From Promethearchaeota archaeon (GTDB taxonomy: Archaea > Asgardarchaeota > Lokiarchaeia > Sigyniarchaeales > SOKP01): 64,000 nt of DNA. Location: the NCBI GenBank assembly GCA_030603385.1, contig JAUVXW010000002.1, positions 62,001-126,000 of the forward strand. Reading direction: 5' to 3'. Numbering within the stretch: the first letter of the stretch is position 1; the number at the start of each line of letters is the position of its first letter. This document shows, piece by piece, positions 1-64,000 of the stretch. The position numbers and the translations under genes were made by a program. The notes beneath the pieces are model-generated. The model made no database searches, was not told the origin of the DNA, and was given only the letters and a program-made list of their open reading frames with translations.

Positions 1-1
1 T

Positions 2-2227
2 AATAAGAAAACAATTAATGCCATAAATGACGAAATCAACCAACTATTTCAAAGTTTTAAGGATATAGAACATAAATTAGAAAAAAATAAATGGTTTCTA
101 GAAAATCCTTCAAAAGATTTATTACAAGAAATCGATAGAGATCTCAGAAAAATTACTTTGAAAATTTATGAGATTGATTCAGAAATCAAAAAATTGGAAT
201 TTGAAAAGTCAAAAAAGATAAATAAGTTAAAAATTCTACAGATATCACTAAGAGAACGACGAGTTGTTCTTCCTTCAAGTATTTCTATTCTTAAGGATGA
301 GATTAATAGAAGAGATTTGAAAGTTAAGGGCCCCTTAATTGAATATTTAAAGTATGGTGATGAATTAAGCTATGCTATCGAATCTGTGCTAGGGGAAAAA
401 TTATTATATAGTTTTGTAGCGGAAGATTGGGATACTTTAACTCTATTAAAAAGATTGAAAGAAAAATATGGTGCCTATTGTAATATATATCTTCCCAAAA
501 AATTAGGTATTCAACCTTTAATAGATATTTCTGCTAATGGGGTTCTCGGTTATCTAGCTGAGCTTGTTAAAATCGTCGATTACGATTTAGATATTAAGAA
601 AGTTATATATTCTAAAGTAAAGAATTGTTTAGTTGTTAAGGATTACCATTCTGGAAGAGAACTTTATAATAAACTTGGTTTCAAGGGTAAATGTGTAACT
701 TTAGCAGGGGAACAAATTATATCCTATAAATATGTTTATGAAACCCCTTATGTAAAAAGATTAAAGGGTTTATTAAGCGCAGCAACTCAAAAAGAACAAT
801 CTAACGTATTAGAATCAGAAATTAAATCAACGAATGATTCGATTTCAGAATTAAGGGTTGAACAATCCAAATTAGATATTATCCAAAAAGAATTATTCAA
901 TAAAAAGGAATCTTTTAGCGATCTTTTATATAATTTTAACCAAAAACAGAGGATCACAACGAAAAAAAATCAATTATATAAACAGATGCATGACTTAGAA
1001 AAAGACAATTCTGAAATTAAAGATAAACTTAAAGATTTAGAATTTAAAATTAAAAATTTAAAGACACAAACTGACCCGGATTTTTTTAAATGGAATGATA
1101 GATTCAATGAGATCCCAAATGAATTGACTTCTTCAAATGAGGAAAAGAAAAAATGGGATTTGAAATTAGATGAAACTTCAGATATCCTAAAGGAAGTGAA
1201 AGTGGAGTTAAATAAGCAAAAAAATAAATTAAATATTAACAAATTAGATTACGAAAAAAAGAAAGAAGGGTTTCAAAAAGCAGACAAATCTGCTTTTGAA
1301 ACTTATCGACAATTAGAAAATGTAGAAGATAAACTTGAGAATATCGAGAAAGATATCACAAATTTGAAAGAAAATAAACTTCAATATCAAAACAGGAAGA
1401 ATGAAATCGATAAAAGAAGTATACAAATTACTATAAATTTGGAACAAGAAAATGTTAAATTAAATGCATTTAACCAAGAAATAGAAGCAAAAAGAAGGGA
1501 TTATGAACGAATTAATTCAGAGATAGGTCCCTTAATTTCTGAACAAATTATAGAAATTCGTCCAATAGAATTGATAAATGAAGATATTTCAAAAATCGAT
1601 AAGCAATTACTCAGTTATCTAGATGTCGATGATTCACTTCTAGTTGAGAAAGACCAAATAATAGCATCTCTTAAAGAAATTAATAGAAATCAAAACGATT
1701 TAGAAAAAGATATAAAAGCTGCAATAAAAACTGAACGTAAACTAGAAAAAACATACTATGATAAATTTAGTGTTGTACTTGAAAATCTACAATCTAAAGT
1801 TAATCAAAAGTTTGATGATTCTCAAATAAAGTCATATTGTTCTCTTGAACTGACTGGAAAATTTGAAGATCTTGGTGTTGATATAAAAGCAGCAACCTCT
1901 AAAGAACAATTAAAATCTTTTACTGCACTAAGCGGGGGGCAAGTTTCTCTTATATCAATTTGTTTGATCTTATCACTACAAGAGATTAAACCATCTCCAC
2001 TATGCATGTTTGATGAGGCAGGTATGTTTTTAGATGAAAAAAATTCAGAAGTGGCTTATCAATTGATTAAATCAACGTTAGAACAGAATCCTATCCAATT
2101 GTTCATGTTTTTGCCTAAATCTTCATCTTCATTGTTTTTGCTTGCTGAAAAAATAATTGGAATTGCTAGAGCTGGTAAAAATGAAATCTCCTCGGTTTTT
2201 AGACCAAAAATAATAAAAAAGAAATAA
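2..2227 (+). CDS. smc: SMC-family chromosome partition ATPase (5' end outside window)
   Basis: The reading frame is open from base 2, so the gene runs off the left edge and only about 741 C-terminal residues are visible; the TTG at 158 is internal. Visible order: coiled coil, a globular hinge-like domain (about residues 85-250), a long charged coiled coil, then the ABC-type C-terminal head with the signature LSGGQ (about residue 645) and a Walker B/D-loop stretch FDEAGMFLD. SMC proteins form DNA-loop-extruding dimers closed by a kleisin. The Walker B segment differs from the common FDEIDAALD and the signature is followed by VSLIS rather than EKSLT, so this is a divergent SMC. The two genes behind it look like ScpA and ScpB, which supports a condensin complex. 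Walker A lies outside the window. Confidence 0.85.
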   Translation, partial: NKKTINAINDEINQLFQSFKDIEHKLEKNKWFLENPSKDLLQEIDRDLRKITLKIYEIDSEIKKLEFEKSKKINKLKILQISLRERRVVLPSSISILKDEINRRDLKVKGPLIEYLKYGDELSYAIESVLGEKLLYSFVAEDWDTLTLLKRLKEKYGAYCNIYLPKKLGIQPLIDISANGVLGYLAELVKIVDYDLDIKKVIYSKVKNCLVVKDYHSGRELYNKLGFKGKCVTLAGEQIISYKYVYETPYVKRLKGLLSAATQKEQSNVLESEIKSTNDSISELRVEQSKLDIIQKELFNKKESFSDLLYNFNQKQRITTKKNQLYKQMHDLEKDNSEIKDKLKDLEFKIKNLKTQTDPDFFKWNDRFNEIPNELTSSNEEKKKWDLKLDETSDILKEVKVELNKQKNKLNINKLDYEKKKEGFQKADKSAFETYRQLENVEDKLENIEKDITNLKENKLQYQNRKNEIDKRSIQITINLEQENVKLNAFNQEIEAKRRDYERINSEIGPLISEQIIEIRPIELINEDISKIDKQLLSYLDVDDSLLVEKDQIIASLKEINRNQNDLEKDIKAAIKTERKLEKTYYDKFSVVLENLQSKVNQKFDDSQIKSYCSLELTGKFEDLGVDIKAATSKEQLKSFTALSGGQVSLISICLILSLQEIKPSPLCMFDEAGMFLDEKNSEVAYQLIKSTLEQNPIQLFMFLPKSSSSLFLLAEKIIGIARAGKNEISSVFRPKIIKKK

Positions 2228-2237
2228 AAATATAAAA

Positions 2238-2888
2238 ATGGGAGAATATAAAGATTTTTCTGAAGAGATAAATAGAAAAATAGAGGAAATTCAAACAAAA
2301 GTTATTACAGGGGAAGTGACTCTATTAGATGTAGAATTGTTTCCTATTTTTGAAAATTTAAAGGATTCACTTAATACTGGCAATCTTAATAGATATTCTA
2401 TCACATATAAGAATGCTTTTCAGCTTCTAATTCAAAAATTTGAAGAATTAAAAATTTTAATTAATAATATTGATAGAAAGGAAGGATTTTTAAAATTTCT
2501 AAAATCAAATCCAGAAGATTCAGAAATTTATCAATTGCTTAACGAATGTTGGATAAAACCTTTCAATATTGAATCTCTTTCTTTGGATTTTCTTGAATAT
2601 TCCAGAGATAAGCTAAGTATTAAGAGAGGTTATCCAACAAGTATAGAACATATAGAAAAAGTGGAAGTGAAAGGTACTTTTTTATTAGAAGTTCCTGAAC
2701 AAAAATTTACTGAAAAAATGTTAAATTTCTACAACAATATTAAAAATAAACTTCCTTGCTCATTTGATGAGATATTTGAAGACGATCAAAATCAAATTAG
2801 AATTTATGAAAATTTTGTATATCTTTTACATTTACTCCAATTAGGGAAAATAAAATACCAAAAGGAGACGAATTTTTTATTTATATAA
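2238..2888 (+). CDS. scpA: ScpA-like kleisin, SMC partner
   Basis: 216 residues beginning 10 bp after the SMC stop, so almost certainly cotranscribed and possibly translationally coupled. The protein is helical and acidic. Its last 45 residues (FDEIFEDD...FVYLLHLLQLGKIKYQKE) resemble the C-terminal winged helix with which kleisins bind the SMC head, where ScpA has a pattern like FLALLELIKRG.I...Q. The N-terminal helical part would bind the SMC neck. Similarity is weak at sequence level; position between SMC and an ScpB-like gene is the main support. It would bridge the two SMC heads in chromosome condensation. Confidence 0.65.
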   Translation: MGEYKDFSEEINRKIEEIQTKVITGEVTLLDVELFPIFENLKDSLNTGNLNRYSITYKNAFQLLIQKFEELKILINNIDRKEGFLKFLKSNPEDSEIYQLLNECWIKPFNIESLSLDFLEYSRDKLSIKRGYPTSIEHIEKVEVKGTFLLEVPEQKFTEKMLNFYNNIKNKLPCSFDEIFEDDQNQIRIYENFVYLLHLLQLGKIKYQKETNFLFI

Positions 2889-2892
2889 TGAG

Positions 2893-3429
2893 TTGTTAAA
2901 AATTATGAATGAATTCACAATTTTAATGCATTTATTAAGTAATAAAACAAATAAAATTCACATAGGTGCTTCTAAAGAAGAAATTCTAAAAGCATTAAAT
3001 ATTCATGGAAAAAATGAATCTATATATTTTCAAGATTTAATTACGCACTTATCAAGTTACATTGAACCATTAGGGCTTCAAATTCGATTTAATCCCCTAA
3101 GTACTCGTTGGTATATTGCATTTGATATATTCACATCTGATTTTGTATCTGCCAATCCTTTTGAGGGTAGACCAAGGTTAGCTGCAACATTATTTTGCAC
3201 TTTAATTTACTGTCTTAAAAATTTGGGTATTGCTAAAATTCAAGATATAAAAGAAATTAGAAAGAAGAAACATATTATCGAAGATTTGAAGGAATTGCGG
3301 AACATGGGGTATTTACAACTTGATGAAAAACTAGGAAAGGTAAATCTAACTCCTCTTATTGGATATCAACTAGATCTGAATAAACTCTTTATAAAATTAG
3401 CTTTAAAAGTAAAAGATCAAAAAAGTTGA
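2893..3429 (+). CDS. scpB: ScpB-like winged-helix protein of the SMC complex
   Basis: 178 residues, TTG start 4 bp after the preceding stop, third gene of the SMC operon. Two winged-helix-like halves are apparent. The second (RPRLAATLFCTLIYCLK...IQDIKEIRKKKHIIEDLKELRNMGYLQ...TPLIGYQLDLN) follows the ScpB pattern of a helix, a turn with an EIR motif, a recognition helix, then a short beta wing and a closing GY.L. ScpB dimers bind the kleisin linker. The call rests on this pattern plus synteny; a generic DNA-binding protein cannot be excluded. Directly downstream is intergenic DNA holding a decayed GTPase fragment. Confidence 0.6.
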   Translation: MLKIMNEFTILMHLLSNKTNKIHIGASKEEILKALNIHGKNESIYFQDLITHLSSYIEPLGLQIRFNPLSTRWYIAFDIFTSDFVSANPFEGRPRLAATLFCTLIYCLKNLGIAKIQDIKEIRKKKHIIEDLKELRNMGYLQLDEKLGKVNLTPLIGYQLDLNKLFIKLALKVKDQKS

Positions 3430-3458
3430 ATTTTTAACTAAAAAATTAGAAATTTGAA

Positions 3459-3556
3459 AAGACAGCTACTATTTGCGTTGTTATTCGGGAAATTGTAATT
3501 ATACCCTTTTCCTTTTCCTTTGCCCTTTTCCTATCACCGCCAGGAGTAAGATTGAT
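3459..3556 (-). pseudogene. decayed partial copy of the neighbouring small GTPase gene
   Basis: Read on the minus strand, 3461-3549 gives PGGDRKRAKEKEKGIITI followed by SRITTQIVAV, which lines up with PGGDRARAVVKMGIITI and SRIATQIVAV in the intact GTPase at 3692-4327 (parent bases about 3981-4066). The nucleotide match is clear but degraded, with a lysine/glutamate-rich stretch replacing RAVVKM. No start or flanking GTPase motifs remain. A further near-identical AT-rich stretch (TTGAATTTTTAACT) sits at about 3426 and 3662, just outside the gene end, consistent with a local tandem duplication that mostly eroded. Confidence 0.7.
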
Positions 3557-3581
3557 TTGATTGATAAATTATTATTAAATT

Positions 3582-3611
3582 ATTGAAGAAAAACAATATT
3601 TCTTCAACATT
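3582..3611. terminator. hairpin between ScpB-like gene and GTPase gene
   Basis: A 9-bp inverted repeat (TTGAAGAAA ... TTTCTTCAA) with a 7-nt loop lies in the convergent intergenic region. It may act as a bidirectional transcription end. No poly-T tract immediately follows, so the role is uncertain. Confidence 0.3.
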
Positions 3612-3691
3612 TTATGAACAATTATAAAAAGAGAATTTTACTAATGATAAATTTTTAAATCTTGAATTTTTAACTTAGAAAATTGAAAATT

Positions 3692-4327
3692 TCATTGTTT
3701 TGTAGTAATTTCTAGTATCATTTCAGCTACTCTATTGTTGAATTTTTCAACATCCGCGAAGTCTTCAACAGTTTCTCCACATGTTATAAAAAATTCATTT
3801 ATGGCTATTTTTCGAGTATCAAAAAATTCTTGAATTTGGGTTTTCATTTCATCAATTTTTTTATCCCTATTTCCTTCGAGCAAGTCGACCTTATTAATAC
3901 ACACATTTATTTTATCCGGGAAAAATCTTACATCGTTGAAGAATTCAAATTGACGGTCTAAATCCCTGTCAAGTGAAAAAACAGCCACTATTTGCGTAGC
4001 GATACGAGAGATTGTTATGATTCCCATCTTGACAACAGCGCGAGCTCTATCACCACCAGGAGCGAAGATCGTATGAGCTCTGTTGCTCGAGTCTTCTCGA
4101 AACACAATTCGGTTAGGATGGATTGTTTTTGTCTCTTTTTGATTAAGAGCATCTTCCTTATCTCCTCCAGGTACTGTTGCTTCACCTGAAAAATCAGCTT
4201 TAACTACAGAGCATTTTACTCCACCTTCAACTTTTTCAATATCACCCTTTTTCAAATACCGTACAAATAACCGAAGAATACTAGTTTTTCCAACACTAAC
4301 ATCACCTAACAATCCAATGTTTACGAT
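3692..4327 (-). CDS. Ras-like small GTPase with altered G3 motif
   Basis: About 211 residues if translation starts at the ATC at 4327-4325, which gives VNIGLLGDVSVGKTS, a complete first beta strand and P-loop (G1). The first TTG would cut the strand off. GGTG ends 7 nt upstream. G4 is INKVD and a G5-like TCGE follows. The usual DxxG (G3) is replaced by FAPGGDR, so the catalytic/Mg-coordinating aspartate pattern is unusual; COG2229-type archaeal GTPases are the closest family I can name. The start overlaps the stop of the upstream 272-residue gene, so the two are cotranscribed and probably act together. A regulatory switch role is inferred only. Confidence 0.8.
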   Translation of the reverse strand: MVNIGLLGDVSVGKTSILRLFVRYLKKGDIEKVEGGVKCSVVKADFSGEATVPGGDKEDALNQKETKTIHPNRIVFREDSSNRAHTIFAPGGDRARAVVKMGIITISRIATQIVAVFSLDRDLDRQFEFFNDVRFFPDKINVCINKVDLLEGNRDKKIDEMKTQIQEFFDTRKIAINEFFITCGETVEDFADVEKFNNRVAEMILEITTKQ

Positions 4328-5145
4328 TATACTTCACCTTCTAATAGCTTATTTAATAATAATTCATAGTCTGGTATTAGAAATTGTTCGAGTAGAGCAT
4401 TATTATGAGCGTGAATAAGAGCAATTAACACTTCTTTCATATTTTTTGCTTTTTTTGAATATTTTACTAAATTGTCTGAAGTAGGCTCTTCATTAAAATC
4501 TCTTGCGTGTTCTTCAAATCCAAATCTTGATAGATCAGGTAATGCATTAAAAAATCCAAAAGCAGAATAGCCCTGATATTGATAAAACACGAAGAATCTT
4601 GTTTTGATATTTTTAATTACACTAGATAAATAAGTTGATGGATAAATTTCTCCCAAGGTTAATTCTTCATCTTGTTTTATCACGAAATAAGGAGAAATTG
4701 GAGAAACTTGCGAACCGTACATTTCTTTAGGAGGAATAGAAATGAATGGAAGTTTTTCTGATACTATTGTCCAGAGGTCTTCTCTTCTTTTCTCTAACAA
4801 AATATCTTTAATCTCATCATAAGCAAAGTAGAAGTCTGATTGCAACGCTAATAGAGAACTTAAATAAACTGATATTGAAGCAAACGTAGCTTCTAATATA
4901 GGTCGTCTCCCGCCATTTGACTCTGAGGGTTTAACAGCACCTTTCCATGCCCTTAATCCTGAATACGCAAATGATTTAACATCAAAAAAGGCTCCTGAAA
5001 GAAATAAAAAAGATGGAGCATCCCCTTTATCACCAGTTAATAAATCCATAGATCTTTCAATTAAAATGCTTTCTAATTTAGCATCATGAAATCTAGAGTG
5101 AACTATGGGCATTTGTAACCAAGATTTTTTCTTTGCCAAAATCAC
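4327..5145 (-). CDS. conserved-looking hypothetical protein, GTPase partner
   Basis: 272 residues, GTG start. I do not recognise the family. It is soluble with mixed helices and strands; hydrophobic segments such as PSFLFLSGAFFDV and TRFFVFYQYQGYSAFGFF look like buried strands, not membrane spans. Its stop codon overlaps the GTPase start, with the GTPase's GGTG ribosome site inside this gene's last codons, indicating translational coupling. By position it could be an effector, a GEF/GAP-like regulator or a scaffold of the GTPase. Confidence 0.7.
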   Translation of the reverse strand: MILAKKKSWLQMPIVHSRFHDAKLESILIERSMDLLTGDKGDAPSFLFLSGAFFDVKSFAYSGLRAWKGAVKPSESNGGRRPILEATFASISVYLSSLLALQSDFYFAYDEIKDILLEKRREDLWTIVSEKLPFISIPPKEMYGSQVSPISPYFVIKQDEELTLGEIYPSTYLSSVIKNIKTRFFVFYQYQGYSAFGFFNALPDLSRFGFEEHARDFNEEPTSDNLVKYSKKAKNMKEVLIALIHAHNNALLEQFLIPDYELLLNKLLEGEV

Positions 5146-5293
5146 TACACTCTTTTTATTAATTTCGATAAAATTATAAAGGACTGCTGAATAATTAATT
5201 TTTCCTATTTTAATTAAACAATATATTATCTCAATATAATTATTTGCAATTAATAAGAACAGATCAAGATAGAATCTTAAAAACTGAACTTCT

Positions 5294-5917
5294 TTAGCTA
5301 CCTATTTCTTTGGCTAAAAGCTCTCTCATTTTTGAAGTGATCAAATCAAATTCTTGAATTGTTTTTAAATTAGAGATTTTTATACGCTCTATCAATTTAG
5401 AATTCTTAAAATAATCATAATTCAAATCTAAATCGGGATTAATATCTTTGATTTTCAAAAGTGCTCCTCTTAAAAAAATGCCTATGAAATCTTCGGATGT
5501 TTCTCTTATTTCTCTATCCATAGGATCAAGAAGTTTTATCTCAACTTTATTAAAATCTAAGAAATTTAACACGCATAATAATTTTGATTCTTTTTCTTTT
5601 CTCTTAGAAAAAATCTTTCTTTTAATATTTGTACCTTTTACTCTTTCCTTAGGTATTTCTTCTACGAAATATTGTTCCTCAGTTGGCTTTTTTTCGACTT
5701 CCTGTAAAGATCTTGAGTAAATTTTATCTGCACTCTGAAAAGATTTATCAGATACAAGCGAATTAAGGAAATTTAAGACTTCCCTTAATTCAGAAATCTC
5801 TATTTGTAACTCTTCAAGTTGTTCTTTCTTTTTATAATAGAGATTTTGAATTTTACTTAGCATCTGTGATAATTTTTCAATCTCAGTTTCATTATCTCCA
5901 AGATCCATTGATTTCAT
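5294..5917 (-). CDS. coiled-coil protein of unknown function upstream of GTPase cluster
   Basis: 207 residues, ATG start. Residues about 10-50 form a heptad-rich coiled coil, followed by a basic linker (KRKIFSKRKEKESK) and a C-terminal domain of about 95 residues with alternating strands and helices (LLCVLNFLDFNKVEIKLLD ...). The C-terminal part has the size and pattern of a small ligand- or partner-binding domain, but I cannot assign it. It points the same way as the GTPase pair but is separated by about 150 bp, so may have its own promoter. Confidence 0.65.
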   Translation of the reverse strand: MKSMDLGDNETEIEKLSQMLSKIQNLYYKKKEQLEELQIEISELREVLNFLNSLVSDKSFQSADKIYSRSLQEVEKKPTEEQYFVEEIPKERVKGTNIKRKIFSKRKEKESKLLCVLNFLDFNKVEIKLLDPMDREIRETSEDFIGIFLRGALLKIKDINPDLDLNYDYFKNSKLIERIKISNLKTIQEFDLITSKMRELLAKEIGS

Positions 5918-5997
5918 ATATGTTTTATAAGAAATTAAATTTATTTAAAAATTAATGCTATTGTTAAATTAAGTAATTTTTTTAAAGTGAGATTAAA

Positions 5998-6870
5998 ATG
6001 CAATCCATGATAATAACTCCCAATCCTTCAGATCCTGAAGTTCGAATATTATGTAATGAATTCGAGAAAAAAGGCTATAATGTGGAATTTTTTATCCCCT
6101 CAACAATGAAAGTAATGGTTTCATTCAAGGAGAAGTTTAAAGAAAAATTTGAAAACCTTGAACCTAGAGCAGCTTTGGTGAGAGGTTTTGGTGCTGCTGC
6201 TACTCAAAAAATTTTTTTTAGGCTTGATATCTTAAGAGCAATTGAAGAATATGATGTTAAATTAATAAATTCAAGGGAATCTTTAGAAATCGCGAGTGAT
6301 AAATTTTTAACTTCAATATTTCTTGAGAAACATAAAATTCCAACACCTAAAACAATCATATGTGAAGACCCTAATAAAGCGTTAGAAGCTTTTGAAGATT
6401 TAGGAGGAGACTGTGTCTTTAAACCTCTTTTTGGATCAAAAGGTATAGGAATCACTCGTTTGAATGACAAAGCGTTTGCTGAAAATGTTTTATATTCTTT
6501 AGGTCGGCTAAATGAAGTATTTTATCTGCAAAAATTTATCGAACATAATAAGAGAGATATCAGAATTCTAGTTTTGGGTGATAGGGTTGTCGCTGGGATG
6601 TATCGAGTAGGCGATAGCTGGAAAACAAATATCTATGCTGGTGCAAAAGCGGAGCCTTTAGAAATTTCAGAAGAATTAGAAAACCTAGCAATCAAAGCAG
6701 CTCAAGTGACCAAAACTGAAATTGCTGGAGTAGATCTAATTGAAGGAAAAAAGGGTTTTCTTGTATTGGAAGTCAATTCAATTCCGGGTTTTACAGCCTT
6801 ACAAAAAGTTACTTCTGTTAATATAGCAGAAGAAATAGTTGAATATTTTTTAAAAGAAAGCAAGGGATAA
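5998..6870 (+). CDS. RimK-family alpha-L-glutamate ligase (MptN/CofF-like ATP-grasp)
   Basis: 290 residues, ATG start. ATP-grasp features: an N-terminal RGFGAA segment (about 62), lysine loop VFKPLFGSKGIG (about 140-151), RILVLGDRVVAGMYR, and the metal-binding EVNSIPGF (about 258) followed by ALQKV...NIAEEIVEYFL. The VNSIPG...LQ...NIAEEIV ending is what I associate with archaeal MptN, which adds glutamate to tetrahydro(methano/sarcina)pterin, and less with LysX or ribosomal RimK. The reaction would be ATP-dependent addition of glutamate to a carboxylate. Exact substrate is not decidable from sequence. Confidence 0.85.
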   Translation: MQSMIITPNPSDPEVRILCNEFEKKGYNVEFFIPSTMKVMVSFKEKFKEKFENLEPRAALVRGFGAAATQKIFFRLDILRAIEEYDVKLINSRESLEIASDKFLTSIFLEKHKIPTPKTIICEDPNKALEAFEDLGGDCVFKPLFGSKGIGITRLNDKAFAENVLYSLGRLNEVFYLQKFIEHNKRDIRILVLGDRVVAGMYRVGDSWKTNIYAGAKAEPLEISEELENLAIKAAQVTKTEIAGVDLIEGKKGFLVLEVNSIPGFTALQKVTSVNIAEEIVEYFLKESKG

Positions 6871-6937
6871 AAGGAACTTATTTAAAAAAAAGAAAAAAAA
6901 TAATAAGATTATAAAGAGCCAAATTATCAATCTCAAT

Positions 6938-7273
6938 TTAAAGATCTTCAATTAATCCTATTAAGAAAGCAATTAATACTAATACTCCTGCGATTATGTC
7001 GACAAAAACAAATAATAATATTGCTAAAATCAAAAGAACAAACCAATGAAATGGGATCGGATTATTAGGTTTTAATGCAACCCAGAATGTAAAAATTACC
7101 ACTACTAATCCAATAATAAAGTTAACAACAATATGTACTCCAACATCAATTGGTAAAACTTGATATTGATCACCGATATCTGTAAGCCTAAGTATTAAAT
7201 ATACTAACCCTACAATAGCACCTAAAATCGTCAATAATTTCATTAATTGTCCATTTTTGTATTTTTTAGTCAA
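6938..7273 (-). CDS. small membrane protein, 3-4 transmembrane helices
   Basis: 111 residues starting at TTG (an internal ATG ten codons on, MKLLTIL, is an alternative). Hydrophobic segments at about 11-30, 44-66 and 76-108, the last long enough for two spans. No catalytic motif or charged pore residues stand out apart from a few aspartates (DIGDQ, DIIAG). Family not recognised. Convergent with the RimK-type gene. Confidence 0.6.
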   Translation of the reverse strand: MTKKYKNGQLMKLLTILGAIVGLVYLILRLTDIGDQYQVLPIDVGVHIVVNFIIGLVVVIFTFWVALKPNNPIPFHWFVLLILAILLFVFVDIIAGVLVLIAFLIGLIEDL

Positions 7274-7486
7274 TTTGTATCAACTCATTTGAAATAATAG
7301 TTTCTATTAAGTCATTAAGTTATAAAAGCATTTATATTTCAATTTAGAAATACCAAAAAAGTTTGTTTAGCTTTATTTAAAACGACTTTACAAGAGGTTA
7401 AAATCAAAATTCGTGGCTGTTAGGATCAATTGTATAATATCACGATATTTTTCTATTTTAAATACGATTTGTTTTGTAAAAACCAT

Positions 7487-7657
7487 GTGATTGACGAAAA
7501 AATAAATCGATATAAGCATGAAATTAACCTTGCAAAAAAAATATCTAGTATGATACATGCTGATGGAGATTACTATGAAAATTTGATAATCAAATTTCAA
7601 AAAATCATAAGGTTTTATGAAGATTTAAAAATTTGGAGAAAAATTTCAGAAAGTTAG
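7487..7657 (+). CDS. short hypothetical protein or gene remnant
   Basis: 56 codons from a GTG (the frame stays open to 7430). The translation (VIDEKINRYKHEINLAKKI ... FYEDLKIWRKISES) is amphipathic helical and highly charged. No family is recognised and no clear ribosome site is visible, so it may be the end of an eroded gene. It ends 12 bp before the convergent Maf gene. Confidence 0.3.
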   Translation: MIDEKINRYKHEINLAKKISSMIHADGDYYENLIIKFQKIIRFYEDLKIWRKISES

Positions 7658-7668
7658 GACTTATAATC

Positions 7669-8271
7669 TTACACGAGAAACAAATTTATTCCAAATTCGT
7701 TTTTTAGGGTTTCATATAATTTATGCATAGGGAATCCGATTACATTTGAAGAAGATCCATTTATTTTTTTAATGAATAGACTTGCTTTATCACTTATTGA
7801 GTATGCTCCAGCACGTCCTTTCCATTCATTAATTTTAACATAACCACGTATTTCTTCATCTGAAAGGTTTAAAAATTCGACCGATGTTGTATCATAGTCT
7901 ATAAAAATTTTTGGATTGTTAGTCTCGGTAATTGCCATTCCTGTAATAAGATTATGAGACTTACCCATTAATTTTTTTAGAATAACAATTGCTTCCTTTT
8001 TGTTTTTAGCCTTACCTATAATTTCACCATTTAATTCTACAATAGTATCCGCTGCGATAATAATAGCTTGCGAATTTTTCTTTAATAACTCTTTTTTAGC
8101 ATATAACGCTTTAGCTTTTGCTAATTCTTTTACCAATAAAATTGGATCGGAAAATTTCTCCTTAAATTCTCTTTCATCAATATTAGATGCTAAAACTTCA
8201 AAAGGAATGCCAGAATGTTTGAAGATATTTCCACGATCTACGGATTTTGAAGCTAATATAATTTTTTTCAA
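7669..8271 (-). CDS. maf: Maf family nucleotide pyrophosphatase
   Basis: About 200 residues from the TTG at 8271, which gives MKKIILASKSVDR; a GGTA sits 7 nt upstream. The frame can extend to a TTG at 8283. Maf motifs are present in order: the N-terminal ASKSxDR (usually ASxSPRR), AADTIVELNGEIIGKAK, the ITGMAI strand, KGRAGAYSISDKASLFI and the C-terminal VIGFPMHKL. These enzymes hydrolyse modified or non-canonical nucleoside triphosphates to monophosphates as housecleaning. Length is normal. Confidence 0.92.
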   Translation of the reverse strand: MKKIILASKSVDRGNIFKHSGIPFEVLASNIDEREFKEKFSDPILLVKELAKAKALYAKKELLKKNSQAIIIAADTIVELNGEIIGKAKNKKEAIVILKKLMGKSHNLITGMAITETNNPKIFIDYDTTSVEFLNLSDEEIRGYVKINEWKGRAGAYSISDKASLFIKKINGSSSNVIGFPMHKLYETLKNEFGINLFLV

Positions 8272-8448
8272 TACTATTACCAATGGATTGGAATTTTAGG
8301 ATTAACTAGCTATAAGAAGAATTTTCTTGTAAATTTTATTAGTTAGTTTATTTTGAATTTAATAACTCTGGATAAGTGAAGAAATACATATAATTAAATA
8401 GCTATTAAGTACAAATATAGAATAAATATTAAAAATATCCGGTTCGAT

Positions 8449-9552
8449 ATGGAATATTTCAATGTATGGTTTATTCTTATTGTCTTCTTTTATTTCCTTA
8501 TTCTTTTTAATTTCATGTATTTATCACACAAACCAGATTTTTTAAATAACATAACTGGATTTGGGACTCTATTCTTTGTTTTTACTCATATCCTTTTATT
8601 TATAGTATTAATGAATCAAGAAAGCTCATTACGAACAGTAATAGTACCATTGTGGTTATTAACTCTCAGTATCCCCTTACTATTACCTGTTATTTTAATT
8701 TTACTTTCTACGTTATTGATGTATGGGTTCAAAAAAATTACTAAAAAGGATCTAACTTCTGCTGGAAAAAAATTAGAAGAAAAACAAAAAATTTGGAGTA
8801 AAGCTAAAAAAGACTCACTCAGAAAATTAAATCATGTCTTAATTTTTATTGGTCTTGTAGTTATATGGTATGCTGGGTTATATATTGTTATAGATTATAC
8901 AGGTTCCTCAACAGGTATGGTTCCTGAAGAAAATAACATGCTTTCACTATATTTAAAGTTAATTGATGAACCAAATTCGATTACTGAAGTTCTATTTTCA
9001 TTAGGTTGGTTTTATTATCTATTATTTTTCTTTTTTTATGTTTTTAGTCTATTCATTCTAGCGAATGAATTTGCACGAAAATCAAGACGAATCTCGTTTC
9101 CTTTTACTTTTTTTACTAAAATATATCTTGATGAGAAAGAGCAACAAAATTATGGTACATATTTATATTTTGCGATTGGTCAGATGTTTGCTGCTTTTGT
9201 CTGTCCTCCGATGGTCTTTTTTACAATATTAGGAATTAGTTCAATTAGTGATTTAATGACAAGTCAAATTGGTATAAGATTTGGAAAAACACATATTCCA
9301 TGGAATGGAAATAAAACCTGGGAAGGAACAATTGCAGGTACATTAGCCACTTTAGTAATATGTTTTTTGTTTGTTGGAATTTTCTGGTCATTAATTTTTA
9401 CTTTAGCATTTTTAATTTTCGATATTTTTACTAATAAACCAATTAATCTATCAGATAATTTACTAATACCAATTGGTTGTAGTCTTATCTATTTATTTAT
9501 ACGGTTCTTCTTTAATTTAGATTATAATACAATTATACTATCTTGGATTTAA
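8449..9552 (+). CDS. dolichol kinase/CTP-transferase-like membrane protein (paralogue 1)
   Basis: 367 residues, ATG start, about 8-9 hydrophobic spans. The cytosolic loop near 120-130 carries DSLRKLNH, matching the (E/D)xxRKxxH element of the SEC59/DGK1/VTE5 CTP-dependent lipid kinase family, and the C-terminal half has SDLMTSQIGIRFGK followed by NKTWEGTIAG, the CTP-binding signature seen as D...G..fGK...K(S/T)xEGs.aG. These enzymes phosphorylate polyprenols, phytol or diacylglycerol, so the substrate here could be an isoprenoid alcohol for archaeal lipid recycling or glycan carriers. A paralogue follows 48 bp downstream. Confidence 0.75.
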   Translation: MEYFNVWFILIVFFYFLILFNFMYLSHKPDFLNNITGFGTLFFVFTHILLFIVLMNQESSLRTVIVPLWLLTLSIPLLLPVILILLSTLLMYGFKKITKKDLTSAGKKLEEKQKIWSKAKKDSLRKLNHVLIFIGLVVIWYAGLYIVIDYTGSSTGMVPEENNMLSLYLKLIDEPNSITEVLFSLGWFYYLLFFFFYVFSLFILANEFARKSRRISFPFTFFTKIYLDEKEQQNYGTYLYFAIGQMFAAFVCPPMVFFTILGISSISDLMTSQIGIRFGKTHIPWNGNKTWEGTIAGTLATLVICFLFVGIFWSLIFTLAFLIFDIFTNKPINLSDNLLIPIGCSLIYLFIRFFFNLDYNTIILSWI

Positions 9553-9600
9553 AAGGATCTGTAAAAATTTTTAAATTATTCAACGTTAAGAGTTAACAAC

Positions 9601-10632
9601 ATGTATTTCTTAGCTAGCAGCATAATTTTAATTGGATATTCAATTTTAACATTAACTTACACTATTAAAAATAGAAAAATAAAGATAGAAAACAATATTT
9701 TTACAAATGAGATTTTAATTGCGGTTTTGTTTTTAATAGCAGGGGTTCTTTTTCCTTTTATGTATCAGTTTCATTCTCCCAAATTAAGCCAAAATTCATT
9801 AAATTGTATGTGGTTATTTACCTCAACCTTTTTTATAGTAGAAATGGGAATATGGGTAATTATGTTTCTTTATAATGGGATTATTGCAAAAAGGGATCCC
9901 GAAATCATGGCAGAAAGGGATTACAATAAGTACTGCAAAGAATTTAATAAGAATGGGGTAAATAATTTGAGGAGCGAGGTAGGTAGAAAATTTTTGCATC
10001 TATTTGCATGTTTTGTAATCTTTTTCTTTTGGACATTAGGACTTATTCTTGAGGATCTGGGAATCTTAACCCAATGGGATCTAGATAATTATAGTTTCTC
10101 ATATTGGTTGATTATTACTTTAGGTTTTGGATTTGTAATTATGTTTCAAATGGGAGATCTGGCACGACTGAACAAATTCTACTTACTTCCTAAATGGAGT
10201 AAGCGATGGTATATGTCTATGCGACAGGAAGAGCAATATACCTTTATTGCTTCTATTCCATTAGTATTATCATTTACACCCTTTTTATTTGCTCCATTTC
10301 CTATTTTTGGAGCGGTTGTTTTAATAACAACGGGGGCTGACGCAGTTGCTTGCATAATTGGAATAAAATATGGAAGACATAGTCTTAGAAAAAATTCAAA
10401 TAAGACAATTGAAGGATTTTTTGCTGGTGGTGTATCAACATTTTTAATCGTTATTAGTATTTTGGCTCTATATCATCCATGGATGCCCATAAGCATCTTA
10501 AAAATATTTTTAATGGCTTCCATTGCCACTGTTTTATTCTTATTAATTGATAGATTTGCTAGGAATATCTCTGATAACATTTTAAATCCAATACTCACAG
10601 GATTTGGCATCTGGATTATTTTTCTTCTTTAA
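9601..10632 (+). CDS. dolichol kinase/CTP-transferase-like membrane protein (paralogue 2)
   Basis: 343 residues, ATG start, about 8 membrane spans. Same motif order as the upstream gene: SEVGRKFLHLF (about 126), then GADAVACIIGIKYGRH (about 245) and NKTIEGFFAGG (about 268). The tandem arrangement suggests either two enzymes with different polyprenol or diether substrates or an obligate pair. CDP-diglyceride synthase (CdsA) also has a DxxxSxxGRxFGKH-type pattern, so a cytidylyltransferase role is the main alternative. Confidence 0.75.
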   Translation: MYFLASSIILIGYSILTLTYTIKNRKIKIENNIFTNEILIAVLFLIAGVLFPFMYQFHSPKLSQNSLNCMWLFTSTFFIVEMGIWVIMFLYNGIIAKRDPEIMAERDYNKYCKEFNKNGVNNLRSEVGRKFLHLFACFVIFFFWTLGLILEDLGILTQWDLDNYSFSYWLIITLGFGFVIMFQMGDLARLNKFYLLPKWSKRWYMSMRQEEQYTFIASIPLVLSFTPFLFAPFPIFGAVVLITTGADAVACIIGIKYGRHSLRKNSNKTIEGFFAGGVSTFLIVISILALYHPWMPISILKIFLMASIATVLFLLIDRFARNISDNILNPILTGFGIWIIFLL

Positions 10633-10643
10633 AATATTGGAAT

Positions 10644-10934
10644 TTATCCACCAAAATAAATGTAGATAAAAACTATTTGATCTCCATCTTTTAATCTTGT
10701 TTCTAAGAACTTATCATGCTGATAACTCCTTCCATTTATAATAATAGATAAAAGTTTACTAAAGACTCCTATATTTCCTTTTTCCCAAACTAAATCAGTA
10801 AATTTTTCCCCAAAATTCTGTCCAAAATACTCAATTAAATCAGCTAGAGATATTTCTTTTTCAAATTCAAATATTTCGTTTAAACTTTTAGTGACTTCGT
10901 TAAACGGAGGAGAAAATTCAAGGTGTAATTTCAT
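10644..10934 (-). CDS. MoaD/ThiS/ubiquitin-like protein with C-terminal diglycine
   Basis: 96 residues, ATG start. The fold pattern of MoaD-type proteins is visible: two N-terminal strands, a helix (SLADLIEYFGQNFG), INGRSYQHDKFLETRLKDGDQIVFI, ending exactly in YFGG. In this family the terminal GG is adenylated by an E1-like enzyme and becomes a thiocarboxylate (molybdopterin synthesis) or an isopeptide donor (SAMP/Urm1-type protein tagging). No E1, MoaE or protease gene adjoins it, so sulfur carrier versus protein modifier cannot be decided here. An SD-like GGAG lies inside, none is clear upstream. Confidence 0.8.
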   Translation of the reverse strand: MKLHLEFSPPFNEVTKSLNEIFEFEKEISLADLIEYFGQNFGEKFTDLVWEKGNIGVFSKLLSIIINGRSYQHDKFLETRLKDGDQIVFIYIYFGG

Positions 10935-11046
10935 ATTCTAATTAAACCCATTAGTTTAATTCCATTATGATTTTAAAGTAAAAGGTTTATTAAAAATTTA
11001 ATGTTAATAAAAAATAAAAAAAAGAAATCTAATTCAATTACAAAAT

Positions 11047-11223
11047 TTAATCATCATCTTCAGTAGCTTCTTCCATAGCCTTCTTAAATCCTTTTTTAAC
11101 GCTACCTTTCTTTATTCCTTTTTTAACACCTTTTCCTAAAGCCTCTGAACCAGTTACGCTTTCAACAAGCCCACCGGTAGCTTTAGCAAAGCCCTTCTTA
11201 AGCTTCTTACCAAACCCACCCAT
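11047..11223 (-). CDS. small glycine/lysine-rich basic protein
   Basis: 58 residues from the ATG at 11223 (a GTG three codons upstream is possible). Composition is strikingly Gly/Lys with repeats of KKG (GKKLKKGFAKA, KKGIKKGSVKKGFKKA) and an acidic tail EEATEDDD. It could fold as an amphipathic helix array, like nucleic-acid- or membrane-interacting small proteins. No homologue is recognised. It stands alone, with more than 250 bp of AT-rich DNA before the divergent thyA gene. Confidence 0.5.
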   Translation of the reverse strand: MGGFGKKLKKGFAKATGGLVESVTGSEALGKGVKKGIKKGSVKKGFKKAMEEATEDDD

Positions 11224-11494
11224 AAAAATCACACTCTTTTGTTATCTTTTTTCTTGATTAAATTGTGGTAAATTGTTACAATATTCTTATATTAACATAA
11301 TGTAAATTTGGGTATTATAAATGTTATGGAAGTCTTTAAGTAAATATCAATTAAGATAATCTGATTTAGTAGAATTAAAAATTTATTATACTCAACAGAA
11401 TTTTATTAAATTTTTAACAAATAGATTCTAATAATGTTGTTAGTAAATATCCATATCAATTCTATTAATTAATATTTTATCAAATTGTTTGAAA

Positions 11495-12496
11495 ATGGCA
11501 AAAGTTATTTTTATTTCTAAAAGTGATGTTCGAGATGCTTGGTTATCTGCTATTGGTCAAGTTTTATACCGCGGTGATGATATAAAAACAGAATATGACA
11601 AGGCAGAGGATCTTCCTTCCAAAGATGCTACTGTGTTAATTGAAATTAAAGAACCGTTAAGTAATCCTATAATGCGTAAGGATAAAGTCATGAAGATAAG
11701 ATCAAAGTTCGGAAATTCTTATGAGGTTTATGGTAGTATGGCAGATACTTATTTAATTGGTTCTATTCAGAGCGGTTATATCGAAGAAATTATGGAAGGC
11801 GTTAATGATCATTTTTTATTTGAATCTGGTGTAAGCTTTCCATATTCTTATCATGACAGAATATTTAATTATGCTCCTTTTTCTCTTGAGGATTCTATCC
11901 ATAGAAATTATAATTTAGGATTTGTAGATAATGAGTTTGTTAAAAAACACAAAAAGTTGTTAAAAGCAGAGAAAATTAAAAGCACTGCTGAATCTGTTAT
12001 TTGGAAATTAAACAATGGAATTGAATTTGATTTAGATAAAACAATCTCAGAGCAAATAACAATCGATAAAGTTCCTATAGCTACTTTGAATTTTCCAAGA
12101 ATTAACCAAATGGAATATATAGTTCAAAAATTAAAGGAATCGCCATATTCCCGCAGAGCACAGGCTATTACTTGGCGTCCGCTAGTAGATCCTTATCACG
12201 TTGATCCTCCTTGTCTTCAGAGAATTTTTATGCGAATAAAAGATGGAAAATTAATTATGCAAACAACTTGGAGAAGTCGAGATCTATTCCGAGCATGGGA
12301 AGCAAACGTAAACGGTATGATAAGAATTCAAAAAGATATAGCAGATAAACTAGGGGTTGAAATGGGACATTATTTAGATTTCAGCAATTCTCTTCATATT
12401 TATGGCAGCACAATATCTGAAGTAAAGGATATGTTATATCGTATGAAAGTTAAAGGGGAACAATTTCCTGAAGAAATTGCCGATTTAATACAATAG
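11495..12496 (+). CDS. thyA: archaeal-type thymidylate synthase
   Basis: 333 residues from ATG 11495 (a TTG two codons upstream is in frame). The C-terminal two thirds carry the ThyA core: RRAQAITWRP, the catalytic cysteine in DPPCLQRI (about residue 238), TTWRSRDLFRAWEANVNG and MGHYLDFSNSLHIYG, the dUMP-binding tail. It methylates dUMP to dTMP using a methylene-pterin. The long N-terminal region differs from bacterial ThyA, as in the archaeal subgroup annotated as ThyA from methanogens. The upstream DNA holds TATA-like tracts but no unique promoter call. Confidence 0.9.
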   Translation: MAKVIFISKSDVRDAWLSAIGQVLYRGDDIKTEYDKAEDLPSKDATVLIEIKEPLSNPIMRKDKVMKIRSKFGNSYEVYGSMADTYLIGSIQSGYIEEIMEGVNDHFLFESGVSFPYSYHDRIFNYAPFSLEDSIHRNYNLGFVDNEFVKKHKKLLKAEKIKSTAESVIWKLNNGIEFDLDKTISEQITIDKVPIATLNFPRINQMEYIVQKLKESPYSRRAQAITWRPLVDPYHVDPPCLQRIFMRIKDGKLIMQTTWRSRDLFRAWEANVNGMIRIQKDIADKLGVEMGHYLDFSNSLHIYGSTISEVKDMLYRMKVKGEQFPEEIADLIQ

Positions 12497-12507
12497 AACC
12501 TTCTTTT

Positions 12508-13263
12508 TTAAAATATTTTTGGAAAGATTAATTTAGTATTTTCATAGATTTGATTTTCCAAATCATCAGGGGGAATGTCTTTAAATTTTGAAATTGTGTT
12601 TAAAACATCTCTAATCATTGCAGGAGTTCCATCTTTTCCTGAATATTTAACAGGTCCATCGCTTTCAAGCAAGAGATGTTCTACATCAACTCTTAAAACT
12701 GTTTTTTTCACTGCAGGAGAATAACTAATTGCTGGAGTAATTGAGAAAAAGTATCCTCTATCTATTCCTAAATTTAAAAATTCTTCTGGTCCTGAATACC
12801 AATGAATATTAACATAAGGTATATTAAATGAAGGGAGCATATCAAATACTAATTTTTCAGCTCCCTTTGTGTGGAGATTCACAGGTAATTCTAACTCTTG
12901 AGCTAACGATAACATTTTTTCAAAAATATTTGTTTGAAGTGGATAAAACACCTTTTCTTTTATAAAATGATGATCTAATCCTATTTCACCAATAGAACAT
13001 ATATTTTCTTTATTTTCTCTAATTGTTTTAATGACAGAATCTAGTTGATTTTCAATATCCTTATTCATTCTTACTTCTTCAGGGTGAATACCTAAAGCAG
13101 GATAAATTTCTTTATGTCTCTCTGAAATTTCTAATACTCTTTCAATGCTAACAGCACTCATTCCAACAGCAATAATCTTTTCTACCCCTACACTTTTAGC
13201 GTCCTTAATTACTTGTTCTAACGCTAAGTAAAGATTCGCATGACAATGAACATCAATTAGGAT
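12508..13263 (-). CDS. TatD-family metal-dependent hydrolase
   Basis: 251 residues if begun at the ATC at 13263, giving LIDVHCHANL, the classical TatD N-terminus with the metal-binding HCH. GGTG (13273-13270) lies 6 nt upstream of this ATC; the alternative GTG at 13272 falls inside that ribosome site. Further metal ligands: GEIGLDHH, NLHTKG, NIHWYSG and ESDGP. TatD proteins are 3'-5' DNA exonucleases or related phosphoesterases. Length and motif spacing are normal. Convergent with thyA, 11 bp apart. Confidence 0.88.
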   Translation of the reverse strand: MLIDVHCHANLYLALEQVIKDAKSVGVEKIIAVGMSAVSIERVLEISERHKEIYPALGIHPEEVRMNKDIENQLDSVIKTIRENKENICSIGEIGLDHHFIKEKVFYPLQTNIFEKMLSLAQELELPVNLHTKGAEKLVFDMLPSFNIPYVNIHWYSGPEEFLNLGIDRGYFFSITPAISYSPAVKKTVLRVDVEHLLLESDGPVKYSGKDGTPAMIRDVLNTISKFKDIPPDDLENQIYENTKLIFPKIF

Positions 13264-13313
13264 ATTTAGCACCTCTAAATATATGATATAATTAATTTAA
13301 AAAGTAGCATAAT

Positions 13314-13652
13314 TTACATTGAATTTATCGCTTCTCGTACTAGAGCGATTTTTTTTACTAATTCAAATTTTTTTCTCCGATTATAATCTGAAGAGTCTAA
13401 ATGGTCTTGAAGAGTTTCTAACTCCTTTAATAAATAGTTCTTAAGATCTTTTTTAGTAAAATGTCCTATATGTTCAGGAAGAGGTTCAATTTTAGCTGCT
13501 CTCTTTAGCCTTAAATCAGAAATAGCTTTTGCTAGTTGGGCTTGAAAACCTCTAGCCTTGTTTGGATCAACATCTCCTAATGTATCAAGAGAAGTTGTTA
13601 AACCATCAATAAATGCTTCTAAATCTTCTATTTCAATTGTATCACTGGGCAT
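13314..13652 (-). CDS. hypothetical helical protein
   Basis: 112 residues, ATG start. All-helical, with an acidic N-terminus (SDTIEIEDLEAFIDG) and a charged C-terminus. No motif I can name. It lies about 50 bp upstream of the TatD gene in the same direction, so they may share a transcript. Confidence 0.6.
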   Translation of the reverse strand: MPSDTIEIEDLEAFIDGLTTSLDTLGDVDPNKARGFQAQLAKAISDLRLKRAAKIEPLPEHIGHFTKKDLKNYLLKELETLQDHLDSSDYNRRKKFELVKKIALVREAINSM

Positions 13653-13783
13653 TTGAAAACTTAGAATTTGTAAATGTCTTTTTTTTATAAATTCTAGAAG
13701 GAACTTTGATATTTATTATTGTTTATTCTACTTTAACCTAAATGTAAAATGATAAATTTAATTTAATTTTCATTTTCAATTCT

Positions 13784-13977
13784 TTATTTTGGGATTAACA
13801 TTGGAACAGATTTTTTGTAATCTTCATAATCTTTACCGAATTCTCTTATTAATTCCTTTTCTTCTTTCCATGACATTAAATAAATTAAGAAAATAATGAG
13901 TGGGGTAGTTAACAGAGAATAGAAAGAGGAGAGCAGAAATGAAATACTAAATTGCTTTATAAATGTATTAGTATACA
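13784..13977 (-). pseudogene. C-terminal remnant of an isoprenylcysteine/PEMT-type methyltransferase
   Basis: On the minus strand, a frame without a usable start reads two hydrophobic helices and then SWKEEKELIREFGKDYEDYKK-SVPMLIPK before TAA at 13786-13784. The E...L...FG..Y..Y...VP..LP ending is the diagnostic tail of the ICMT/NnrU/PEMT membrane methyltransferase family. A stop sits immediately upstream (about 13979) and the SAM-binding middle of the family (R.P.Y.G) is absent, so about two thirds of the gene is gone. The protein would have been an integral membrane S-adenosylmethionine-dependent methyltransferase. Confidence 0.7.
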
Positions 13978-14120
13978 GTTATTAACTAAAATTGATAAAA
14001 CCACATTTTAAGTTTGAGTTAATATGCAAAACTCTTTAGTTCAATCATTTTTTTTATAATTATATTTAAAATGAGTTAAGAACTAACTTAAGTATTATTA
14101 GAAGATTAAAAGGTGAAATA

Positions 14121-16028
14121 TTGCCAATAATTCCGAATAAGGATATCTACAATTTACTAAAAAAATATAATAAAAAGCAAGTTACTGTTGATAAGGCTAT
14201 AAAAGACTATATTAAACCAGGAAATCGAATTTTCATTGATTCTGGATGTGCAGAACCAATAGATCTTACTAAAAAATTAATTGAACTAGGACCACAGCTT
14301 CCTGATGTGGAGATTTTACATTTTCTTAGTTTGAGTGATCTTGATTATTATGAAACGGCAGGAGGGATAGAGGATTTATTTAGGCATAATGCGTTTTTTA
14401 TTGGAAAATCGCTTCGCAAATATGTAAGCGCAGGTCAAGCAGATTATACTCCTATGTTATTATCTGAGATTCCAAAGTTATTCAAATCGGGTAAAATTCA
14501 TTTAGATACAGCTCTTTTACAGTTTAGTCCTCCAGATAGATATGGTTTTTGTAGTTATGGTATTAATGTAGATATTGCCAAACCAATTGCAGAATCTACT
14601 GAAATTATCGTAGCTGAAATAAATCCCAAGATGCCACGCACATTAGGAGATTCTTTTATTCATATGAATGATATTGACGCTTTTATTGTCTCAAATCACG
14701 ATATAATTGAATATAATTATGGTGAACTTGATGAAACGGCAATTAAGATTGCTAAATTTGTTTCTTCATTAATCGAAGATGAATCAACTATTCAAATGGG
14801 CATTGGTGTAATTCCTAACGCTGTTACTAACGAGTTAAAGGAAAAAAAAGATTTAGGTGTTCACAGTGAGGTGTTTTCAGATGGAATAGTAGATCTGGTT
14901 GAAGAAGGTGTAGTAACCTGTAAAAAAAAGACTCTACATAAAGACAAAATTATTTGCTCTTTCGTAATGGGCTCAAAAAAGGTATATGATTTTGTAGATG
15001 ATAATCCCATGGTTGAATTCCATCCATGCGATTATACCAATGATCCTTTCATCATCAGTCAGAATAAAAAACAAGTGGCTATAAATGCTGCTCTAAGTGT
15101 TGACTTAACTGGGCAAGTGAACTCTGATTCATTAGGGCATCGATTTTATAGCGGAATTGGGGGTCAAGTCGATTTTGTCAGAGGTGCGGGGAGAGCTGAA
15201 GATGGTAAACCAATCATGACTTTACCATCAACAGCCACTTTAAAAGATGGAACTGTAATATCTCGTATTATGCCTTTCCTACGACCTGGTTCGGGTGTAG
15301 TAATAACAAGGGGTGATATTCATTATGTAGTTACAGAGTGGGGGATCGCTTATCTTTATGGAAAAAGTATAAGAGAAAGAGTTCTTGAGATGATTAACAT
15401 TGCTCATCCAGATTTTCGAGAAGAATTATTAGAACATGCCAAAAAATGGAAATATATCTATTCAGATCAGAAATTGCCTATTTCTATTGATGGAAGGGTA
15501 AGTGTTTATCCAGATAAATATGAAGCGTTTTTACAACTTCAAGATGGAAGAACAATAAAAATCCGTCCAGTTAAACCAACTGATGAAAGAATGATACAAG
15601 AACTTCATTATTCTTTAGATAAGAAAGATAGATATCTAAGATTTTTTACACCCATGAAAGATTTTCGACATAGAAGAATCCAACCAATGGTTAATATCGA
15701 TTATTCAACAGATATGATTTTAATAGGGGAGTACACAGAAAAAGGAGAAGAAAAAATTGTTGCGATGGGAGCATTTCTCAAAGCATACCAACCTTCTGTA
15801 GCTGAATTAGCATTTGTTGTTCACGAGGATTGGAGAGGATTAGGAATAACAAAATACTTACTGAATTACCTTGTTACAATTGGTAAAGAACTTAATTACA
15901 AAACCTTTGGGGGCTCAATTATGTTAGAAAATAAACCTATGCTTCACATTATTAACAGCTCAGGATACTCTCTTAAACTTAAAAAAATTGAGCAAGGAAT
16001 TACTGTGTTCGCATTTGATCTTTCTTAA
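14121..16028 (+). CDS. acetyl-CoA hydrolase/CoA-transferase fused to GNAT acetyltransferase
   Basis: 635 residues, TTG start with AGGTGA four bases upstream. Residues 1-440 are a CoA-transferase family I/4-hydroxybutyrate CoA-transferase-like domain: FIDSGCAEP, LLQFSPPDRYGFCSYGI, the catalytic glutamate in HSEVFSDG (about 250), GIGGQVDFVRGA and VVTEWGIAYLYGK. Residues about 470-635 form a GNAT domain (IKIRPVKPTDE, AELAFVVHEDWRGLGITKYLL, acetyl-CoA loop). The first domain would move CoA between acids or make acetate from acetyl-CoA; the GNAT could acetylate a lysine, perhaps autoregulating. Such fusions are known in bacteria and some archaea. Confidence 0.88.
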   Translation: MPIIPNKDIYNLLKKYNKKQVTVDKAIKDYIKPGNRIFIDSGCAEPIDLTKKLIELGPQLPDVEILHFLSLSDLDYYETAGGIEDLFRHNAFFIGKSLRKYVSAGQADYTPMLLSEIPKLFKSGKIHLDTALLQFSPPDRYGFCSYGINVDIAKPIAESTEIIVAEINPKMPRTLGDSFIHMNDIDAFIVSNHDIIEYNYGELDETAIKIAKFVSSLIEDESTIQMGIGVIPNAVTNELKEKKDLGVHSEVFSDGIVDLVEEGVVTCKKKTLHKDKIICSFVMGSKKVYDFVDDNPMVEFHPCDYTNDPFIISQNKKQVAINAALSVDLTGQVNSDSLGHRFYSGIGGQVDFVRGAGRAEDGKPIMTLPSTATLKDGTVISRIMPFLRPGSGVVITRGDIHYVVTEWGIAYLYGKSIRERVLEMINIAHPDFREELLEHAKKWKYIYSDQKLPISIDGRVSVYPDKYEAFLQLQDGRTIKIRPVKPTDERMIQELHYSLDKKDRYLRFFTPMKDFRHRRIQPMVNIDYSTDMILIGEYTEKGEEKIVAMGAFLKAYQPSVAELAFVVHEDWRGLGITKYLLNYLVTIGKELNYKTFGGSIMLENKPMLHIINSSGYSLKLKKIEQGITVFAFDLS

Positions 16029-16073
16029 CAGAATCAATTTTATATTTTAAAATCTAGAAATTCATTTCTATAA

Positions 16074-16181
16074 ACGTATGCTCCACTAGAAGAAGTTCTA
16101 AAAATTTTGCAGGGTTTAGGATATAATCGAAAGGCTATAGCATTAAAGAAAATTGCCGATACTGTAAAACCTTTAGTTTAA
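16074..16181 (+). pseudogene. possible C-terminal remnant of an unknown gene
   Basis: Bases 16074-16181 read TYAPLEEVLKILQGLGYN-RKAIALKKIADTV before a TAA, with an in-frame stop just upstream and no start. The pattern is a small three-helix unit resembling a UBA or RuvA domain-III-like tail. The end overlaps the convergent radical SAM gene. It is short, so chance cannot be excluded. Confidence 0.35.
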
Positions 16182-17459
16182 TTTTTTGTCTTTAAGAATC
16201 TTGGTGATTTTAGCTGCTAATCTTTCTTGTGTTCCCCAATTCCCAAAGGCTAGCCCCTTTGCGATTAAATTTTCAATTTCTTTCTTATAAACTCGACTTA
16301 TCTTCTTAGCAGGTTCTCGTGAAAAAGGTGTTTGGGGCAAGGGGATAAATGAATGGGCATGAATTCTAGCACCTTTTTTTGATAAATTTTTCATCATTTC
16401 AATCGTAAGCTCAATATCCTTATCATCTTCTCCAGGCAATCCAAAAATGAAATCTACATTAATTTTTAGGTTATTTTTTAGTGTAAGATCTACAGCTCTA
16501 TAGATATCTTCAACTGTGTGTCCTCTATGACATAAATCCAGAATTTTTTGGCTACCTGATTGTGCTCCAGTAGTAATATTATCATTATTCCCATATTTTA
16601 AAACCAAATTTAAACTATCTTGATTCACATGTTCTGGCCTTACTTCCGATGGAAAAGTCCCTACAAAGATCCTAGCTTTTTCACCAATAATTTCTCTAAT
16701 GCTGAATAGCAATTTTTCAAGTTTATCTAAGTTTAATGTTTTACCGTCCTCAGATCCATAACTAAATGCATTAGGGGTTATAAATCGTATATCTGTAAGA
16801 TCTCCATAATGATCTTTCAATATTTGAACATATTTGCATATTGTTTCGATACTTCTATGTCTAGGGATAGTGCCTAAAATATAAGGCGTCTGACAAAAGT
16901 AACATACATAGGGACACCCTCTAGTTATTTCAATTGCCCCAAATCGAGTATTTTTAATCGGGAAAGGAGGATATTTGTTTAAGTCAATTAAGCCACGTTT
17001 TCCTGTAGATATATATTCATTATCTTCACTCGTATAGGCAATTCCTCTTATATCACTAATTTTTTCATTAATAATTAGCCCATTCATAAGTTCAATGATT
17101 GTTTCCTCTCCTTCTCCAATTACAACTATATCAAAGCCAATTTTAAGGGTTCCAGAAGGATCTCCCGTTGGATGAGACCCTCCTGCTATAAGTATACACT
17201 TCTTTTGAAACTTACATCTTAGTTTATCTACCAATTCTCGGGTTTCGAAAAATTGAGTTGTGAAGAAAGAAAATGCTACTAGTACTTTATTATAAGATTT
17301 TACTATATCTTTGAGTGTTTCTACAAGTTCATCTTGTGAGCTTAAAAAATAGAAATCCATGCTTTCAAATATCTTATCTGTTTCGAGCGCACCAGCTATA
17401 GCATTTAAACTGTAAAAATTGTGTTTATGATAATAAATTACAAATGCGATTTTTTTCAA
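16173..17459 (-). CDS. B12-binding-domain radical SAM protein
   Basis: 428 residues from TTG 17459 (LKKIAFVIYYHKHN), preceded by GGT 8 nt away; the frame extends to 17495. Residues 1-150 look like the cobalamin-binding Rossmann domain (VAFSFFTTQFFE, LIAGGSHPTGDP, IVVIGEGEETI). The radical SAM cluster motif CPYVCYFC lies near 190, followed by GAQSGSQKILDLCHRGH and NVDFIFGLPGE. It belongs to the archaeal group typified by TIGR04013-like methanogen proteins. A methyl transfer or ring-forming reaction is plausible but the substrate is unknown. The gene overlaps the remnant on the other strand by 9 bp. Confidence 0.85.
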   Translation of the reverse strand: MKKIAFVIYYHKHNFYSLNAIAGALETDKIFESMDFYFLSSQDELVETLKDIVKSYNKVLVAFSFFTTQFFETRELVDKLRCKFQKKCILIAGGSHPTGDPSGTLKIGFDIVVIGEGEETIIELMNGLIINEKISDIRGIAYTSEDNEYISTGKRGLIDLNKYPPFPIKNTRFGAIEITRGCPYVCYFCQTPYILGTIPRHRSIETICKYVQILKDHYGDLTDIRFITPNAFSYGSEDGKTLNLDKLEKLLFSIREIIGEKARIFVGTFPSEVRPEHVNQDSLNLVLKYGNNDNITTGAQSGSQKILDLCHRGHTVEDIYRAVDLTLKNNLKINVDFIFGLPGEDDKDIELTIEMMKNLSKKGARIHAHSFIPLPQTPFSREPAKKISRVYKKEIENLIAKGLAFGNWGTQERLAAKITKILKDKKLN

Positions 17460-17640
17460 GTAGATTTTACCTAGAGCAATCCAATCAATAATCAAATATT
17501 ATATAATACAATATTTTTCAAATTAAATTATTCTTTGTGATCTGTTTATGGCTTGAATTTTAAATTCCTATGAATATATATTTTCATTTTTGTATTATTA
17601 TTTTAATAAGCAAAATAAGAATTGAAAAAGTGAGTAATTA

Positions 17641-18108
17641 ATGTTATTGAATGAATTTATTGCCACAGATATAACTGAAATTGGTATTTCTTGGTTTGAT
17701 TTCTATTCTATTGGTCACATCTGCCTTGGAATCGGCCTATTTTTATTCTTTTCATTATTTTACACTATTCCAAAAAGAAAATATGGGACAATTCCAATTT
17801 TTTCTTTACTGTTTGTTTTTATACTCACTATGATTTGTTCTGTAGTTTGGGAAATCGTTGAAAATCTAGTTTTTCTTGATTTAGGATGGAAGTTTGAAGA
17901 TCGAGCTGATAGTTGGCAAAACATCACTACTGATATCTTATTATGTGCTATTGGAGGCCTTGGTACTTGGTTATTTGCCTATATCACGTTTGAAAAGGAA
18001 AAAGGTGCTTTTGCTTATTATACTTTTGGATTAATTGGATTTGGAGTTTGGATTAGCGTTTTCATAGTACTCAGATATTTAACTTTTCAGAATTCTCCAA
18101 TGATTTAA
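17641..18108 (+). CDS. small polytopic membrane protein (VanZ/DUF2238-like)
   Basis: 155 residues, ATG start with GTGA nearby. Four hydrophobic segments (about 24-43, 51-75, 98-117, 126-148). Polar residues inside a conserved-looking block SVVWEIVEN...DSWQNITTDILLCAIGG suggest a functional site of the kind found in VanZ-like/DUF2238/DUF2585 proteins, whose role is poorly known. Not assigned further. Confidence 0.6.
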   Translation: MLLNEFIATDITEIGISWFDFYSIGHICLGIGLFLFFSLFYTIPKRKYGTIPIFSLLFVFILTMICSVVWEIVENLVFLDLGWKFEDRADSWQNITTDILLCAIGGLGTWLFAYITFEKEKGAFAYYTFGLIGFGVWISVFIVLRYLTFQNSPMI

Positions 18109-18148
18109 TTAAATTTAACTTATTATTATTTACTATAACCTAGAAAAA

Positions 18149-18916
18149 ATGTTAGATCTTTCCGACTACATAGAATTTCAACAAGGCAACATTCCTCTAA
18201 TACTATCTGTACCACATGGAGGATCATTAGAATGTGAGAACATTCCGAAAAGATCATCGGGAATTTTAGGAATTGATGGTAAAACCATCGAGATTGCTAA
18301 GAAAATAATTGCCTTAATTCAAAATATCTTTAAGAAACAAAATTCTGAAGATAAAATACCATCCTATGTAATTTCTAAAGTCCGTCGAAGTAAAATTGAT
18401 TTAAACCGAGAAGAAACTGAAGCGTATGAGCAGGGATCTTATATTGCTAAGCAAATTTATAAATTTTATCATAAAAAAATTGAAGAAATTGTACGATACA
18501 ACTTGAAAGTATATGAACGTTCGTTGCTTATTGATTTACATGGTTTTGAAAAAGCTAATAGACCACCTGGCTTCCGAGATGTAGACGTGGTTTTAGGAAC
18601 AAATAATTTAGAATCCTTTTACTCTAAAAAAATACCAAAAAAAGATTGGGGAAAGAATATTCGGGGTAAGATTGTTCAAAAATTTCTCGAATTAAATATC
18701 CCTATAGCTCCAAGCCACCCTAAAAGAGGTGAATATGTCTTAACTGGGGGTTATATAACAAAAAAATATGGTGCGTCTCAAATCCCGAAGAGTCAAGCAT
18801 TACAAATTGAATTTTCAGATAGGATAAGAATACAAGAGGAAGAAATAAGGGAAATGGTACTAAATGCACTAGCCAAGATTTTATTTGAGGATTTAAAAGA
18901 TATTAAGAAAGTTTAA
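18149..18916 (+). CDS. N-formylglutamate amidohydrolase family protein
   Basis: 255 residues, ATG start. Family motifs are clear: PLILSVPHGG (about 15-24), RRSKIDLNREE (about 78), LLIDLHGF (about 131), and a late IEFSDRIR. These are the zinc-binding and substrate-contact blocks of the N-formylglutamate amidohydrolase (HutG-like) fold, which removes formyl or acyl groups from acidic amino acids. No histidine-degradation genes adjoin, so the substrate may differ. Confidence 0.85.
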   Translation: MLDLSDYIEFQQGNIPLILSVPHGGSLECENIPKRSSGILGIDGKTIEIAKKIIALIQNIFKKQNSEDKIPSYVISKVRRSKIDLNREETEAYEQGSYIAKQIYKFYHKKIEEIVRYNLKVYERSLLIDLHGFEKANRPPGFRDVDVVLGTNNLESFYSKKIPKKDWGKNIRGKIVQKFLELNIPIAPSHPKRGEYVLTGGYITKKYGASQIPKSQALQIEFSDRIRIQEEEIREMVLNALAKILFEDLKDIKKV

Positions 18917-18929
18917 GGAGAAATAGTTT

Positions 18930-19547
18930 CTAATTGTTTATATCTAAAATTATATTTACAATTCGGTTAATATATTTACTCTTTTGAATCTTACAAATGT
19001 GAGCAACCTTTCTATAATTAAAAGACTCTGCTAATGTATCTAGATAGGAAAGATTATATAAAATTGAGACGTTGTCATTATTCTTCATGAAAAGCATATC
19101 TAATTCTCGCTGAATTTTGTTGTCGCTAATCTTCTTCTTTTTTTTTACCCTTTTATTAATCTCAGTAAGAGCATCATCAAAGTCAATATCCCGTATACTT
19201 GAGATAAGAGAATTCAGCACTATAGCATATAAAACAACGATATCAATGTTATCCGTGTCCTTTAAATTGTGGAATTTGAGTTGTAGATCTTGGTAAATTT
19301 CATTGATATAATTCTCATCTATACCCTTAATTTTTTTGAAGAGATTTAAGAATTGTAGATATTTACCATCGAGAAATAAGTGCAGATTACGATTAAACAG
19401 ATCTTTAAATTTTCTTATAATTTGCCCCGAATTACTTATTTTTACAGAAACTTCAGGTGTTCTGCCAATAATTATATCCTGACCATCTTTGTAAAACTGT
19501 TGATTAATTAAATTATTCGTCGCATCATATAGCTGTTCCAAAATCAT
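18930..19547 (-). CDS. hypothetical protein, possibly Roadblock-like N-terminus
   Basis: 205 residues, ATG start. It begins ILEQLYDATNNLINQQFY and then is mostly helical with a lysine-rich stretch (RVKKKKKISDNK). No diagnostic motif. The LYDATNNLINQ...IIIGRT...SGQIIRKF pattern could be a helix-strand start of a sensor-type domain but this is weak. Convergent with the amidohydrolase gene, 13 bp apart. Confidence 0.55.
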   Translation of the reverse strand: MILEQLYDATNNLINQQFYKDGQDIIIGRTPEVSVKISNSGQIIRKFKDLFNRNLHLFLDGKYLQFLNLFKKIKGIDENYINEIYQDLQLKFHNLKDTDNIDIVVLYAIVLNSLISSIRDIDFDDALTEINKRVKKKKKISDNKIQRELDMLFMKNNDNVSILYNLSYLDTLAESFNYRKVAHICKIQKSKYINRIVNIILDINN

Positions 19548-19991
19548 TCCGATCGCAAATCACCGATAAATAAAATTTTATGTCTGTTCTTAATACAGTT
19601 AGTAAAAATACAATGATTTAATTTTTTGCACTTTTACCTAATTCTTTTCTATTAGTGCTATTAAGGCTTAATAATATAAGAATAATATATTAATGAACTC
19701 CAATTTTTACTAATCGTATCCATAATTTCTAGCAGAAAATGGAAAATGAAATAATGAATCTGTTTATTCAATTTTTTAATCTTGTATAAATGGCTATAGA
19801 TAATTTTTTTTAAAGATGTGCTTTAATATGTTCTAAAAAACATGGAAAAAGAAATATAACCTTTTTATATCATTGTAACCTTTTAATATTGTTATTTTAA
19901 GAAAATATTCAATAAATAACATAATAAAATTATTTACTTTAATAATTTTCAAAATAAAAGAGTAAAATTATATAAAAAGGTTGAAAATAAA
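19548..19991. repeat. AT-rich intergenic region with AACCTTTT direct and inverted repeats
   Basis: The 444 bp upstream of the SCP2 gene hold no coding frame I can support. AACCTTTTTATAT at 19858-19870 is repeated imperfectly at 19877-19889 and occurs as a perfect 13-bp inverted copy at 19970-19982, the latter forming the GGTTGA ribosome-site region of the SCP2 gene. This looks like a regulatory region; whether the copies bind a protein or pair in RNA is unknown. Confidence 0.5.
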
Positions 19992-20423
19992 ATGGTTGAC
20001 GAATCATTATTAAAAGAAATAAAGGCTGCTCAGGATGGAGGCGCGTCCGCGGCTACACCTGATGTTATTGCGAAAATGTTGCAGTTTATGAAAGAAATCT
20101 CGGGGGAAAATGAAGATCTTAAAGAAGAACTTGAGGACATGGAAATTGCCATACAATTAGTCTTCACAGATGCAGACAAAAAGTTCTGGCTCACAGTTAA
20201 AGAAGGTGCTTTAGATTTTGGTGAAGGAGACGTTGAAAATCCTTCATTCACATTATCTTCCACGCTCGAAGTTGGAGCGGGCATTGTGATGGGTGAGGTA
20301 GATGCGACCTCCGCTTATATGGCAGGAGATATCACAGTTGAGGGAAATCTTCAGGATGCGATGGCCTTTCAAGAGATAATTGAACTCTCGCTTGAAGCTT
20401 ACGAAGACCTCATAGAAGATTAG
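19992..20423 (+). CDS. SCP-2 sterol-transfer-domain protein
   Basis: 143 residues, ATG start after AAGGTTGA. After a short helical acidic start, residues about 45-135 follow the SCP2 pattern: AIQLVFTDADKKFWLTVKEGAL, NPSFTLSSTLEVGAGIVMGEVDATSAYMAGDITVEGNLQDAMAF. SCP2 domains bind lipids or acyl-CoA in a hydrophobic cleft. The protein is very acidic (ends EDLIED). The gene is a little richer in G+C than its neighbours, compatible with strong expression. A second SCP2-like gene follows after tRNA-Asp. Confidence 0.85.
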   Translation: MVDESLLKEIKAAQDGGASAATPDVIAKMLQFMKEISGENEDLKEELEDMEIAIQLVFTDADKKFWLTVKEGALDFGEGDVENPSFTLSSTLEVGAGIVMGEVDATSAYMAGDITVEGNLQDAMAFQEIIELSLEAYEDLIED

Positions 20424-20582
20424 AGCAAAGAAAAAGACCATCGTAGCAAATTTTTCTTTTTTTTTAAAATTTTAAATTTTAATTTTTTTATAAATAATAG
20501 TCTTAATGTTAAATCTCAAAGTATAATACAATCTAACAAAAAGAATTTATACTAAAACTTTAGTAAGTTTAATTTAGTATGG

Positions 20583-20689
20583 CGCGGCTAGCGGGATTTG
20601 AACCCGCGTCGCAGGAGTGACAGTCCCGAATGCTTTCCGATAAATAAACAGAATTGTTATACTTAAAGACCGGGCTACACTATAGCCGC
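20583..20689 (-). tRNA. tRNA-Asp(GTC) with an intron in the D-loop
   Basis: Acceptor GCGGCTA/TAGCCGC, T-arm GCGGG-TTCAAAT-CCCGC, anticodon stem CGGGA with loop CTGTCAC giving GTC, and discriminator G, as expected for archaeal tRNA-Asp. D-stem halves GTGT and GCAT are separated by about 43 nt instead of about 10. The excess of about 32 nt can form a hairpin (ATAACA with TGTTTAT) flanked by CTTT/AAAG, compatible with a bulge-helix-bulge splice site. The exact intron ends near position 20-22 are ambiguous by a few bases. Confidence 0.9.
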
Positions 20690-20846
20690 TAAAAATTTTA
20701 GTTATTTAACTAAAGGAATAAATGAGAATATAAAAATTTTATTCTGAATAGCTTGTTATTACATTGAATAGGAAGATTTATATTTCTTAAAGACGATGTG
20801 GATAATAAGGAATATTTAGGTATAACAGTATAATTTATTTAATATA

Positions 20847-21293
20847 TTGCCACAAGTATATATGCTTGATTCAAAGGGTTTTAGATCGGTTGTACACGAT
20901 TTAGAAAACAATACTGAGGAATTTATTACAGCGTTAGATAGGATTATAAGACATGGGGTAAGTATCATCAAGAATACTGGAGAACTCAGGGAAGAAATCA
21001 TAGATTACGATGATATCTATCAAATTTTAATAACTGATATAAATTTTAACTTTTGGTTTAAAGTATCTAATGGTACAATAATGTACAAAAAGGGGATTAA
21101 TAGAGGGGCTTCATTTAGAGTTAGATATAGAAAAGATATATTTATTAAAATTCTTAAACGGGAAATATATGGAACGGATGCTTATATGAAAGGAAAAATC
21201 AAAGTAGATGGAGATCTGACTCAGGGTTTAAGATTTATTAAGTTATTTAGGATGTTTATAAAATATATTAATAATGGGATAAAAAAGCTTTAG
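20847..21293 (+). CDS. SCP2-like domain protein
   Basis: 148 residues, TTG start (an ATG five codons on is possible). The C-terminal half (YQILITDINFNFWFKVSNGTIM, then IKILKREIYGTDAYMKGKIKVDGDL-TQGLRFIKLF) mirrors the SCP2 protein upstream (DATSAYMAGDITVEGNL), so it is a divergent, more basic paralogue. Lipid binding is inferred. Only tRNA-Asp separates the two paralogues. Confidence 0.7.
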   Translation: MPQVYMLDSKGFRSVVHDLENNTEEFITALDRIIRHGVSIIKNTGELREEIIDYDDIYQILITDINFNFWFKVSNGTIMYKKGINRGASFRVRYRKDIFIKILKREIYGTDAYMKGKIKVDGDLTQGLRFIKLFRMFIKYINNGIKKL

Positions 21294-21411
21294 AGCCCGA
21301 CTTTTTCTTTAAACAATTTATTTCTTGCTTATAGCAAACATTTTTTTGAAATAAAGTATGAAAATATTATAAGCTAGTAATTTTATTTTAAAGCATATTC
21401 TCCTAAAACTA

Positions 21412-21513
21412 GGGCCTGTAATCTAGCCTGGATAGGGTGCCCGGCTTCGGATTTCTCTGAAAGAAGAAAAAGAAGAAACTGGGATGTCGCAGGTTCGAAT
21501 CCTGCCTGGCCCA
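21412..21513 (+). tRNA. tRNA-Arg(TCG) with canonical anticodon-loop intron
   Basis: Acceptor GGGCCTG/CTGGCCC with one T-T mismatch at 6-67, D-arm ATCT/GGGT, anticodon stem CCCGG/CTGGG, loop C-T-TCG-G with an intron of about 27 nt (purine-rich, starting ATTTCTCTGAAAG) at position 37/38, T-arm GCAGG-TTCGAAT-CCTGC and discriminator A. The intron sits at the standard archaeal position. CCA is not encoded. Confidence 0.9.
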
Positions 21514-21534
21514 ATCATAAAATAATTAAATTTT

Positions 21535-22968
21535 TTAATATAACCTAATAGTGAAGGTAGAGCCTTTATTTCTTCCTTCAGACTCTACAAGTATTTGACC
21601 TCCATGTAGTTCTACAATTTCTTTTGAAATGTATAACCCTAGACCTGATCCTTCAATATCTACGCCTAAATCCATCCCGTATCTTTCCATTTTTCCAAAT
21701 TTCTCAAATAAAAGCTCTTTTTCTTTTTCGGTTATTCCAACACCTTTATCTTTTATTTGTATATCTATGTAATCATGATTTTCGACGAGGTTGACATAAA
21801 TTTTTCCGCTTATTGGTGTATTTTTCATAGCATTTGATAGAAGATTGGTAATTACTTGTTGAAGACGAATTTTATCTACATTAAATTCCAACTCATCCGG
21901 GAGATTTAAGTTCACAATAAGTTTACGACTATCCAATAAGTAACTCATTTCTTCAACACACTCTTTAGTAATTTTAACGAGATCATCCATCTTAATATTT
22001 AGTTCTAATTTACCAGATTCGATCCTTGAAGCATCTATTAAGTTTTCGACTAACTTTTTTAACCTTAAAGCACCCCTATGAAAAATCTCAATAAATTTTA
22101 ACACATCTTCATCAATTTTTCCATCAAAATGCTTTAAAAGAATTTGAGAAGCACCATATATGGAAGTTAATGGTGTTTTCAACTCATGGGATACTCTAGT
22201 AATAATGTCTTTTCTCATTTTATTAAGCTCTACTAATTTACGATTTTCTTCGAGGACGAGTCTTTCTACTTCTTTTTTTTCAGTGATGTCTAATGTAGCA
22301 ATCAAATTTGCTATTTTATCCTCAAAAGGAATAGTCTTAGAAATAATCTCCAGCCAAATAACTTCCCCTGTTTTTTTAGTGGCTCTAAACTGTATATCCG
22401 CTAAAATATCATTTTTTCCATAATATATATTTTCTGCGGTCTCCATAATCCTTTCTCTATCTTCTGGATGCATGAGTTTTAAAAATTCTTTAGATTTCCA
22501 TTTTAGAATCTCTTTAGGAGTATAACCTAAAGTATCAGAAAATTGTTGGTTAACATATTTGAATTTAAAATCTTCTAAAATTGCGATACCTATGAATGAC
22601 TGTTCTGTAATAGTTCTAAATTTATCTTCAGACTCAGAAATTTTTAACGTAGCAAGTCTTTGTTTAGTAATATCGTTTCCCACAGATAATATTCCAACTA
22701 AATTTCCTTTATCATCTTTTATTGCTTTATTTGTCCATGATATCCATACTTTCTTTCCATATTTTGTAATATTTTCATTTACATTATTCTTATATATTTC
22801 AGGATCTTTACAGATATCTTCCATTAATTTTTCTAAATCACGACCAGTAGTTTCCGTTTTAGGGACGATGGTACCTATAACATGTTCATAAGTTAGGTAC
22901 TTTGGCAGAAGAATTAAAAAATTCTTTAAAGGCTGAGGAGTAAACACTAATATAAGAGCTAATACCAA
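21535..22968 (-). CDS. PAS-domain sensor histidine kinase
   Basis: 477 residues from TTG (two stops lie just upstream). One N-terminal hydrophobic segment (about 2-25) may be a membrane anchor. A PAS-like domain (about 30-105, ending NLVGILSVGNDIT) and a second PAS (about 115-225, RTITEQSFIGIAIL ... NLIATLDITEKK) precede HisKA with the phosphoacceptor in SHELKTPLTS (about 262) and HATPase with NLLSNAMKNTP, IKDKGVGI, FEKFGKM and GSGLGLYISKEIV. The first PAS lacks its early strands, so it is short or divergent. It is divergent from the RHH-HisKA-receiver gene, the probable partner. Confidence 0.92.
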   Translation of the reverse strand: MVLALILVFTPQPLKNFLILLPKYLTYEHVIGTIVPKTETTGRDLEKLMEDICKDPEIYKNNVNENITKYGKKVWISWTNKAIKDDKGNLVGILSVGNDITKQRLATLKISESEDKFRTITEQSFIGIAILEDFKFKYVNQQFSDTLGYTPKEILKWKSKEFLKLMHPEDRERIMETAENIYYGKNDILADIQFRATKKTGEVIWLEIISKTIPFEDKIANLIATLDITEKKEVERLVLEENRKLVELNKMRKDIITRVSHELKTPLTSIYGASQILLKHFDGKIDEDVLKFIEIFHRGALRLKKLVENLIDASRIESGKLELNIKMDDLVKITKECVEEMSYLLDSRKLIVNLNLPDELEFNVDKIRLQQVITNLLSNAMKNTPISGKIYVNLVENHDYIDIQIKDKGVGITEKEKELLFEKFGKMERYGMDLGVDIEGSGLGLYISKEIVELHGGQILVESEGRNKGSTFTIRLY

Positions 22969-23105
22969 ATAATTTTATTAAATTTCTATTTTCTTTTTGT
23001 TTTTATTTTATCTTATTTTGATTTGTATCACGCAAACCCTAAACCATTCTGAATTTCTTGGGTTTATCTTTTTATAGATAAGCTCTTTTTTTTATTTAAT
23101 CTTAA

Positions 23106-23158
23106 GTGTAAAAAAGTATTTATATGTGTAAAATAGTATAAATATGTAAAAAATGAAC
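23106..23158. promoter_or_regulatory. 20-bp direct repeats in the divergent kinase/RHH-regulator promoter
   Basis: GTGTAAAAAAGTATTTATAT at 23106-23125 is followed without a gap by GTGTAAAATAGTATAAATAT at 23126-23145, and then by a partial third copy beginning GTAAAAAATG at 23146. The repeats overlap TATA-like sequence. Exact 20-bp periodicity puts copies two helical turns apart on the same face, as expected for an operator bound cooperatively by ribbon-helix-helix dimers. Confidence 0.6.
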
Positions 23159-23208
23159 AATTATTCATTAATTAATTTAATTGCACTCATTTATTGAAGG
23201 TGTAGAAC

Positions 23209-23949
23209 ATAACCGATTATAACCAGGATAAAGAAAGAATTTCTTTATATGTATCTAAAGATATTAAAGAAGAATGGCAAACTTTTGCTAAAAATAATGA
23301 TTATTCCACTTTATCGAAACTGATAAGGGAAGCTTTAAGATTCTTTATTCAATGTAGAGGATTAGATCTTTCAACTCTTTCTCATGATTTAAAAGAACCT
23401 TTAACCTCAATTAAAGGGTATTTACAATTAATTATTGAAACATATGGAAAATCAATAGAAAGTAATGTAATATCTACATTGAAAAATGTACTGAACCAAT
23501 GTTTGATCTTAGAGAATAAAATCGTAGAATATTTGGATAAATTTGAGACTGAAATGGAAGAAGAGAGTATAAATCAAAAGAGTGAATATGATATTCTTTT
23601 AGTGGAAGATGACCAGGAGACTGTTAACTTACTGACGAGTTATTTCGAGTCAATAAATATAATATGCAAGGGTGTTTTAAGTGGCTTTAAAGGGCTAAAA
23701 GAACTAAAAAGATATGCACCAAAACTGATTTTACTTGACATTATTCTTCCAGATATCAATGGATATGAGATATTAAAGAGAATAAGAGCAGAAGAAAAAT
23801 TAAAAGACATTCCTGTATTTTTTCTTACAGCTATACCAAGTGTAGAAGTAGAGAAAAAGTCATTAGATTTAGGAGCTACAGGTTCAATTTTAAAGCCTTT
23901 TAATTTAACTGATTTTGATGTGATTTATAAGTATTTGGAAAAAAAATAG
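23209..23949 (+). CDS. RHH DNA-binding-HisKA-receiver fusion regulator (ATA start)
   Basis: 246 residues when read from ATA 23209, 6 nt after GAAGGTG; no ATG/GTG/TTG occurs before 23479. Residues 8-48 match ribbon-helix-helix proteins (RISLYVSKDIKEEWQTF, YSTLSKLIREALRFFI). Residues 54-115 are a HisKA/DHp helix pair with the H-box LSHDLKEPLTSIKGYLQLI (His59) but no HATPase. Residues 125-246 are a receiver domain: LLVEDD, phosphoacceptor LILLDIILPD (Asp177), FFLTA and LKPF (Lys229). A phosphorelay to DNA within one chain is implied. The neighbouring PAS kinase, transcribed away from it, probably supplies the catalytic domain. Confidence 0.85.
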   Translation: MTDYNQDKERISLYVSKDIKEEWQTFAKNNDYSTLSKLIREALRFFIQCRGLDLSTLSHDLKEPLTSIKGYLQLIIETYGKSIESNVISTLKNVLNQCLILENKIVEYLDKFETEMEEESINQKSEYDILLVEDDQETVNLLTSYFESINIICKGVLSGFKGLKELKRYAPKLILLDIILPDINGYEILKRIRAEEKLKDIPVFFLTAIPSVEVEKKSLDLGATGSILKPFNLTDFDVIYKYLEKK

Positions 23950-24242
23950 CAACATAATTATAACATATACTAAATTTTTTAGGTTTTTATTAGCATAACA
24001 AGCAAGAAAATAATTTTTTCTATATTAATAGAAAAATCCTTCTCGTTTCAATTCAAACAAAAGAAGAGTTTTAGGACTTTTTAATTTTGATTAATCTTTT
24101 ATCAACAACTTCGATTTGAAAGATAAAAGCATTATTTGTGGTCAAAAAAGCTAATTATTATCAAAAAAAGATTTAAATACTAGTAAAGTGATTATTTTAT
24201 TAGTACAAAAATGTAATCTAGCACAAATCTAATATAATTTAA

Positions 24243-24707
24243 ATGATAAATTCAGACGATAATTACCAAGATTTTAATTTGGAAAAGATGGTTCCAAGAG
24301 CAAAAGGGTTGATTGGGTTTCTAGTTCTAGATAAGACAGGTTTATTATATTTTTCAAAAGTTACAAAAAATAGAACAAGTTTAGCAAAAAATATTTTTCA
24401 AATTGCAGGGTTTATTTCGGCAATATTGATTTATTCACATGATCTTATTGGCGGTAAAGACGCAGGGATAAAACTTAAAGATATTAATCTTGGTGATTAC
24501 CATATGTTCTTTAAAACTAAGGGCAACTTAATTTTCACATACATAGTTGAAAAACATAAATGTACTGAAAATATTGAAAAATGCATGGAACTAGTAGTAG
24601 AGAAGTTCTTAAACACGTATTATTATTCTCATGTGGTAGAGTTTAAGGGCGATTTGAGTCCTTTCCATTGTTTTGAGATGGTAATTGATCAATATTTTGA
24701 GATGTAA
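24243..24707 (+). CDS. longin/Roadblock-like sensor protein
   Basis: 154 residues, ATG start. The N-terminal strand pattern GLIGFLVLDKTGLLYFSKV, a helix (SLAKNIFQIAGFISAILIYS), then KDINLGDYHMFFKTKGNLIFTYIVEK and a C-terminal helix resemble the two-component longin or Roadblock fold used in Asgard archaea with small GTPases. Function inferred only: a GTPase scaffold or regulator. A TATA-like GATTTAAATACT lies near 24169-24180. Confidence 0.6.
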   Translation: MINSDDNYQDFNLEKMVPRAKGLIGFLVLDKTGLLYFSKVTKNRTSLAKNIFQIAGFISAILIYSHDLIGGKDAGIKLKDINLGDYHMFFKTKGNLIFTYIVEKHKCTENIEKCMELVVEKFLNTYYYSHVVEFKGDLSPFHCFEMVIDQYFEM

Positions 24708-24863
24708 CTTATTTTTGCAGAGATTTAGAATATTAAAATTAATAAAAAAAAATGTCTTTTAAATCATTTAACTTTAATTAAGTATAAATATTGTGAGATT
24801 TTGAATAGAAATAATAAATTTCACCAAAAATTATATATAAACAAACCAATAATTAATATCACA

Positions 24864-25220
24864 ATGACTGCAACTCTAGAAGTTGACTTAGTTCTAGATA
24901 GTTTAATTAAAGAGTTTGGTGAGAGTGGGCTATATTTCATACTGATTTGTACTGAAAATGGAGCAATAATTAAGTCGTATATTAACCAAGAATTTAATAA
25001 AACTTCAATAGGATTGAATATGTCTCAATTGTATGAATTAGCCGAAGAAATTACTTCGGAAATTGGAGTACATAATCCAGATTTTAATGTTATCCATTCT
25101 GATAACTTCTATATTCTTTCAATTAAAATTTTAGGGAAGATAATAATTACTTTGGTGGAAGACCAACTCGATTTCTCTCGAATATTTGATATTATAAATA
25201 GCTGTATCGATACAAACTAA
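24864..25220 (+). CDS. Roadblock/LC7-like domain protein
   Basis: 118 residues from ATG 24864 (TATLEVDLVLDSLIKEFGESG). The frame continues to a TTG at 24801, but TATAAATA at 24783-24790 would put transcription start near or after that codon, so I prefer the ATG. The order helix, LYFILICTENGAIIKSYI, helix, FNVIHSDNFYILSIKILGKIIITLVE, helix is the Roadblock/LC7 (MglB-like) pattern. Such proteins dimerise and regulate Ras-like GTPases. Likely functionally linked to the preceding longin-like gene. Confidence 0.65.
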   Translation: MTATLEVDLVLDSLIKEFGESGLYFILICTENGAIIKSYINQEFNKTSIGLNMSQLYELAEEITSEIGVHNPDFNVIHSDNFYILSIKILGKIIITLVEDQLDFSRIFDIINSCIDTN

Positions 25221-25360
25221 TTTTTAAGGATCTTTTAGTATTTTTATCTTATTTTAAAGAGACACCTTTATAAAATTAAATTTTATATAAAATAAAACAA
25301 ATTTTTATAAATCTTTTTACAGAATTACTAAATTAAGAAAACATTGTAGGAAGATATGAA

Positions 25361-25843
25361 ATGAAGTATGAAAAAAACCAATATTCCGAATCCTTCTCAG
25401 TATGTACTTTAATTATTGCGGGAGCATTTTTATATTGGGGGATAAGTAGTTTAATACAATGGGATGGGTGGTTATGGTGGGGTTTTATTTCAACTGGAAT
25501 TGGTACAGCTATTCTTGTTTCACAAATCTTAGCGATAACTAATAGAAGCAAGTTAAGAAGCGTAGTTTTAGCTGATTTTCAGGAAAATCCGGAAGCAACA
25601 GTAGAACTTGTGAGTAAAAGTACAGGAATTACCGCAAAAGATATACAAGCAATTATTTTAGATCTGAAGGCATCAGGTCAATTAAGAGCAAAATTCAATT
25701 CAAAAACTGGTCAGGTTAAACATCTATTAACAGAAGAAAAAGAACCAACTCCAGGAGAACGAGCCAGTTATTGTTCTAATTGCGGCACTCCTATTACTAA
25801 AGAATCAGCTCAATATTGTGCATATTGTGGTGGGAAAATTTAA
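25361..25843 (+). CDS. membrane protein with winged-helix-like domain and C-terminal zinc ribbon
   Basis: 160 residues, ATG start. Two membrane spans (about 13-32 and 38-60) precede a helical region (VVLADFQENPEATVELVSKSTG, DIQAIILDLKASGQLRAKF) that reads like a winged helix, then a zinc ribbon YCSNCGTPI...YCAYCGGKI at the end. Two spans followed by wHTH and zinc ribbon occur in archaeal membrane-tethered proteins. The role is unknown; it could be a tethered regulator or a scaffold. Confidence 0.65.
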   Translation: MKYEKNQYSESFSVCTLIIAGAFLYWGISSLIQWDGWLWWGFISTGIGTAILVSQILAITNRSKLRSVVLADFQENPEATVELVSKSTGITAKDIQAIILDLKASGQLRAKFNSKTGQVKHLLTEEKEPTPGERASYCSNCGTPITKESAQYCAYCGGKI

Positions 25844-25922
25844 ACACATTTTTTTTATTTTATCAACTATCTGAATAATTATTTGATGATGAGAAGAAAA
25901 TAAAAACTAATTTGATTTCATT

Positions 25923-26561
25923 CTATTTTATTTCAATTACTTTCTTATCTTCAGTTTCAGAAGTTTTTTTAGGGATTTTTAGTCTTAGTACCCCATTTTT
26001 AAAACTTGCATCAATCCCTTCTAAGTTAATCTCTTCCGGTAGGTGAAAGCTTCGAAAGAAGCTTGCTGATCTGAATTCTCTTCTCAAATAATCTCCTTCA
26101 ATCTTTTTTCCCTTCTCTTTTTTTTTATCCTTTTTGTCTTTATGTTTATCTTTTTTATCTTCTTTTTTTTCCTTATCTTCTTTTTTATCCTCTTTCTCCT
26201 CTTTATACTTTAGAGCTTTTTCACCAATGATTTCTAAAACACCGTCTTGAAGAGTAATATTGACATGTTTTTTGTCTAAACCTGGTAATTCAATAAGGAG
26301 ATTATAATAATTTTCATTTTCGATTATATTTGTCAAAGGAGTTCTATAAAAAGATTCAATTTCTAAAATTTCTAAAGATTCAGTAGGTCTAATTCTAAAT
26401 GAGCCCCATTCAGAAATTTCTATCATTGAATCCTTTGATTGATTTAGGGAAAAAACTTGTTTCTTTTTTAAGCCTAATTCTTGTTCCTTTTTTTCTTTTT
26501 CTATATCTAATTCAGTCTCTTTTTCTTCCTCCTCAAATGCATCTTTAACATTTTCATCCAT
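25923..26561 (-). CDS. Hsp20/alpha-crystallin small heat-shock protein with charged insert
   Basis: 212 residues, ATG start with GGAGA upstream. The alpha-crystallin domain is present: YYNLLIELPGLDKKHVNITLQDGVLEIIGEK, then RREFRSASFFRSFHLPEEI, ASFKNGVLRLKIPKK, ending KKVIEIK. Between the two halves (about residues 118-155, the beta5-beta7 dimerisation loop) lies a Lys/Asp/Glu low-complexity insertion made of KKEDK/KDKK units. The N-terminus is also unusually acidic. Chaperone that holds unfolded proteins; the insert should enlarge or alter the loop that swaps between subunits. Confidence 0.9.
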   Translation of the reverse strand: MDENVKDAFEEEEKETELDIEKEKKEQELGLKKKQVFSLNQSKDSMIEISEWGSFRIRPTESLEILEIESFYRTPLTNIIENENYYNLLIELPGLDKKHVNITLQDGVLEIIGEKALKYKEEKEDKKEDKEKKEDKKDKHKDKKDKKKEKGKKIEGDYLRREFRSASFFRSFHLPEEINLEGIDASFKNGVLRLKIPKKTSETEDKKVIEIK

Positions 26562-26753
26562 CTTAATCAGATCTCCAAAAATTTACAGAATAACAAAAAA
26601 TAAATGAAAGTTATATAAAAAGTTTTGTCTAAAAAGAGGACGTAAAAAAAAAATATGAGAGATTAAACCACCAACTACTTTTGACATCTTTTAAGAAAAA
26701 TATAACAATTCTCTTAAAAAGAATTTTAAAAAAAATTGATTTATTTTTAATAT

Positions 26754-28175
26754 TTATTTTAGAGCACTCAACTTCTTTTCATGCAATTCTGTTAATTTTC
26801 TCCTATTTTCTGCTAATTTTTCTCCTTTTATCGGATAATAATACATTCCAATCCAAGAAATTATAAGAACAATAGCAGGATAAACACCCATTAAAATTTG
26901 GAGTCCTAATATTGTATTTACTCCCGGATTCGGTGTGTAATTATACCAATCTGTTGTACTAAAAACAATCATAATTAAGAAGAAATTAATAATCATTGAT
27001 ATTCTAATAAAGAAATTAAAAATTGCGTAGTATATGCCAGAACGTCGTGTTCCGTGAGTAATTTCATCCTCATCAATGATTTCTGCGATGCATTGATCAT
27101 AAAAGTATAATCCACCACCAAGACCAATCCCATTGAAAATTTGCACAATAAAAGCCATTTCAATACTAACTGAGAATGCAAAAATTATAATGGGAAATAT
27201 CCATACCGCTATTCCTATTAATCCTGCCATACGAGCTCCTTTGGAAATTCGTATTTTTTCCCATAATGGTGTAGAGATTGCTGCCACAATGAATTCTAAC
27301 GCAAGGAGAATGCCAATAATAATCGGATCTTCAATATCTAAAGCATGTGTCATAAAGAGAGGTGCTAATGTTGGTAAAATATTTATAACAATCCATGTCC
27401 CTAAAGCTGGTATCAAAAACCATTGAAATGATTTATTTTTAAAGGTATTTTTTAGGGTTATAGTAAAAGACATTGCCGTTTCAGCATCCTTAGACATATG
27501 CTTAGGTTCTTTTACACCCCATTTCAAGAGAACAAAATATGTCACAAGGATTATTATCGCAGCAATAATCCCTGTTAATTGATATTGTCCTAATGTATTT
27601 GGATCTGATATGGGGGGGTCTGTATCTGGAATAACACCTAGGATATTTTCAATAATGAGTGTAGGAATAAGAAACGCAAAAATCAGTGCAACCATAACGA
27701 AGCTTATCCGAACTTTTCCAACTGAACTGCGAGCTTTCACTGTAACGTACATTTCAGAAAAAACAGCATTATAATTTAAGTTAAAAGCTGTATAAGTTGT
27801 ATCAAATAAGATAAGGATAAGAATAAAATATAAAAAGTTGATTGTGGGTGAGTTAAGATCAACTGGAGGTGTAAAAAGTAGTATCATTGTAATAGCTAAG
27901 GGTATAGTAGCGGCTGCCATCCAAGGTATTCTTCGTCCCCATTTAGTTTTTGTTCGATCAGAAAGATATCCTATTAGTGGATCATTAATACCATTCCATA
28001 AACTCCACAAAATAAAACCTCCGCCAATCAATAGTATAGGAACTCCTACAATTGCAAAATAGAAAGTGAAAATTAGAAATGTAAATGTTTGCATAGCTGT
28101 ATTATCTCCTATTTCTCCGAACGCAAAAGCAATTTTCTTTTTTAGTGAGATATTTCGAGATTCGTTATCACTCAT
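26754..28175 (-). CDS. GPH/MelB-type MFS transporter (sugar:cation symporter family)
   Basis: 473 residues from ATG 28175 (SDNESRNISLKKKIAFAFGEIGDN); the frame extends upstream to 28256 without a good start. About 12 membrane segments. The MFS loop-2 signature appears as DPLIGYLSDRTKTKWGRRIPWM, and FNLNYNAVFSEMY and GIGLGGGLYFYDQCIAEIIDEDE are typical for the glycoside-pentoside-hexuronide group. Divergent from an inositol-dehydrogenase gene, so a polyol, sugar or sugar acid is a reasonable guess for the cargo. Confidence 0.88.
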   Translation of the reverse strand: MSDNESRNISLKKKIAFAFGEIGDNTAMQTFTFLIFTFYFAIVGVPILLIGGGFILWSLWNGINDPLIGYLSDRTKTKWGRRIPWMAAATIPLAITMILLFTPPVDLNSPTINFLYFILILILFDTTYTAFNLNYNAVFSEMYVTVKARSSVGKVRISFVMVALIFAFLIPTLIIENILGVIPDTDPPISDPNTLGQYQLTGIIAAIIILVTYFVLLKWGVKEPKHMSKDAETAMSFTITLKNTFKNKSFQWFLIPALGTWIVINILPTLAPLFMTHALDIEDPIIIGILLALEFIVAAISTPLWEKIRISKGARMAGLIGIAVWIFPIIIFAFSVSIEMAFIVQIFNGIGLGGGLYFYDQCIAEIIDEDEITHGTRRSGIYYAIFNFFIRISMIINFFLIMIVFSTTDWYNYTPNPGVNTILGLQILMGVYPAIVLIISWIGMYYYPIKGEKLAENRRKLTELHEKKLSALK

Positions 28176-28330
28176 AAAATCAATCTTTTTTTTAATTAAT
28201 GAGATATGATTAAACATTTGCTCTATTTCTATAAAAATATATCTTAGAAAAAACATAAAATAGTATAATTTAGAATTTAGATCAATTATTTAGAAAAATT
28301 ACAATTATAAAGATTCATAAGTGAGATCTA

Positions 28331-29353
28331 ATGGAAAACACTTTTACTGCTGGAGTAATCGGTGCCGGCAGAATGGGAAAGATACACATTGAAAATATTA
28401 TACACAATATTCCAAATTTAAAGTTAAAATTGGTTGCTGATATTAAGATAGATGATAATTTAGAAAAATGGGCTTATGAAATAGGTGTTCCAAAACTCAC
28501 TCAAGATCCAATTGAAATTCTAAATGACTCTGAGATAAATGTAGTAATAATTGCCTCATCCACAGATACTCATACCAAATTCATACAAGAAGCTGCGCAA
28601 GCAAAAAAGGATATTTTTTGTGAGAAACCTATTGACACAGACCTGAAACGTATCAAAGAAACCCTTGAAATTGTTAAAAAGGAAGGCGTAAAACTTATGA
28701 TTGGATTTAATAGGCGATTTGACAGAAATTTCAAAAGAGTAAGGGAGATGGTTACTTCAGGTCAAATAGGGACCCCTTACATTATTAAAGTTACTGCTCG
28801 TGATCCTGCTCCCCCTTCCATTGAATATATTAAGACATCTGGAGGGATGCTTTTTGATATGACAATTCACGATTGGGATATGGCCCGTTTTCAAGTAGGA
28901 AGTGAAATTGAAGAAGTTTATACAAGCGGTGCTGTTCTTGTAGATCCTGAAATAGGTAAAGCAGGAGATATAGATACTGCTGTGGTAATTTTGAAATTTA
29001 AAAATGGTGTAATTGGAATGATTGATAATTCTCGTCAAGCAGTATATGGATATGACCAGCGTGTTGAAGTATTTGGTTCAAAAGGATGTGTAATTGCGGA
29101 CAATGAACCATCGAATACAGTACGTTTATATACCGCTGAAAAGATAAAAGAGGATAACATCCCATACTTTTTCTTACAAAGATATATGGATTCTTACGCT
29201 GCAGAATTACAAGACTTCCTCGAATGTTTGCGAAATAACAAAGAACCATCACCAAATGGAGAAGATGGCTTTCAAAATGTTGTAATAGCAATAGCTGCCC
29301 AAAAATCATATGAAGAGAATCGTCCTGTCAAGATTTCTGAAATTGTCATATAA
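28331..29353 (+). CDS. iolG: Gfo/Idh/MocA oxidoreductase, inositol 2-dehydrogenase-like
   Basis: 340 residues, ATG start. Rossmann motif GVIGAGRMGKIH, the catalytic EKPID (about 98), NRRFDRNFKRV, and the substrate block GGMLFDMTIHDWDMARF (about 175-190) with VYGYDQRVEVFG and a C-terminal NVVIAIAAQKSYEENRPV. These match inositol 2-dehydrogenase, which oxidises myo-inositol with NAD. Other cyclitol or sugar substrates are possible. The divergent transporter suggests an uptake-oxidation module, although the cell may also use inositol for archaetidylinositol lipids. Confidence 0.85.
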   Translation: MENTFTAGVIGAGRMGKIHIENIIHNIPNLKLKLVADIKIDDNLEKWAYEIGVPKLTQDPIEILNDSEINVVIIASSTDTHTKFIQEAAQAKKDIFCEKPIDTDLKRIKETLEIVKKEGVKLMIGFNRRFDRNFKRVREMVTSGQIGTPYIIKVTARDPAPPSIEYIKTSGGMLFDMTIHDWDMARFQVGSEIEEVYTSGAVLVDPEIGKAGDIDTAVVILKFKNGVIGMIDNSRQAVYGYDQRVEVFGSKGCVIADNEPSNTVRLYTAEKIKEDNIPYFFLQRYMDSYAAELQDFLECLRNNKEPSPNGEDGFQNVVIAIAAQKSYEENRPVKISEIVI

Positions 29354-29444
29354 CATTTAAAACGAACTTATAGAATTTTAAGCAAAATTTTTAATTTCAT
29401 AATAAATAGATGATACAAGTAAAAGACTAATGGGTTGATGACAT

Positions 29445-29987
29445 ATATCATTTGATTTATCTGCATTTAAATTATTAATTAAGAAGATTTTTCCACCAAA
29501 AAAAAGCGTTTTCACTGTAGATACTACAGGAGATGGAAAAGGAGATTCTATACAAATAAAAGTAATTAATCTACTATTTCCATTCGTAGTTCCTGAGAAT
29601 ATTGAGTTAGGAGATTTTGATTTAAAGAGCTTTGATGTACAAAATTTTGATATTTCGGAATATGTAACATTGTTCATAGATGATAGACCGATTAACGTTT
29701 CAAAAGATTCTTTCAACTTTGAAACAATAAAGGATCGATTCTTAATTTATCATAAGGGAGAATCATTTAAACTAAGTGATATCCTTGAAGGTAAATTTAG
29801 TGGAAGAACTATAGCCTTAGGTGATAGTATTAGTATTTTAATTAAATTAGATACAGAAACCCTAAACACATTAACTGAAGGAAAACACATTTTCAAGATT
29901 GATAGTGAATTCGTCTCGAACCTTATAATTAATTTTGAATTGGATAAAACTAATATGAATCTAAAGTTTGATCCAAAAAACCCATAA
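29445..29987 (+). CDS. beta-rich protein of unknown function (probable ATA start)
   Basis: About 180 residues if read from ATA 29445, after GGGTTGATG; the frame is open from the stop at 29439-29441. The first TTG at 29670 would remove about 75 residues. The visible protein alternates short strands (FTVDTTGDGKGDSIQIKVIN, IELGDFDLKSFDVQNFDISEYVTLFIDD, LGDSISILIKLDTETLNTLTEGKHIFKI), like an immunoglobulin-like or beta-sandwich fold. The DTTGDGKGDS segment resembles an EF-hand-type calcium loop. Not recognised. It may be in one transcript with the gene at 30094. Confidence 0.55.
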   Translation: MSFDLSAFKLLIKKIFPPKKSVFTVDTTGDGKGDSIQIKVINLLFPFVVPENIELGDFDLKSFDVQNFDISEYVTLFIDDRPINVSKDSFNFETIKDRFLIYHKGESFKLSDILEGKFSGRTIALGDSISILIKLDTETLNTLTEGKHIFKIDSEFVSNLIINFELDKTNMNLKFDPKNP

Positions 29988-30093
29988 AAGTATATTTTTT
30001 CTAAAGGAGACGTTTTACTTATCATTTGAGTCTCTTAAGATTTATATAGGTGTTTTTATGTTTAATTTCTTAATATTAGAAGAAAGTGTTATT

Positions 30094-30615
30094 ATGGCAA
30101 TTACTAAACTTACTCATAGTACAGATATCACTCCTTTAGATAACTCAGCGAAAATTCAGTTTATCTGTCCAGTTTGTAAGGCTGAGAAAGTTTTGCAATT
30201 TCCTAAATCTGTTATTACTCAAGCAAAAGGTTTATCTACCATGTCGATCGCAAGGGGTTTAGTATGCGAGCACCAATTTCAAGCCTTTGTCGATAAGAAT
30301 TATATGGTTCGTGGTTACCAGAGAGTAGATTTCGAATTTGAAAAAATTAGATCTGAAGAAAAAAGATTACAAAATAGAGAGAATAAAACAAATGACGATG
30401 AGCTTTTTGAAAATCTTATCTTAGAAGGAAATTATCTTGAATATAATCCCAATCAAAAACAAGAATATAAAGATAAGAAAAAACATACAGAGGAGTATAA
30501 ATCAGCAGATACCAACTTAGACCTACAAGAAATCTATAATGAGTTCTGGGAATTCATTGATAAGGATAATAATTTATTTCAAAGGTTTATAAAAAATGAT
30601 ATAAGAAGAAAGTAA
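30094..30615 (+). CDS. hypothetical protein with N-terminal zinc-knuckle-like domain
   Basis: 173 residues from ATG 30094 (AITKLTHSTDITPLD); upstream codons in the open frame look non-coding. Residues about 20-75 contain ICPVCKAEKVLQFPKSV and GLVCEHQFQAFVDKNYMVRGYQR, three cysteines and a histidine that could bind zinc. The C-terminal half is charged, helical and poorly conserved-looking. I do not know the family. It follows the beta-rich gene by 106 bp. Confidence 0.6.
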   Translation: MAITKLTHSTDITPLDNSAKIQFICPVCKAEKVLQFPKSVITQAKGLSTMSIARGLVCEHQFQAFVDKNYMVRGYQRVDFEFEKIRSEEKRLQNRENKTNDDELFENLILEGNYLEYNPNQKQEYKDKKKHTEEYKSADTNLDLQEIYNEFWEFIDKDNNLFQRFIKNDIRRK

Positions 30616-30703
30616 CTATACCTTTTTTTCTTTTATAATAATAAATGTTAGTTTCTTAGTTTAAAAAAATCGATACTACAATATTAAAAGGGGAAGAGAA
30701 CTA

Positions 30704-30867
30704 TGCCAAGGGAGGGAATTTCATACAAATGCGTTCTGCTGGTGTATTTTGAACCCTCGATACCCAGATCTTCAGTTTCACCTTTATCGGTAACTCCGAT
30801 GAATCTGGTGCGTTCTTACCCTACAATAAGGAGCTCTAACGCATGAACCGGGCTACGCCACCTTGGC
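30704..30867 (-). tRNA. tRNA-Phe(GAA) with three apparent introns
   Basis: Acceptor GCCAAGG/CCTTGGC, discriminator A. D-stem GCGT/ACGC encloses about 40 nt instead of 10; anticodon stem CCAGA/TCTGG encloses 28 extra nt before the loop CTGAAGA (GAA); variable loop GTATC; T-stem GAGGG/CCCTC encloses about 35 nt instead of 7, starting TTCAA. Removing about 33, 28 and 28 nt leaves a normal 75-nt tRNA-Phe. Each insert has its own hairpin: TGCGTT with AACGCA, ATCGG-AGTTA-CCGAT, and ATACA with TGTAT. The introns lie in the D-loop, at 31/32 and in the T-loop; exact junctions are ambiguous. Confidence 0.85.
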
Positions 30868-30962
30868 GGATGAGAATTTAGAATTTTTAAGATTTATAAA
30901 ATATCAAAATTCGTAATTTAGAAAGGTAAAAATATCATTTAAATTTTTTTCATATACATCTT

Positions 30963-31703
30963 TTACTTTTGCAAGATTAGTGTTCTTTTTTCTTTAGGTA
31001 ATTTTTCACTAGCATATCTAAGAATTAAACGAGGAAGTTTACCTTTATTTCTCATTAAGTATTGATATATTATTTCTGGGTTATATCTTGAACAAGTTTT
31101 TAGGAGCCATCCAATTCCCTTATGGATGTAATCTTCTGGATATGTCATCATTTTTTCAGCGAATTCAAATACAAAATCCTCATCGAATTCTTTTTTTATC
31201 ATTATAAATTTAAGCAAAATTACTAAGGATGCACGTCTTATCCATAAGTTATCAAATTTTGACCAGACTGCAAGAGTTTTTTTAGTTAATTCTTCATTTC
31301 CTTTTTTTCCTAAAAACGGTCCAATACCTCTAATCATAGTTGTATCTGTTATCGCCCACGTATCGAAATTGCTAGGAATTAATTCTTGAATCATATCAAC
31401 TGTTTCTTTATTAAAATCCTTCTTAAATCTGTTTAATAAGAAAATGCCAGCTATTTTTTCATCATGCACATCTGATTTTATCAAAATTTTAAAAATTTCA
31501 GAAGCCTCATCATAGTTTAATTGAAACTTACTATTAAGTTCTCTAATAAACTTTTCAATGTCAGAATGTTTGTTCCCGTATGCTACAAAATTAGGATTAT
31601 CAGAATTTAAAATTTTATACATTCGAGACTTTTGTTCAAAGGTCAAATGAGTAGAGTTATTTTTTAAGTATGTTCTAATCTCTTGAATAACATTCTCGAT
31701 CAT
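30963..31703 (-). CDS. AlkD-like DNA alkylation repair protein (HEAT-like)
   Basis: 246 residues, ATG start. Helical repeats typical of AlkC/AlkD glycosylases: FVAYGNKHSDIEKFIREL, EIFKILIKSDVHDEKIAGIFLLNRF, SNFDTWAITDTTMIRGIGPFL, WIRRASLVILLKF, and DYIHKGIGWLLKTCSRYNPE. AlkD excises positively charged alkylated bases using aromatic and acidic residues in the concave face. Its start overlaps the stop of the radical SAM gene by 4 bp, so the two are translationally coupled. Confidence 0.85.
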   Translation of the reverse strand: MIENVIQEIRTYLKNNSTHLTFEQKSRMYKILNSDNPNFVAYGNKHSDIEKFIRELNSKFQLNYDEASEIFKILIKSDVHDEKIAGIFLLNRFKKDFNKETVDMIQELIPSNFDTWAITDTTMIRGIGPFLGKKGNEELTKKTLAVWSKFDNLWIRRASLVILLKFIMIKKEFDEDFVFEFAEKMMTYPEDYIHKGIGWLLKTCSRYNPEIIYQYLMRNKGKLPRLILRYASEKLPKEKRTLILQK

Positions 31704-32836
31704 AAGAATCTATCAATTCCGGTTTTATGTTTTAGATCTTTACTTTTTTCTAAGTAAGGTTCAACATAATCAATAATTTGCTGATTAAAATTTTTCAATT
31801 TAGATAAATTTCCCCTTTTATAAACATCAAAAATTGATTCTTCTAAATTATTAAGGTTTAAACCGGCCCACATCATAGTTTTATTAGATTTTCCTGTCTT
31901 TAATGAATCCAAGTATTCTTTATTTAACAATAGTTCAGAGATCTTATAATTCCATTTACGATAATCTGAAGGAATCCATCTTTTTACTCTTACTGCTATA
32001 TTATATTTCTCACATAAATTCAATAATTTAGGATGTAATTCTCTGACATATTGGGCAGATGGGTACATCTCACCTTTATATAATTCGAGTAAAGGCTTGA
32101 CAACATATTTATACTTACTATTTTTTAGTTTTTTTATAAAGTAGTCAGCTTGAGAATCTCGCATCGTTAAACCAGGTGAAAATAAAACAAAGTCTGCTCC
32201 AGCTTTTTTAGATTGTTTTATTACATCCTCTAGATTTTGATTGTCATCACATAAAAATGGAATAATTGGGATAAAGTAGGTACCTACTTGAATATGTGGT
32301 GATTTCTTTTTTATAACCGATAATGCTTCTAACCTTTCAGAAGGGGATGATGAATAAGGTTCTAAAAATTTAGCAAGTTCCTCGTTAGTAGTACTTATTG
32401 AAAATCCTACAGTACACCATGTATCTTCTGCGATTTTTTTTAAAATATCAATATCTCGAGTAATTAATTTTGATTTAGTTGCAATATTTATAGGGAATTT
32501 ATGTTTCGCTATAACTTGCAAGACTTTTCTTGTATGTTCAATCTCTTGCTCAATCGGTTGATAAGCGTCGTTTACTCCTCCTGGAGCAATTATATCAGGT
32601 AATAGTGTTCGAGCTCTTTTTAACCTCAGATCTAACTTTTTATCAAAATTGGTCTTAATTATAACTTCATTTTCAAAATCTTTTAGGTAATATCGCTGAC
32701 TTCGCGCATCACAATAAATACAAGCATGGGTGCATCCTGAATATGTGTTCAGAGTATAGCGTGACCAAAACCAAGAATCAGGGTATCTTAATTTGTTTAT
32801 GACAGATTTGAACTCTTTATATTTGTAAGTAACCAT
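31700..32836 (-). CDS. SplB-like radical SAM protein
   Basis: 378 residues, ATG start. Motif CTHACIYCD (about 35-43) for the 4Fe-4S cluster, preceded by TLNTYSGC, then APGGVNDAYQPIE, INIATKSKLITRDIDIL, TVGFSISTTNEEL and GTYFIPIIPFL. This is the COG1533 spore-photoproduct-lyase-like family. Only the true lyase is biochemically clear; archaeal members are uncharacterised. Coupling to an AlkD-like gene suggests a role in DNA or nucleotide damage repair, by inference only. Confidence 0.85.
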   Translation of the reverse strand: MVTYKYKEFKSVINKLRYPDSWFWSRYTLNTYSGCTHACIYCDARSQRYYLKDFENEVIIKTNFDKKLDLRLKRARTLLPDIIAPGGVNDAYQPIEQEIEHTRKVLQVIAKHKFPINIATKSKLITRDIDILKKIAEDTWCTVGFSISTTNEELAKFLEPYSSSPSERLEALSVIKKKSPHIQVGTYFIPIIPFLCDDNQNLEDVIKQSKKAGADFVLFSPGLTMRDSQADYFIKKLKNSKYKYVVKPLLELYKGEMYPSAQYVRELHPKLLNLCEKYNIAVRVKRWIPSDYRKWNYKISELLLNKEYLDSLKTGKSNKTMMWAGLNLNNLEESIFDVYKRGNLSKLKNFNQQIIDYVEPYLEKSKDLKHKTGIDRFL

Positions 32837-32929
32837 GGTTAAAAGTAATATTTTTGTATCCTCAATAATAAAATTAAAAATTTAAGATTATTAAAATAGA
32901 AGACAAATAAAATTTTATGAGTAAAATAG

Positions 32930-33002
32930 GAAAAAACGCCAGTTAAATAAAAAAGTGATCTAATATGGAAATGGAAAGAAAAAATTTAGTTGGCGTTTTT
33001 TC
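32930..33002. repeat. 73-bp element with 19-bp near-perfect inverted ends
   Basis: Left end GAAAAAACGCCAGTTAAAT (32930-32948), right end is its reverse complement apart from two adjacent bases (32984-33002; 12 outermost bases perfect). The interior is AT-rich without a reading frame. It lies between the radical SAM gene and tRNA-Gly. It may be a miniature inverted-repeat element or a long transcription-ending hairpin (the right arm ends in T6). No target-site duplication is certain. Confidence 0.6.
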
Positions 33003-33146
33003 AAATAGATCATACAACTTTGTAAATATATTTTTTTGCATTAAGAAATAAAAAACTACTCAAAGTTTTTTAAGAAATTTATAAATTTTGAAATATAAAT
33101 ATAATTTTATCTACAAATTAAAAATGAAAGAAGTTTTTAATTGAGA

Positions 33147-33239
33147 TGCGCCGCCCGGGAATCGAACCCGGGTTACTGGCTGACTTCAATCGGTTCTGAC
33201 TATGGAAGGCCAGAATCCTAACCCCTAGACTAGCGGCGC
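33147..33239 (-). tRNA. tRNA-Gly(TCC) with canonical intron
   Basis: Acceptor GCGCCGC/GCGGCGC, discriminator A, anticodon stem CTGGC/GCCAG, loop C-T-TCC-A with about 20 nt inserted at 37/38 (starting TAGTCAGAACC), T-arm CCGGG-type stem with TTCGATT loop. The intron is at the standard position and can extend the anticodon helix through GACT/AGTC pairing. CCA not encoded. Just upstream of the nep1 end. Confidence 0.92.
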
Positions 33240-33281
33240 TTAATATTATAAAAATCACCATTTCTTATAACTTTAGTGATT

Positions 33282-33956
33282 TTATTGAATATTATGACTT
33301 AACTCATAGTAAGTGATAATTTTATTAGTTACAATCCATGCATCTAAAGAATATTCTGAAATGGAAATTAAATTATTAGATAATCTTAAAAGTTCTTCCG
33401 AGAAGGTATTCTTTTGAAAACCCCCAATAATAGCTATTATATTTTTAGATAGAGCTTCTAAAAATAAATTCTTATAGTCATTAACTAATTTTCCTCTACT
33501 TGAAAATAAAATAATTTCTGGATTTTTAAATTTATTAATTAAATCTTGTAATTTTCCTTCAAACTGAGAGATTAAATGCTTGCCATTTACTTTGATATTA
33601 CCATCAATCAAAGTTTTTGCCATTAATCCTTTAAATCGATTATAATTTCTCGCTATCCTTATTTCTGGATTAAATTCATAAATTTTATTATTTATAGTAT
33701 GAATAAATAGGCTTAGATTACCAGTTTTGTTTAAAGTCGATCCTAAAGCATTGAGCAAACATAAATGAGTGATGTCAGGACGGCCCCTCTTTTCTGAATT
33801 TTTCAAATTTTTCATAGCACTATGATGTAGAGCATTATCTAATATTTGTGAGGCGTATATTTGTGACGACAAATTTTTTCTGACAGCAGAATGTTTTCTA
33901 ATTTCTTTGGGTATTAATTCCATACCACATTCCACTAAAATTACAATTAAAGGCAT
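33282..33956 (-). CDS. nep1: Nep1 (Emg1) rRNA pseudouridine-N1-methyltransferase
   Basis: 224 residues, ATG start. SPOUT-family Nep1 features: VECGMELIPKEI, DNALHHSAMKNL, KRGRPDITHLCLLNALGS, PEIRIARNYNRFKGLM and the knotted C-terminus with AIIGGFQKNTF and SEYSLDAWIVTNKI. It methylates the hypermodified pseudouridine in helix 35 of 16S rRNA during 30S assembly. Followed leftward by nothing in operon; preceded by the RNase P protein gene 16 bp away, so they form one assembly/processing operon. Confidence 0.95.
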   Translation of the reverse strand: MPLIVILVECGMELIPKEIRKHSAVRKNLSSQIYASQILDNALHHSAMKNLKNSEKRGRPDITHLCLLNALGSTLNKTGNLSLFIHTINNKIYEFNPEIRIARNYNRFKGLMAKTLIDGNIKVNGKHLISQFEGKLQDLINKFKNPEIILFSSRGKLVNDYKNLFLEALSKNIIAIIGGFQKNTFSEELLRLSNNLISISEYSLDAWIVTNKIITYYELSHNIQ

Positions 33957-33972
33957 AATTTTCTTAGTTTTA

Positions 33973-34335
33973 TTAATTTAATTCAGAAATTTCTTTTTTA
34001 ACACTTAAAGTTTTAATAAAATATCTGGTTGTATTATTACATTCAAAACATGTTAAAGAAACATGAGAGCCCTTTCCCTTATGGGAGTGCATTCTAATTC
34101 TATAATTTAATCCAGGATATAAAAATTTTTTACATTTTTTACATATACGTTTATTCCATTCATAAGGGATTTTAATTCTTGCTCTTTGAGCATAGCGTCT
34201 AGCTAAGTAAGTATATCTATTTGCTAATGATTTATTATCAGGGAAGATCTCATGAGCTCTTTGAAATAAATAGATTATCCTATTATTCGCAATTTTTTTT
34301 ATTACTACCCTATAATTTCGATTTTTCTTTACCAT
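33973..34335 (-). CDS. rnp4: RNase P protein component 4 (Rpp21/Rpr2)
   Basis: 120 residues, ATG start. N-terminal helices IIYLFQRAHEIFPDNKSLANRYTYLARRYAQRARIKIP, then the zinc-binding set CKKCKKFLYPGLNYRIRM and LTCFECNNTTRYFI, four cysteines as in archaeal Rpp21. It pairs with Rpp29 to support RNase P catalysis in tRNA 5' maturation. Middle gene of the yhbY-rnp4-nep1 set (22 and 16 bp gaps). Confidence 0.93.
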   Translation of the reverse strand: MVKKNRNYRVVIKKIANNRIIYLFQRAHEIFPDNKSLANRYTYLARRYAQRARIKIPYEWNKRICKKCKKFLYPGLNYRIRMHSHKGKGSHVSLTCFECNNTTRYFIKTLSVKKEISELN

Positions 34336-34357
34336 TTAAATTATTTTAGTTATAATT

Positions 34358-34630
34358 TTATTTACCTTTTTTAATGGGATTTAATGAGAGAATGAAAATT
34401 TTTCCTCTAACGTCCAATAAATAAGAATTTGTTAGTTTTGAAATTTCAATAGCAATATCTTTAATATTTGATTTGGATGCTATTGTTTTTAATGTCTTGA
34501 CTTTAATAATCTTATATCTTTTTAATAATTTGGTGACATGGAGTATAAACTCCTTAGTTATTCCACGCTTTCCCAAGGTACAACGTGGTTGTGATAGTAA
34601 CGCTTTTTTAAATTCTTTTTGGTAATCCAT
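34358..34630 (-). CDS. CRM/YhbY-domain RNA-binding protein
   Basis: 90 residues from ATG 34630 (DYQKEFKKALLSQP); an upstream TTG/ATA extension exists but reads unlike the family. The CRM core is visible: RCTLGKRGITKEFILHVTKLLKRYKIIKVKTL, then LTNSYLLDVRGKIFILSLN with the GxxG-like GKRG. Such proteins associate with pre-50S particles or group II-type RNAs. First gene of the leftward rRNA/tRNA processing operon, divergent from S19e with only about 90 bp between. Confidence 0.88.
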   Translation of the reverse strand: MDYQKEFKKALLSQPRCTLGKRGITKEFILHVTKLLKRYKIIKVKTLKTIASKSNIKDIAIEISKLTNSYLLDVRGKIFILSLNPIKKGK

Positions 34631-34718
34631 CGTCCCAAAACTCAAAAAATACAAAAATTTTTAATTTATTCTAGCTTCAAAAACGTATTATATATTATTT
34701 ATTTAATGGTGTGAAAAA

Positions 34719-35144
34719 ATTTCAATATATGTCGTTCAACCAGAAAAACTAGTTGAAGCTATTGCAGAAAAGTTAAAGGAATTTCCCGAAATTTCACCAC
34801 CTAAGGGTTCAGAATTTTGGAAGACAGCGTTTTTTAAAGAATTAGCTCCTAGTGATTCAGAAAATTTCTGGTATATCCGATGCGCCTCTTTGCTTAGAAA
34901 ATTGAAGAAATTTGGACCTATTGGAGTTAGTAAACTTCGAAAATTTTATGGAGGAAAAAATAGAAAAGGTAAAGGTTTACATCATTCTGCTAGAGGTAGT
35001 GGAAAAATAATAAGAGTAGCACTTCAACAGCTTGAAAAAGCAAACTTAATTAAAATGAAAGAAAAAAAAGGAAGAGTTCTTTCTTCTGAAGGAACTAGTC
35101 TATTGGAACGAACGGCATATGTGATTATGAGAAGTAAAGATTAA
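34719..35144 (+). CDS. rps19e: ribosomal protein S19e (ATT start)
   Basis: 141 residues from ATT 34719, 7 nt after GGTG (34708-34711). The 57 codons before the first ATG/TTG-type start at 34890 encode the conserved S19e N-terminus (VVQPEKLVEAIAEKLKEF, PPKGSEFWKTAFFKEL, APSDSENFWYIRCASLLRKL), so the late start would delete 40% of the protein. The C-terminal part KFYGGKNRKGKGLHHSARGSG and VRVALQQLE-type helix are standard. No ATG, GTG or TTG occurs between the upstream stop and 34890 at a usable place. First gene of the S19e-PDCD5-L39e-L31e-aIF6-LX operon. Confidence 0.95.
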   Translation: MSIYVVQPEKLVEAIAEKLKEFPEISPPKGSEFWKTAFFKELAPSDSENFWYIRCASLLRKLKKFGPIGVSKLRKFYGGKNRKGKGLHHSARGSGKIIRVALQQLEKANLIKMKEKKGRVLSSEGTSLLERTAYVIMRSKD

Positions 35145-35178
35145 TAATACCAAAAGGTGTAATTTTTAGGGGTTTAGA

Positions 35179-35520
35179 TTGAGCAACGACGAGGAATTAG
35201 AAATTATAAGAAGGAGAAAGTTGGAAGAATTAAGACAACAAGCAGCACAACAACAAATTGGAGAAGCTCAACAACAAGAATTTGAAGAAAAAAAATATTT
35301 AATAATGAGAAAAATCTTAAGTGTCGAAGGGAGACAAAGGCTAGAAAATATTCGAATTGTCAAACCACAATTTGCTGAACAAATAGAAATACAATTAATT
35401 CAATTATTTCAAAGCGGGAAGTTAAAAGGAGCAACACCTCTACCAGATAAAGCATTTAAAAAGCTCCTAGAACAGTTAACAACATTCGAAAGGAAGAAAG
35501 AATTTAAAATCAAAAAATAA
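35179..35520 (+). CDS. PDCD5-family DNA-binding protein
   Basis: 113 residues, TTG start. N-terminal helix LEIIRRRKLEELRQQAAQQQ and core KYLIMRKILSVEGRQRLENIRIVKPQFAEQIEIQLIQLFQSGKL match archaeal PDCD5/TFAR19 (COG2118). The family is a three-helix bundle that binds DNA and possibly chaperonin or prefoldin; its conserved neighbourhood with S19e and L39e suggests a link to translation or folding. Ends in a lysine-rich tail. Spacing to S19e is 34 bp. Confidence 0.93.
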   Translation: MSNDEELEIIRRRKLEELRQQAAQQQIGEAQQQEFEEKKYLIMRKILSVEGRQRLENIRIVKPQFAEQIEIQLIQLFQSGKLKGATPLPDKAFKKLLEQLTTFERKKEFKIKK

Positions 35521-35541
35521 TTATAACAGAAGGAATTTAAA

Positions 35542-35703
35542 ATGGCTCGTAATAAAGATTTACCATCAAAATTGCGTAGAGCGAATAGAATGAAAAAAAA
35601 TAAGTCAGTACCTAATTGGGTAATTCAGAGAACCGCAGGAAAGGTTAGAACTAGCCCATATTCCAGAAGAACATGGAGGAATGCAAAGTTAAAGCGAGAC
35701 TAA
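35542..35703 (+). CDS. rpl39e: ribosomal protein L39e
   Basis: 53 residues, ATG start after AGAAGGAATTT. The sequence is arginine/lysine-rich (ARNKDLPSKLRRANRMKKN, VPNWVIQRTAGKV, RRTWRNAKLKRD) with the family's central W and C-terminal RRxWRxxKLK. It lines the peptide exit tunnel of the large subunit. Too short for many ORF cutoffs. Located, as in most archaea, between PDCD5 and L31e. Confidence 0.95.
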   Translation: MARNKDLPSKLRRANRMKKNKSVPNWVIQRTAGKVRTSPYSRRTWRNAKLKRD

Positions 35704-35738
35704 ATATATTAATTTAATAAAAATTAATCTGAACGAAA

Positions 35739-36188
35739 ATGGCTAAAAAAGAAAAAGAAATTAATTTAGACGATTTAGAAGAGGAATTAGGAGAATCGGA
35801 AGAAGAAATTGAAGAAAAGATCGAAGAAATTGAAGAATTTAGCTTAGATGAAATTTCTGAAGAAGAAGAAATAAGTGAAATTTTTGAAGAGGAAGTTGGG
35901 GTTATTGAAGAAGCTGAAGAAGAAGCCCCTAAAGAAGAAATTATTGATGAGAGGATTTATATTATACCTCTTGCGAAAGCAAGAAAAGGACCTAGAAACA
36001 AATGGGCTAAGAAATCAATTCGATATTTAAGAGAGTTCATGACCCGCCATTTTAAACCCGAATCATTAATAATTTCTCAAGAAGTAAATGAACGAATATG
36101 GGAACGTGGAATTCAGAAACCACCGAGGAAATTAAAAGTCAGGGTGACAAAGAATATAGATGGACTCTGTGTCGTATATTTAGCATAA
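35739..36188 (+). CDS. rpl31e: ribosomal protein L31e with long acidic N-terminal extension
   Basis: 149 residues, ATG start. Residues about 68-149 are the normal L31e (ERIYIIPLAKARKGPRNKWAKKSIRYLREFMTRHF, VNERIWERGIQKPPRKLKVRV, GLCVVYLA). Residues 1-67 are an added Glu/Asp-rich segment (EEEI and EEIEE-type repeats) absent from the usual archaeal protein of about 85-95 residues. L31e sits at the tunnel exit where SRP and chaperones dock, so the acidic tail may contact nascent-chain factors. No internal ATG fits a shorter start; a start at the ERIYII block would need a non-standard codon. Confidence 0.93.
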   Translation: MAKKEKEINLDDLEEELGESEEEIEEKIEEIEEFSLDEISEEEEISEIFEEEVGVIEEAEEEAPKEEIIDERIYIIPLAKARKGPRNKWAKKSIRYLREFMTRHFKPESLIISQEVNERIWERGIQKPPRKLKVRVTKNIDGLCVVYLA

Positions 36189-36270
36189 TGTTTTATTAAT
36201 TAATTTTAAGGTTTGTATTCTTTTTTTATTATAAATTACTGGAAAAGGTATAGATTTATCAAAGCTTCGA

Positions 36271-36951
36271 ATGGCAATTTTAAGATCTCAAGTTTTTGGA
36301 CGTAGTTTAATTGGAGTGTATCTCGCTGCTAATAACTCATACGTCCTTTATCCTCCTACATTACTAAAACCATTACTTAAGAAGTATAGAAACACCTTCA
36401 TTGAACCTTTTCATCCTCTTACAATCAATAGTTCTGATCTATTAGGTGTGTATACTGCTTCTAATAAATATGGAATAATAGTCCCCCACATTATAAAAGA
36501 TGACGAATTAGAAAAATTAAAAGAATTTTTAAAAGAGGGAACCAACTCTTCTCAAGTAAATGTTCTAAAATCCATAGATAATGCATTTGGAAACTTGATT
36601 CTTTGTAATGATAAAGGAGCTATTATTAGTTCATTTTTAAAAGATCATAAAGAAGATATCGAAAATACTTTGAATGTTGAGACTGTTGTTTATGAATTTG
36701 CTAATAATTATCTTCCTGGCTCAATTTCATTAGTTAATAATAATGGTTGTGTTGTACATCCTCTCTCCACCGACGATGAAATTGATTTTATATCTTCTAT
36801 TTTGAAAGTTGATGAGGTTGATGTTTCAACAGTAAATCGTGGTGTTCCATATTTAAGTTCAGGAGCAATTGTAAATGATAAGAGTGGAATTTTTGGAGTT
36901 GGTTGTACGGGACCAGAATTAATACGAATTACGACTGTTCTACAATTGTAA
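36271..36951 (+). CDS. eif6: translation initiation factor aIF6
   Basis: 226 residues, ATG start. Five-fold quasi-repeat pattern of aIF6: LIGVYLAANNSYVLYPPT, LLGVYTASNKYGIIVPHI, AFGNLILCNDKGAIIS, GSISLVNNNGCVVHPL and LSSGAIVNDKSGIFGVGCTGPELIRI. aIF6 binds the 50S subunit and prevents premature joining. Part of the ribosomal operon, 82 bp after L31e. Confidence 0.95.
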   Translation: MAILRSQVFGRSLIGVYLAANNSYVLYPPTLLKPLLKKYRNTFIEPFHPLTINSSDLLGVYTASNKYGIIVPHIIKDDELEKLKEFLKEGTNSSQVNVLKSIDNAFGNLILCNDKGAIISSFLKDHKEDIENTLNVETVVYEFANNYLPGSISLVNNNGCVVHPLSTDDEIDFISSILKVDEVDVSTVNRGVPYLSSGAIVNDKSGIFGVGCTGPELIRITTVLQL

Positions 36952-37043
36952 AGAAATTCTATGTATTTGTAAAAAGCAAAATTTAATAATTTCTTAAATA
37001 TTATCCTTTTTTAAAAGCTTTGATTCAATGGATCTAAATAGCA

Positions 37044-37271
37044 ATGTCAGAGATTAAAATTTATAGAATCATTGGTAATTACAATAAAAATCATAAGAAA
37101 TATTTATTCCGTAAAGAAGTTCGTGCTTTGAAAGAGGAAGATGCTCTTGAAAAAGTATTAAGCCAAATAACATCTATAGGAATTTACAGACGCCAAATTA
37201 ATATTCAAGAAGTTAAAGAAATAACTTTAGATGAAACACAAGACTATCTTATAAGGGAATTATCAGAATAA
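37044..37271 (+). CDS. rplX: ribosomal protein LX (L18Ae)
   Basis: 75 residues, ATG start. IYRIIGNYNKNHKKYLFRKEVRALKEEDALEKVLSQI followed by the basic RRQINIQEVKEI is the small archaeal LX/L20A protein. Placed between aIF6 and prefoldin alpha as in many archaea; supports the aIF6 call. Confidence 0.92.
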   Translation: MSEIKIYRIIGNYNKNHKKYLFRKEVRALKEEDALEKVLSQITSIGIYRRQINIQEVKEITLDETQDYLIRELSE

Positions 37272-37299
37272 TTAATATTTTAAATGGATTTGATAGAAT

Positions 37300-37716
37300 T
37301 TGGAATCTTCTCAAGATTATCAGGAGCAATTACAAATATTTAGAATATTGAAGGAACAACGAGATATATTCCAAGGTCAACTTGAAATTCTTAATGTGTC
37401 TCGAGCAAATATAGTGAATACAAAGATTACTATTGAAAATTTAAAAGAAGGCGTAGAAGTAAATGATGAAATTTTAATACCTATTGGAGGAATGGCAAAT
37501 ATTAAAGCCTCTATTAAGGATCCTGAGAAAATTTTACTAGCAGTTACTCAAGATGTTATAATTGAAAAAGATTTAGATGGAGCAATTGAACTTCTTGATA
37601 TGAGAATTGAACAGCATGATAAGGAAATCCAATTCATAAGAACTCAATTGCAAAATATAGAGATTAATTTACAAAAAACTACTCAAACCATTCAGAAAGG
37701 TTATCTTCAAAAATAG
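37300..37716 (+). CDS. pfdA: prefoldin alpha subunit
   Basis: 138 residues, TTG start (ESSQDYQEQLQIFRILKEQ). Long N- and C-terminal helices form the coiled-coil arms, and the middle EVNDEILIPIGGMANIKASI is the conserved beta-hairpin of alpha-type prefoldin (pattern ILVPLgsg.yv.a.i). Two alpha and four beta subunits form a chaperone jellyfish that delivers unfolded proteins to the thermosome. Upstream of ftsY, as usual in archaea. Confidence 0.92.
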   Translation: MESSQDYQEQLQIFRILKEQRDIFQGQLEILNVSRANIVNTKITIENLKEGVEVNDEILIPIGGMANIKASIKDPEKILLAVTQDVIIEKDLDGAIELLDMRIEQHDKEIQFIRTQLQNIEINLQKTTQTIQKGYLQK

Positions 37717-37777
37717 ATCTTATTTGGGCAATATAATTAAATTTCCTTAAACAATGCTAATTTTTGTGGAGAAATAA

Positions 37778-38677
37778 ATGCTTGAAAAGCTAAAAAATGT
37801 GTTTTCTACTTTTGTTAAAAAGAGCTTGACAGAAAAAAAGATAGATGAGGCCATAAATGATTTAAGAATACTCCTTATTAGTAATGATGTTGCAATAGAC
37901 ACTGCTGATGAAATCTGTAAAAGTATTATTGAATCTTTTAAAGGTCAACAAATTACTCGATTAACATCAACTAAAAAAATGCTATTCGATACATTAAAAG
38001 AAGTTATGATTGAAATCTTAACACCTGAAAAGGAAATTGATATAATTAAAGAAATTAAAACTAAAAAGTCGTTAGGTTTACCATATGTATTTGTTTTTTT
38101 TGGAATAAACGGAACAGGAAAAACCACTACAATTGCTAAAGTAGCTAATTTCCTAAAAGAAAGTAACATCAGTTCTGTCGCAGCTGCTTCAGATACATTC
38201 CGAGCTGGAGCTATTGAACAACTAACTAAACATATGAATAATGTTGGAATTAATGTTATAAAGCATGGATATAAATCTGATCCTGCTTCAGTTGCTTATG
38301 ATGCAATTGAGCATGCTAAGGCTAAAGAAATAGATGTAGTTTTAGTAGACACATCTGGAAGGCAGACAACAAACCGAAACTTAATGCTGGAAATGCAGAA
38401 AATCTGTAGAGTTACAAATCCGGATCTTAAAATTTTCATAGGAGACAGCCTTGCGGGAAATGATGTTTTATACCAAGCTAGAGAATTTGACAGACACGTT
38501 GGAATTGACGCTAATATCTTAACTAAACTTGATGCAGATGCGAAAGGTGGCGCTGCATTATCAATTTCGTTTGAAACTAAAAAGCCGATTCTATTCATTG
38601 GAACAGGGATAGGTTATGATGATTTAGAGCCGTTTGATCGAGATATATTTCTTTCAAATATTCTTGACATCAATTAA
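37778..38677 (+). CDS. ftsY: signal recognition particle receptor FtsY
   Basis: 299 residues, ATG start. An SRP-GTPase with N-domain helices (residues 1-90) and G-domain motifs GINGTGKTTTIAKVA (G1), DTFRAGAIEQL, DTSGRQTTNRNLM (G3), TKLDADAKGGA (G4) and FIGTGIGYDDLEPFD. The short N-terminus without an acidic A-domain is typical of archaea. It docks SRP-ribosome complexes at the membrane for SecYEG insertion; secE is the next gene. Confidence 0.96.
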   Translation: MLEKLKNVFSTFVKKSLTEKKIDEAINDLRILLISNDVAIDTADEICKSIIESFKGQQITRLTSTKKMLFDTLKEVMIEILTPEKEIDIIKEIKTKKSLGLPYVFVFFGINGTGKTTTIAKVANFLKESNISSVAAASDTFRAGAIEQLTKHMNNVGINVIKHGYKSDPASVAYDAIEHAKAKEIDVVLVDTSGRQTTNRNLMLEMQKICRVTNPDLKIFIGDSLAGNDVLYQAREFDRHVGIDANILTKLDADAKGGAALSISFETKKPILFIGTGIGYDDLEPFDRDIFLSNILDIN

Positions 38678-38738
38678 GATATGAATTAATATTGTTTTAG
38701 GTAGATAAATTAAAATAGCTTTCTTAATTTAATTAGAT

Positions 38739-38984
38739 GTGTCAAGCTACCCAAAATATGAGAAGTATTCAAAACTAGATCGGAAAAAGAAACCTGGCCT
38801 TTATGAAAGATTTATAACTTTCCTTCGAAATGCCAAAAGAATTCTAAAAATAGCGAATAAACCTAATCGGAAGGATTATTTTCTGGTTTTTAAAATTTGT
38901 GGAATAGGTCTCTTACTTTTAGGTGCTCTATCATTTGTTATACAATTAATCCTCACTGTAACTTTACCTATCGCTAAGGTTTAA
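38739..38984 (+). CDS. secE: preprotein translocase subunit SecE (Sec61 gamma)
   Basis: 81 residues, GTG start. An amphipathic helix (ERFITFLRNAKRILKIANKP) is followed by NRKDYFLVFKICGIGLLLLGALSFVIQLI, one membrane span, the standard SecE/Sec61-gamma layout. It clamps SecY halves. In other archaea spt5 (nusG) follows secE; here the convergent dnaG gene follows instead, a local rearrangement. Confidence 0.88.
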   Translation: MSSYPKYEKYSKLDRKKKPGLYERFITFLRNAKRILKIANKPNRKDYFLVFKICGIGLLLLGALSFVIQLILTVTLPIAKV

Positions 38985-39004
38985 AATCTAACATAAAATA
39001 GATA

Positions 39005-40189
39005 CTAGATATAAAAGATATCAATATGATTAGGTATCTTTAGATCATCTTCCTTATTTTTGCATGCAATAAATTTGATTTTCATATTTACCGAGATTGA
39101 AAGAAGTCTTTTTGTTAAAATTCCATCAATTATTAAATATAGAGTATTTTTAAAGTTTTTAATCTTTTCAAAAATTTCACCAACAGGCATATCAAATAAC
39201 TTCTCAAGACTTTTATTAAAACCAATACTATGACCTGTTTTTATAGTATTAATTGCCTCTATAATTATTGATTCATCTTTTATTTTTACTTTTTTCAAAT
39301 ATTTCTGAAGCGACCCCTCTTTACGATCATATTTCTTTTCTTCTGCATAATATTTTTTATTATTTTTTAATTGTTTTGCTGGTCGCTTGTTTTGTAGTGC
39401 TTTAATCATTTGTTTTCTAGTTAATTCTTCAACCTCGTACCCATCAGGTGCTCTAGTAACATAATCTAACTTTAATACTTGCATCAATTCATTTAAAATA
39501 ATAGTACCACCACGATCTCCATCAAGAAAACATGTTACAGTTTTTTTCTTTTTTGCTAAAACTACAACTGATTTAGGTACTTGAGTTCCTTGAACAGCAA
39601 TTGTATTTTTAATTCCAATTCGTAATAAATTTAAAACATCAGCTCGTCCTTCTACAATAATGAGATCTGGGTTTTTATCTACTTCTGGACCTGCTGGAAG
39701 TTTATCAGCTCCCCATGCTATGATTTCTCCAAGTTTGATATCTTTATCTATCTTTTCTTCAATTTCACTTTGTTCTAACGATTTTTGATCCCACTCTTTT
39801 AAAAGTTCAGCAGCCCTTTCTATAATTTGCTGACGTTTTGTTTCGCGAACATCTCGAATTTCAACAAGAGAAATTTCAGCCTCACATGGACCAACTCGAG
39901 ATACAGTTTCAACAGTCGCCGCCAATAGTGCAGTCTCCTTTCTTGTTAAAGAGGATGGAATTTTAATACTCCCTTCTGATATTCCCTCTTTGGAACTATT
40001 TTCTACTTCAATCCGTCCAATTCGTCCGGATTTTTGGAGATCTCTTAAATCTAGATCCAAAAGAAGACCTTCTGTTTGCCCAAAGATAGCCCCCACGATG
40101 TCTGATTTTTCAACCACGCCTTTAATTGTAAATTTTACTTCTATAATATATTTAGTTGTGAATTCATTTTGATTTGTAATCTTAACCAC
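39005..40189 (-). CDS. dnaG: archaeal DnaG-type primase/exosome protein
   Basis: 394 residues, GTG start. An N-terminal domain (KYIIEVKFTIKGVVEKSDIVGAIFGQTEG) precedes the TOPRIM domain: LIIVEGRADVLNLLRIG, with glutamate and the TCFLDGDRGG aspartates, then TRAPDGYEVEELTRKQM. Archaeal DnaG is mainly an RNA-exosome component with weak primase activity. The C-terminal helical region is about 100 residues. Divergent from the Get3-like gene across a 567-bp AT-rich spacer. Confidence 0.95.
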   Translation of the reverse strand: MVKITNQNEFTTKYIIEVKFTIKGVVEKSDIVGAIFGQTEGLLLDLDLRDLQKSGRIGRIEVENSSKEGISEGSIKIPSSLTRKETALLAATVETVSRVGPCEAEISLVEIRDVRETKRQQIIERAAELLKEWDQKSLEQSEIEEKIDKDIKLGEIIAWGADKLPAGPEVDKNPDLIIVEGRADVLNLLRIGIKNTIAVQGTQVPKSVVVLAKKKKTVTCFLDGDRGGTIILNELMQVLKLDYVTRAPDGYEVEELTRKQMIKALQNKRPAKQLKNNKKYYAEEKKYDRKEGSLQKYLKKVKIKDESIIIEAINTIKTGHSIGFNKSLEKLFDMPVGEIFEKIKNFKNTLYLIIDGILTKRLLSISVNMKIKFIACKNKEDDLKIPNHIDIFYI

Positions 40190-40756
40190 ATCCTATTTTT
40201 TTTTTATTTATTTTATATTTTCAATAAATCAATATTTTAGGGTGAACTTATAAAATAGAAGTAGAATTTAGCACTTTTAATTAGAAACATTACAAAATTA
40301 ATTGTTTCCAACTAAAAGCTTGAATATTTAGTCTGTTGATAAAATATTATGATTTTTATTAAACTTGGATTATTACACTACTTCTTATATCTTATTATAA
40401 GTCTGAACAACAATTTTGATTTACTGAACTGATTATAATTTTTATTATTTGGTTGTTTGATTTATTCCATTAGTTATTTAATTTAGTTAATGATAATCTT
40501 TGATAAGTTTATACATTGATTCCTTATTTCTATTGTGAGAGTTAAATAATAACGTGGATAATTTTGATTTATATAATATTTTTTATTTTTTATTTGTAAA
40601 TTTGAACTTAAAATCATCTTGATTTTGATGATTATAATGTATTTAATTAATTAACCAATATATTTTTTGCTAATTTTTAGAATTTTTGATTAGTTTTTTA
40701 TGTCATATTTGTTTTTGCAATATAAATTTTAACTATATAAATTATTTAATTAGGTT
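40190..40756. other. AT-rich spacer without a gene
   Basis: 567 bp between divergent dnaG and the Get3-like gene, more than 80% A+T by eye. I see no coding frame with family resemblance, no tRNA and no origin-type conserved motif. A 7-bp inverted repeat (AATCATC at 40612-40618 and GATGATT at 40627-40633) could be an operator or hairpin for either gene. It probably holds both promoters. Confidence 0.5.
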
Positions 40757-41770
40757 ATGGAGAAAATTATAGTTCTTGGGGGGAAAGGAGGAGTAGGAAA
40801 GAGTACAATAAGCGCCGCCACTGCTGTAGTCTTATCAGATCATCTTCCTGAAAAAAAAATACTTCTTATATCCTTTGATATGGCACATAACCTTACCGAT
40901 TTATTTAATTCTGAGATTGGAAATAAACTAACACCTATAACTGATAATCTTTGGGCAATTGAACCAGATCCTAATGAATATGCCAAGAAATACACAAATA
41001 ATTTAATAACTAAGATGAAAGCTTTAATGAAAGAAATGCCAATAGTGGGGTTAATTCCACAATTAGAGAAATTTATGGATACAACATTTACAGCAGATTC
41101 TATCCCACTTGCACTGAAAAATGCTATGTTTTTTCAAGAAATTTTAGATGCTGAGGGTGGACAATCTATGCAATTTGATATAATAATCGCAGATTTCCCC
41201 CCCACGGCAAATATGATTACTCTTTTTGAGATTCCCGAAGACCAAGTAAAAGTACTACTAAAGTATTCATTAAATTTTTATAATTCTATTAAAGAGGCAG
41301 TTAGAAAATTTTCTAAAATGTTTAGAACATTAATTAAGCCATTTGATAACTATGAGAAAAGAAAAGAATTAGGGAAAGAGATTTTTCAAATGTTGGTAGA
41401 TCTTGAAGAGAGAGGAGAAAGAATAACTGAATTAATTCATACGGTAGGGTCATTAAGACTTGTTTCTATTGCAGAAAAACCAAGTTTTGAAGAAATTAAA
41501 AGAGCTAGAGACTTAACTAAGAAATATATTAAACTTGAAGGAGTTCATATTAATATGATAACACCTCAATCTAAAAAATGTGATTTTTGTAATAACATTC
41601 GATCAATTCAACTTAACTACGTTGAAAAAATAAGAAATGAATTTAGTAATTTAAAGATATGGGAGTCAAATCGGCTTGAAAAAGAACCTTTTGGTTTGAA
41701 TGGACTTAAATCCTTAGCATACGAAGTCTATGGAAAATCTATAAAGGCAGAAGATATTTTAAATCCCTAA
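40757..41770 (+). CDS. ArsA/Get3-family ATPase
   Basis: 337 residues, ATG start. Deviant Walker A GGKGGVGKSTIS (about 8-19), switch I SFDMAHNLTD (DxAHNLxD, normally DPAHSLSD), IADFPPTANM as switch II (ADFPPTA; usual DTAPTGH), and the zinc CxxC as CDFC (about 275). One NTPase domain, so a homodimer like Get3, which hands tail-anchored proteins to the membrane; an arsenite pump role is unlikely without ArsB. The switch residues differ from bona fide Get3, so a divergent function is possible. Confidence 0.85.
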   Translation: MEKIIVLGGKGGVGKSTISAATAVVLSDHLPEKKILLISFDMAHNLTDLFNSEIGNKLTPITDNLWAIEPDPNEYAKKYTNNLITKMKALMKEMPIVGLIPQLEKFMDTTFTADSIPLALKNAMFFQEILDAEGGQSMQFDIIIADFPPTANMITLFEIPEDQVKVLLKYSLNFYNSIKEAVRKFSKMFRTLIKPFDNYEKRKELGKEIFQMLVDLEERGERITELIHTVGSLRLVSIAEKPSFEEIKRARDLTKKYIKLEGVHINMITPQSKKCDFCNNIRSIQLNYVEKIRNEFSNLKIWESNRLEKEPFGLNGLKSLAYEVYGKSIKAEDILNP

Positions 41771-41814
41771 GGTTAATAAGTACAGAAAATTTTATTAGAA
41801 ACATGAGACTTAGG

Positions 41815-41908
41815 ATAGAATTACTGAGGTTTAATGGGTTAATTGCACCTCACAATTCTAATAGAGCTGCATGTTTTAGACACCTCAAAATGTCTATTCA
41901 CCTAATTA
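41815..41908. promoter_or_regulatory. two hairpins upstream of the FAD oxidoreductase gene
   Basis: TGAGGT ... ACCTCA (6 bp, about 41824-41852) and TAGACA ... TGTCTA (6 bp, about 41877-41896) form adjacent stem-loops that share the ACCTCA word. They lie between the Get3-like stop and the transferred gene. Possible terminator for the upstream gene or a leader structure; low support. Confidence 0.3.
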
Positions 41909-41929
41909 AAAGAACAAGGAACGATAAAA

Positions 41930-43702
41930 ATGCCTCTTTCTTCACATAAGTTCCCGCATATTGAACATAAAGTGGATTTTTGCGTTGTTGGTGGAGGTAT
42001 GGCAGGACTTGTTGCATCTATAGCTGCTGCACGGCATGGAACTAAAGTTCTTCTTATGCATGACCGTCCCGTGCTTGGTGGTAACGCTTCAAGTGAATGT
42101 CGTATTCACATCTGCGGGGCCGACCGTCATAACCGGATTCCTAACATGCGTGAGACTGGTATTCTTGAGGAGATCCGCCTCGAGAATCTGCACTGCAACC
42201 CAAATCGCAATTATTCAGTATGGGATATGGTGCTCTATGATTTAGCCGAGAGGACATCAAACTTGACAGTATTGCTGAACTGCTCATGTATGGACGCCAC
42301 ATTGGATGATAATTATATCAAGTCTATATCGGGTTGGCAAACTACATCACAGACTCGCCACACAGTGTGGGCACAGATTTTTGCTGACTGCTCAGGAGAC
42401 TCAGTACTTGCCCCTCTCACGGGAGCAGAATATCGTATGGGGCGCGAGGGACGTGATGAAACAGGTGAGACGATCGCTCCAGAAAAAGCAGACGCAGGAA
42501 CAATGGGGATGACATGCCTCTTTCAAGCTCGTGATTTCGGTACACCACAGACCTTTAAATCCCCTAAATGGGCTAATATTTATACACGGGACGAAGACCT
42601 TCCCTACGGAACCAGAGGTCACAACCATGGGGAGTGGTGGGGACTGGGATATTGGTGGGTAGAATTAGGAGGAGTTTGTCACTCCATCCATGACACGGAG
42701 CGGATGCGTCGTGATCTTTTGAAGATTGCCCTTGGGGTATGGGATCACATCAAAAACCAAGGTGATCATGGCGCGGAAAATTGGGGACTTGAATGGCTAC
42801 AATTTCTCCCAGGTAAGCGGGAAAGTCGGCGATACATCGGTGATTATGTCCTTACGCAACAAGATATCGAGGAGGGTGGTAAGTTCGATGATATAGTGGC
42901 TTATGGGGGGTGGTCGATGGATGATCATCACCCAGCGGGTTTCGAAGCAGTGAGGTTTGGTTCTCCCCCTACGATTTACCACCCGGCGCCGTCACCCTAT
43001 GGCATTCCCTATCGCTCACTCTACTCACGCAATGTGGGTAACCTGATGTTCGCGGGACGGAATGTAAGCGTGACGCATGCAGCTCTTAGTTCAACACGTG
43101 TTATGGGTACCTGCATCAGTATGGGCCAGGCTATGGGTACGGCGGTAGCAATGGCTGTGCGTCACTCGTTGACACCACGCGAAGTGAGTGAACGTGTAAA
43201 CGAACTCCAGCAACTGCTTTTGCTTGACGATTGCTACTTACCGTGGATTCCGCAGAAGTTCTCGTCCCTAACCATAAATGCAAGACTAAAGGCATCGAAT
43301 GGTGTTGATCCTGAGCCAGTGCGGGATGGGTGGAATAGACAAATTGGTGATGATCCTCACGCATGGACAGCTCGATCAGGTGACTCGATTACTTATCTGT
43401 TTGAAACACCGTCCCATGTATCAGAGGTGAAGCTTCTTCTCGACACAGCAATGGATAGAGATCTGGCGCTCAGTTTACACTACAGGGATCATGGGATGAC
43501 ACATATTCCCGAAGAAACACCTCGTAGGTTTCGCATCGACGTGATGAAAGACGGGGAATGGCACAAGTTTAGAGTAGTGGAAGGGAACTACCAGCGACAG
43601 GTGTGTGTTGGCATAGGTGAGGTGGTAGAGGGTGTACGCTATACACTTACTGAGACCCATGGTGCAGAAACATCTCGAGTATACGGATTTTATGTTCGGT
43701 AG
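41930..43702 (+). CDS. FAD-dependent oxidoreductase (FAD_oxidored family), probably horizontally acquired
   Basis: 590 residues, ATG start. N-terminal FAD fold FCVVGGGMAGLVASIAAARHG (about 18-38), a conserved NASSECRIHICGADRH block, FADCSGDSVLAPLTGAEYRMGREG, GRNVSVTHAALSSTRVMGTCISMGQAMGTA (C-terminal FAD motif) and a C-terminal beta-rich domain of about 130 residues. The family (PF12831-like) occurs mostly in Bacteroidetes, Planctomycetes and Lentisphaerae polysaccharide loci. G+C is near 45-52% against about 27% around it. Substrate unknown. Stop-free long frames on other strands here are a GC effect. Confidence 0.85.
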   Translation: MPLSSHKFPHIEHKVDFCVVGGGMAGLVASIAAARHGTKVLLMHDRPVLGGNASSECRIHICGADRHNRIPNMRETGILEEIRLENLHCNPNRNYSVWDMVLYDLAERTSNLTVLLNCSCMDATLDDNYIKSISGWQTTSQTRHTVWAQIFADCSGDSVLAPLTGAEYRMGREGRDETGETIAPEKADAGTMGMTCLFQARDFGTPQTFKSPKWANIYTRDEDLPYGTRGHNHGEWWGLGYWWVELGGVCHSIHDTERMRRDLLKIALGVWDHIKNQGDHGAENWGLEWLQFLPGKRESRRYIGDYVLTQQDIEEGGKFDDIVAYGGWSMDDHHPAGFEAVRFGSPPTIYHPAPSPYGIPYRSLYSRNVGNLMFAGRNVSVTHAALSSTRVMGTCISMGQAMGTAVAMAVRHSLTPREVSERVNELQQLLLLDDCYLPWIPQKFSSLTINARLKASNGVDPEPVRDGWNRQIGDDPHAWTARSGDSITYLFETPSHVSEVKLLLDTAMDRDLALSLHYRDHGMTHIPEETPRRFRIDVMKDGEWHKFRVVEGNYQRQVCVGIGEVVEGVRYTLTETHGAETSRVYGFYVR

Positions 43703-43776
43703 GAAGTATTAATGTATAGGAAATTAAAAAAATAAAAAACAAAAATTAGAAAAACACTTTACTCAATTTTTTTAAA

Positions 43777-45045
43777 TTATGTGCCCGCTTCATATCCGTG
43801 TATATAATTATATTGCTCTTCCGTTAAAGTATCCATCTCAACGCCCATTGATTCTAATTTGAGAAATCCAACCTTGTCGTCAATGTCAATTGGAACGTCA
43901 ACCATACCTGGCTTTAACTTAGTCTTGTTTTTAATTATATACTCAGACATTAGAGATTGTAAACCAAAGGACATATCCATTACTTCACTAGGGTGCCCCT
44001 CTGATAAGACTAAATTTGCTAGACGCCCTTTTGCTAATAAATAAACCTTTTTGCCATCGGGAAACATAAGTTCTTCCACATTACTTCTAATGGGTTTAAT
44101 TTCTTGGGCGTATTCGTAAAGTTCTTTTGTTGGAATTTCGATATCGAAATGCCCTAAATTACCCAAAATAACCCCATCTTTAAGTAAGTTAAACATTTCT
44201 GTAGTAGGTGCTATAACATGTTTACAACCTGTAGCGGTCAAAATAATGTCTGCGGTTGGAAGTGCTTTAGCAATTGGCATGACATTAAATCCAGCAAATT
44301 TAGCTTGTAGCGCCTTAATTGGATCAACTTCAGTTACAGTAACATTGGCACCCAATCCTCGTGCTCTAAGTGCCATACCACTACTACAATGACCATATCC
44401 TGCAATAACAACACTCTTGCCAGCAAAAAGAACGTGCATTCCATAAATTGCGGAGACAATACCCTGACCTGTGCCTAATTCATTATCAAAATGATTTTTA
44501 CATCGAGCATCATTGACAGGGAATAGAGGTACTTTTAAAACTCCTTTTTTCTCCATAGCTTTGAATCTTTTAACACCTGTGGTGGTTTCTTCTTGACATG
44601 CGATAATGGTTCCCAATTTTATTAGATCTTCATATTCCTGATGAGCAGTAACAATCATGTCAGCACCATCATCAATTAAGATATTTGGTTTGGCATTTAA
44701 GCACTGTCTTATACACCAATAGAATTCTTCATCTGTATTACCATGCCAAGCGAAGACATTGATCCCTTCTTGTACTAATGCTGCTGCTACATCATCTTGA
44801 GTTGATAATGGATTACTACCACAGAGATATACTTCTGCTCCACCAGCCTTAAGGGTTCTAGCAAGGATACCCGTTTCTTTTGTTATATGTAAACAACCAG
44901 CGATTATTATGCCATCTAATGGTTTTTCTTTTTGAAATCTTTCACGAATAACTTTAGCGGTCACCGGCATTTTACTTTCTGCGAGGTATAAGGCTTCTTT
45001 TCCTTTCTCTGCTAAACTTTCATCTGCTACTTTATAATTTGTCAT
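43777..45045 (-). CDS. ahcY: S-adenosyl-L-homocysteine hydrolase
   Basis: 422 residues, ATG start. SAH hydrolase landmarks: TKETGILARTLKAGGAEVYLCGSNPLSTQDDVAAAL, DDGADM, QEETTTGVKRF, NDARCKNHFDN, GKSVVIAGYGHCSSGMALRARGLGANVTVTEVDP (NAD-binding) and NLGHFDIEI. It removes the product inhibitor SAH by hydrolysis to adenosine and homocysteine. In this family the C-terminal GHPSEVMDMSF region is present and the KxY-like ending is GVEMDTLTEEQYNY, as in archaeal/thermophile short forms. An Lrp-type gene lies divergently upstream. Confidence 0.96.
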   Translation of the reverse strand: MTNYKVADESLAEKGKEALYLAESKMPVTAKVIRERFQKEKPLDGIIIAGCLHITKETGILARTLKAGGAEVYLCGSNPLSTQDDVAAALVQEGINVFAWHGNTDEEFYWCIRQCLNAKPNILIDDGADMIVTAHQEYEDLIKLGTIIACQEETTTGVKRFKAMEKKGVLKVPLFPVNDARCKNHFDNELGTGQGIVSAIYGMHVLFAGKSVVIAGYGHCSSGMALRARGLGANVTVTEVDPIKALQAKFAGFNVMPIAKALPTADIILTATGCKHVIAPTTEMFNLLKDGVILGNLGHFDIEIPTKELYEYAQEIKPIRSNVEELMFPDGKKVYLLAKGRLANLVLSEGHPSEVMDMSFGLQSLMSEYIIKNKTKLKPGMVDVPIDIDDKVGFLKLESMGVEMDTLTEEQYNYIHGYEAGT

Positions 45046-45164
45046 TTAATTTCACTTTTCAATTTATAAGAATAATAATTTTAATTAATTAATAAAGCTA
45101 TTTTTGGTCAAGTGCAAATATTTATATGTAAAACCTAACATTTAATTAATATTGATTAAAAAAT

Positions 45165-46139
45165 TTGCAAAATTGTACTAATATGAGTTATATTAATGAT
45201 CAAGTAGAATCCCAACGCTATATAAAAAATTTAAGTGGAAAAACCAAATTTATTGTTTCAAAAAATTCACGTGCTATAGGACTTTCTAGACAAACGTATC
45301 AAAACAAACTTGATGGTATGAGAGATCAAAAAATAATTACAAATTTTACAATAAACATTAATCCAAACATTCGCCCAAATAACTTGAAATATGTAATGCT
45401 TGAAATTAAAACCAACCCAAAAGAACCTGAATTGGTCAAAGAATTGCTTGAGATCCCCCAATTAAGAATGCTGGATGGGATAATTGGAGATTTTTCTCTA
45501 TTCGCCTTATTTATCTTCAAATCCCCTGAAGAATATTATCAGATATTAAATACAATTGATAAAATAATGGCTAAATCATATTTTAAAAAATATCAAATTA
45601 TTGAAACTATTAAGGTTTTTAAAACAAATGGGATTAATATGAAGAAGTCAGAAATATCCTTTGACATAGACGATGTCGATTATACAATTTTGAATATATT
45701 ACGTGATGGTCAAGGAATTAAACCAATATCTACATATGATATAAGAAAAATTTTTAAAGAACGACTTAAAATGGAAATTTCACAATCAACTATTCATAAC
45801 AGAATTAAAAAGCTCGAAAGACAAGGTGTAATTTTAAATTATATTGTAAATTTTAATCCAAAAAAAATAGGTTTTAAAGGAAAATATCTGCTTCGAATTA
45901 AACCAAAAGATCCGTCAAAATACAACGAACTTGCCTTTAGGTTGAGTATGAATAGAAATATTACCGATTTATTTCGAATAGGCGAACAATATGGACTATT
46001 TACTATTGTTAGAGTAAAAGAGATTGAAGATTATGCGAATTTTATCAGGGATCTATATATTTCGGAAGAAATAGAAGATACATATACGAATTTTGTGTTA
46101 GATGAGTTAATATCCTATACAAATTTCATAATTTCGTAG
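45165..46139 (+). CDS. double-domain Lrp/AsnC-type transcription regulator
   Basis: 324 residues, TTG start. Two Lrp-like halves: residues about 1-150 (SRQTYQNKLDGMRDQKIITNFTININP, then a RAM-like FALFIFKSPEEYYQILNT) and about 165-324 (DDVDYTILNILRDGQG, SQSTIHNRIKKLERQGVILNYIVNF, and TIVRVKEIEDYANFIRDLY). The first wHTH is degenerate. Divergent, 119 bp from ahcY, with TATA-like AATATTTATATG near 45117-45128; it may control ahcY in response to methionine, SAM or SAH. Two-domain Lrp paralogues are known in archaea. Confidence 0.8.
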   Translation: MQNCTNMSYINDQVESQRYIKNLSGKTKFIVSKNSRAIGLSRQTYQNKLDGMRDQKIITNFTININPNIRPNNLKYVMLEIKTNPKEPELVKELLEIPQLRMLDGIIGDFSLFALFIFKSPEEYYQILNTIDKIMAKSYFKKYQIIETIKVFKTNGINMKKSEISFDIDDVDYTILNILRDGQGIKPISTYDIRKIFKERLKMEISQSTIHNRIKKLERQGVILNYIVNFNPKKIGFKGKYLLRIKPKDPSKYNELAFRLSMNRNITDLFRIGEQYGLFTIVRVKEIEDYANFIRDLYISEEIEDTYTNFVLDELISYTNFIIS

Positions 46140-46268
46140 AGAAATAGAGATAAGACTATGATTTTTTTAAGATTTTCTACAAATTAGTATTTACTAAATT
46201 CTTAATAATTTTGGGTTATTAGAGAACTTAAAGTGAATAAATTTAATTCTACAAATTAATCCTTCTTA

Positions 46269-48359
46269 TTGAAAAGAATGAGCAATTTTTTTGAATTATT
46301 AGAAAATAGAATTGGTTTTTCAAGAATAGGACGGATGAGTTTATCTAAAGAAAAGAAGCTCTTTATAAGAACTCCAAATGTTACTATTCCAATTAAAAAT
46401 GTTTTGATGAAACAGTTTAGTTTTATACAGGAATTTGAAGATCATGAGCTATTTATTATTTCCAAAGAGATATTCTTGAAAATAGGGTTCCTTCGAGAAA
46501 AATTTAAAGATACCGGATTTGTTTTTTCACATCAAGGAACTTTAGAAAAATTTGAAAGCATTTTGCAAAGGAATTTAGAAATTTTCACAAAAGATAATAT
46601 CTTATCAATTATTCCATTCAATATCCCTACCACTACTATTGGTAGAAATTTTGCAGAGAGAGAGATTAAAAATTACCTAAATAATGCTATTAGAATATTG
46701 GAAAAATATCCAAATATTAACTTTGGGTTGTCAATAAGACTTTTCAATTATTCAGAATTAATTGATTTGTATTTTCCTGTAATTGAGGGAAATGAAAATA
46801 TTAAAGTTCTTAACCTCATTGAAATTTTTAATAATTTTGGTAATTTTAGGAAAATTATTGGTACGATAATAAAATTAAAAAGTAATTTAGATAATAATCT
46901 TGTTATAATGGCTTCTGGTAGAATCCTTCCTAAATTTTACCCTATTCTGGTTTATCTAGGTGTAGATTTAATTGATTCCACATATTTATTATATTTATCT
47001 GCAAAAAACTTCTATGATACAATAGAACATTTACTCCCAATCTACAAAGTTAAATATTTACCTTGTTCTTGTGTTGCTTGTAAAGGAAATCTAAAAGAAT
47101 TATATGGAGTAAAACATTCATCAGAGAAAATAGACTTACTTAGCTTACATAATTTGATATCGGCGAATAATTATATGATGAAAATAAAACAGTATCTTCA
47201 ATATGAGGATTATCGTGCGTTTGTTGAAAAGTCATCTCTTGACGATACGACAATAATTTCAACATTAAAAATCTTAGATAGAGAATATTTTAATCTTATT
47301 AGATACGAGACTCCAATTACTCAAAAAGACAAAAAAATTAAATGTTTGGGTCCTACATCATATGATCGACCTGATTTTAGAGAATTTAGGGGGAGAACTA
47401 TAGAAAATTTTGAACCAGAAGCATGGACTACTTTAATCGTTTTAATTCCATGCTCTGCGAAAAAACCTTATTCTAGCTCTAAATCACATAAATTATTTTA
47501 CAAAGCGATTAGAAAATTTCCGGAATTTCCCAATTTTCAAGAAATAATTATAACTTCGCCTCTTGGAGCAATTCCTAGACAGTTGGAAAATATTTATCCA
47601 GTGAAGTCATATGATATTTCTGTTACTGGTGAATGGGACAATGAAGAAAAAGAAATCACTTCAAATATGCTTACAAACCTTTTGAAAAAATATAATAAAT
47701 CAATTCCTATTATTTGTCATCTTGAAGGTGAGTATTTTGAAATTATCAAAAACCTCGAATCCAAATTACCTCATAGCTTTTTTTTCTCAGATATTAAAGG
47801 TCAACCTACTTCAAAAGAAGCTCTTGAGTCGCTTGAAAAATTAATACAACAGCACAAGAATGACTTTAAACCAAAAAAAATTCTATCTAAAGGTGATTAT
47901 TTATTAAAAACTTGGATACGAAAATTTATAAAAATATTAGATTATCAATTTGGTATAGGATCGGGAAAGAAGATAATTACTAACGATTTAGTAATAAGAA
48001 AAATTAAATCTAATTCTCAAATTGATTTAGTAGATTTTAAGACAAAGGAAAAATTGGGAACTTATAAAGACATAACAGGTCAAATAGGTTTAACCATTAC
48101 AGGATCGAAAAAATTAGCTCAAAAACCGTTTTCCATAGATTCAAATATTATAGTTTTTGATGGACAAAGCATTCGAGGAAATACCTTATTTCGAATCGGT
48201 GTTTTAGATTATAGCATAAATTTAATCCCTAATAATCATGTTATTATCATTAATAAAGAAAAAAGCAATATAATAGGTGTTGGAAAACTAATAGTTGGAA
48301 CAAATTTTATTAAAAATTCTAAAACTGGAAGAATTGTTGAAATCTATGAAAAAAGTTAG
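46269..48359 (+). CDS. arcS: archaeosine synthase ArcS (TgtA2)
   Basis: 696 residues, TTG start (KRMSNFFELLENRIGFSRIG). A TGT-like barrel without the catalytic residues (FVFSHQGTLEKF; CSCVACKG zinc set about 285), the ArcS domain with IPCSAKKPYSSSKSHKLF and TSPLGAIPRQLENIYPVKSYDISVTGEWD, and a C-terminal PUA domain (NNHVIIINKEKSNIIGVGKLIVG ... GRIVEIYE). ArcS transfers lysine to preQ0 at tRNA position 15; RaSEA, the next gene, then cleaves it to archaeosine. The start is uncertain; the ATG four codons on also fits. Overlaps RaSEA by 14 bp. Confidence 0.95.
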   Translation: MKRMSNFFELLENRIGFSRIGRMSLSKEKKLFIRTPNVTIPIKNVLMKQFSFIQEFEDHELFIISKEIFLKIGFLREKFKDTGFVFSHQGTLEKFESILQRNLEIFTKDNILSIIPFNIPTTTIGRNFAEREIKNYLNNAIRILEKYPNINFGLSIRLFNYSELIDLYFPVIEGNENIKVLNLIEIFNNFGNFRKIIGTIIKLKSNLDNNLVIMASGRILPKFYPILVYLGVDLIDSTYLLYLSAKNFYDTIEHLLPIYKVKYLPCSCVACKGNLKELYGVKHSSEKIDLLSLHNLISANNYMMKIKQYLQYEDYRAFVEKSSLDDTTIISTLKILDREYFNLIRYETPITQKDKKIKCLGPTSYDRPDFREFRGRTIENFEPEAWTTLIVLIPCSAKKPYSSSKSHKLFYKAIRKFPEFPNFQEIIITSPLGAIPRQLENIYPVKSYDISVTGEWDNEEKEITSNMLTNLLKKYNKSIPIICHLEGEYFEIIKNLESKLPHSFFFSDIKGQPTSKEALESLEKLIQQHKNDFKPKKILSKGDYLLKTWIRKFIKILDYQFGIGSGKKIITNDLVIRKIKSNSQIDLVDFKTKEKLGTYKDITGQIGLTITGSKKLAQKPFSIDSNIIVFDGQSIRGNTLFRIGVLDYSINLIPNNHVIIINKEKSNIIGVGKLIVGTNFIKNSKTGRIVEIYEKS

Positions 48360-49446
48360 CAATCCTATTGAACATGATTTATGGTTTTTAGGGAGAATAA
48401 AGTCTATGAGGCAAAAGGCTTTAAAAAGAAGGAAAAACTTGAGTACGTTCCAATTAGAACGACCTATTAGTTTTTGGATAAAAAAAGATAGGTTAGTCAA
48501 TGAAATAGGAAAGGAATTCACCATTATTCTAAGGACAAAAGGTTGCAGTTGGGCATTAGGCGAATCTGGTGGATGTACCATGTGTGGATATATACAAGAT
48601 GCAACTATTGAAGATGTTGATCAAGACCAAATCATAAAACAATTTGATTATGCATTTAACAACAAAATTAAAGATATAACAGATGATGAAGAGAATTATA
48701 TCTTAAAAATATTCAATTCTGGAAGTTTTTTCGATGATAATGAGATATCTGATAAAATTAGAATGCATATTTATGAAAAAGTTGCAAATATTAAAAATAT
48801 AAAGGAGTTTGTTATAGAAAGTCGATTAAAATATATAAATTTTGAAAAACTTAAAGAGTTAAAAGAGAATCTTAAAAAAAAACATATAGAGATCGCAATA
48901 GGGCTTGAAACTGTAAACGATTATATCAGGAATTATTATATCAATAAAGGAATGTTATTTAATGATTTTAAAACTGTTTTGAACATGTGTAAAGAAAATG
49001 ATATCGGTGTGAAGTCCTATCTATTATTGAAACCACCATTTCTCAATGAACAAGGAGCAATTGATGATTGCATTAACTCTATTACTAATTTAATAAATTT
49101 AAAAGTAAACACAATATCAATTAATCCAGTAAATATTCAAAAAGGAACTCTATTAGAATATCTATATCTACAAAAAAGATATAGACCTCCTTGGTACTAT
49201 TCACTCTTTAAAGTCTTAAAAAAATCTGTAAATCAAGATGATTTAAAGTATGTACGAATAGTATCAGATCCATCGGGAGCAGGGACTAAAAAGGGTATTC
49301 ATAACTGCTTAAAAAGGGAATGTGAGGTCTCTGCTAAAAAAACGCTTAGAAATTTTGTACTTTCTCAAGATTTAACTACTTTAGATCAATCAGAATTTGA
49401 ATGTGAGTGTAAAAGACAATATCCATTTGAAAAACTATTTCATTGA
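48346..49446 (+). CDS. radical SAM archaeosine synthase partner RaSEA
   Basis: 366 residues from ATG 48346 (KKVSNPIEHDLWFLGRIK). Cluster motif GCSWALGESGGCTMCGYI (C-x12-14-C-x2-C type), FNSGSFFDDNEIS, IAIGLETVNDYIRNYYINKG, and a second cysteine-rich end (CLKRECEVSAKK ... CECKRQYPF). RaSEA (COG1244) converts the lysine-preQ0 adduct into the formamidine of archaeosine-15. Overlapping the ArcS stop by 14 bp gives translational coupling and near-equal synthesis of the two-subunit enzyme. Confidence 0.94.
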   Translation: MKKVSNPIEHDLWFLGRIKSMRQKALKRRKNLSTFQLERPISFWIKKDRLVNEIGKEFTIILRTKGCSWALGESGGCTMCGYIQDATIEDVDQDQIIKQFDYAFNNKIKDITDDEENYILKIFNSGSFFDDNEISDKIRMHIYEKVANIKNIKEFVIESRLKYINFEKLKELKENLKKKHIEIAIGLETVNDYIRNYYINKGMLFNDFKTVLNMCKENDIGVKSYLLLKPPFLNEQGAIDDCINSITNLINLKVNTISINPVNIQKGTLLEYLYLQKRYRPPWYYSLFKVLKKSVNQDDLKYVRIVSDPSGAGTKKGIHNCLKRECEVSAKKTLRNFVLSQDLTTLDQSEFECECKRQYPFEKLFH

Positions 49447-49685
49447 ATTATAATAATGTTTGTAGAAAGCCCTATATTAAGATTTTACACCATTCTCTTT
49501 GAATTCAGCAAGATAAATTTAAGTTTTGCTTAAAAAATTCATTCTAATTTGAGCTTATTTTGATTTGAGAAGACTATTGAATTCATTTATGTCTTAATTG
49601 CCATTTTTGTAAGAAAAACCATTATGTTTAAATATTACCTACCATCTTTTATTTTAATTTTCAACCCCCAAAGTAAGGGAATCTC

Positions 49686-49937
49686 TTGAAAAAAAACTGG
49701 GTTAAATTAAATCTATTCTATATTGGAAAATCTAAAAAACATCAAATCTTTAGAGCAAAACAGTGGAATAGTAACTTTGAAAAAATACTCAAACAACCTG
49801 TTTATAATGAAAAATATGAAAAAATTGGTTATATTAAGGATATATTTGGTCCAATTAACATACCTTTCATTTCAATCAAAGCCTTGCCTAACCAACTATT
49901 TGACCGCAATGTAAAGGTTTATACTAAACTAGCCTAG
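49686..49937 (+). CDS. gar1: Gar1-like H/ACA RNP protein
   Basis: 83 residues, TTG start. LKQPVYNEKYEKIGYIKDIFGPINIPFISIKALPN is the Gar1 core (V.D...K.IG.V.DIFGPV..Pf.SIK). Gar1 binds Cbf5 and helps product release in H/ACA-guided pseudouridylation of rRNA. The gar1-tfb pairing is common in archaea and supports the assignment. TATA-like TGTTTAAATATTACC near 49624-49638. Confidence 0.92.
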   Translation: MKKNWVKLNLFYIGKSKKHQIFRAKQWNSNFEKILKQPVYNEKYEKIGYIKDIFGPINIPFISIKALPNQLFDRNVKVYTKLA

Positions 49938-49993
49938 TTCTCAAAAAAGTCTTTTGAAACAAACGAATAATTTTAGAAAAGAAGGTGTAATCT

Positions 49994-50962
49994 ATTTCAA
50001 GTTGGAGAGAATTAAAACAAGAATCCGATGAAGTTTTGAGTATACAGACTAATCTGTGTACAGAATGCGGGAACACTATATTTTTTGATGAAAATAGAGG
50101 TTTATTAGTTTGTGAAGAATGCGGTTTAGTACATTCTGAGAAACATATTGATAGAGGTCCGGAATGGAGGGCTTTTAATGCAGATCAAAAAAAGAAGAGA
50201 ACTAGAACTGGTGCACCTATGACATATATGATACATGATAAGGGTCTTAGTACTATGATAGACTGGAGAAATAGAGATATTTTTGGTAAGGAAATACCTG
50301 CTAAATTGAGAGGTCAAATATATAGACTTCGAAAGTGGCAAAGTCGTATCAGAGTTTCTGATGCTACTGAGAGAAACCTTACATTTGCACTAAGTGAACT
50401 TGATAGAATGGCTTCAAACTTAGAGCTTCAAAAAAATTTAAGAGAATGTGCTGCAAAAATTTACCGTGATGCTGTTGAGGCTCATCTTATTCGCGGTAGA
50501 AGCATTGAGGGGGTGGCCGCTGCTAGTTTATATGCTGCATGTAGAATGTTTAAAGTACCACGTACATTAAACGAGATTGCTGAAGTAGCTCGTGTAGATA
50601 AAAAGGAGATCAGCAGATCTTTTCGATTTATTTCGAATGAACTAGAATTAAACTTAAACCCAACTAAACCAATCGATTTTCTTACTAGATTCATTTCAGA
50701 GTTAAAACTAACATCTAACTGCCAAAAAATGGCAAAAGCGATTATTAGAATGGCAGAAAGACGAGGATTAACTTCAGGAAGAGGTCCTACAGGAGTATGT
50801 GCAGCTGCAATTTATGCTTCAAGTATTTTATCAAATGAACGTAGAACTCAGAGAAGTATTGCTCGAGTTAGTTGTGTGACCGAAGTTACAGTCCGAAATC
50901 GTTTTAGTGAACTTGTAGAGAATCTAAATCTTGGCATATCTTTAAAGAGGAATAATAAATAA
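49994..50962 (+). CDS. tfb: transcription initiation factor TFB (ATT start)
   Basis: 322 residues from ATT 49994, 6 nt after GAAGGTG (49981-49987). Residues about 21-44 are the zinc ribbon ([24 protein letters not shown]), the B-finger covers [27 protein letters not shown], and two cyclin-like repeats follow ([10 protein letters not shown] ... [22 protein letters not shown] and [24 protein letters not shown]). Starting at the first TTG (50036) would leave 14 fewer residues and misplace the SD. TFB recruits RNA polymerase to TBP-bound promoters. Confidence 0.96.
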
Positions 50963-51065
50963 AGATTAGTACTAAATAACAGTGATAGGAAAGACTTTTT
51001 CTCAAACAGTGTTTTTAATTTCTTAATTTTAAATCCAATTTATATATTAATCTTGAATTCTAAAC

Positions 51066-51112
51066 ATATTATCTTCATAATATATCATTTAATGTTATAT
51101 TATCTTCATAAT
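51066..51112. repeat. 16-bp perfect direct repeat upstream of the Roadblock-like gene
   Basis: ATATTATCTTCATAAT occurs exactly at 51066-51081 and 51097-51112, 31 bp apart (about three helical turns). Each contains AATATTATCTTCATAA-type symmetry and adjoins TATA-like sequence, so an operator for the following Roadblock operon is plausible. Confidence 0.5.
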
Positions 51113-51156
51113 TATCCTATCGATTTGATAAAATTGGTTGGTTAGGTGTTATAAAA

Positions 51157-51492
51157 TTGGGTAATATACTAAATCAAGATGAAGTTAATTACTTTTTATA
51201 TAGGGTGGAAAAAAATTTCCCTAATTTTGTAGCAGGAATTATTACAGATAAACATGGATTTCCTGTCGGTTCAAAGATTTCAAAGAAATTGTGGGTTCTA
51301 GAAAACACTCTAGCATTATCTGCTATTACAAAAAAACGCGACTTTATAGAAGATTCAAAACTGATTAAAATAAAGCGTGATTTAGATAAGAATAAAAACT
51401 ACAAGTTATTAGTTTTACTTGAGAAATCAAGAGATTACAAAAGTCGTTTAAAGCCACTGAAAAACCTAATTAAAGCACAGGAACTTTTCTAA
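51157..51492 (+). CDS. Roadblock-like small protein
   Basis: 111 residues, TTG start 8 nt after GGTG. NYFLYRVEKNFPNFVAGIITDKHGFPVGSKIS followed by a helix and KLLVLLEKSRDYKSRL fits a shortened Roadblock/LC7 fold (helix, two strands with G/DKHG turn, helix, strands). First of three genes on one strand with gaps of about 210 and 80 bp. Probable small-GTPase-related signalling scaffold. Confidence 0.6.
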   Translation: MGNILNQDEVNYFLYRVEKNFPNFVAGIITDKHGFPVGSKISKKLWVLENTLALSAITKKRDFIEDSKLIKIKRDLDKNKNYKLLVLLEKSRDYKSRLKPLKNLIKAQELF

Positions 51493-51701
51493 GGTTTAAA
51501 AATCATAGAAATTAAGAAAAACTATTTTTTATCGCGAACAGTAGAAAAACAATCAGTTTACTTAAATTTTTATACAATTAATTTCTTCTAATACTAAAAT
51601 AGGTATGAGCTAAAAATATAAAGTTAAGTTTAAATAACTATTTTTATAATCTAAAAACGACTGTTAATTAAAGATATAATAGTTAATAGGTTGACTGATA
51701 T

Positions 51702-52172
51702 TTGAGTTATTCTGAAGATGAGATTAAATTAAAGAGAATACTTAGTGCTATTATAAATAGTACTCCTGGATTAAAGTATGCGATATTAACTGATGATACA
51801 GGAATAACTATTATGAGTCAATCAAAATTTACTTTTTCTGAAAAAAATAACATTTCGGTAGAAAAAATTGGTGCGATAGGTGGAGCAGTTTTTATTGCTG
51901 GTGAGGAGCAAGGTCATATTCTAGGATATGGAAATATTTCACTACAAATTACTGAATATTTCGAAGGAATGATATTTTCAATGAAAGTTGGCAAAGGAGT
52001 ATTATGTATAAGCACTGACAAGAAAGTTCAAATAGGATTTATTATTGCTACGATGAAAAAGTGGGCTCTAAAAATCACAATGATTCTAAATCGATATTTA
52101 CAAGACGACCAAGGAGAATTGAGTAAAGAGATTAAAGAACTGTTTAGATCTGATACTGTAGGGTTATTATAA
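51702..52172 (+). CDS. Roadblock/LC7-like protein
   Basis: 156 residues, TTG start. RILSAIINSTPGLKYAILTDDTGITIMSQSKF, AIGGAVFIAGEEQGHILGYG and FEGMIFSMKVGKGVLCISTDKKVQIGFIIATMKKWALKI follow the Roadblock pattern (helix, hairpin with DDTG turn, helix, three strands, helix). It is the best of the family members in this window. Role inferred as regulator of a Ras-like GTPase or component of a chemosensor. Confidence 0.72.
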   Translation: MSYSEDEIKLKRILSAIINSTPGLKYAILTDDTGITIMSQSKFTFSEKNNISVEKIGAIGGAVFIAGEEQGHILGYGNISLQITEYFEGMIFSMKVGKGVLCISTDKKVQIGFIIATMKKWALKITMILNRYLQDDQGELSKEIKELFRSDTVGLL

Positions 52173-52253
52173 CCCAATAATCTAATAAACTTATGGTGAG
52201 TCGTCATTCACTTAGTAATAACTTACTTTAACCAAATATTAGGACCAAGTGTT

Positions 52254-52700
52254 TTGTTATCTTATCCTGATGAATTGTTAGAGGAAAATCTCATAAATAA
52301 ATTAAAAAAGTTTTTTGATTTAGAAATTGATGAGACCTTCTTCGAAATAATCCTTATTACTAAGAAAAAGAAAATTATCAATTTTCATTTCGAAATTCCG
52401 TCTAAGTGGGCACGTGGGGAAAAGGAGGATGCCATGCTCTCCCTAATAATAAAGAAAGAATATGAAAGTTCTCAATTTTATGCATTTCTAGTAGATTCAT
52501 CGTATAAAATCTTAAAAACTGAAAATGTGTACAAAGCTTTTTATAAAGATGATGAATTTCACGATAATGATATTGAAATTGATATGACGTATGAAATAAT
52601 AAGAAAAATTCTTTTTAACTGTGTATCAAGTCTTATATTACGGATAGAAGATAAAATTAAAGGAGTAGATAAAAAAGAACCGTTTCCTTTCTCTTCGTAA
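52254..52700 (+). CDS. hypothetical protein in the Roadblock cluster
   Basis: 148 residues, TTG start. Strands and helices alternate (FFEIILITKKKKIINFHFEI, EYESSQFYAFLVDSSYKILKT), compatible with a divergent longin-like fold, but with no clear motif. An in-frame ATA upstream is possible. Location behind two Roadblock genes suggests a common pathway. Directly followed by the candidate RNA region. Confidence 0.5.
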   Translation: MLSYPDELLEENLINKLKKFFDLEIDETFFEIILITKKKKIINFHFEIPSKWARGEKEDAMLSLIIKKEYESSQFYAFLVDSSYKILKTENVYKAFYKDDEFHDNDIEIDMTYEIIRKILFNCVSSLILRIEDKIKGVDKKEPFPFSS

Positions 52701-52736
52701 TGAAAATCTTTATAATCTTATTTTCCTATTATAATA

Positions 52737-53005
52737 ATGGGAGAACAATGATGGAATAAACTGCGTTTTCGAGGACTCATACGACTAAAAAATGAGTATG
52801 CAGTGCAAAGTGACGCGAAAATTCGGAGTTAATTAGTCCGTTATAATCCTGTACAAATGGGCTCTTAGTCTAGCAAAGGTGATTACCAAAGCGATGAAGC
52901 TTGAGTCAGTACGCAGGAGACATGACTATGTTCCCAATAGCGCATAGAGATTTTTGCCTAGCACGAGAGAACATGTTTGATTTTAAAGGTATTTCCCTAA
53001 AATGA
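52737..53005 (+). ncRNA. candidate structured non-coding RNA of unknown class
   Basis: About 270 bases with clearly higher G+C than other spacers and no coding frame. TTTATAATCT at about 52709-52718 is a good TATA-like box roughly 25 bp before 52737. Local stems are visible: CATAC/GTATG, TTTTCG/CGAAAA, AGTCA/TGACT and CTATG/CATAG. Several ACA trinucleotides sit after stems (52851, 52920, 52972 areas), as in H/ACA guides, but no K-turn or pocket was confirmed. It does not fit RNase P, SRP, 5S or tRNA signatures as far as I can read. Confidence 0.45.
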
Positions 53006-53063
53006 GAATATAGTGTTAGTGTCATTAGGCGAAATCTATGCCATTTTTTAATATTATCTTAAT

Positions 53064-53819
53064 TTATTTTTCTTTTTTAATTAGTGAGAGAATGTCATTG
53101 TATGAACCCAGTAATTCCCTAACATTTGAATTATTTAATCCCTCAAGAGGAGTACCTTCAAAAGCAATCCTACCATCGTTTAAAACCAATATTTTCTCTG
53201 CCCAATTTTCAACAAAAAATAGATTATGTGTAGTGAAGAAAATTGTAATGTTATTCTCTTTTCTTAACTTCTCAATAATTTTTAAATGATTATATATCGA
53301 TTTAAAATCAAGGTTAGCAAAAGGTTCGTCTAATATTAGCAAATTAGGTTTCATTACTAAAACTCCTGCTAATGCTGCTCTCTTTTTTTGACCCCATGAA
53401 AGGTTAAATGGTGAATAATTTCTAAAATCTTCTAAATCAACTGCTTTCAAAGCCCAGCTAACTCTTTCCTTTACTTCGTCATCACCTAATTTTAAGTTTC
53501 TTGCTCCAAAGCTGATATCTTCTTCAATAGTTGGCGCAAAAAGTTGATCATCTGGGTTTTGAAATAAAAAACCAACCGATTGTCTAATTTCCCATAGATC
53601 TCGTTTATTTCTTGTAACATTTTTCTCAAAAATCCTAATTGAACCAGATTTTGGTTTCAATAATCCTACTAATAATCTTAATAAAGTTGTCTTACCTGAT
53701 CCATTATTTCCTGTTAATGCATAAATTGAGTTGTCTTCAATTTTAAAAGAGAGATCGTTAATTTTAAACCGATTATCATAGCTAAAATTTAGATTTTCAA
53801 CTTCTACGGCAAAAATAAT
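53064..53819 (-). CDS. cbiO: ECF transporter ATPase CbiO (ATT start)
   Basis: 251 residues from ATT 53819. The N-terminal 50 residues up to the first ATG/TTG-type start (53660) hold the Walker A GNNGSGKTT, so the late start would delete ATP binding. GGTG lies 7 nt upstream inside the end of cbiQ. Other motifs: Q-loop FLFQNPDDQLFAPT, signature LSWGQKKRAALAG, Walker B LLILDEPFANLD and TTHNLFFVENWA. It powers the CbiMQ cobalt/nickel importer and overlaps cbiQ by 16 bp. Confidence 0.95.
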   Translation of the reverse strand: MIFAVEVENLNFSYDNRFKINDLSFKIEDNSIYALTGNNGSGKTTLLRLLVGLLKPKSGSIRIFEKNVTRNKRDLWEIRQSVGFLFQNPDDQLFAPTIEEDISFGARNLKLGDDEVKERVSWALKAVDLEDFRNYSPFNLSWGQKKRAALAGVLVMKPNLLILDEPFANLDFKSIYNHLKIIEKLRKENNITIFFTTHNLFFVENWAEKILVLNDGRIAFEGTPLEGLNNSNVRELLGSYNDILSLIKKEK

Positions 53820-54607
53820 GTAATTACACCTTGATATATTGATTGCAAATTTAATATAAAAATCATAAAAACCATGATTACACTGAAAAGAGTAAAAAAA
53901 CTTAAATCAATTAATGTAAATTTTTTAGGAGCAAATGTTATTTTACCTGTAAAACCTCGCATTTTCAAACTTTCGTATAGTTTTTCACTTTTCTCCATAT
54001 TTATTACAATACTCTTTCCCATAATAAAAGCGTGTGATTTTAATTTCTGATAATATGATGCGATATTTTTACCACGCATTTCTTGTGCTTCTAGTATCTT
54101 TCTATTTGAGTTTGCTAAGATTGGAATATAATGCAACATAATTATTAAGGATCCTACAAAAATGGATGGGATTCTTAACTTTGTTAAAGCTTCTATGAAT
54201 TCAGAATAAGTTAAAGTTGAGAAAAAGGACATAAATACAAATAATGCCCCAAGAACTCTTAAAATTGTTAGAGAAGCTAAAATTAATCCTTCCTTAAAAA
54301 TTGTTATCGTAATTCCCATATTGAATTGATAAAGAACAATATCTCCAACGTATAAAGGAATGAATATCGTTAGTAGAAATATAAAGGGAATGACTATTCT
54401 TAATCTTGAGAGTATTTCTATTATGTTTAATCTAAATATTAAATCAATAATAAAAATAATTAATAGAATAGAAACTATCAGATAAATATCATCTATAATG
54501 ATAAAAGGTATTACAAAAATAAACGGTAAAATTAAACGAGTTAAAGGGTGACTTTTTTTTAAATAAATTTTCTCATCTTCAAGTCTAAAAGGTAAGTTTA
54601 TCTTCAA
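53804..54607 (-). CDS. cbiQ: ECF transporter transmembrane subunit CbiQ
   Basis: 267 residues, ATG start. About 5-6 spans. The coupling helices carry ILEAQEMRGKN (AxxxRG motif 1) and KLYESLKMRGFTG (motif 2, SxxxRG), the two arginine signatures that contact the ATPases in all ECF transporters. Couples CbiO hydrolysis to CbiM. Divergent from cbiM with the promoter repeats between. Confidence 0.93.
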   Translation of the reverse strand: MKINLPFRLEDEKIYLKKSHPLTRLILPFIFVIPFIIIDDIYLIVSILLIIFIIDLIFRLNIIEILSRLRIVIPFIFLLTIFIPLYVGDIVLYQFNMGITITIFKEGLILASLTILRVLGALFVFMSFFSTLTYSEFIEALTKLRIPSIFVGSLIIMLHYIPILANSNRKILEAQEMRGKNIASYYQKLKSHAFIMGKSIVINMEKSEKLYESLKMRGFTGKITFAPKKFTLIDLSFFTLFSVIMVFMIFILNLQSIYQGVITLFLP

Positions 54608-54651
54608 AATTTAATCAACTTAACAAAAAATTTAAACAATTCAATCCGTCT

Positions 54652-54720
54652 TTTTCATACTTTTTTTTAAAAAAAGTAATATTTAATAATTTTCATACTT
54701 TTTTATAATATAGTAACATT
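54652..54720. promoter_or_regulatory. direct repeats in the cbiQO/cbiM divergent promoter
   Basis: TTTTCATACTTTTTT occurs at 54652-54666 and 54690-54704, 38 bp apart, each followed by an AGTAA(T/C)ATT word. Between them ACTTTTTTTTAAAAAAAGT is an exact palindrome. TCATAC resembles half of a NikR site, but no GTATGA partner is seen, so a nickel/cobalt regulator is only a possibility. No cobalamin riboswitch-type box is recognised. Confidence 0.45.
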
Positions 54721-54763
54721 TTAATATATCATTACAAAAAAAATTAACTATTGTGTTTTAAAA

Positions 54764-55783
54764 ATGCATATACCAGATGGTTTATTAAATCCAACCACAA
54801 TTATTTTCCTTTGGGTTATTGTTATAGTGGTAATGATTCTTGGATATTTTAAAATAGGGAAAATCTTTGAGAAAGAAGATTCTGAAAAATTAGTTCCCTA
54901 TATTGGAGTATTGGCAGCAGTTATTTTTGCATTTCAATTTGTTAACTATCCTGTTCCTGGAGGAACTTCTGGTCATTTAATTGGAGGAACACTTATTGCT
55001 ATTATATTGGGACCATGGGCTTCTGTTATAATTCTCTTCTTGGTTTTAGTTGTACAGAGCTTATTTGGAGATGGAGGAATTCTTGCCATGGGAGCAAATG
55101 CTTTCAATATGGGAATAATTGGGGGAATAGTTGGATTCTATATTGTTGTATTTATTGTAAAAATCTTAAATAAAACATCTATTAGAAAAGAATTAAAAGT
55201 TTCTATTGCAACAGCGATTGGTGCGTATATTTCTATCATTTTAGCTGCGTTTATATGTGCTATTGAATTAGGTGTTTCTGGAGCAGTCCCTTATGGGATA
55301 GCAATTCCTGCAATGGTTTATTGGCACCTTTTGATTGGCATTGGTGAAGCAATTATATCTTCTTTAATAATATTCTATATTTATAGAGTGAAACCAGATC
55401 TTATTACAACAGAACCAATAATGATGAATAAAGTTATACTTATCAATATTTCTAAATATAAAAGACCTATTACTTCAACATTAGCTGTTACTGGGTTATT
55501 AATGCTGATGATAGCAGTTGGATTCACTATTGGGATATTATCTGGTGCGCCAGATGGATTAGAACGTGTATTGATCGATCAAAATGGTGAATCATGGTTA
55601 GATAATTTAGCATCTCCGTGGATACCTCTATTAAGTTGGATTACAAATGATTATGGTGCCGCAATTATAGGTATTGTTATTTCTATTCTTATAATATCTT
55701 CTACTTTCTACTTAATCATCCGATATAAAAAAAAGAATACAAATAATTCGTCTGCTTCTCACGATTTAATGAAAAATGCATGA
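54764..55783 (+). CDS. cbiM: CbiM substrate-binding subunit fused to a CbiN/PDGLE-like domain
   Basis: 339 residues, ATG start. Begins with MHIPDGLL, whose His2 with the N-terminal amine binds Co/Ni in CbiM/NikM, and has NYPVPGGTSGHLIGG and GDGGILAMGANAFNMG. About seven spans, then a C-terminal section of two spans with SGAPDGLERV, the PDGLE motif of CbiN/NikN-like small subunits. Fusion makes the separate CbiN unnecessary. Divalent cobalt or nickel import for B12, hydrogenase or CODH is likely. Confidence 0.94.
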   Translation: MHIPDGLLNPTTIIFLWVIVIVVMILGYFKIGKIFEKEDSEKLVPYIGVLAAVIFAFQFVNYPVPGGTSGHLIGGTLIAIILGPWASVIILFLVLVVQSLFGDGGILAMGANAFNMGIIGGIVGFYIVVFIVKILNKTSIRKELKVSIATAIGAYISIILAAFICAIELGVSGAVPYGIAIPAMVYWHLLIGIGEAIISSLIIFYIYRVKPDLITTEPIMMNKVILINISKYKRPITSTLAVTGLLMLMIAVGFTIGILSGAPDGLERVLIDQNGESWLDNLASPWIPLLSWITNDYGAAIIGIVISILIISSTFYLIIRYKKKNTNNSSASHDLMKNA

Positions 55784-55957
55784 TCTTAATTTGAATTGTG
55801 GTTCTTAGGTTTCATTTCTATCTTTCTTTTTTTTATTTTTAATAATTAATAAGATATTATTGAATAATTTAGAGCCCTATATTCAACTTTAAAATATCTA
55901 AATTAATTAATAAGAAAATTCTTGTTAATATAATAAAATTTACTTTAATTTCCTTCG

Positions 55958-56554
55958 ATGAATTTAATATTTTTTATTAAATCTGGAACAGTTAATCTCG
56001 ATAACTATACTATTAAAGATATTCCAGGGTCTTCTGGCAGATTAGATGTAATTTCAAGGTGTATTCTAGCGGCTATACTAAGTACAGGAGATTTTGAAAA
56101 AAAAATTCAAATTTGGGTCTTTTTAGACAATTATGGTACATTCGTTTTTAACCCAGAATTATTAGATTATAGAAATTTTCCTAAAACTGAATTAATGTTA
56201 ACAGACCATTTTGTAACCTTCCTATTAAAATCAAATTTAGGAGAAAAACCAAATTATAATCCACTTAATTCTGTTATAACATCAAACATGAGTATTATAG
56301 AAGCTATAAAAAAATTTCAAAAAATAAATTATAGGATATTTGCTTTAAAAGAAGATGGTAATGATTTTTTCAAGGTAAAAAGCAAAATTCAAGAGAAGAG
56401 GGAGATCTTATTTATTATTGGTAGTCAGGAAGATGAATTTCTTAATTCAAAGGAATTATTAGCATTAAAAATTCCAACCATAAGTATTGGAAATCAATCA
56501 TATTTAGCTTCTTCAGTTATTAGGTTGTTGAAATTACACATATTATTATTATAA
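55958..56554 (+). CDS. trmY: tRNA pseudouridine-54 N1-methyltransferase TrmY
   Basis: 198 residues, ATG start. SPOUT family TrmY (DUF358): FFIKSGTVNLDNYTIKDIPGSSGRLDVISRCILAAI, IWVFLDNYG, LLGEKPNYNP-type stretch, and the knot region FIIGSQEDEF...ALKIPTISIGNQSYLASSVI. Methylates Psi54 in the tRNA T-loop to m1Psi, the archaeal counterpart of bacterial T54. Homologous in fold to Nep1, also in this window. Confidence 0.93.
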   Translation: MNLIFFIKSGTVNLDNYTIKDIPGSSGRLDVISRCILAAILSTGDFEKKIQIWVFLDNYGTFVFNPELLDYRNFPKTELMLTDHFVTFLLKSNLGEKPNYNPLNSVITSNMSIIEAIKKFQKINYRIFALKEDGNDFFKVKSKIQEKREILFIIGSQEDEFLNSKELLALKIPTISIGNQSYLASSVIRLLKLHILLL

Positions 56555-56625
56555 TAAATTTTTTATTAGAGAGAAATTTTAAAAATATTAATCTAAATTA
56601 TAGGATTTTAGGATTCAAAAAGGAA

Positions 56626-57321
56626 TTGAATGAGATAGAAGATTCAAATAAAAGAGCTCGACAGAGAGAATTTTCAAGTAGATTTATTAATCGCCCAGTG
56701 GAATTTTTAATTAAACATAATATTACACCTAATAAGATTTCTTATATAGGATTCATCTGTTCAATAGTTGCATCATTATTAATTGCGATATTTGGATTGT
56801 ATTTTTCTGTATGGCTTTCTTGGATTATTCCTTCTATAATGGGAATAGGTGGTGCTATGGATTTATTTGATGGAGAAGTAGCAAGAAGAACAGATAAAGA
56901 AACTCAAACTGGTGCATTTTTAGATTCGAATTTAGATAGACTTTCTGATGCTATTTGTGTTTTGGGTTTAATTTATGGAGGTTTGCTAAACTATTTATTA
57001 GGTTATATTATTTTATTTTTAGTTATTATGATTTCTTATGTACGTTCAAGAGCTGAAAATGAGGGTGTTAATATGAAAGGAATCGGTTTTATGGAACGAG
57101 CTGAACGGGTCCTATTTTTACTTTTTGCTATAATTGGAGAACTAATATTTTATTTTGTAACATCCCTTTCATTAGGTAAACCTATAACAATTGCTATCCC
57201 TTTTATCACTAGAGTAGCAGTCACACCAGTTTTTCTTATCAGCATAATCATTTATACTTTTACCTTAATTTATACGGTCCTACAAAGATTAAGTTATACT
57301 TTTAAGAATTTAGACAGCTAA
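56626..57321 (+). CDS. archaetidylinositol phosphate synthase-like CDP-alcohol phosphotransferase
   Basis: 231 residues, TTG start after AAAGGAA. Six spans and the CDP-alcohol signature DLFDGEVARRTDKE...GAFLDSNLDRLSD (pattern DxxDGxxARxxxxxxxxGxxxDxxxD). It joins inositol-1-phosphate to CDP-archaeol, giving archaetidylinositol phosphate. Fits with iolG and Asgard lipid chemistry, though other polar heads are possible. Confidence 0.88.
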   Translation: MNEIEDSNKRARQREFSSRFINRPVEFLIKHNITPNKISYIGFICSIVASLLIAIFGLYFSVWLSWIIPSIMGIGGAMDLFDGEVARRTDKETQTGAFLDSNLDRLSDAICVLGLIYGGLLNYLLGYIILFLVIMISYVRSRAENEGVNMKGIGFMERAERVLFLLFAIIGELIFYFVTSLSLGKPITIAIPFITRVAVTPVFLISIIIYTFTLIYTVLQRLSYTFKNLDS

Positions 57322-57484
57322 AATCCAAATCATACTAAGATATAGTCAAATCTATAAAATTTTTTACCTCCTATTCATTTTCGAAATTTACTATGCTTAA
57401 GGATAAATTTTTTAAGTTTTATCTAATTCAATTTCATTAGAGATATTAAAAATAATAAGATAAAATTAAAACTAGCTGATTTAT

Positions 57485-57757
57485 ATTCCGAAAAAAAGAA
57501 AAAGTGGCGGAAAAACAGGAAGCCGGAAGGGCCAGGATCATAAAGTTCAATGCTATAAATGTGGTCGATTTGTTGCTCGTAGTAAAGCTAAAGCTGTTAC
57601 AAGAAGAACATCTTTAGTTGATGGTAGAATGTATGCTGAATTAAAAAAAGCAGGTACAATAATAATGGGTTCTTCTTCGACTAAATACTACTGTATTAGC
57701 TGCGCAATTCACAGCCATCAAATAAGCCAACGAGATAAAAGTTTAAGAAAACAATAA
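57485..57757 (+). CDS. rps26e: ribosomal protein S26e (ATT start)
   Basis: 90 residues from ATT 57485 (PKKRKSGGKTGSRKGQD). No ATG/GTG/TTG precedes VQCYKCGRFVARSKAKAVTRR, the zinc-knuckle start of the protein; the only in-frame ATG is in the middle (RMYAELKK). YYCISCAIHSHQISQRDK completes the Cys4 site. Frame is closed by a TAG just upstream. S26e is found in eukaryotes and some archaea (Crenarchaeota, Asgard), sits near the mRNA exit channel. The SD is weak (AGCTGAT). It would be missed by standard gene calls. Confidence 0.9.
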   Translation: MPKKRKSGGKTGSRKGQDHKVQCYKCGRFVARSKAKAVTRRTSLVDGRMYAELKKAGTIIMGSSSTKYYCISCAIHSHQISQRDKSLRKQ

Positions 57758-57809
57758 CAGTTATAAAGTTAACTTTATTTTTTATTGCTTTTTTTGACAG
57801 AAAAACTTT

Positions 57810-59801
57810 TCACAAATTCAATTGTTTAAAGAAAGTTGGAAGAGTATAGTTAATCTTAACTTGATTTTTTTGAGTAGTTTCAATAATAGCGCGGATTAAA
57901 TAATCGTTTTTCAAATCTTCATCAGGTTCATAAATTTTTACTTTTGCTGTCGGTTTTATTTTGAGAGTATAATTTTCTGCTATTCCAGTAACATTTTCAT
58001 TTGTCTTTACTATAACTCCTAATAAACCTAATTCATAATGAGACACTATAAAAAGTATTTGGTTTTGATTACTAGAGCTTTTTTCAAAATAGACTACTTC
58101 AAGGAAATCTTCTTTAAGTTCTTTAGGTAATTTTGAAAAGGGGATAACTTTCTTCTTCCCGGTGATATAAGGGAATGGTGTATAAAATAATTGATTAAAA
58201 CTTGAGATTTTTTTTATTTGTTCATTATATTTTTCCACATCTTTAATTGAATATGCCTTATCTAATAAAAGATCCAACTTATCAACCATATCTTCTGCTG
58301 AATAACCGGCTAATACGGTGGCAATATATGATCTCTTGAGTTTCTCAATTAAAATTTCGCTTTTTAATGTCAATTTATAATCAATAGAGACTTCTAATGC
58401 TTGATTATATAAATTTGCCGCAATTTGAGAATGTCCTAAAGCTAAGAAGTAATCACCGAGTTCACTAAATACTATAATAGCATCAAGAAAGTTTTCATCT
58501 AGATCCATGTTTGAAATTTCTTCCATTATTAGCATTGCTGTTTCTTTATCTTCACCTTGCATGTATAGAGCTATAGCTTTTCCTATTAAACATTTTAATT
58601 TTAATCTGTCATCTTCATAAATTTCTGCTAACTCCTCGGTAAAGTTGTATTGCATGATTGCATTTCTATACAATCCGTGAAAAATGTAGATTAAAGCTTT
58701 AACATAATTAAGAGTTAAACATGTTTTATGATTATGGATAATTGTTGAAAATAAAGCTGCTCTATCAAGTGAGCTGATAGCCGAATTAATTCTACCAAGT
58801 GATACTAATAAAAATGCTCGTAAAAACTCCATTTTGCTGATCTCTGAGCAAATAAGTTGTTCAACGACTTCATAATCTTTAGTTTTTGTTAACTGCCCTG
58901 ACGCAACTTGAAGTAACGATATTAAAAACCTATTTCCCTTTTTCAAATGTTTTACTGCTTCTTTTGATTCACTTTTTACGATAGCGTCTTTTGCTCTGTT
59001 CATGTATTCTCTAGAAATTTTTAAATTCTCAAGGAATTTTATAATACCCAGTACTTGCTCTTCTTCACTCTTGGGGAGATCTTGGTTAGTGATAAACTTT
59101 TCAGCAATATTAATCTCTTCTAAATACCTAGAGGCACCAATTTCAAATTTCATACCAACATCTGGGTTCTCTAATTCAACATCTTGCGTCAATATCGAGT
59201 CTTCGGTAACCGTAATTGCTTTTTCAATTAGCCAAGTAATCTTTTGTTCAGCAGGATAGGTTTTAGAACGTTCAATCATATAGGATAATGTATAATTTAG
59301 ACTTCTCTTCCAAATATCTTTGAAATATTTTCTCATTTGAGAATTAGTGGTTGTTCTCTGTATCTTTAGAAGGAAACTCGAAAGAGATAATATATTAATT
59401 CTTCCTTTGTAGAGTAAGCTAGTATTTTTTACAAGCTTAAAATCGTCTGTTACTAGGTGAATAGGAAAGGATTCTCCATCATCTATTAAATTTTTCGCAA
59501 TGTAAACCAATGAAAGATCTGGATCCTGGGCGGGAAATCTTATGTTATATGGAATGAGATCATTCTTTATATCATCAATTTCTATAGGTAATATCTCTTT
59601 TACATTCAACATTTGCCGTAGTTTGTCTTTATAGGTGTGCGGAGCTTTTATTTCATTAAATACTACTTCAGAGATATAATATTCATAACCTAACTCTTTC
59701 GCTGCTTTTTCTAAATTTCCTAAAATATTTCGAGCTCTAATTTGAAGCATACAAATGAAGAAATTAGCATCAAATACAACGTATTCTTTTTTGTCGGGCA
59801 T
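57810..59801 (-). CDS. PIN-domain nuclease-like protein with TPR repeats
   Basis: 663 residues, ATG start. Residues 1-150 look like a PIN domain: VVFDANFFICML, EVVFNEIKAP, DPDLSLVYIAKNL and LVTDDFKL supply the acidic site. Residues about 240-500 contain tetratricopeptide-like helical pairs (SISSLDRAALFSTI, GLYRNAIMQYNFTEELAEIYEDD, AANLYNQALEVSIDYK). The C-terminal 140 residues form a beta-rich unknown domain. PIN proteins cleave RNA; the TPR part could bind a partner. I do not know a named family. Confidence 0.65.
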   Translation of the reverse strand: MPDKKEYVVFDANFFICMLQIRARNILGNLEKAAKELGYEYYISEVVFNEIKAPHTYKDKLRQMLNVKEILPIEIDDIKNDLIPYNIRFPAQDPDLSLVYIAKNLIDDGESFPIHLVTDDFKLVKNTSLLYKGRINILSLSSFLLKIQRTTTNSQMRKYFKDIWKRSLNYTLSYMIERSKTYPAEQKITWLIEKAITVTEDSILTQDVELENPDVGMKFEIGASRYLEEINIAEKFITNQDLPKSEEEQVLGIIKFLENLKISREYMNRAKDAIVKSESKEAVKHLKKGNRFLISLLQVASGQLTKTKDYEVVEQLICSEISKMEFLRAFLLVSLGRINSAISSLDRAALFSTIIHNHKTCLTLNYVKALIYIFHGLYRNAIMQYNFTEELAEIYEDDRLKLKCLIGKAIALYMQGEDKETAMLIMEEISNMDLDENFLDAIIVFSELGDYFLALGHSQIAANLYNQALEVSIDYKLTLKSEILIEKLKRSYIATVLAGYSAEDMVDKLDLLLDKAYSIKDVEKYNEQIKKISSFNQLFYTPFPYITGKKKVIPFSKLPKELKEDFLEVVYFEKSSSNQNQILFIVSHYELGLLGVIVKTNENVTGIAENYTLKIKPTAKVKIYEPDEDLKNDYLIRAIIETTQKNQVKINYTLPTFFKQLNL

Positions 59802-59949
59802 CTGCGCTCGATAGTATTTTGAATTCTACATAAAAATCTTAATTAAATAAATATATATTAAATAGTAAAATATTATAATGTTTTTTTATTGCTAAGAATA
59901 AAAATAATTAAGAAAACTTGAATTTTATTTGTAGATTAAATTTACAAAT

Positions 59950-60465
59950 GTGGTTATTATTAGAATTATTGATGTTATAGGATATTCTGGCACGGGGAAG
60001 ACATACTTTATTAAGAATGCGATAAAATTGTTCAAAGACAGGTTGGGTAATAACGTTACAGTAATTAAAAATATTAAACACCATCAAATTGATAAGAAAG
60101 GAAAGGATTCCCATATATTCACAGAATCTGGAGCATCTTATTCAATAATTCAAAACCTCAATAAAGAAATGGCTATTTTTTTAAATGCAGAAGAGATTAG
60201 ATTAGACGAATTTATTAATTGGTTGGATCGAGGTCCTTATGAAATTGATATAATGTTTACTGAAGGATTTAGGGATTTGAACCATCCCACAGTTCTATGT
60301 ATAAGCAACATAGATGAGATTGAACCTCAATTAACAGATAACGTGAAAATGATTTCTGGAATTATTTGTGGAAAAAATGTTATTGAAAACATAACTTTGG
60401 GTGTACCTATTATTAATATAGAAGAAGACTTTCAGAGATTTTTAGAAATTTTTAATATAACATAA
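59950..60465 (+). CDS. mobB: MobB-like molybdopterin-guanine dinucleotide biosynthesis protein
   Basis: 171 residues, GTG start. P-loop IDVIGYSGTGKTYFIKNAI, then VIKNIKHHQIDKKGKDSHIFTESGASYSI and DIMFTEGFRD, the MobB layout. MobB delivers GTP in making MGD cofactor for molybdenum or tungsten enzymes. No mobA adjoins. Near the MoaD-like and HypE-like genes only by coincidence of window. Confidence 0.9.
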   Translation: MVIIRIIDVIGYSGTGKTYFIKNAIKLFKDRLGNNVTVIKNIKHHQIDKKGKDSHIFTESGASYSIIQNLNKEMAIFLNAEEIRLDEFINWLDRGPYEIDIMFTEGFRDLNHPTVLCISNIDEIEPQLTDNVKMISGIICGKNVIENITLGVPIINIEEDFQRFLEIFNIT

Positions 60466-60467
60466 GA

Positions 60468-62390
60468 TTATGCAAATTTTTTCCAAAAAGGAGCAATTTG
60501 TTGACAAACAAACTTAAAATCTTTTATTGTTTGCTCATCTTCAATATCTGATATGAAAAATTCACTTAATTTTTCGTATACGTCGATCTCATTTAAGGAT
60601 CTAACAGCGTTTTTAATATTTAAGATAAAATTATTTAATGGAATAATTATTTCATAAATTAGCCATTCTTCGAAAAAGGGTTGATCTGAAAATGATTGAA
60701 TATTATAAGTGATCATAATTTGCAATAGCTCTTCATCAGAGTAAAAATGTTCATCTGAAATCATAATGTTATACTTTTCCATTTCCTTCTTAAGATATTC
60801 TTTATTTAAACTAATTATATAGTCAGGCCATACATCATCTGAGTAGTTTATATCTTGGAAAACAAATAACTCTAATACTCTTAGAGCAATATTTTTACCA
60901 ATATAACGACTCCGGGGATCGATAAAGTTTGAAGAAGCATCATCTGGATTAGATCTAAGAAAAATCTTATCTATTAAAACATAAAGAATTCTACAAATAT
61001 GATCAACAATTTTATTGAATGAGAAAGGTGTATTCTCAGGATTTTCAGAAAGGATGGTATTTTCTTTATCAAGTTTCATTGAAAAATCTGTATTGAAGCT
61101 CTTTAAAAAAGTTTTAAAAAAGCCATAGTTAAGCTCTGATATATTTTTATTAAATAATTTATGAAAAAATAGATCAATGTTTTTAATATTTGATAAAGTA
61201 GAGAAGAAGTCGAGAAATTCTTTTATATTATTAATCGAATTAGCACTAATAACATCTTCAATATTCTTATTATGATTATTCAAATTAGTTTTAAACTTAT
61301 TAGGTAAGAAAAGTAAATCTCCTATTTCTAACGCTTCTAAGCCACTTCCAAAATAATATTTCATATATAGAAAGAATAAGTTTAATTGAGATTTCGGAGA
61401 TGGGAGGTTATTTGCTTGAAATGTTGAATAAAGGGTTGATTTTTTATCAAGATAATTAAAAAATTTAAGTAGAGAATTCTTTTTAGTTTCACTATAATCG
61501 TCCAGATTGGCTAAAAATCCTTTCTTTATAATATCAATTTTAGAAAAGATAGAATCTTCTACTCTAGATCCAACAAAATTAAAGAAGTCTAACAGAGGTG
61601 AAAAACTTTCTAGCAAAATGCATTTTTTGTAAAAATAATAAAGTAAATCAACCAATTTCTCCTTAGCATATATATATTCATCTAAAGCTGTTTGATATAA
61701 CTTTTCTCTTCCTTCTAGTAATATTTTATAATATTTTTCAGGAATGCCTTTAAATCGTCTTAAGAAGTAATAGAGGACCATGTTATAATATTTGTGGAAA
61801 ATTTCATCCTTACTATCCTTTATGATAATCATAAAATTTAGAGTTTCACTATTATTACCTTTCTCAACTTTAACACCATCAAGTAAAATAAAGATTTTTT
61901 CTTGAATTGTCTTTCTAATCACTATTCCTAAGATTCTAACAATGAAATAAAAGTAACCAGTAGGAAATGTAAATCCATTAAGAAGTTCCCCCTCAAAATC
62001 TTTGGAAGTCTTATCAAAATAGTCAATTTCTTCAGAGGATAGGAAATAATTATATTCTAAAAATAAAAATTTCTCAGAGATTTTCTCTTTTATGATTAAT
62101 TCTAATGAGCTCTCGTTAAATCCAAAAAAAAATTGTAGAAAATATCTAAAGAAATCATGAAAATTTTCATAGAAAAAAGTTGTAAAGGTTTTTTTTATTA
62201 CTCTTTTTTGGTTCTTTTGATTAAATTCATCCCATCTTAACCTTATATCATCTTGAAAGTCTTTAAATTTCTCTTTTTTCCTTTCTAATATTTCCAAAAA
62301 CACATTTGTCTCAAATCTTAGGCCAAAATCTTGACCTTTAATTTTTTCTTCTAGGAAATCTAAGATATCGCTTAGTTTTTTGTTAACCAA
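60468..62390 (-). CDS. large helical protein of unknown function
   Basis: 640 residues, start GTG/ATG region at 62390. Rich in Phe, Tyr, Lys and Ile, predicted all-helical, with no signal peptide or transmembrane segment, and no motif I can name. It may be a HEAT/solenoid-like scaffold. Convergent with mobB, 2 bp apart. It could equally be a rapidly evolving lineage-specific protein. Confidence 0.6.
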   Translation of the reverse strand: MVNKKLSDILDFLEEKIKGQDFGLRFETNVFLEILERKKEKFKDFQDDIRLRWDEFNQKNQKRVIKKTFTTFFYENFHDFFRYFLQFFFGFNESSLELIIKEKISEKFLFLEYNYFLSSEEIDYFDKTSKDFEGELLNGFTFPTGYFYFIVRILGIVIRKTIQEKIFILLDGVKVEKGNNSETLNFMIIIKDSKDEIFHKYYNMVLYYFLRRFKGIPEKYYKILLEGREKLYQTALDEYIYAKEKLVDLLYYFYKKCILLESFSPLLDFFNFVGSRVEDSIFSKIDIIKKGFLANLDDYSETKKNSLLKFFNYLDKKSTLYSTFQANNLPSPKSQLNLFFLYMKYYFGSGLEALEIGDLLFLPNKFKTNLNNHNKNIEDVISANSINNIKEFLDFFSTLSNIKNIDLFFHKLFNKNISELNYGFFKTFLKSFNTDFSMKLDKENTILSENPENTPFSFNKIVDHICRILYVLIDKIFLRSNPDDASSNFIDPRSRYIGKNIALRVLELFVFQDINYSDDVWPDYIISLNKEYLKKEMEKYNIMISDEHFYSDEELLQIMITYNIQSFSDQPFFEEWLIYEIIIPLNNFILNIKNAVRSLNEIDVYEKLSEFFISDIEDEQTIKDFKFVCQQIAPFWKKFA

Positions 62391-62540
62391 ATTTAATCAT
62401 TTATTTATTCAATCTCAATATATATTCGAAACTATATAACCCTAAAAAAATAAAGTTAATTATTAATAAAATAAAAATATGAAAATAAAAATATTGGTTA
62501 ATGATAGAATTGTACTAAAATAGGTCCATTTTGTTATAAT

Positions 62541-63569
62541 TTAAAAAATTTTTGTTATCTCATCAGTTTCAGAATAAAATAATGGATTTAACTTTCCATC
62601 ATTCTCTTTAATCATCAAACCTTTCTCTTTATTGATGAAATTGCCAATTTTTTCAGCATTAATTTGATTGTTTCTCAATAAATCAATTAAGTCCTGACTT
62701 AAATCATCATCTATAGCAATTAATAGTGATCCTGATGAAATGGTACCCATAGGCTCCAAATCAAAAATTTTACTTAATATTGAAGGTTCAGGGAGAATAG
62801 TAACCTTTTCTCTTTCAATTAATATTCCTGTATTTGATGCGATGGCCATTTCAGCGAGGCCCGTAGCGAGTCCCCCTTCAGTTGGATCATGAAAGGCTTT
62901 AATATTAAAGCTTTTATTAGCCAATAATGCTTCTTTAAATACACTTATTCCTGGTTCGTAAAGATATTTCTTACATTTTTCTATAAAAGTTGAATTAAGT
63001 CCCTTTTCTTTGAGCTTACTTTCTCTTTCACGACTAATTATTGAAGTCCCCTCAATAAAAATACCTTTTGTGAGAATTATTGCATCCCCTAGCTCTGCTC
63101 CAGATGTTCGAACAAGTTTTTCTTTTTCAACCTCTCCTAATAAAGAACCAATTACCATTGGCCTATCAAGTTTAGGTGTAATTTCCGTATGTCCCCCGAT
63201 TACAGCTATTCCCATAGATTTACAAGTATCATGAATATCTTTAAATATCTTCTCAATTAGGCTATTCGTTGTATTTTTTTGAGGTAATAAAATTGTTGCC
63301 TGGAACCATTTAGGTTTAGCTCCAGTGCAAACAACATCATTAACATTAACATGTACGACATAATACCCAATTTGATCAGTAGCAAAAGTAATTGGATCAG
63401 TTTTAGCAACTAAATAGTTATTACCGGGTATGTCAATAACAGCAGCATCTTCTCCAATTTTAGAGCCTAATACTACTCTATCGTCATTAATTTCTAAATT
63501 TGAAAGTAGTTTAACTAAATATTCATGTTTAAGCTTCCCAAGAGCAAATTTTTTACTATTTCTTCTCAT
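62541..63569 (-). CDS. AIR synthase-related/HypE-like protein
   Basis: 342 residues, ATG start. PurM-type ATP-dependent domain: GSKIGEDAAVID, KTDPITFATDQIGYYVVHVNVNDVVCTGAKPKWFQATILLP, GIAVIGGHTEIT, and a C-terminal domain with AFHDPTEGGLATGLAEMA. This matches archaeal HypE-like paralogues (dehydration of thiocarboxamide to cyanide in HypE needs a C-terminal Cys). The chain ends in DEITKIF, without the PRIC-type cysteine end, so true hydrogenase HypE function is unlikely. SelD is excluded by the lack of its catalytic Sec/Cys start. Confidence 0.85.
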   Translation of the reverse strand: MRRNSKKFALGKLKHEYLVKLLSNLEINDDRVVLGSKIGEDAAVIDIPGNNYLVAKTDPITFATDQIGYYVVHVNVNDVVCTGAKPKWFQATILLPQKNTTNSLIEKIFKDIHDTCKSMGIAVIGGHTEITPKLDRPMVIGSLLGEVEKEKLVRTSGAELGDAIILTKGIFIEGTSIISRERESKLKEKGLNSTFIEKCKKYLYEPGISVFKEALLANKSFNIKAFHDPTEGGLATGLAEMAIASNTGILIEREKVTILPEPSILSKIFDLEPMGTISSGSLLIAIDDDLSQDLIDLLRNNQINAEKIGNFINKEKGLMIKENDGKLNPLFYSETDEITKIF

Positions 63570-63622
63570 TAATTGGTCAATATAATAAGAGAAGATAAAT
63601 ATTTAAATTTTGGAGGTGTAAT

Positions 63623-63676
63623 TTGAAATGTGATAATCGTCCATTTAATTCTCTTCTAACATTTTTAAAATATTAA
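63623..63676 (+). CDS. 17-residue micro-ORF with a strong ribosome site
   Basis: GGAGGTG (63612-63618) is followed 4 nt later by TTG-AAA-TGT and a 17-codon frame reading MKCDNRPFNSLLTFLKY, then TAA. AAATATTTAAAT upstream resembles a TATA box. A perfect SD on such a short frame suggests a leader peptide or the stub of a lost gene; chance is possible. Confidence 0.3.
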   Translation: MKCDNRPFNSLLTFLKY

Positions 63677-63951
63677 AATAATTTCAATATATTTTTTTAG
63701 TGTGTTAGGGTAAAGTTGAATTTTAATACTATAAAGCCCTTATCCAAATGGATATTTAAGAATAATTTTAAATAGAAATTAATTAAATCTTTGATTTAGC
63801 AAGAAATTGAACATTGATTTCAAAAAACGTGAATTTGCCTTTTATCCTACACTAAAATTTAAAAATAAATTACATTTATATCATAATAAAATGCATTCTT
63901 AATCAAATATAATTAATAGAAAAGATCATTTAAAAAACGAGTTTGAAAAAA
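63677..63951. other. non-coding spacer
   Basis: AT-rich sequence without an identifiable gene, RNA or repeat. TTATATCATA near 63868-63880 could be the TATA box of the partial gene that starts at 63952. Confidence 0.4.
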
Positions 63952-64000
63952 ATGGGATTTGGAAAATCATTCTTATTAAGTTTAGTAGCTTTTATTGGAT
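63952..64000 (+). CDS. start of a membrane or secreted protein (3' end outside window)
   Basis: ATG 63952 opens a frame reading GFGKSFLLSLVAFIG, a short polar start followed by a hydrophobic stretch, and runs off the right edge. This is compatible with a signal peptide or first membrane helix. Nothing more can be said. Confidence 0.45.
   Translation, partial: MGFGKSFLLSLVAFIG

Follow-up and report, generated by a model that had tools for sequence, protein, structure and literature searches.

Introduction

DNA-binding response regulators are rare in archaea (PMC5847659). The closest described proteins, the Arc-type ribbon-helix-helix (RHH)-HisKA-receiver proteins of Lokiarchaeum GC14_75, were reported by Galperin et al. 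2018 in one sentence, without analysis of start codon, promoter or neighbourhood (PMC5847659). Two other groups resemble them in part. LtrR-type archaeal regulators also place the DNA-binding domain before the receiver, but that domain is a helix-turn-helix and they have no HisKA domain (PMC5847659). HisKA-without-HATPase proteins of Archaeoglobi and Methanomicrobia have a HisKA-like domain with a conserved His and no ATPase, but these have PAS/GAF sensors and a C-terminal HisKA domain (PMC5847659).

Here, we analyze a regulator gene in a 64,000-nucleotide stretch of the genome of an uncultured Promethearchaeota archaeon (the window), in which an RHH domain and a receiver flank the HisKA domain. 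An earlier note on this DNA knew of no described system with this order; the Lokiarchaeum report supersedes that claim, the domain order and the lineage being identical with four copies there and four here. We see no architectural difference from the GC14_75 proteins, and the likeness is one of architecture and lineage. NikR, the best structural match, similarly carries an N-terminal RHH domain under a C-terminal regulatory domain, which binds nickel and in whose place the regulator has a receiver.

Lokiarchaea are related to the archaea from which eukaryotes arose. In Escherichia coli, infC and pcnB have AUU starts that are thought to limit or regulate expression; to our knowledge, AUU, AUC and AUA (AUH) starts are absent from textbooks for archaea. 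A 2020 review of archaeal initiation gives AUG, GUG and UUG as the archaeal start codons (PMC7531240), and among the open-access titles and abstracts listed in searches for unusual starts in Lokiarchaeal or Asgard genomes, none evidently described AUH starts. The architecture of the regulator is known though uncharacterised, and the real surprise is the start-codon pattern.

A regulator gene without an ordinary start codon

The gene and its parts are as follows.
23197-23202, plus strand: Shine-Dalgarno sequence AAGGTG, 6 nt before ATA 23209 (sequence, orthologue spacing, slot statistics)
23209-23949, plus strand: RHH-HisKA-receiver regulator gene, start codon ATA at 23209-23211, stop TAG (open frame, homologues, dN/dS)
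23236-23349, plus strand: RHH domain, residues 10-47 (RHH_1, NikR and ORF56 profiles, AlphaFold2 model, Foldseek)
23368-23571, plus strand: HisKA-like helix pair, residues 54-121, His59 at 23383-23385 (Pfam, AlphaFold2 helices, conserved His)
23593-23913, plus strand: receiver domain, residues 129-235, Asp177 at 23737-23739 and Lys229 at 23893-23895 (Pfam 5.5e-20, Foldseek)

The plus-strand frame 23206-23946 is open, with an in-frame TAG directly upstream at 23203-23205 and no ATG, GTG or TTG in frame from there until TTG 23479. With ordinary starts, only the receiver end is visible, as had been proposed, and the start codon hides the gene from annotation. Read from ATA 23209, the translation has 247 residues, and the numbering of His59, Asp177 and Lys229 given earlier is right when counted from this codon. 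On the whole protein, Pfam matched the receiver (5.5e-20), HisKA (2.3e-6) and RHH_1 (0.053); profiles, AlphaFold2/Foldseek and homologues bear out the three domains in one chain and in that order.

The window's own genome encodes three full-length paralogues with 48-53% identity (four copies including the regulator). Matches at E <1e-20, most of them full length, were found in 59 of the 97 genomes searched. In a phylum sample of 196 genomes, 43 had matches, and the full-length ones all came from two families within the order to which the window belongs. Named homologue records are nearly all from Lokiarchaeota, with two from Sigynarchaeota and one from a bin labelled Bathyarchaeota (L206), which probably reflects mis-binning or transfer. 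As far as sequence comparison can tell, the protein is real and its family specific to Lokiarchaeia.

Because the frame offers no ordinary start codon before TTG 23479, we considered that only the receiver is translated, from this TTG, and that the upstream RHH-HisKA part is a decayed remnant. We give this reading almost no credence. The frame is kept open in more than 100 homologues, a Shine-Dalgarno sequence and ATA are present upstream, and compared with the closest orthologue (in genome G003) the RHH part has a dN of 0.03 and a dS of 0.83 (dN/dS ~0.04), indicative of strong purifying selection. For the whole of segment 23209-23478, dN is 0.087 and dS 0.62 against the same orthologue, as expected of coding, constrained sequence. 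Selection and homology together thus rule out translation of the receiver alone, and none of the findings that the earlier note said would count against its reading was made: the segment is under purifying selection, the RHH part is present in homologues, and RHH models are matched. A frameshift from an upstream ATG, considered separately, is unneeded, as orthologues keep the AUH position with a varied third base.

RHH domain

When the N-terminus of the regulator was excised, its RHH_1 match improved to 0.0035, still below the curated cut-off. Among excised N-termini of 53 diverse relatives, 21 matched RHH_1 (best 9.5e-5), 22 a NikR-type model and 15 the ORF56 (CopG-like) model. A PDB sequence search with the RHH profile gave nothing significant, the best RHH protein being ORF56 (E=0.85), and the assignment therefore rests on family profiles and fold. 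Specifically, the AlphaFold2 model of the N-terminal part has a pLDDT of 90, and its best Foldseek matches in the PDB are mainly RHH proteins (NikR, ParD, CopG, Arc) with probabilities up to 1.00 and E-values that are weak because the domain is short. DSSP assigned no strand in this model, which is of the monomer only. Profiles and predicted fold together support membership of the N-terminus in the RHH superfamily.

HisKA and receiver domains

The Pfam HisKA match covers residues 54-83, about the first half of the domain only, and AlphaFold2 predicts helices at residues 54-82 and 85-121, so that the H-box His lies in an antiparallel helix hairpin as in HisKA (DHp) domains. His59 is kept in 119 of the 124 family members; Tyr replaces it in the other five (L059, L062, L070, L093, L121). 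HATPase_c, found in histidine kinases, had no Pfam match in the regulator, in agreement with the ATPase-free protein described earlier.

In kinases the residue after His is acidic, and phosphatase-type domains have Thr or Asn at H+4. Across the 124 members H+1 is Ala in 68, Asp in 22 and Thr in 18, and H+4 is Glu in 119. Because the H+1 acid is not conserved and H+4 is Glu, the HisKA domain is unlikely to act as a kinase and probably has no phosphatase activity, the latter being argued against less surely. The same residues, the H+1 acid being needed for autokinase activity, and the Tyr in five members are also what would be expected if the HisKA part were a dimerisation and signal-coupling bundle only, its His never phosphorylated and the receiver the sole phosphoacceptor. 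We regard this as a serious alternative at somewhat less than even odds, given that 119 of 124 members retain the His while the neighbouring catalytic position drifts. The conservation of His59 does not prove a role in a phosphorelay, but such a role may exist.

The receiver has the receiver fold, the acidic pair and the full set of response-regulator residues: across the family, Asp and Lys are each present in 124/124 members and the Thr/Ser position is Thr in 121 and Ser in 3. Only receivers were among the best 50 Foldseek matches of the whole-protein model. As in the RHH part, dN is low and dS high in the receiver.

A truncated kinase and a lost chemoreceptor

Two gene remnants lie upstream of the regulator.
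21535-22886, minus strand: 5'-truncated PAS-HisKA-HATPase kinase, matching the C-terminal part of the G003 kinase (1029 aa) with 79% identity
22887-22943, plus strand: remnant of a chemoreceptor C-terminus, last 18 codons, HKLGTLAEELKNSLKAEE-stop (compared with the intact G003 gene, L042:4221-5051)

The listed kinase ORF 21535-22968 runs to TTG 22968, but its first ~27 codons are not kinase sequence; they are antisense to the chemoreceptor remnant and the spacer. In G003, the order is the kinase (1029 aa) followed divergently by a membrane protein, the chemoreceptor and the regulator. The window kinase starts at about residue 575 of the G003 kinase and is joined directly to the chemoreceptor remnant, with ~600 codons missing, and the lost parts of both genes are not found elsewhere in the own genome at orthologue-level identity. 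The membrane protein gene is likewise absent from this locus in the window. Apparently, a ~3.4 kb deletion removed most of the kinase and the chemoreceptor; we read the junction as a deletion scar, an assembly error being less likely. In G013 the kinase orthologue (L043 / L269-L270) consists of two adjacent open frames with 266 and 385 codons, which also hints at decay of this kinase in the group. A tRNA gene, probably intron-containing, at 21412-21513 (plus strand) was found by Rfam and missed by ARAGORN.

The earlier note had a divergent kinase sharing its promoter with the regulator. Synteny rules out the shared promoter, the kinase being a truncated remnant that in G003 is separated from the regulator by two genes. 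That the kinase at 21535-22968 phosphorylates the HisKA or receiver domain of the regulator is correspondingly improbable in our view. Its sequence preserves intact HisKA and HATPase domains, and the orthologous kinase adjoins on the opposite strand in G003 and G013, but the window kinase is short of ~600 N-terminal codons and has no start of its own, its 5' end runs antisense to another gene's remnant, two genes intervene in relatives, and the G012 regulator locus has neither kinase nor chemoreceptor. Because the chemoreceptor is gone and the kinase truncated in the own genome, no cognate kinase can be named.

About 17 paralogues have a histidine kinase gene as tail-to-tail neighbour, 8-97 bp away. 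For L107, L110, L112, L116, L121 and others, these kinases are often large and within 50 bp. Most members with a long N-terminus instead occur, mostly paired, at a housekeeping locus with TFB on one side and JAMM on the other. The own genome encodes CheW-domain proteins and therefore a chemoreceptor pathway exists.

A conserved promoter repeat block

Upstream of the regulator gene lie the following elements.
23103-23155, plus strand: putative promoter/operator block, two 20-bp copies and a partial third (tandem register, cross-species conservation)
23103-23122 and 23123-23142, plus strand: 20-bp repeat copies, 80% identical
23107, 23127 and 23145, plus strand: TGTA boxes
23119-23125, plus strand: TATA-like TTTATAT between the first two TGTA boxes, presumed to act as TATA box

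Of the repeats described earlier, the two 20-bp copies are real: their best tandem register has 17/20 matches, which 1 of 1000 shuffles reached, and they are conserved. The "partial third" copy amounts to a TGTA box spaced by 18 bp. The ~52-nt block is conserved in six genomes, those of five orthologues and one more distant homologue, with flanks that align poorly; in the five orthologues TGTA or near-TGTA boxes are spaced by 20 and 18 bp. Transcription would start near the third TGTA box.

In G003, G013 and G014, the operon next door, which encodes the membrane protein and the chemoreceptor, has a promoter of related layout. A mechanical pattern run over ~324 kb from the own and related genomes matched seven sites, of which three were regulator promoters, two were chemoreceptor promoters and two lay elsewhere; the promoter in G014, a third chemoreceptor promoter, is similar by eye. 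In the own genome, the exact triple repeat is found a single time. When up to 2 mismatches were allowed, searching the genome for the operator gave as many matches as the reversed control, and therefore we claim no regulon beyond the chemoreceptor operon.

Because similar blocks precede the chemoreceptor operon, autoregulation is suggested, and the simplest reading would be that the regulator controls both its own gene and that operon. Core promoter content could account for part of the conservation of the block. That the block is solely a core promoter (BRE, TATA and start region) and no operator for the regulator would agree with its TATA-like box and A-rich flanks and with the lack of genomic excess of the loose motif; we nevertheless consider this rather unlikely, as orthologues keep the TGTA boxes at 20 and 18 bp, chemoreceptor promoters carry similar boxes, and the pattern is otherwise nearly absent from ~324 kb.

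Proposed mechanism

Our working model builds on the domains, conserved residues, homologues, promoter block, selection and absent normal start found in the sequence. Overall, we favor with fair confidence that the protein is a DNA-binding response regulator of a Lokiarchaeia-specific family that works as follows. An N-terminal RHH dimer would bind the direct repeats that overlie the regulator's promoter and, in genomes that have it, those over the promoter of the adjacent chemoreceptor operon. The HisKA part in the middle, a four-helix bundle that has lost its ATPase, would hold the dimer together and may also act as a phosphohistidine relay site. A PAS histidine kinase would pass phosphate to the receiver and thereby switch DNA binding. 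Because the repeats overlie the TATA region, repression is the likelier output. We suggest that the family is a candidate for a main transcriptional output of two-component signalling in Lokiarchaeia, and the promoter block offers a ready binding assay for the regulator.

Probable AUH start codons in the regulator family

Because of the in-frame TAG at 23203 and the lack of NTG codons, only ATA 23209 remains, correctly spaced behind the Shine-Dalgarno sequence. No NTG codon stands between the in-frame stop and the conserved domain. In the five orthologues and one homologue, the corresponding starts are ATA, ATT, ATC, ATA, ATC and ATA, with a G-rich Shine-Dalgarno sequence at near-identical distance before them.

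In a first count of the best Shine-Dalgarno-supported starts, ATH was found in 95/124 members, but AT-rich DNA contains more ATH than NTG codons, and this biases the count. Therefore, the figure we rely on is from a slot test, in which a slot is an in-frame codon 6-8 nt behind a 5-nt GGTG-type Shine-Dalgarno sequence: ATH occupied 35/65 slots of the family, mostly at one spacing, against a background of 7.3% (p=6e-23), and ATG only 5/65. Under this strict test 65/124 members have no GGTG-type slot, and hence an AUH start in "most of the family" rests on the weaker best-start count. Nine members have no NTG codon whatsoever before the conserved core, and among close members ATG and ATT are swapped at one position (L081 and L085 versus L057 and L071). 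Start assignment is less certain for the long-N-terminus paralogues than for the short ones.

Based on these comparisons, translation of the regulator and of many relatives appears to begin at AUU, AUC or AUA rather than AUG, a family-wide pattern that the earlier note had not seen. Such initiation, AUA in the regulator, would rely on the well-placed GGTG Shine-Dalgarno sequence and probably keeps regulator levels low. An AUU start is shared with E. coli infC and pcnB; those are single bacterial genes, whereas the regulator family is multi-copy and archaeal, uses AUU, AUC and AUA, and has no known link to an initiation factor.

Probable AUH starts in other genes of the lineage

Comparison of window genes with their syntenic orthologues gave an ATG-anchored start column for 34 genes. 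In these columns the codon of the window is ATG in 27, TTG in 2 and ATH in 5, and among all 124 codons in the columns ATH occurs 8 times. The five window genes with ATH where orthologues carry ATG, and two further genes, are as follows.
34719-35144, plus strand: ribosomal protein eS19, ATT behind GGTG, most family orthologues ATG
3692-4327 (minus), 12508-13263 (minus), 52206-52700 (plus) and 29445-29987 (plus): small GTPase, TatD and two more genes, with ATC, ATC, ATT and ATA, respectively, where orthologues have ATG
49994-50962, plus strand: TFB (TFIIB) gene, ATT behind the same Shine-Dalgarno sequence in the window, G003 and G012
18930-19553, minus strand: gene in which ATC or ATA follows GGTG, both in the window and in two relatives

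AUH starts thus look lineage-wide but uncommon, and the rule in the regulator family. We think it likely that in Lokiarchaeales AUU, AUC and AUA are genuine starts at Shine-Dalgarno-led genes, sporadic in genes such as those for eS19 and TFB and the rule in the regulator family, where they would limit or regulate expression. If so, gene finders restricted to NTG mis-start or miss genes in Lokiarchaea, DNA-binding regulators included, and one could test directly how stringently Asgard ribosomes select their start codons.

Individual loci illustrate the pattern. At the eS19 start position, G027, G066 and G061 have no ATG either; in G066, a single-contig genome in which the regulator is absent, the eS19 frame contains no ATG ahead of its conserved part. 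For the gene at 18930-19553 the relative G012 has no nearby ATG. The leader of the small GTPase gene differs from that of G003 by few bases, among them the change from ATG to ATC.
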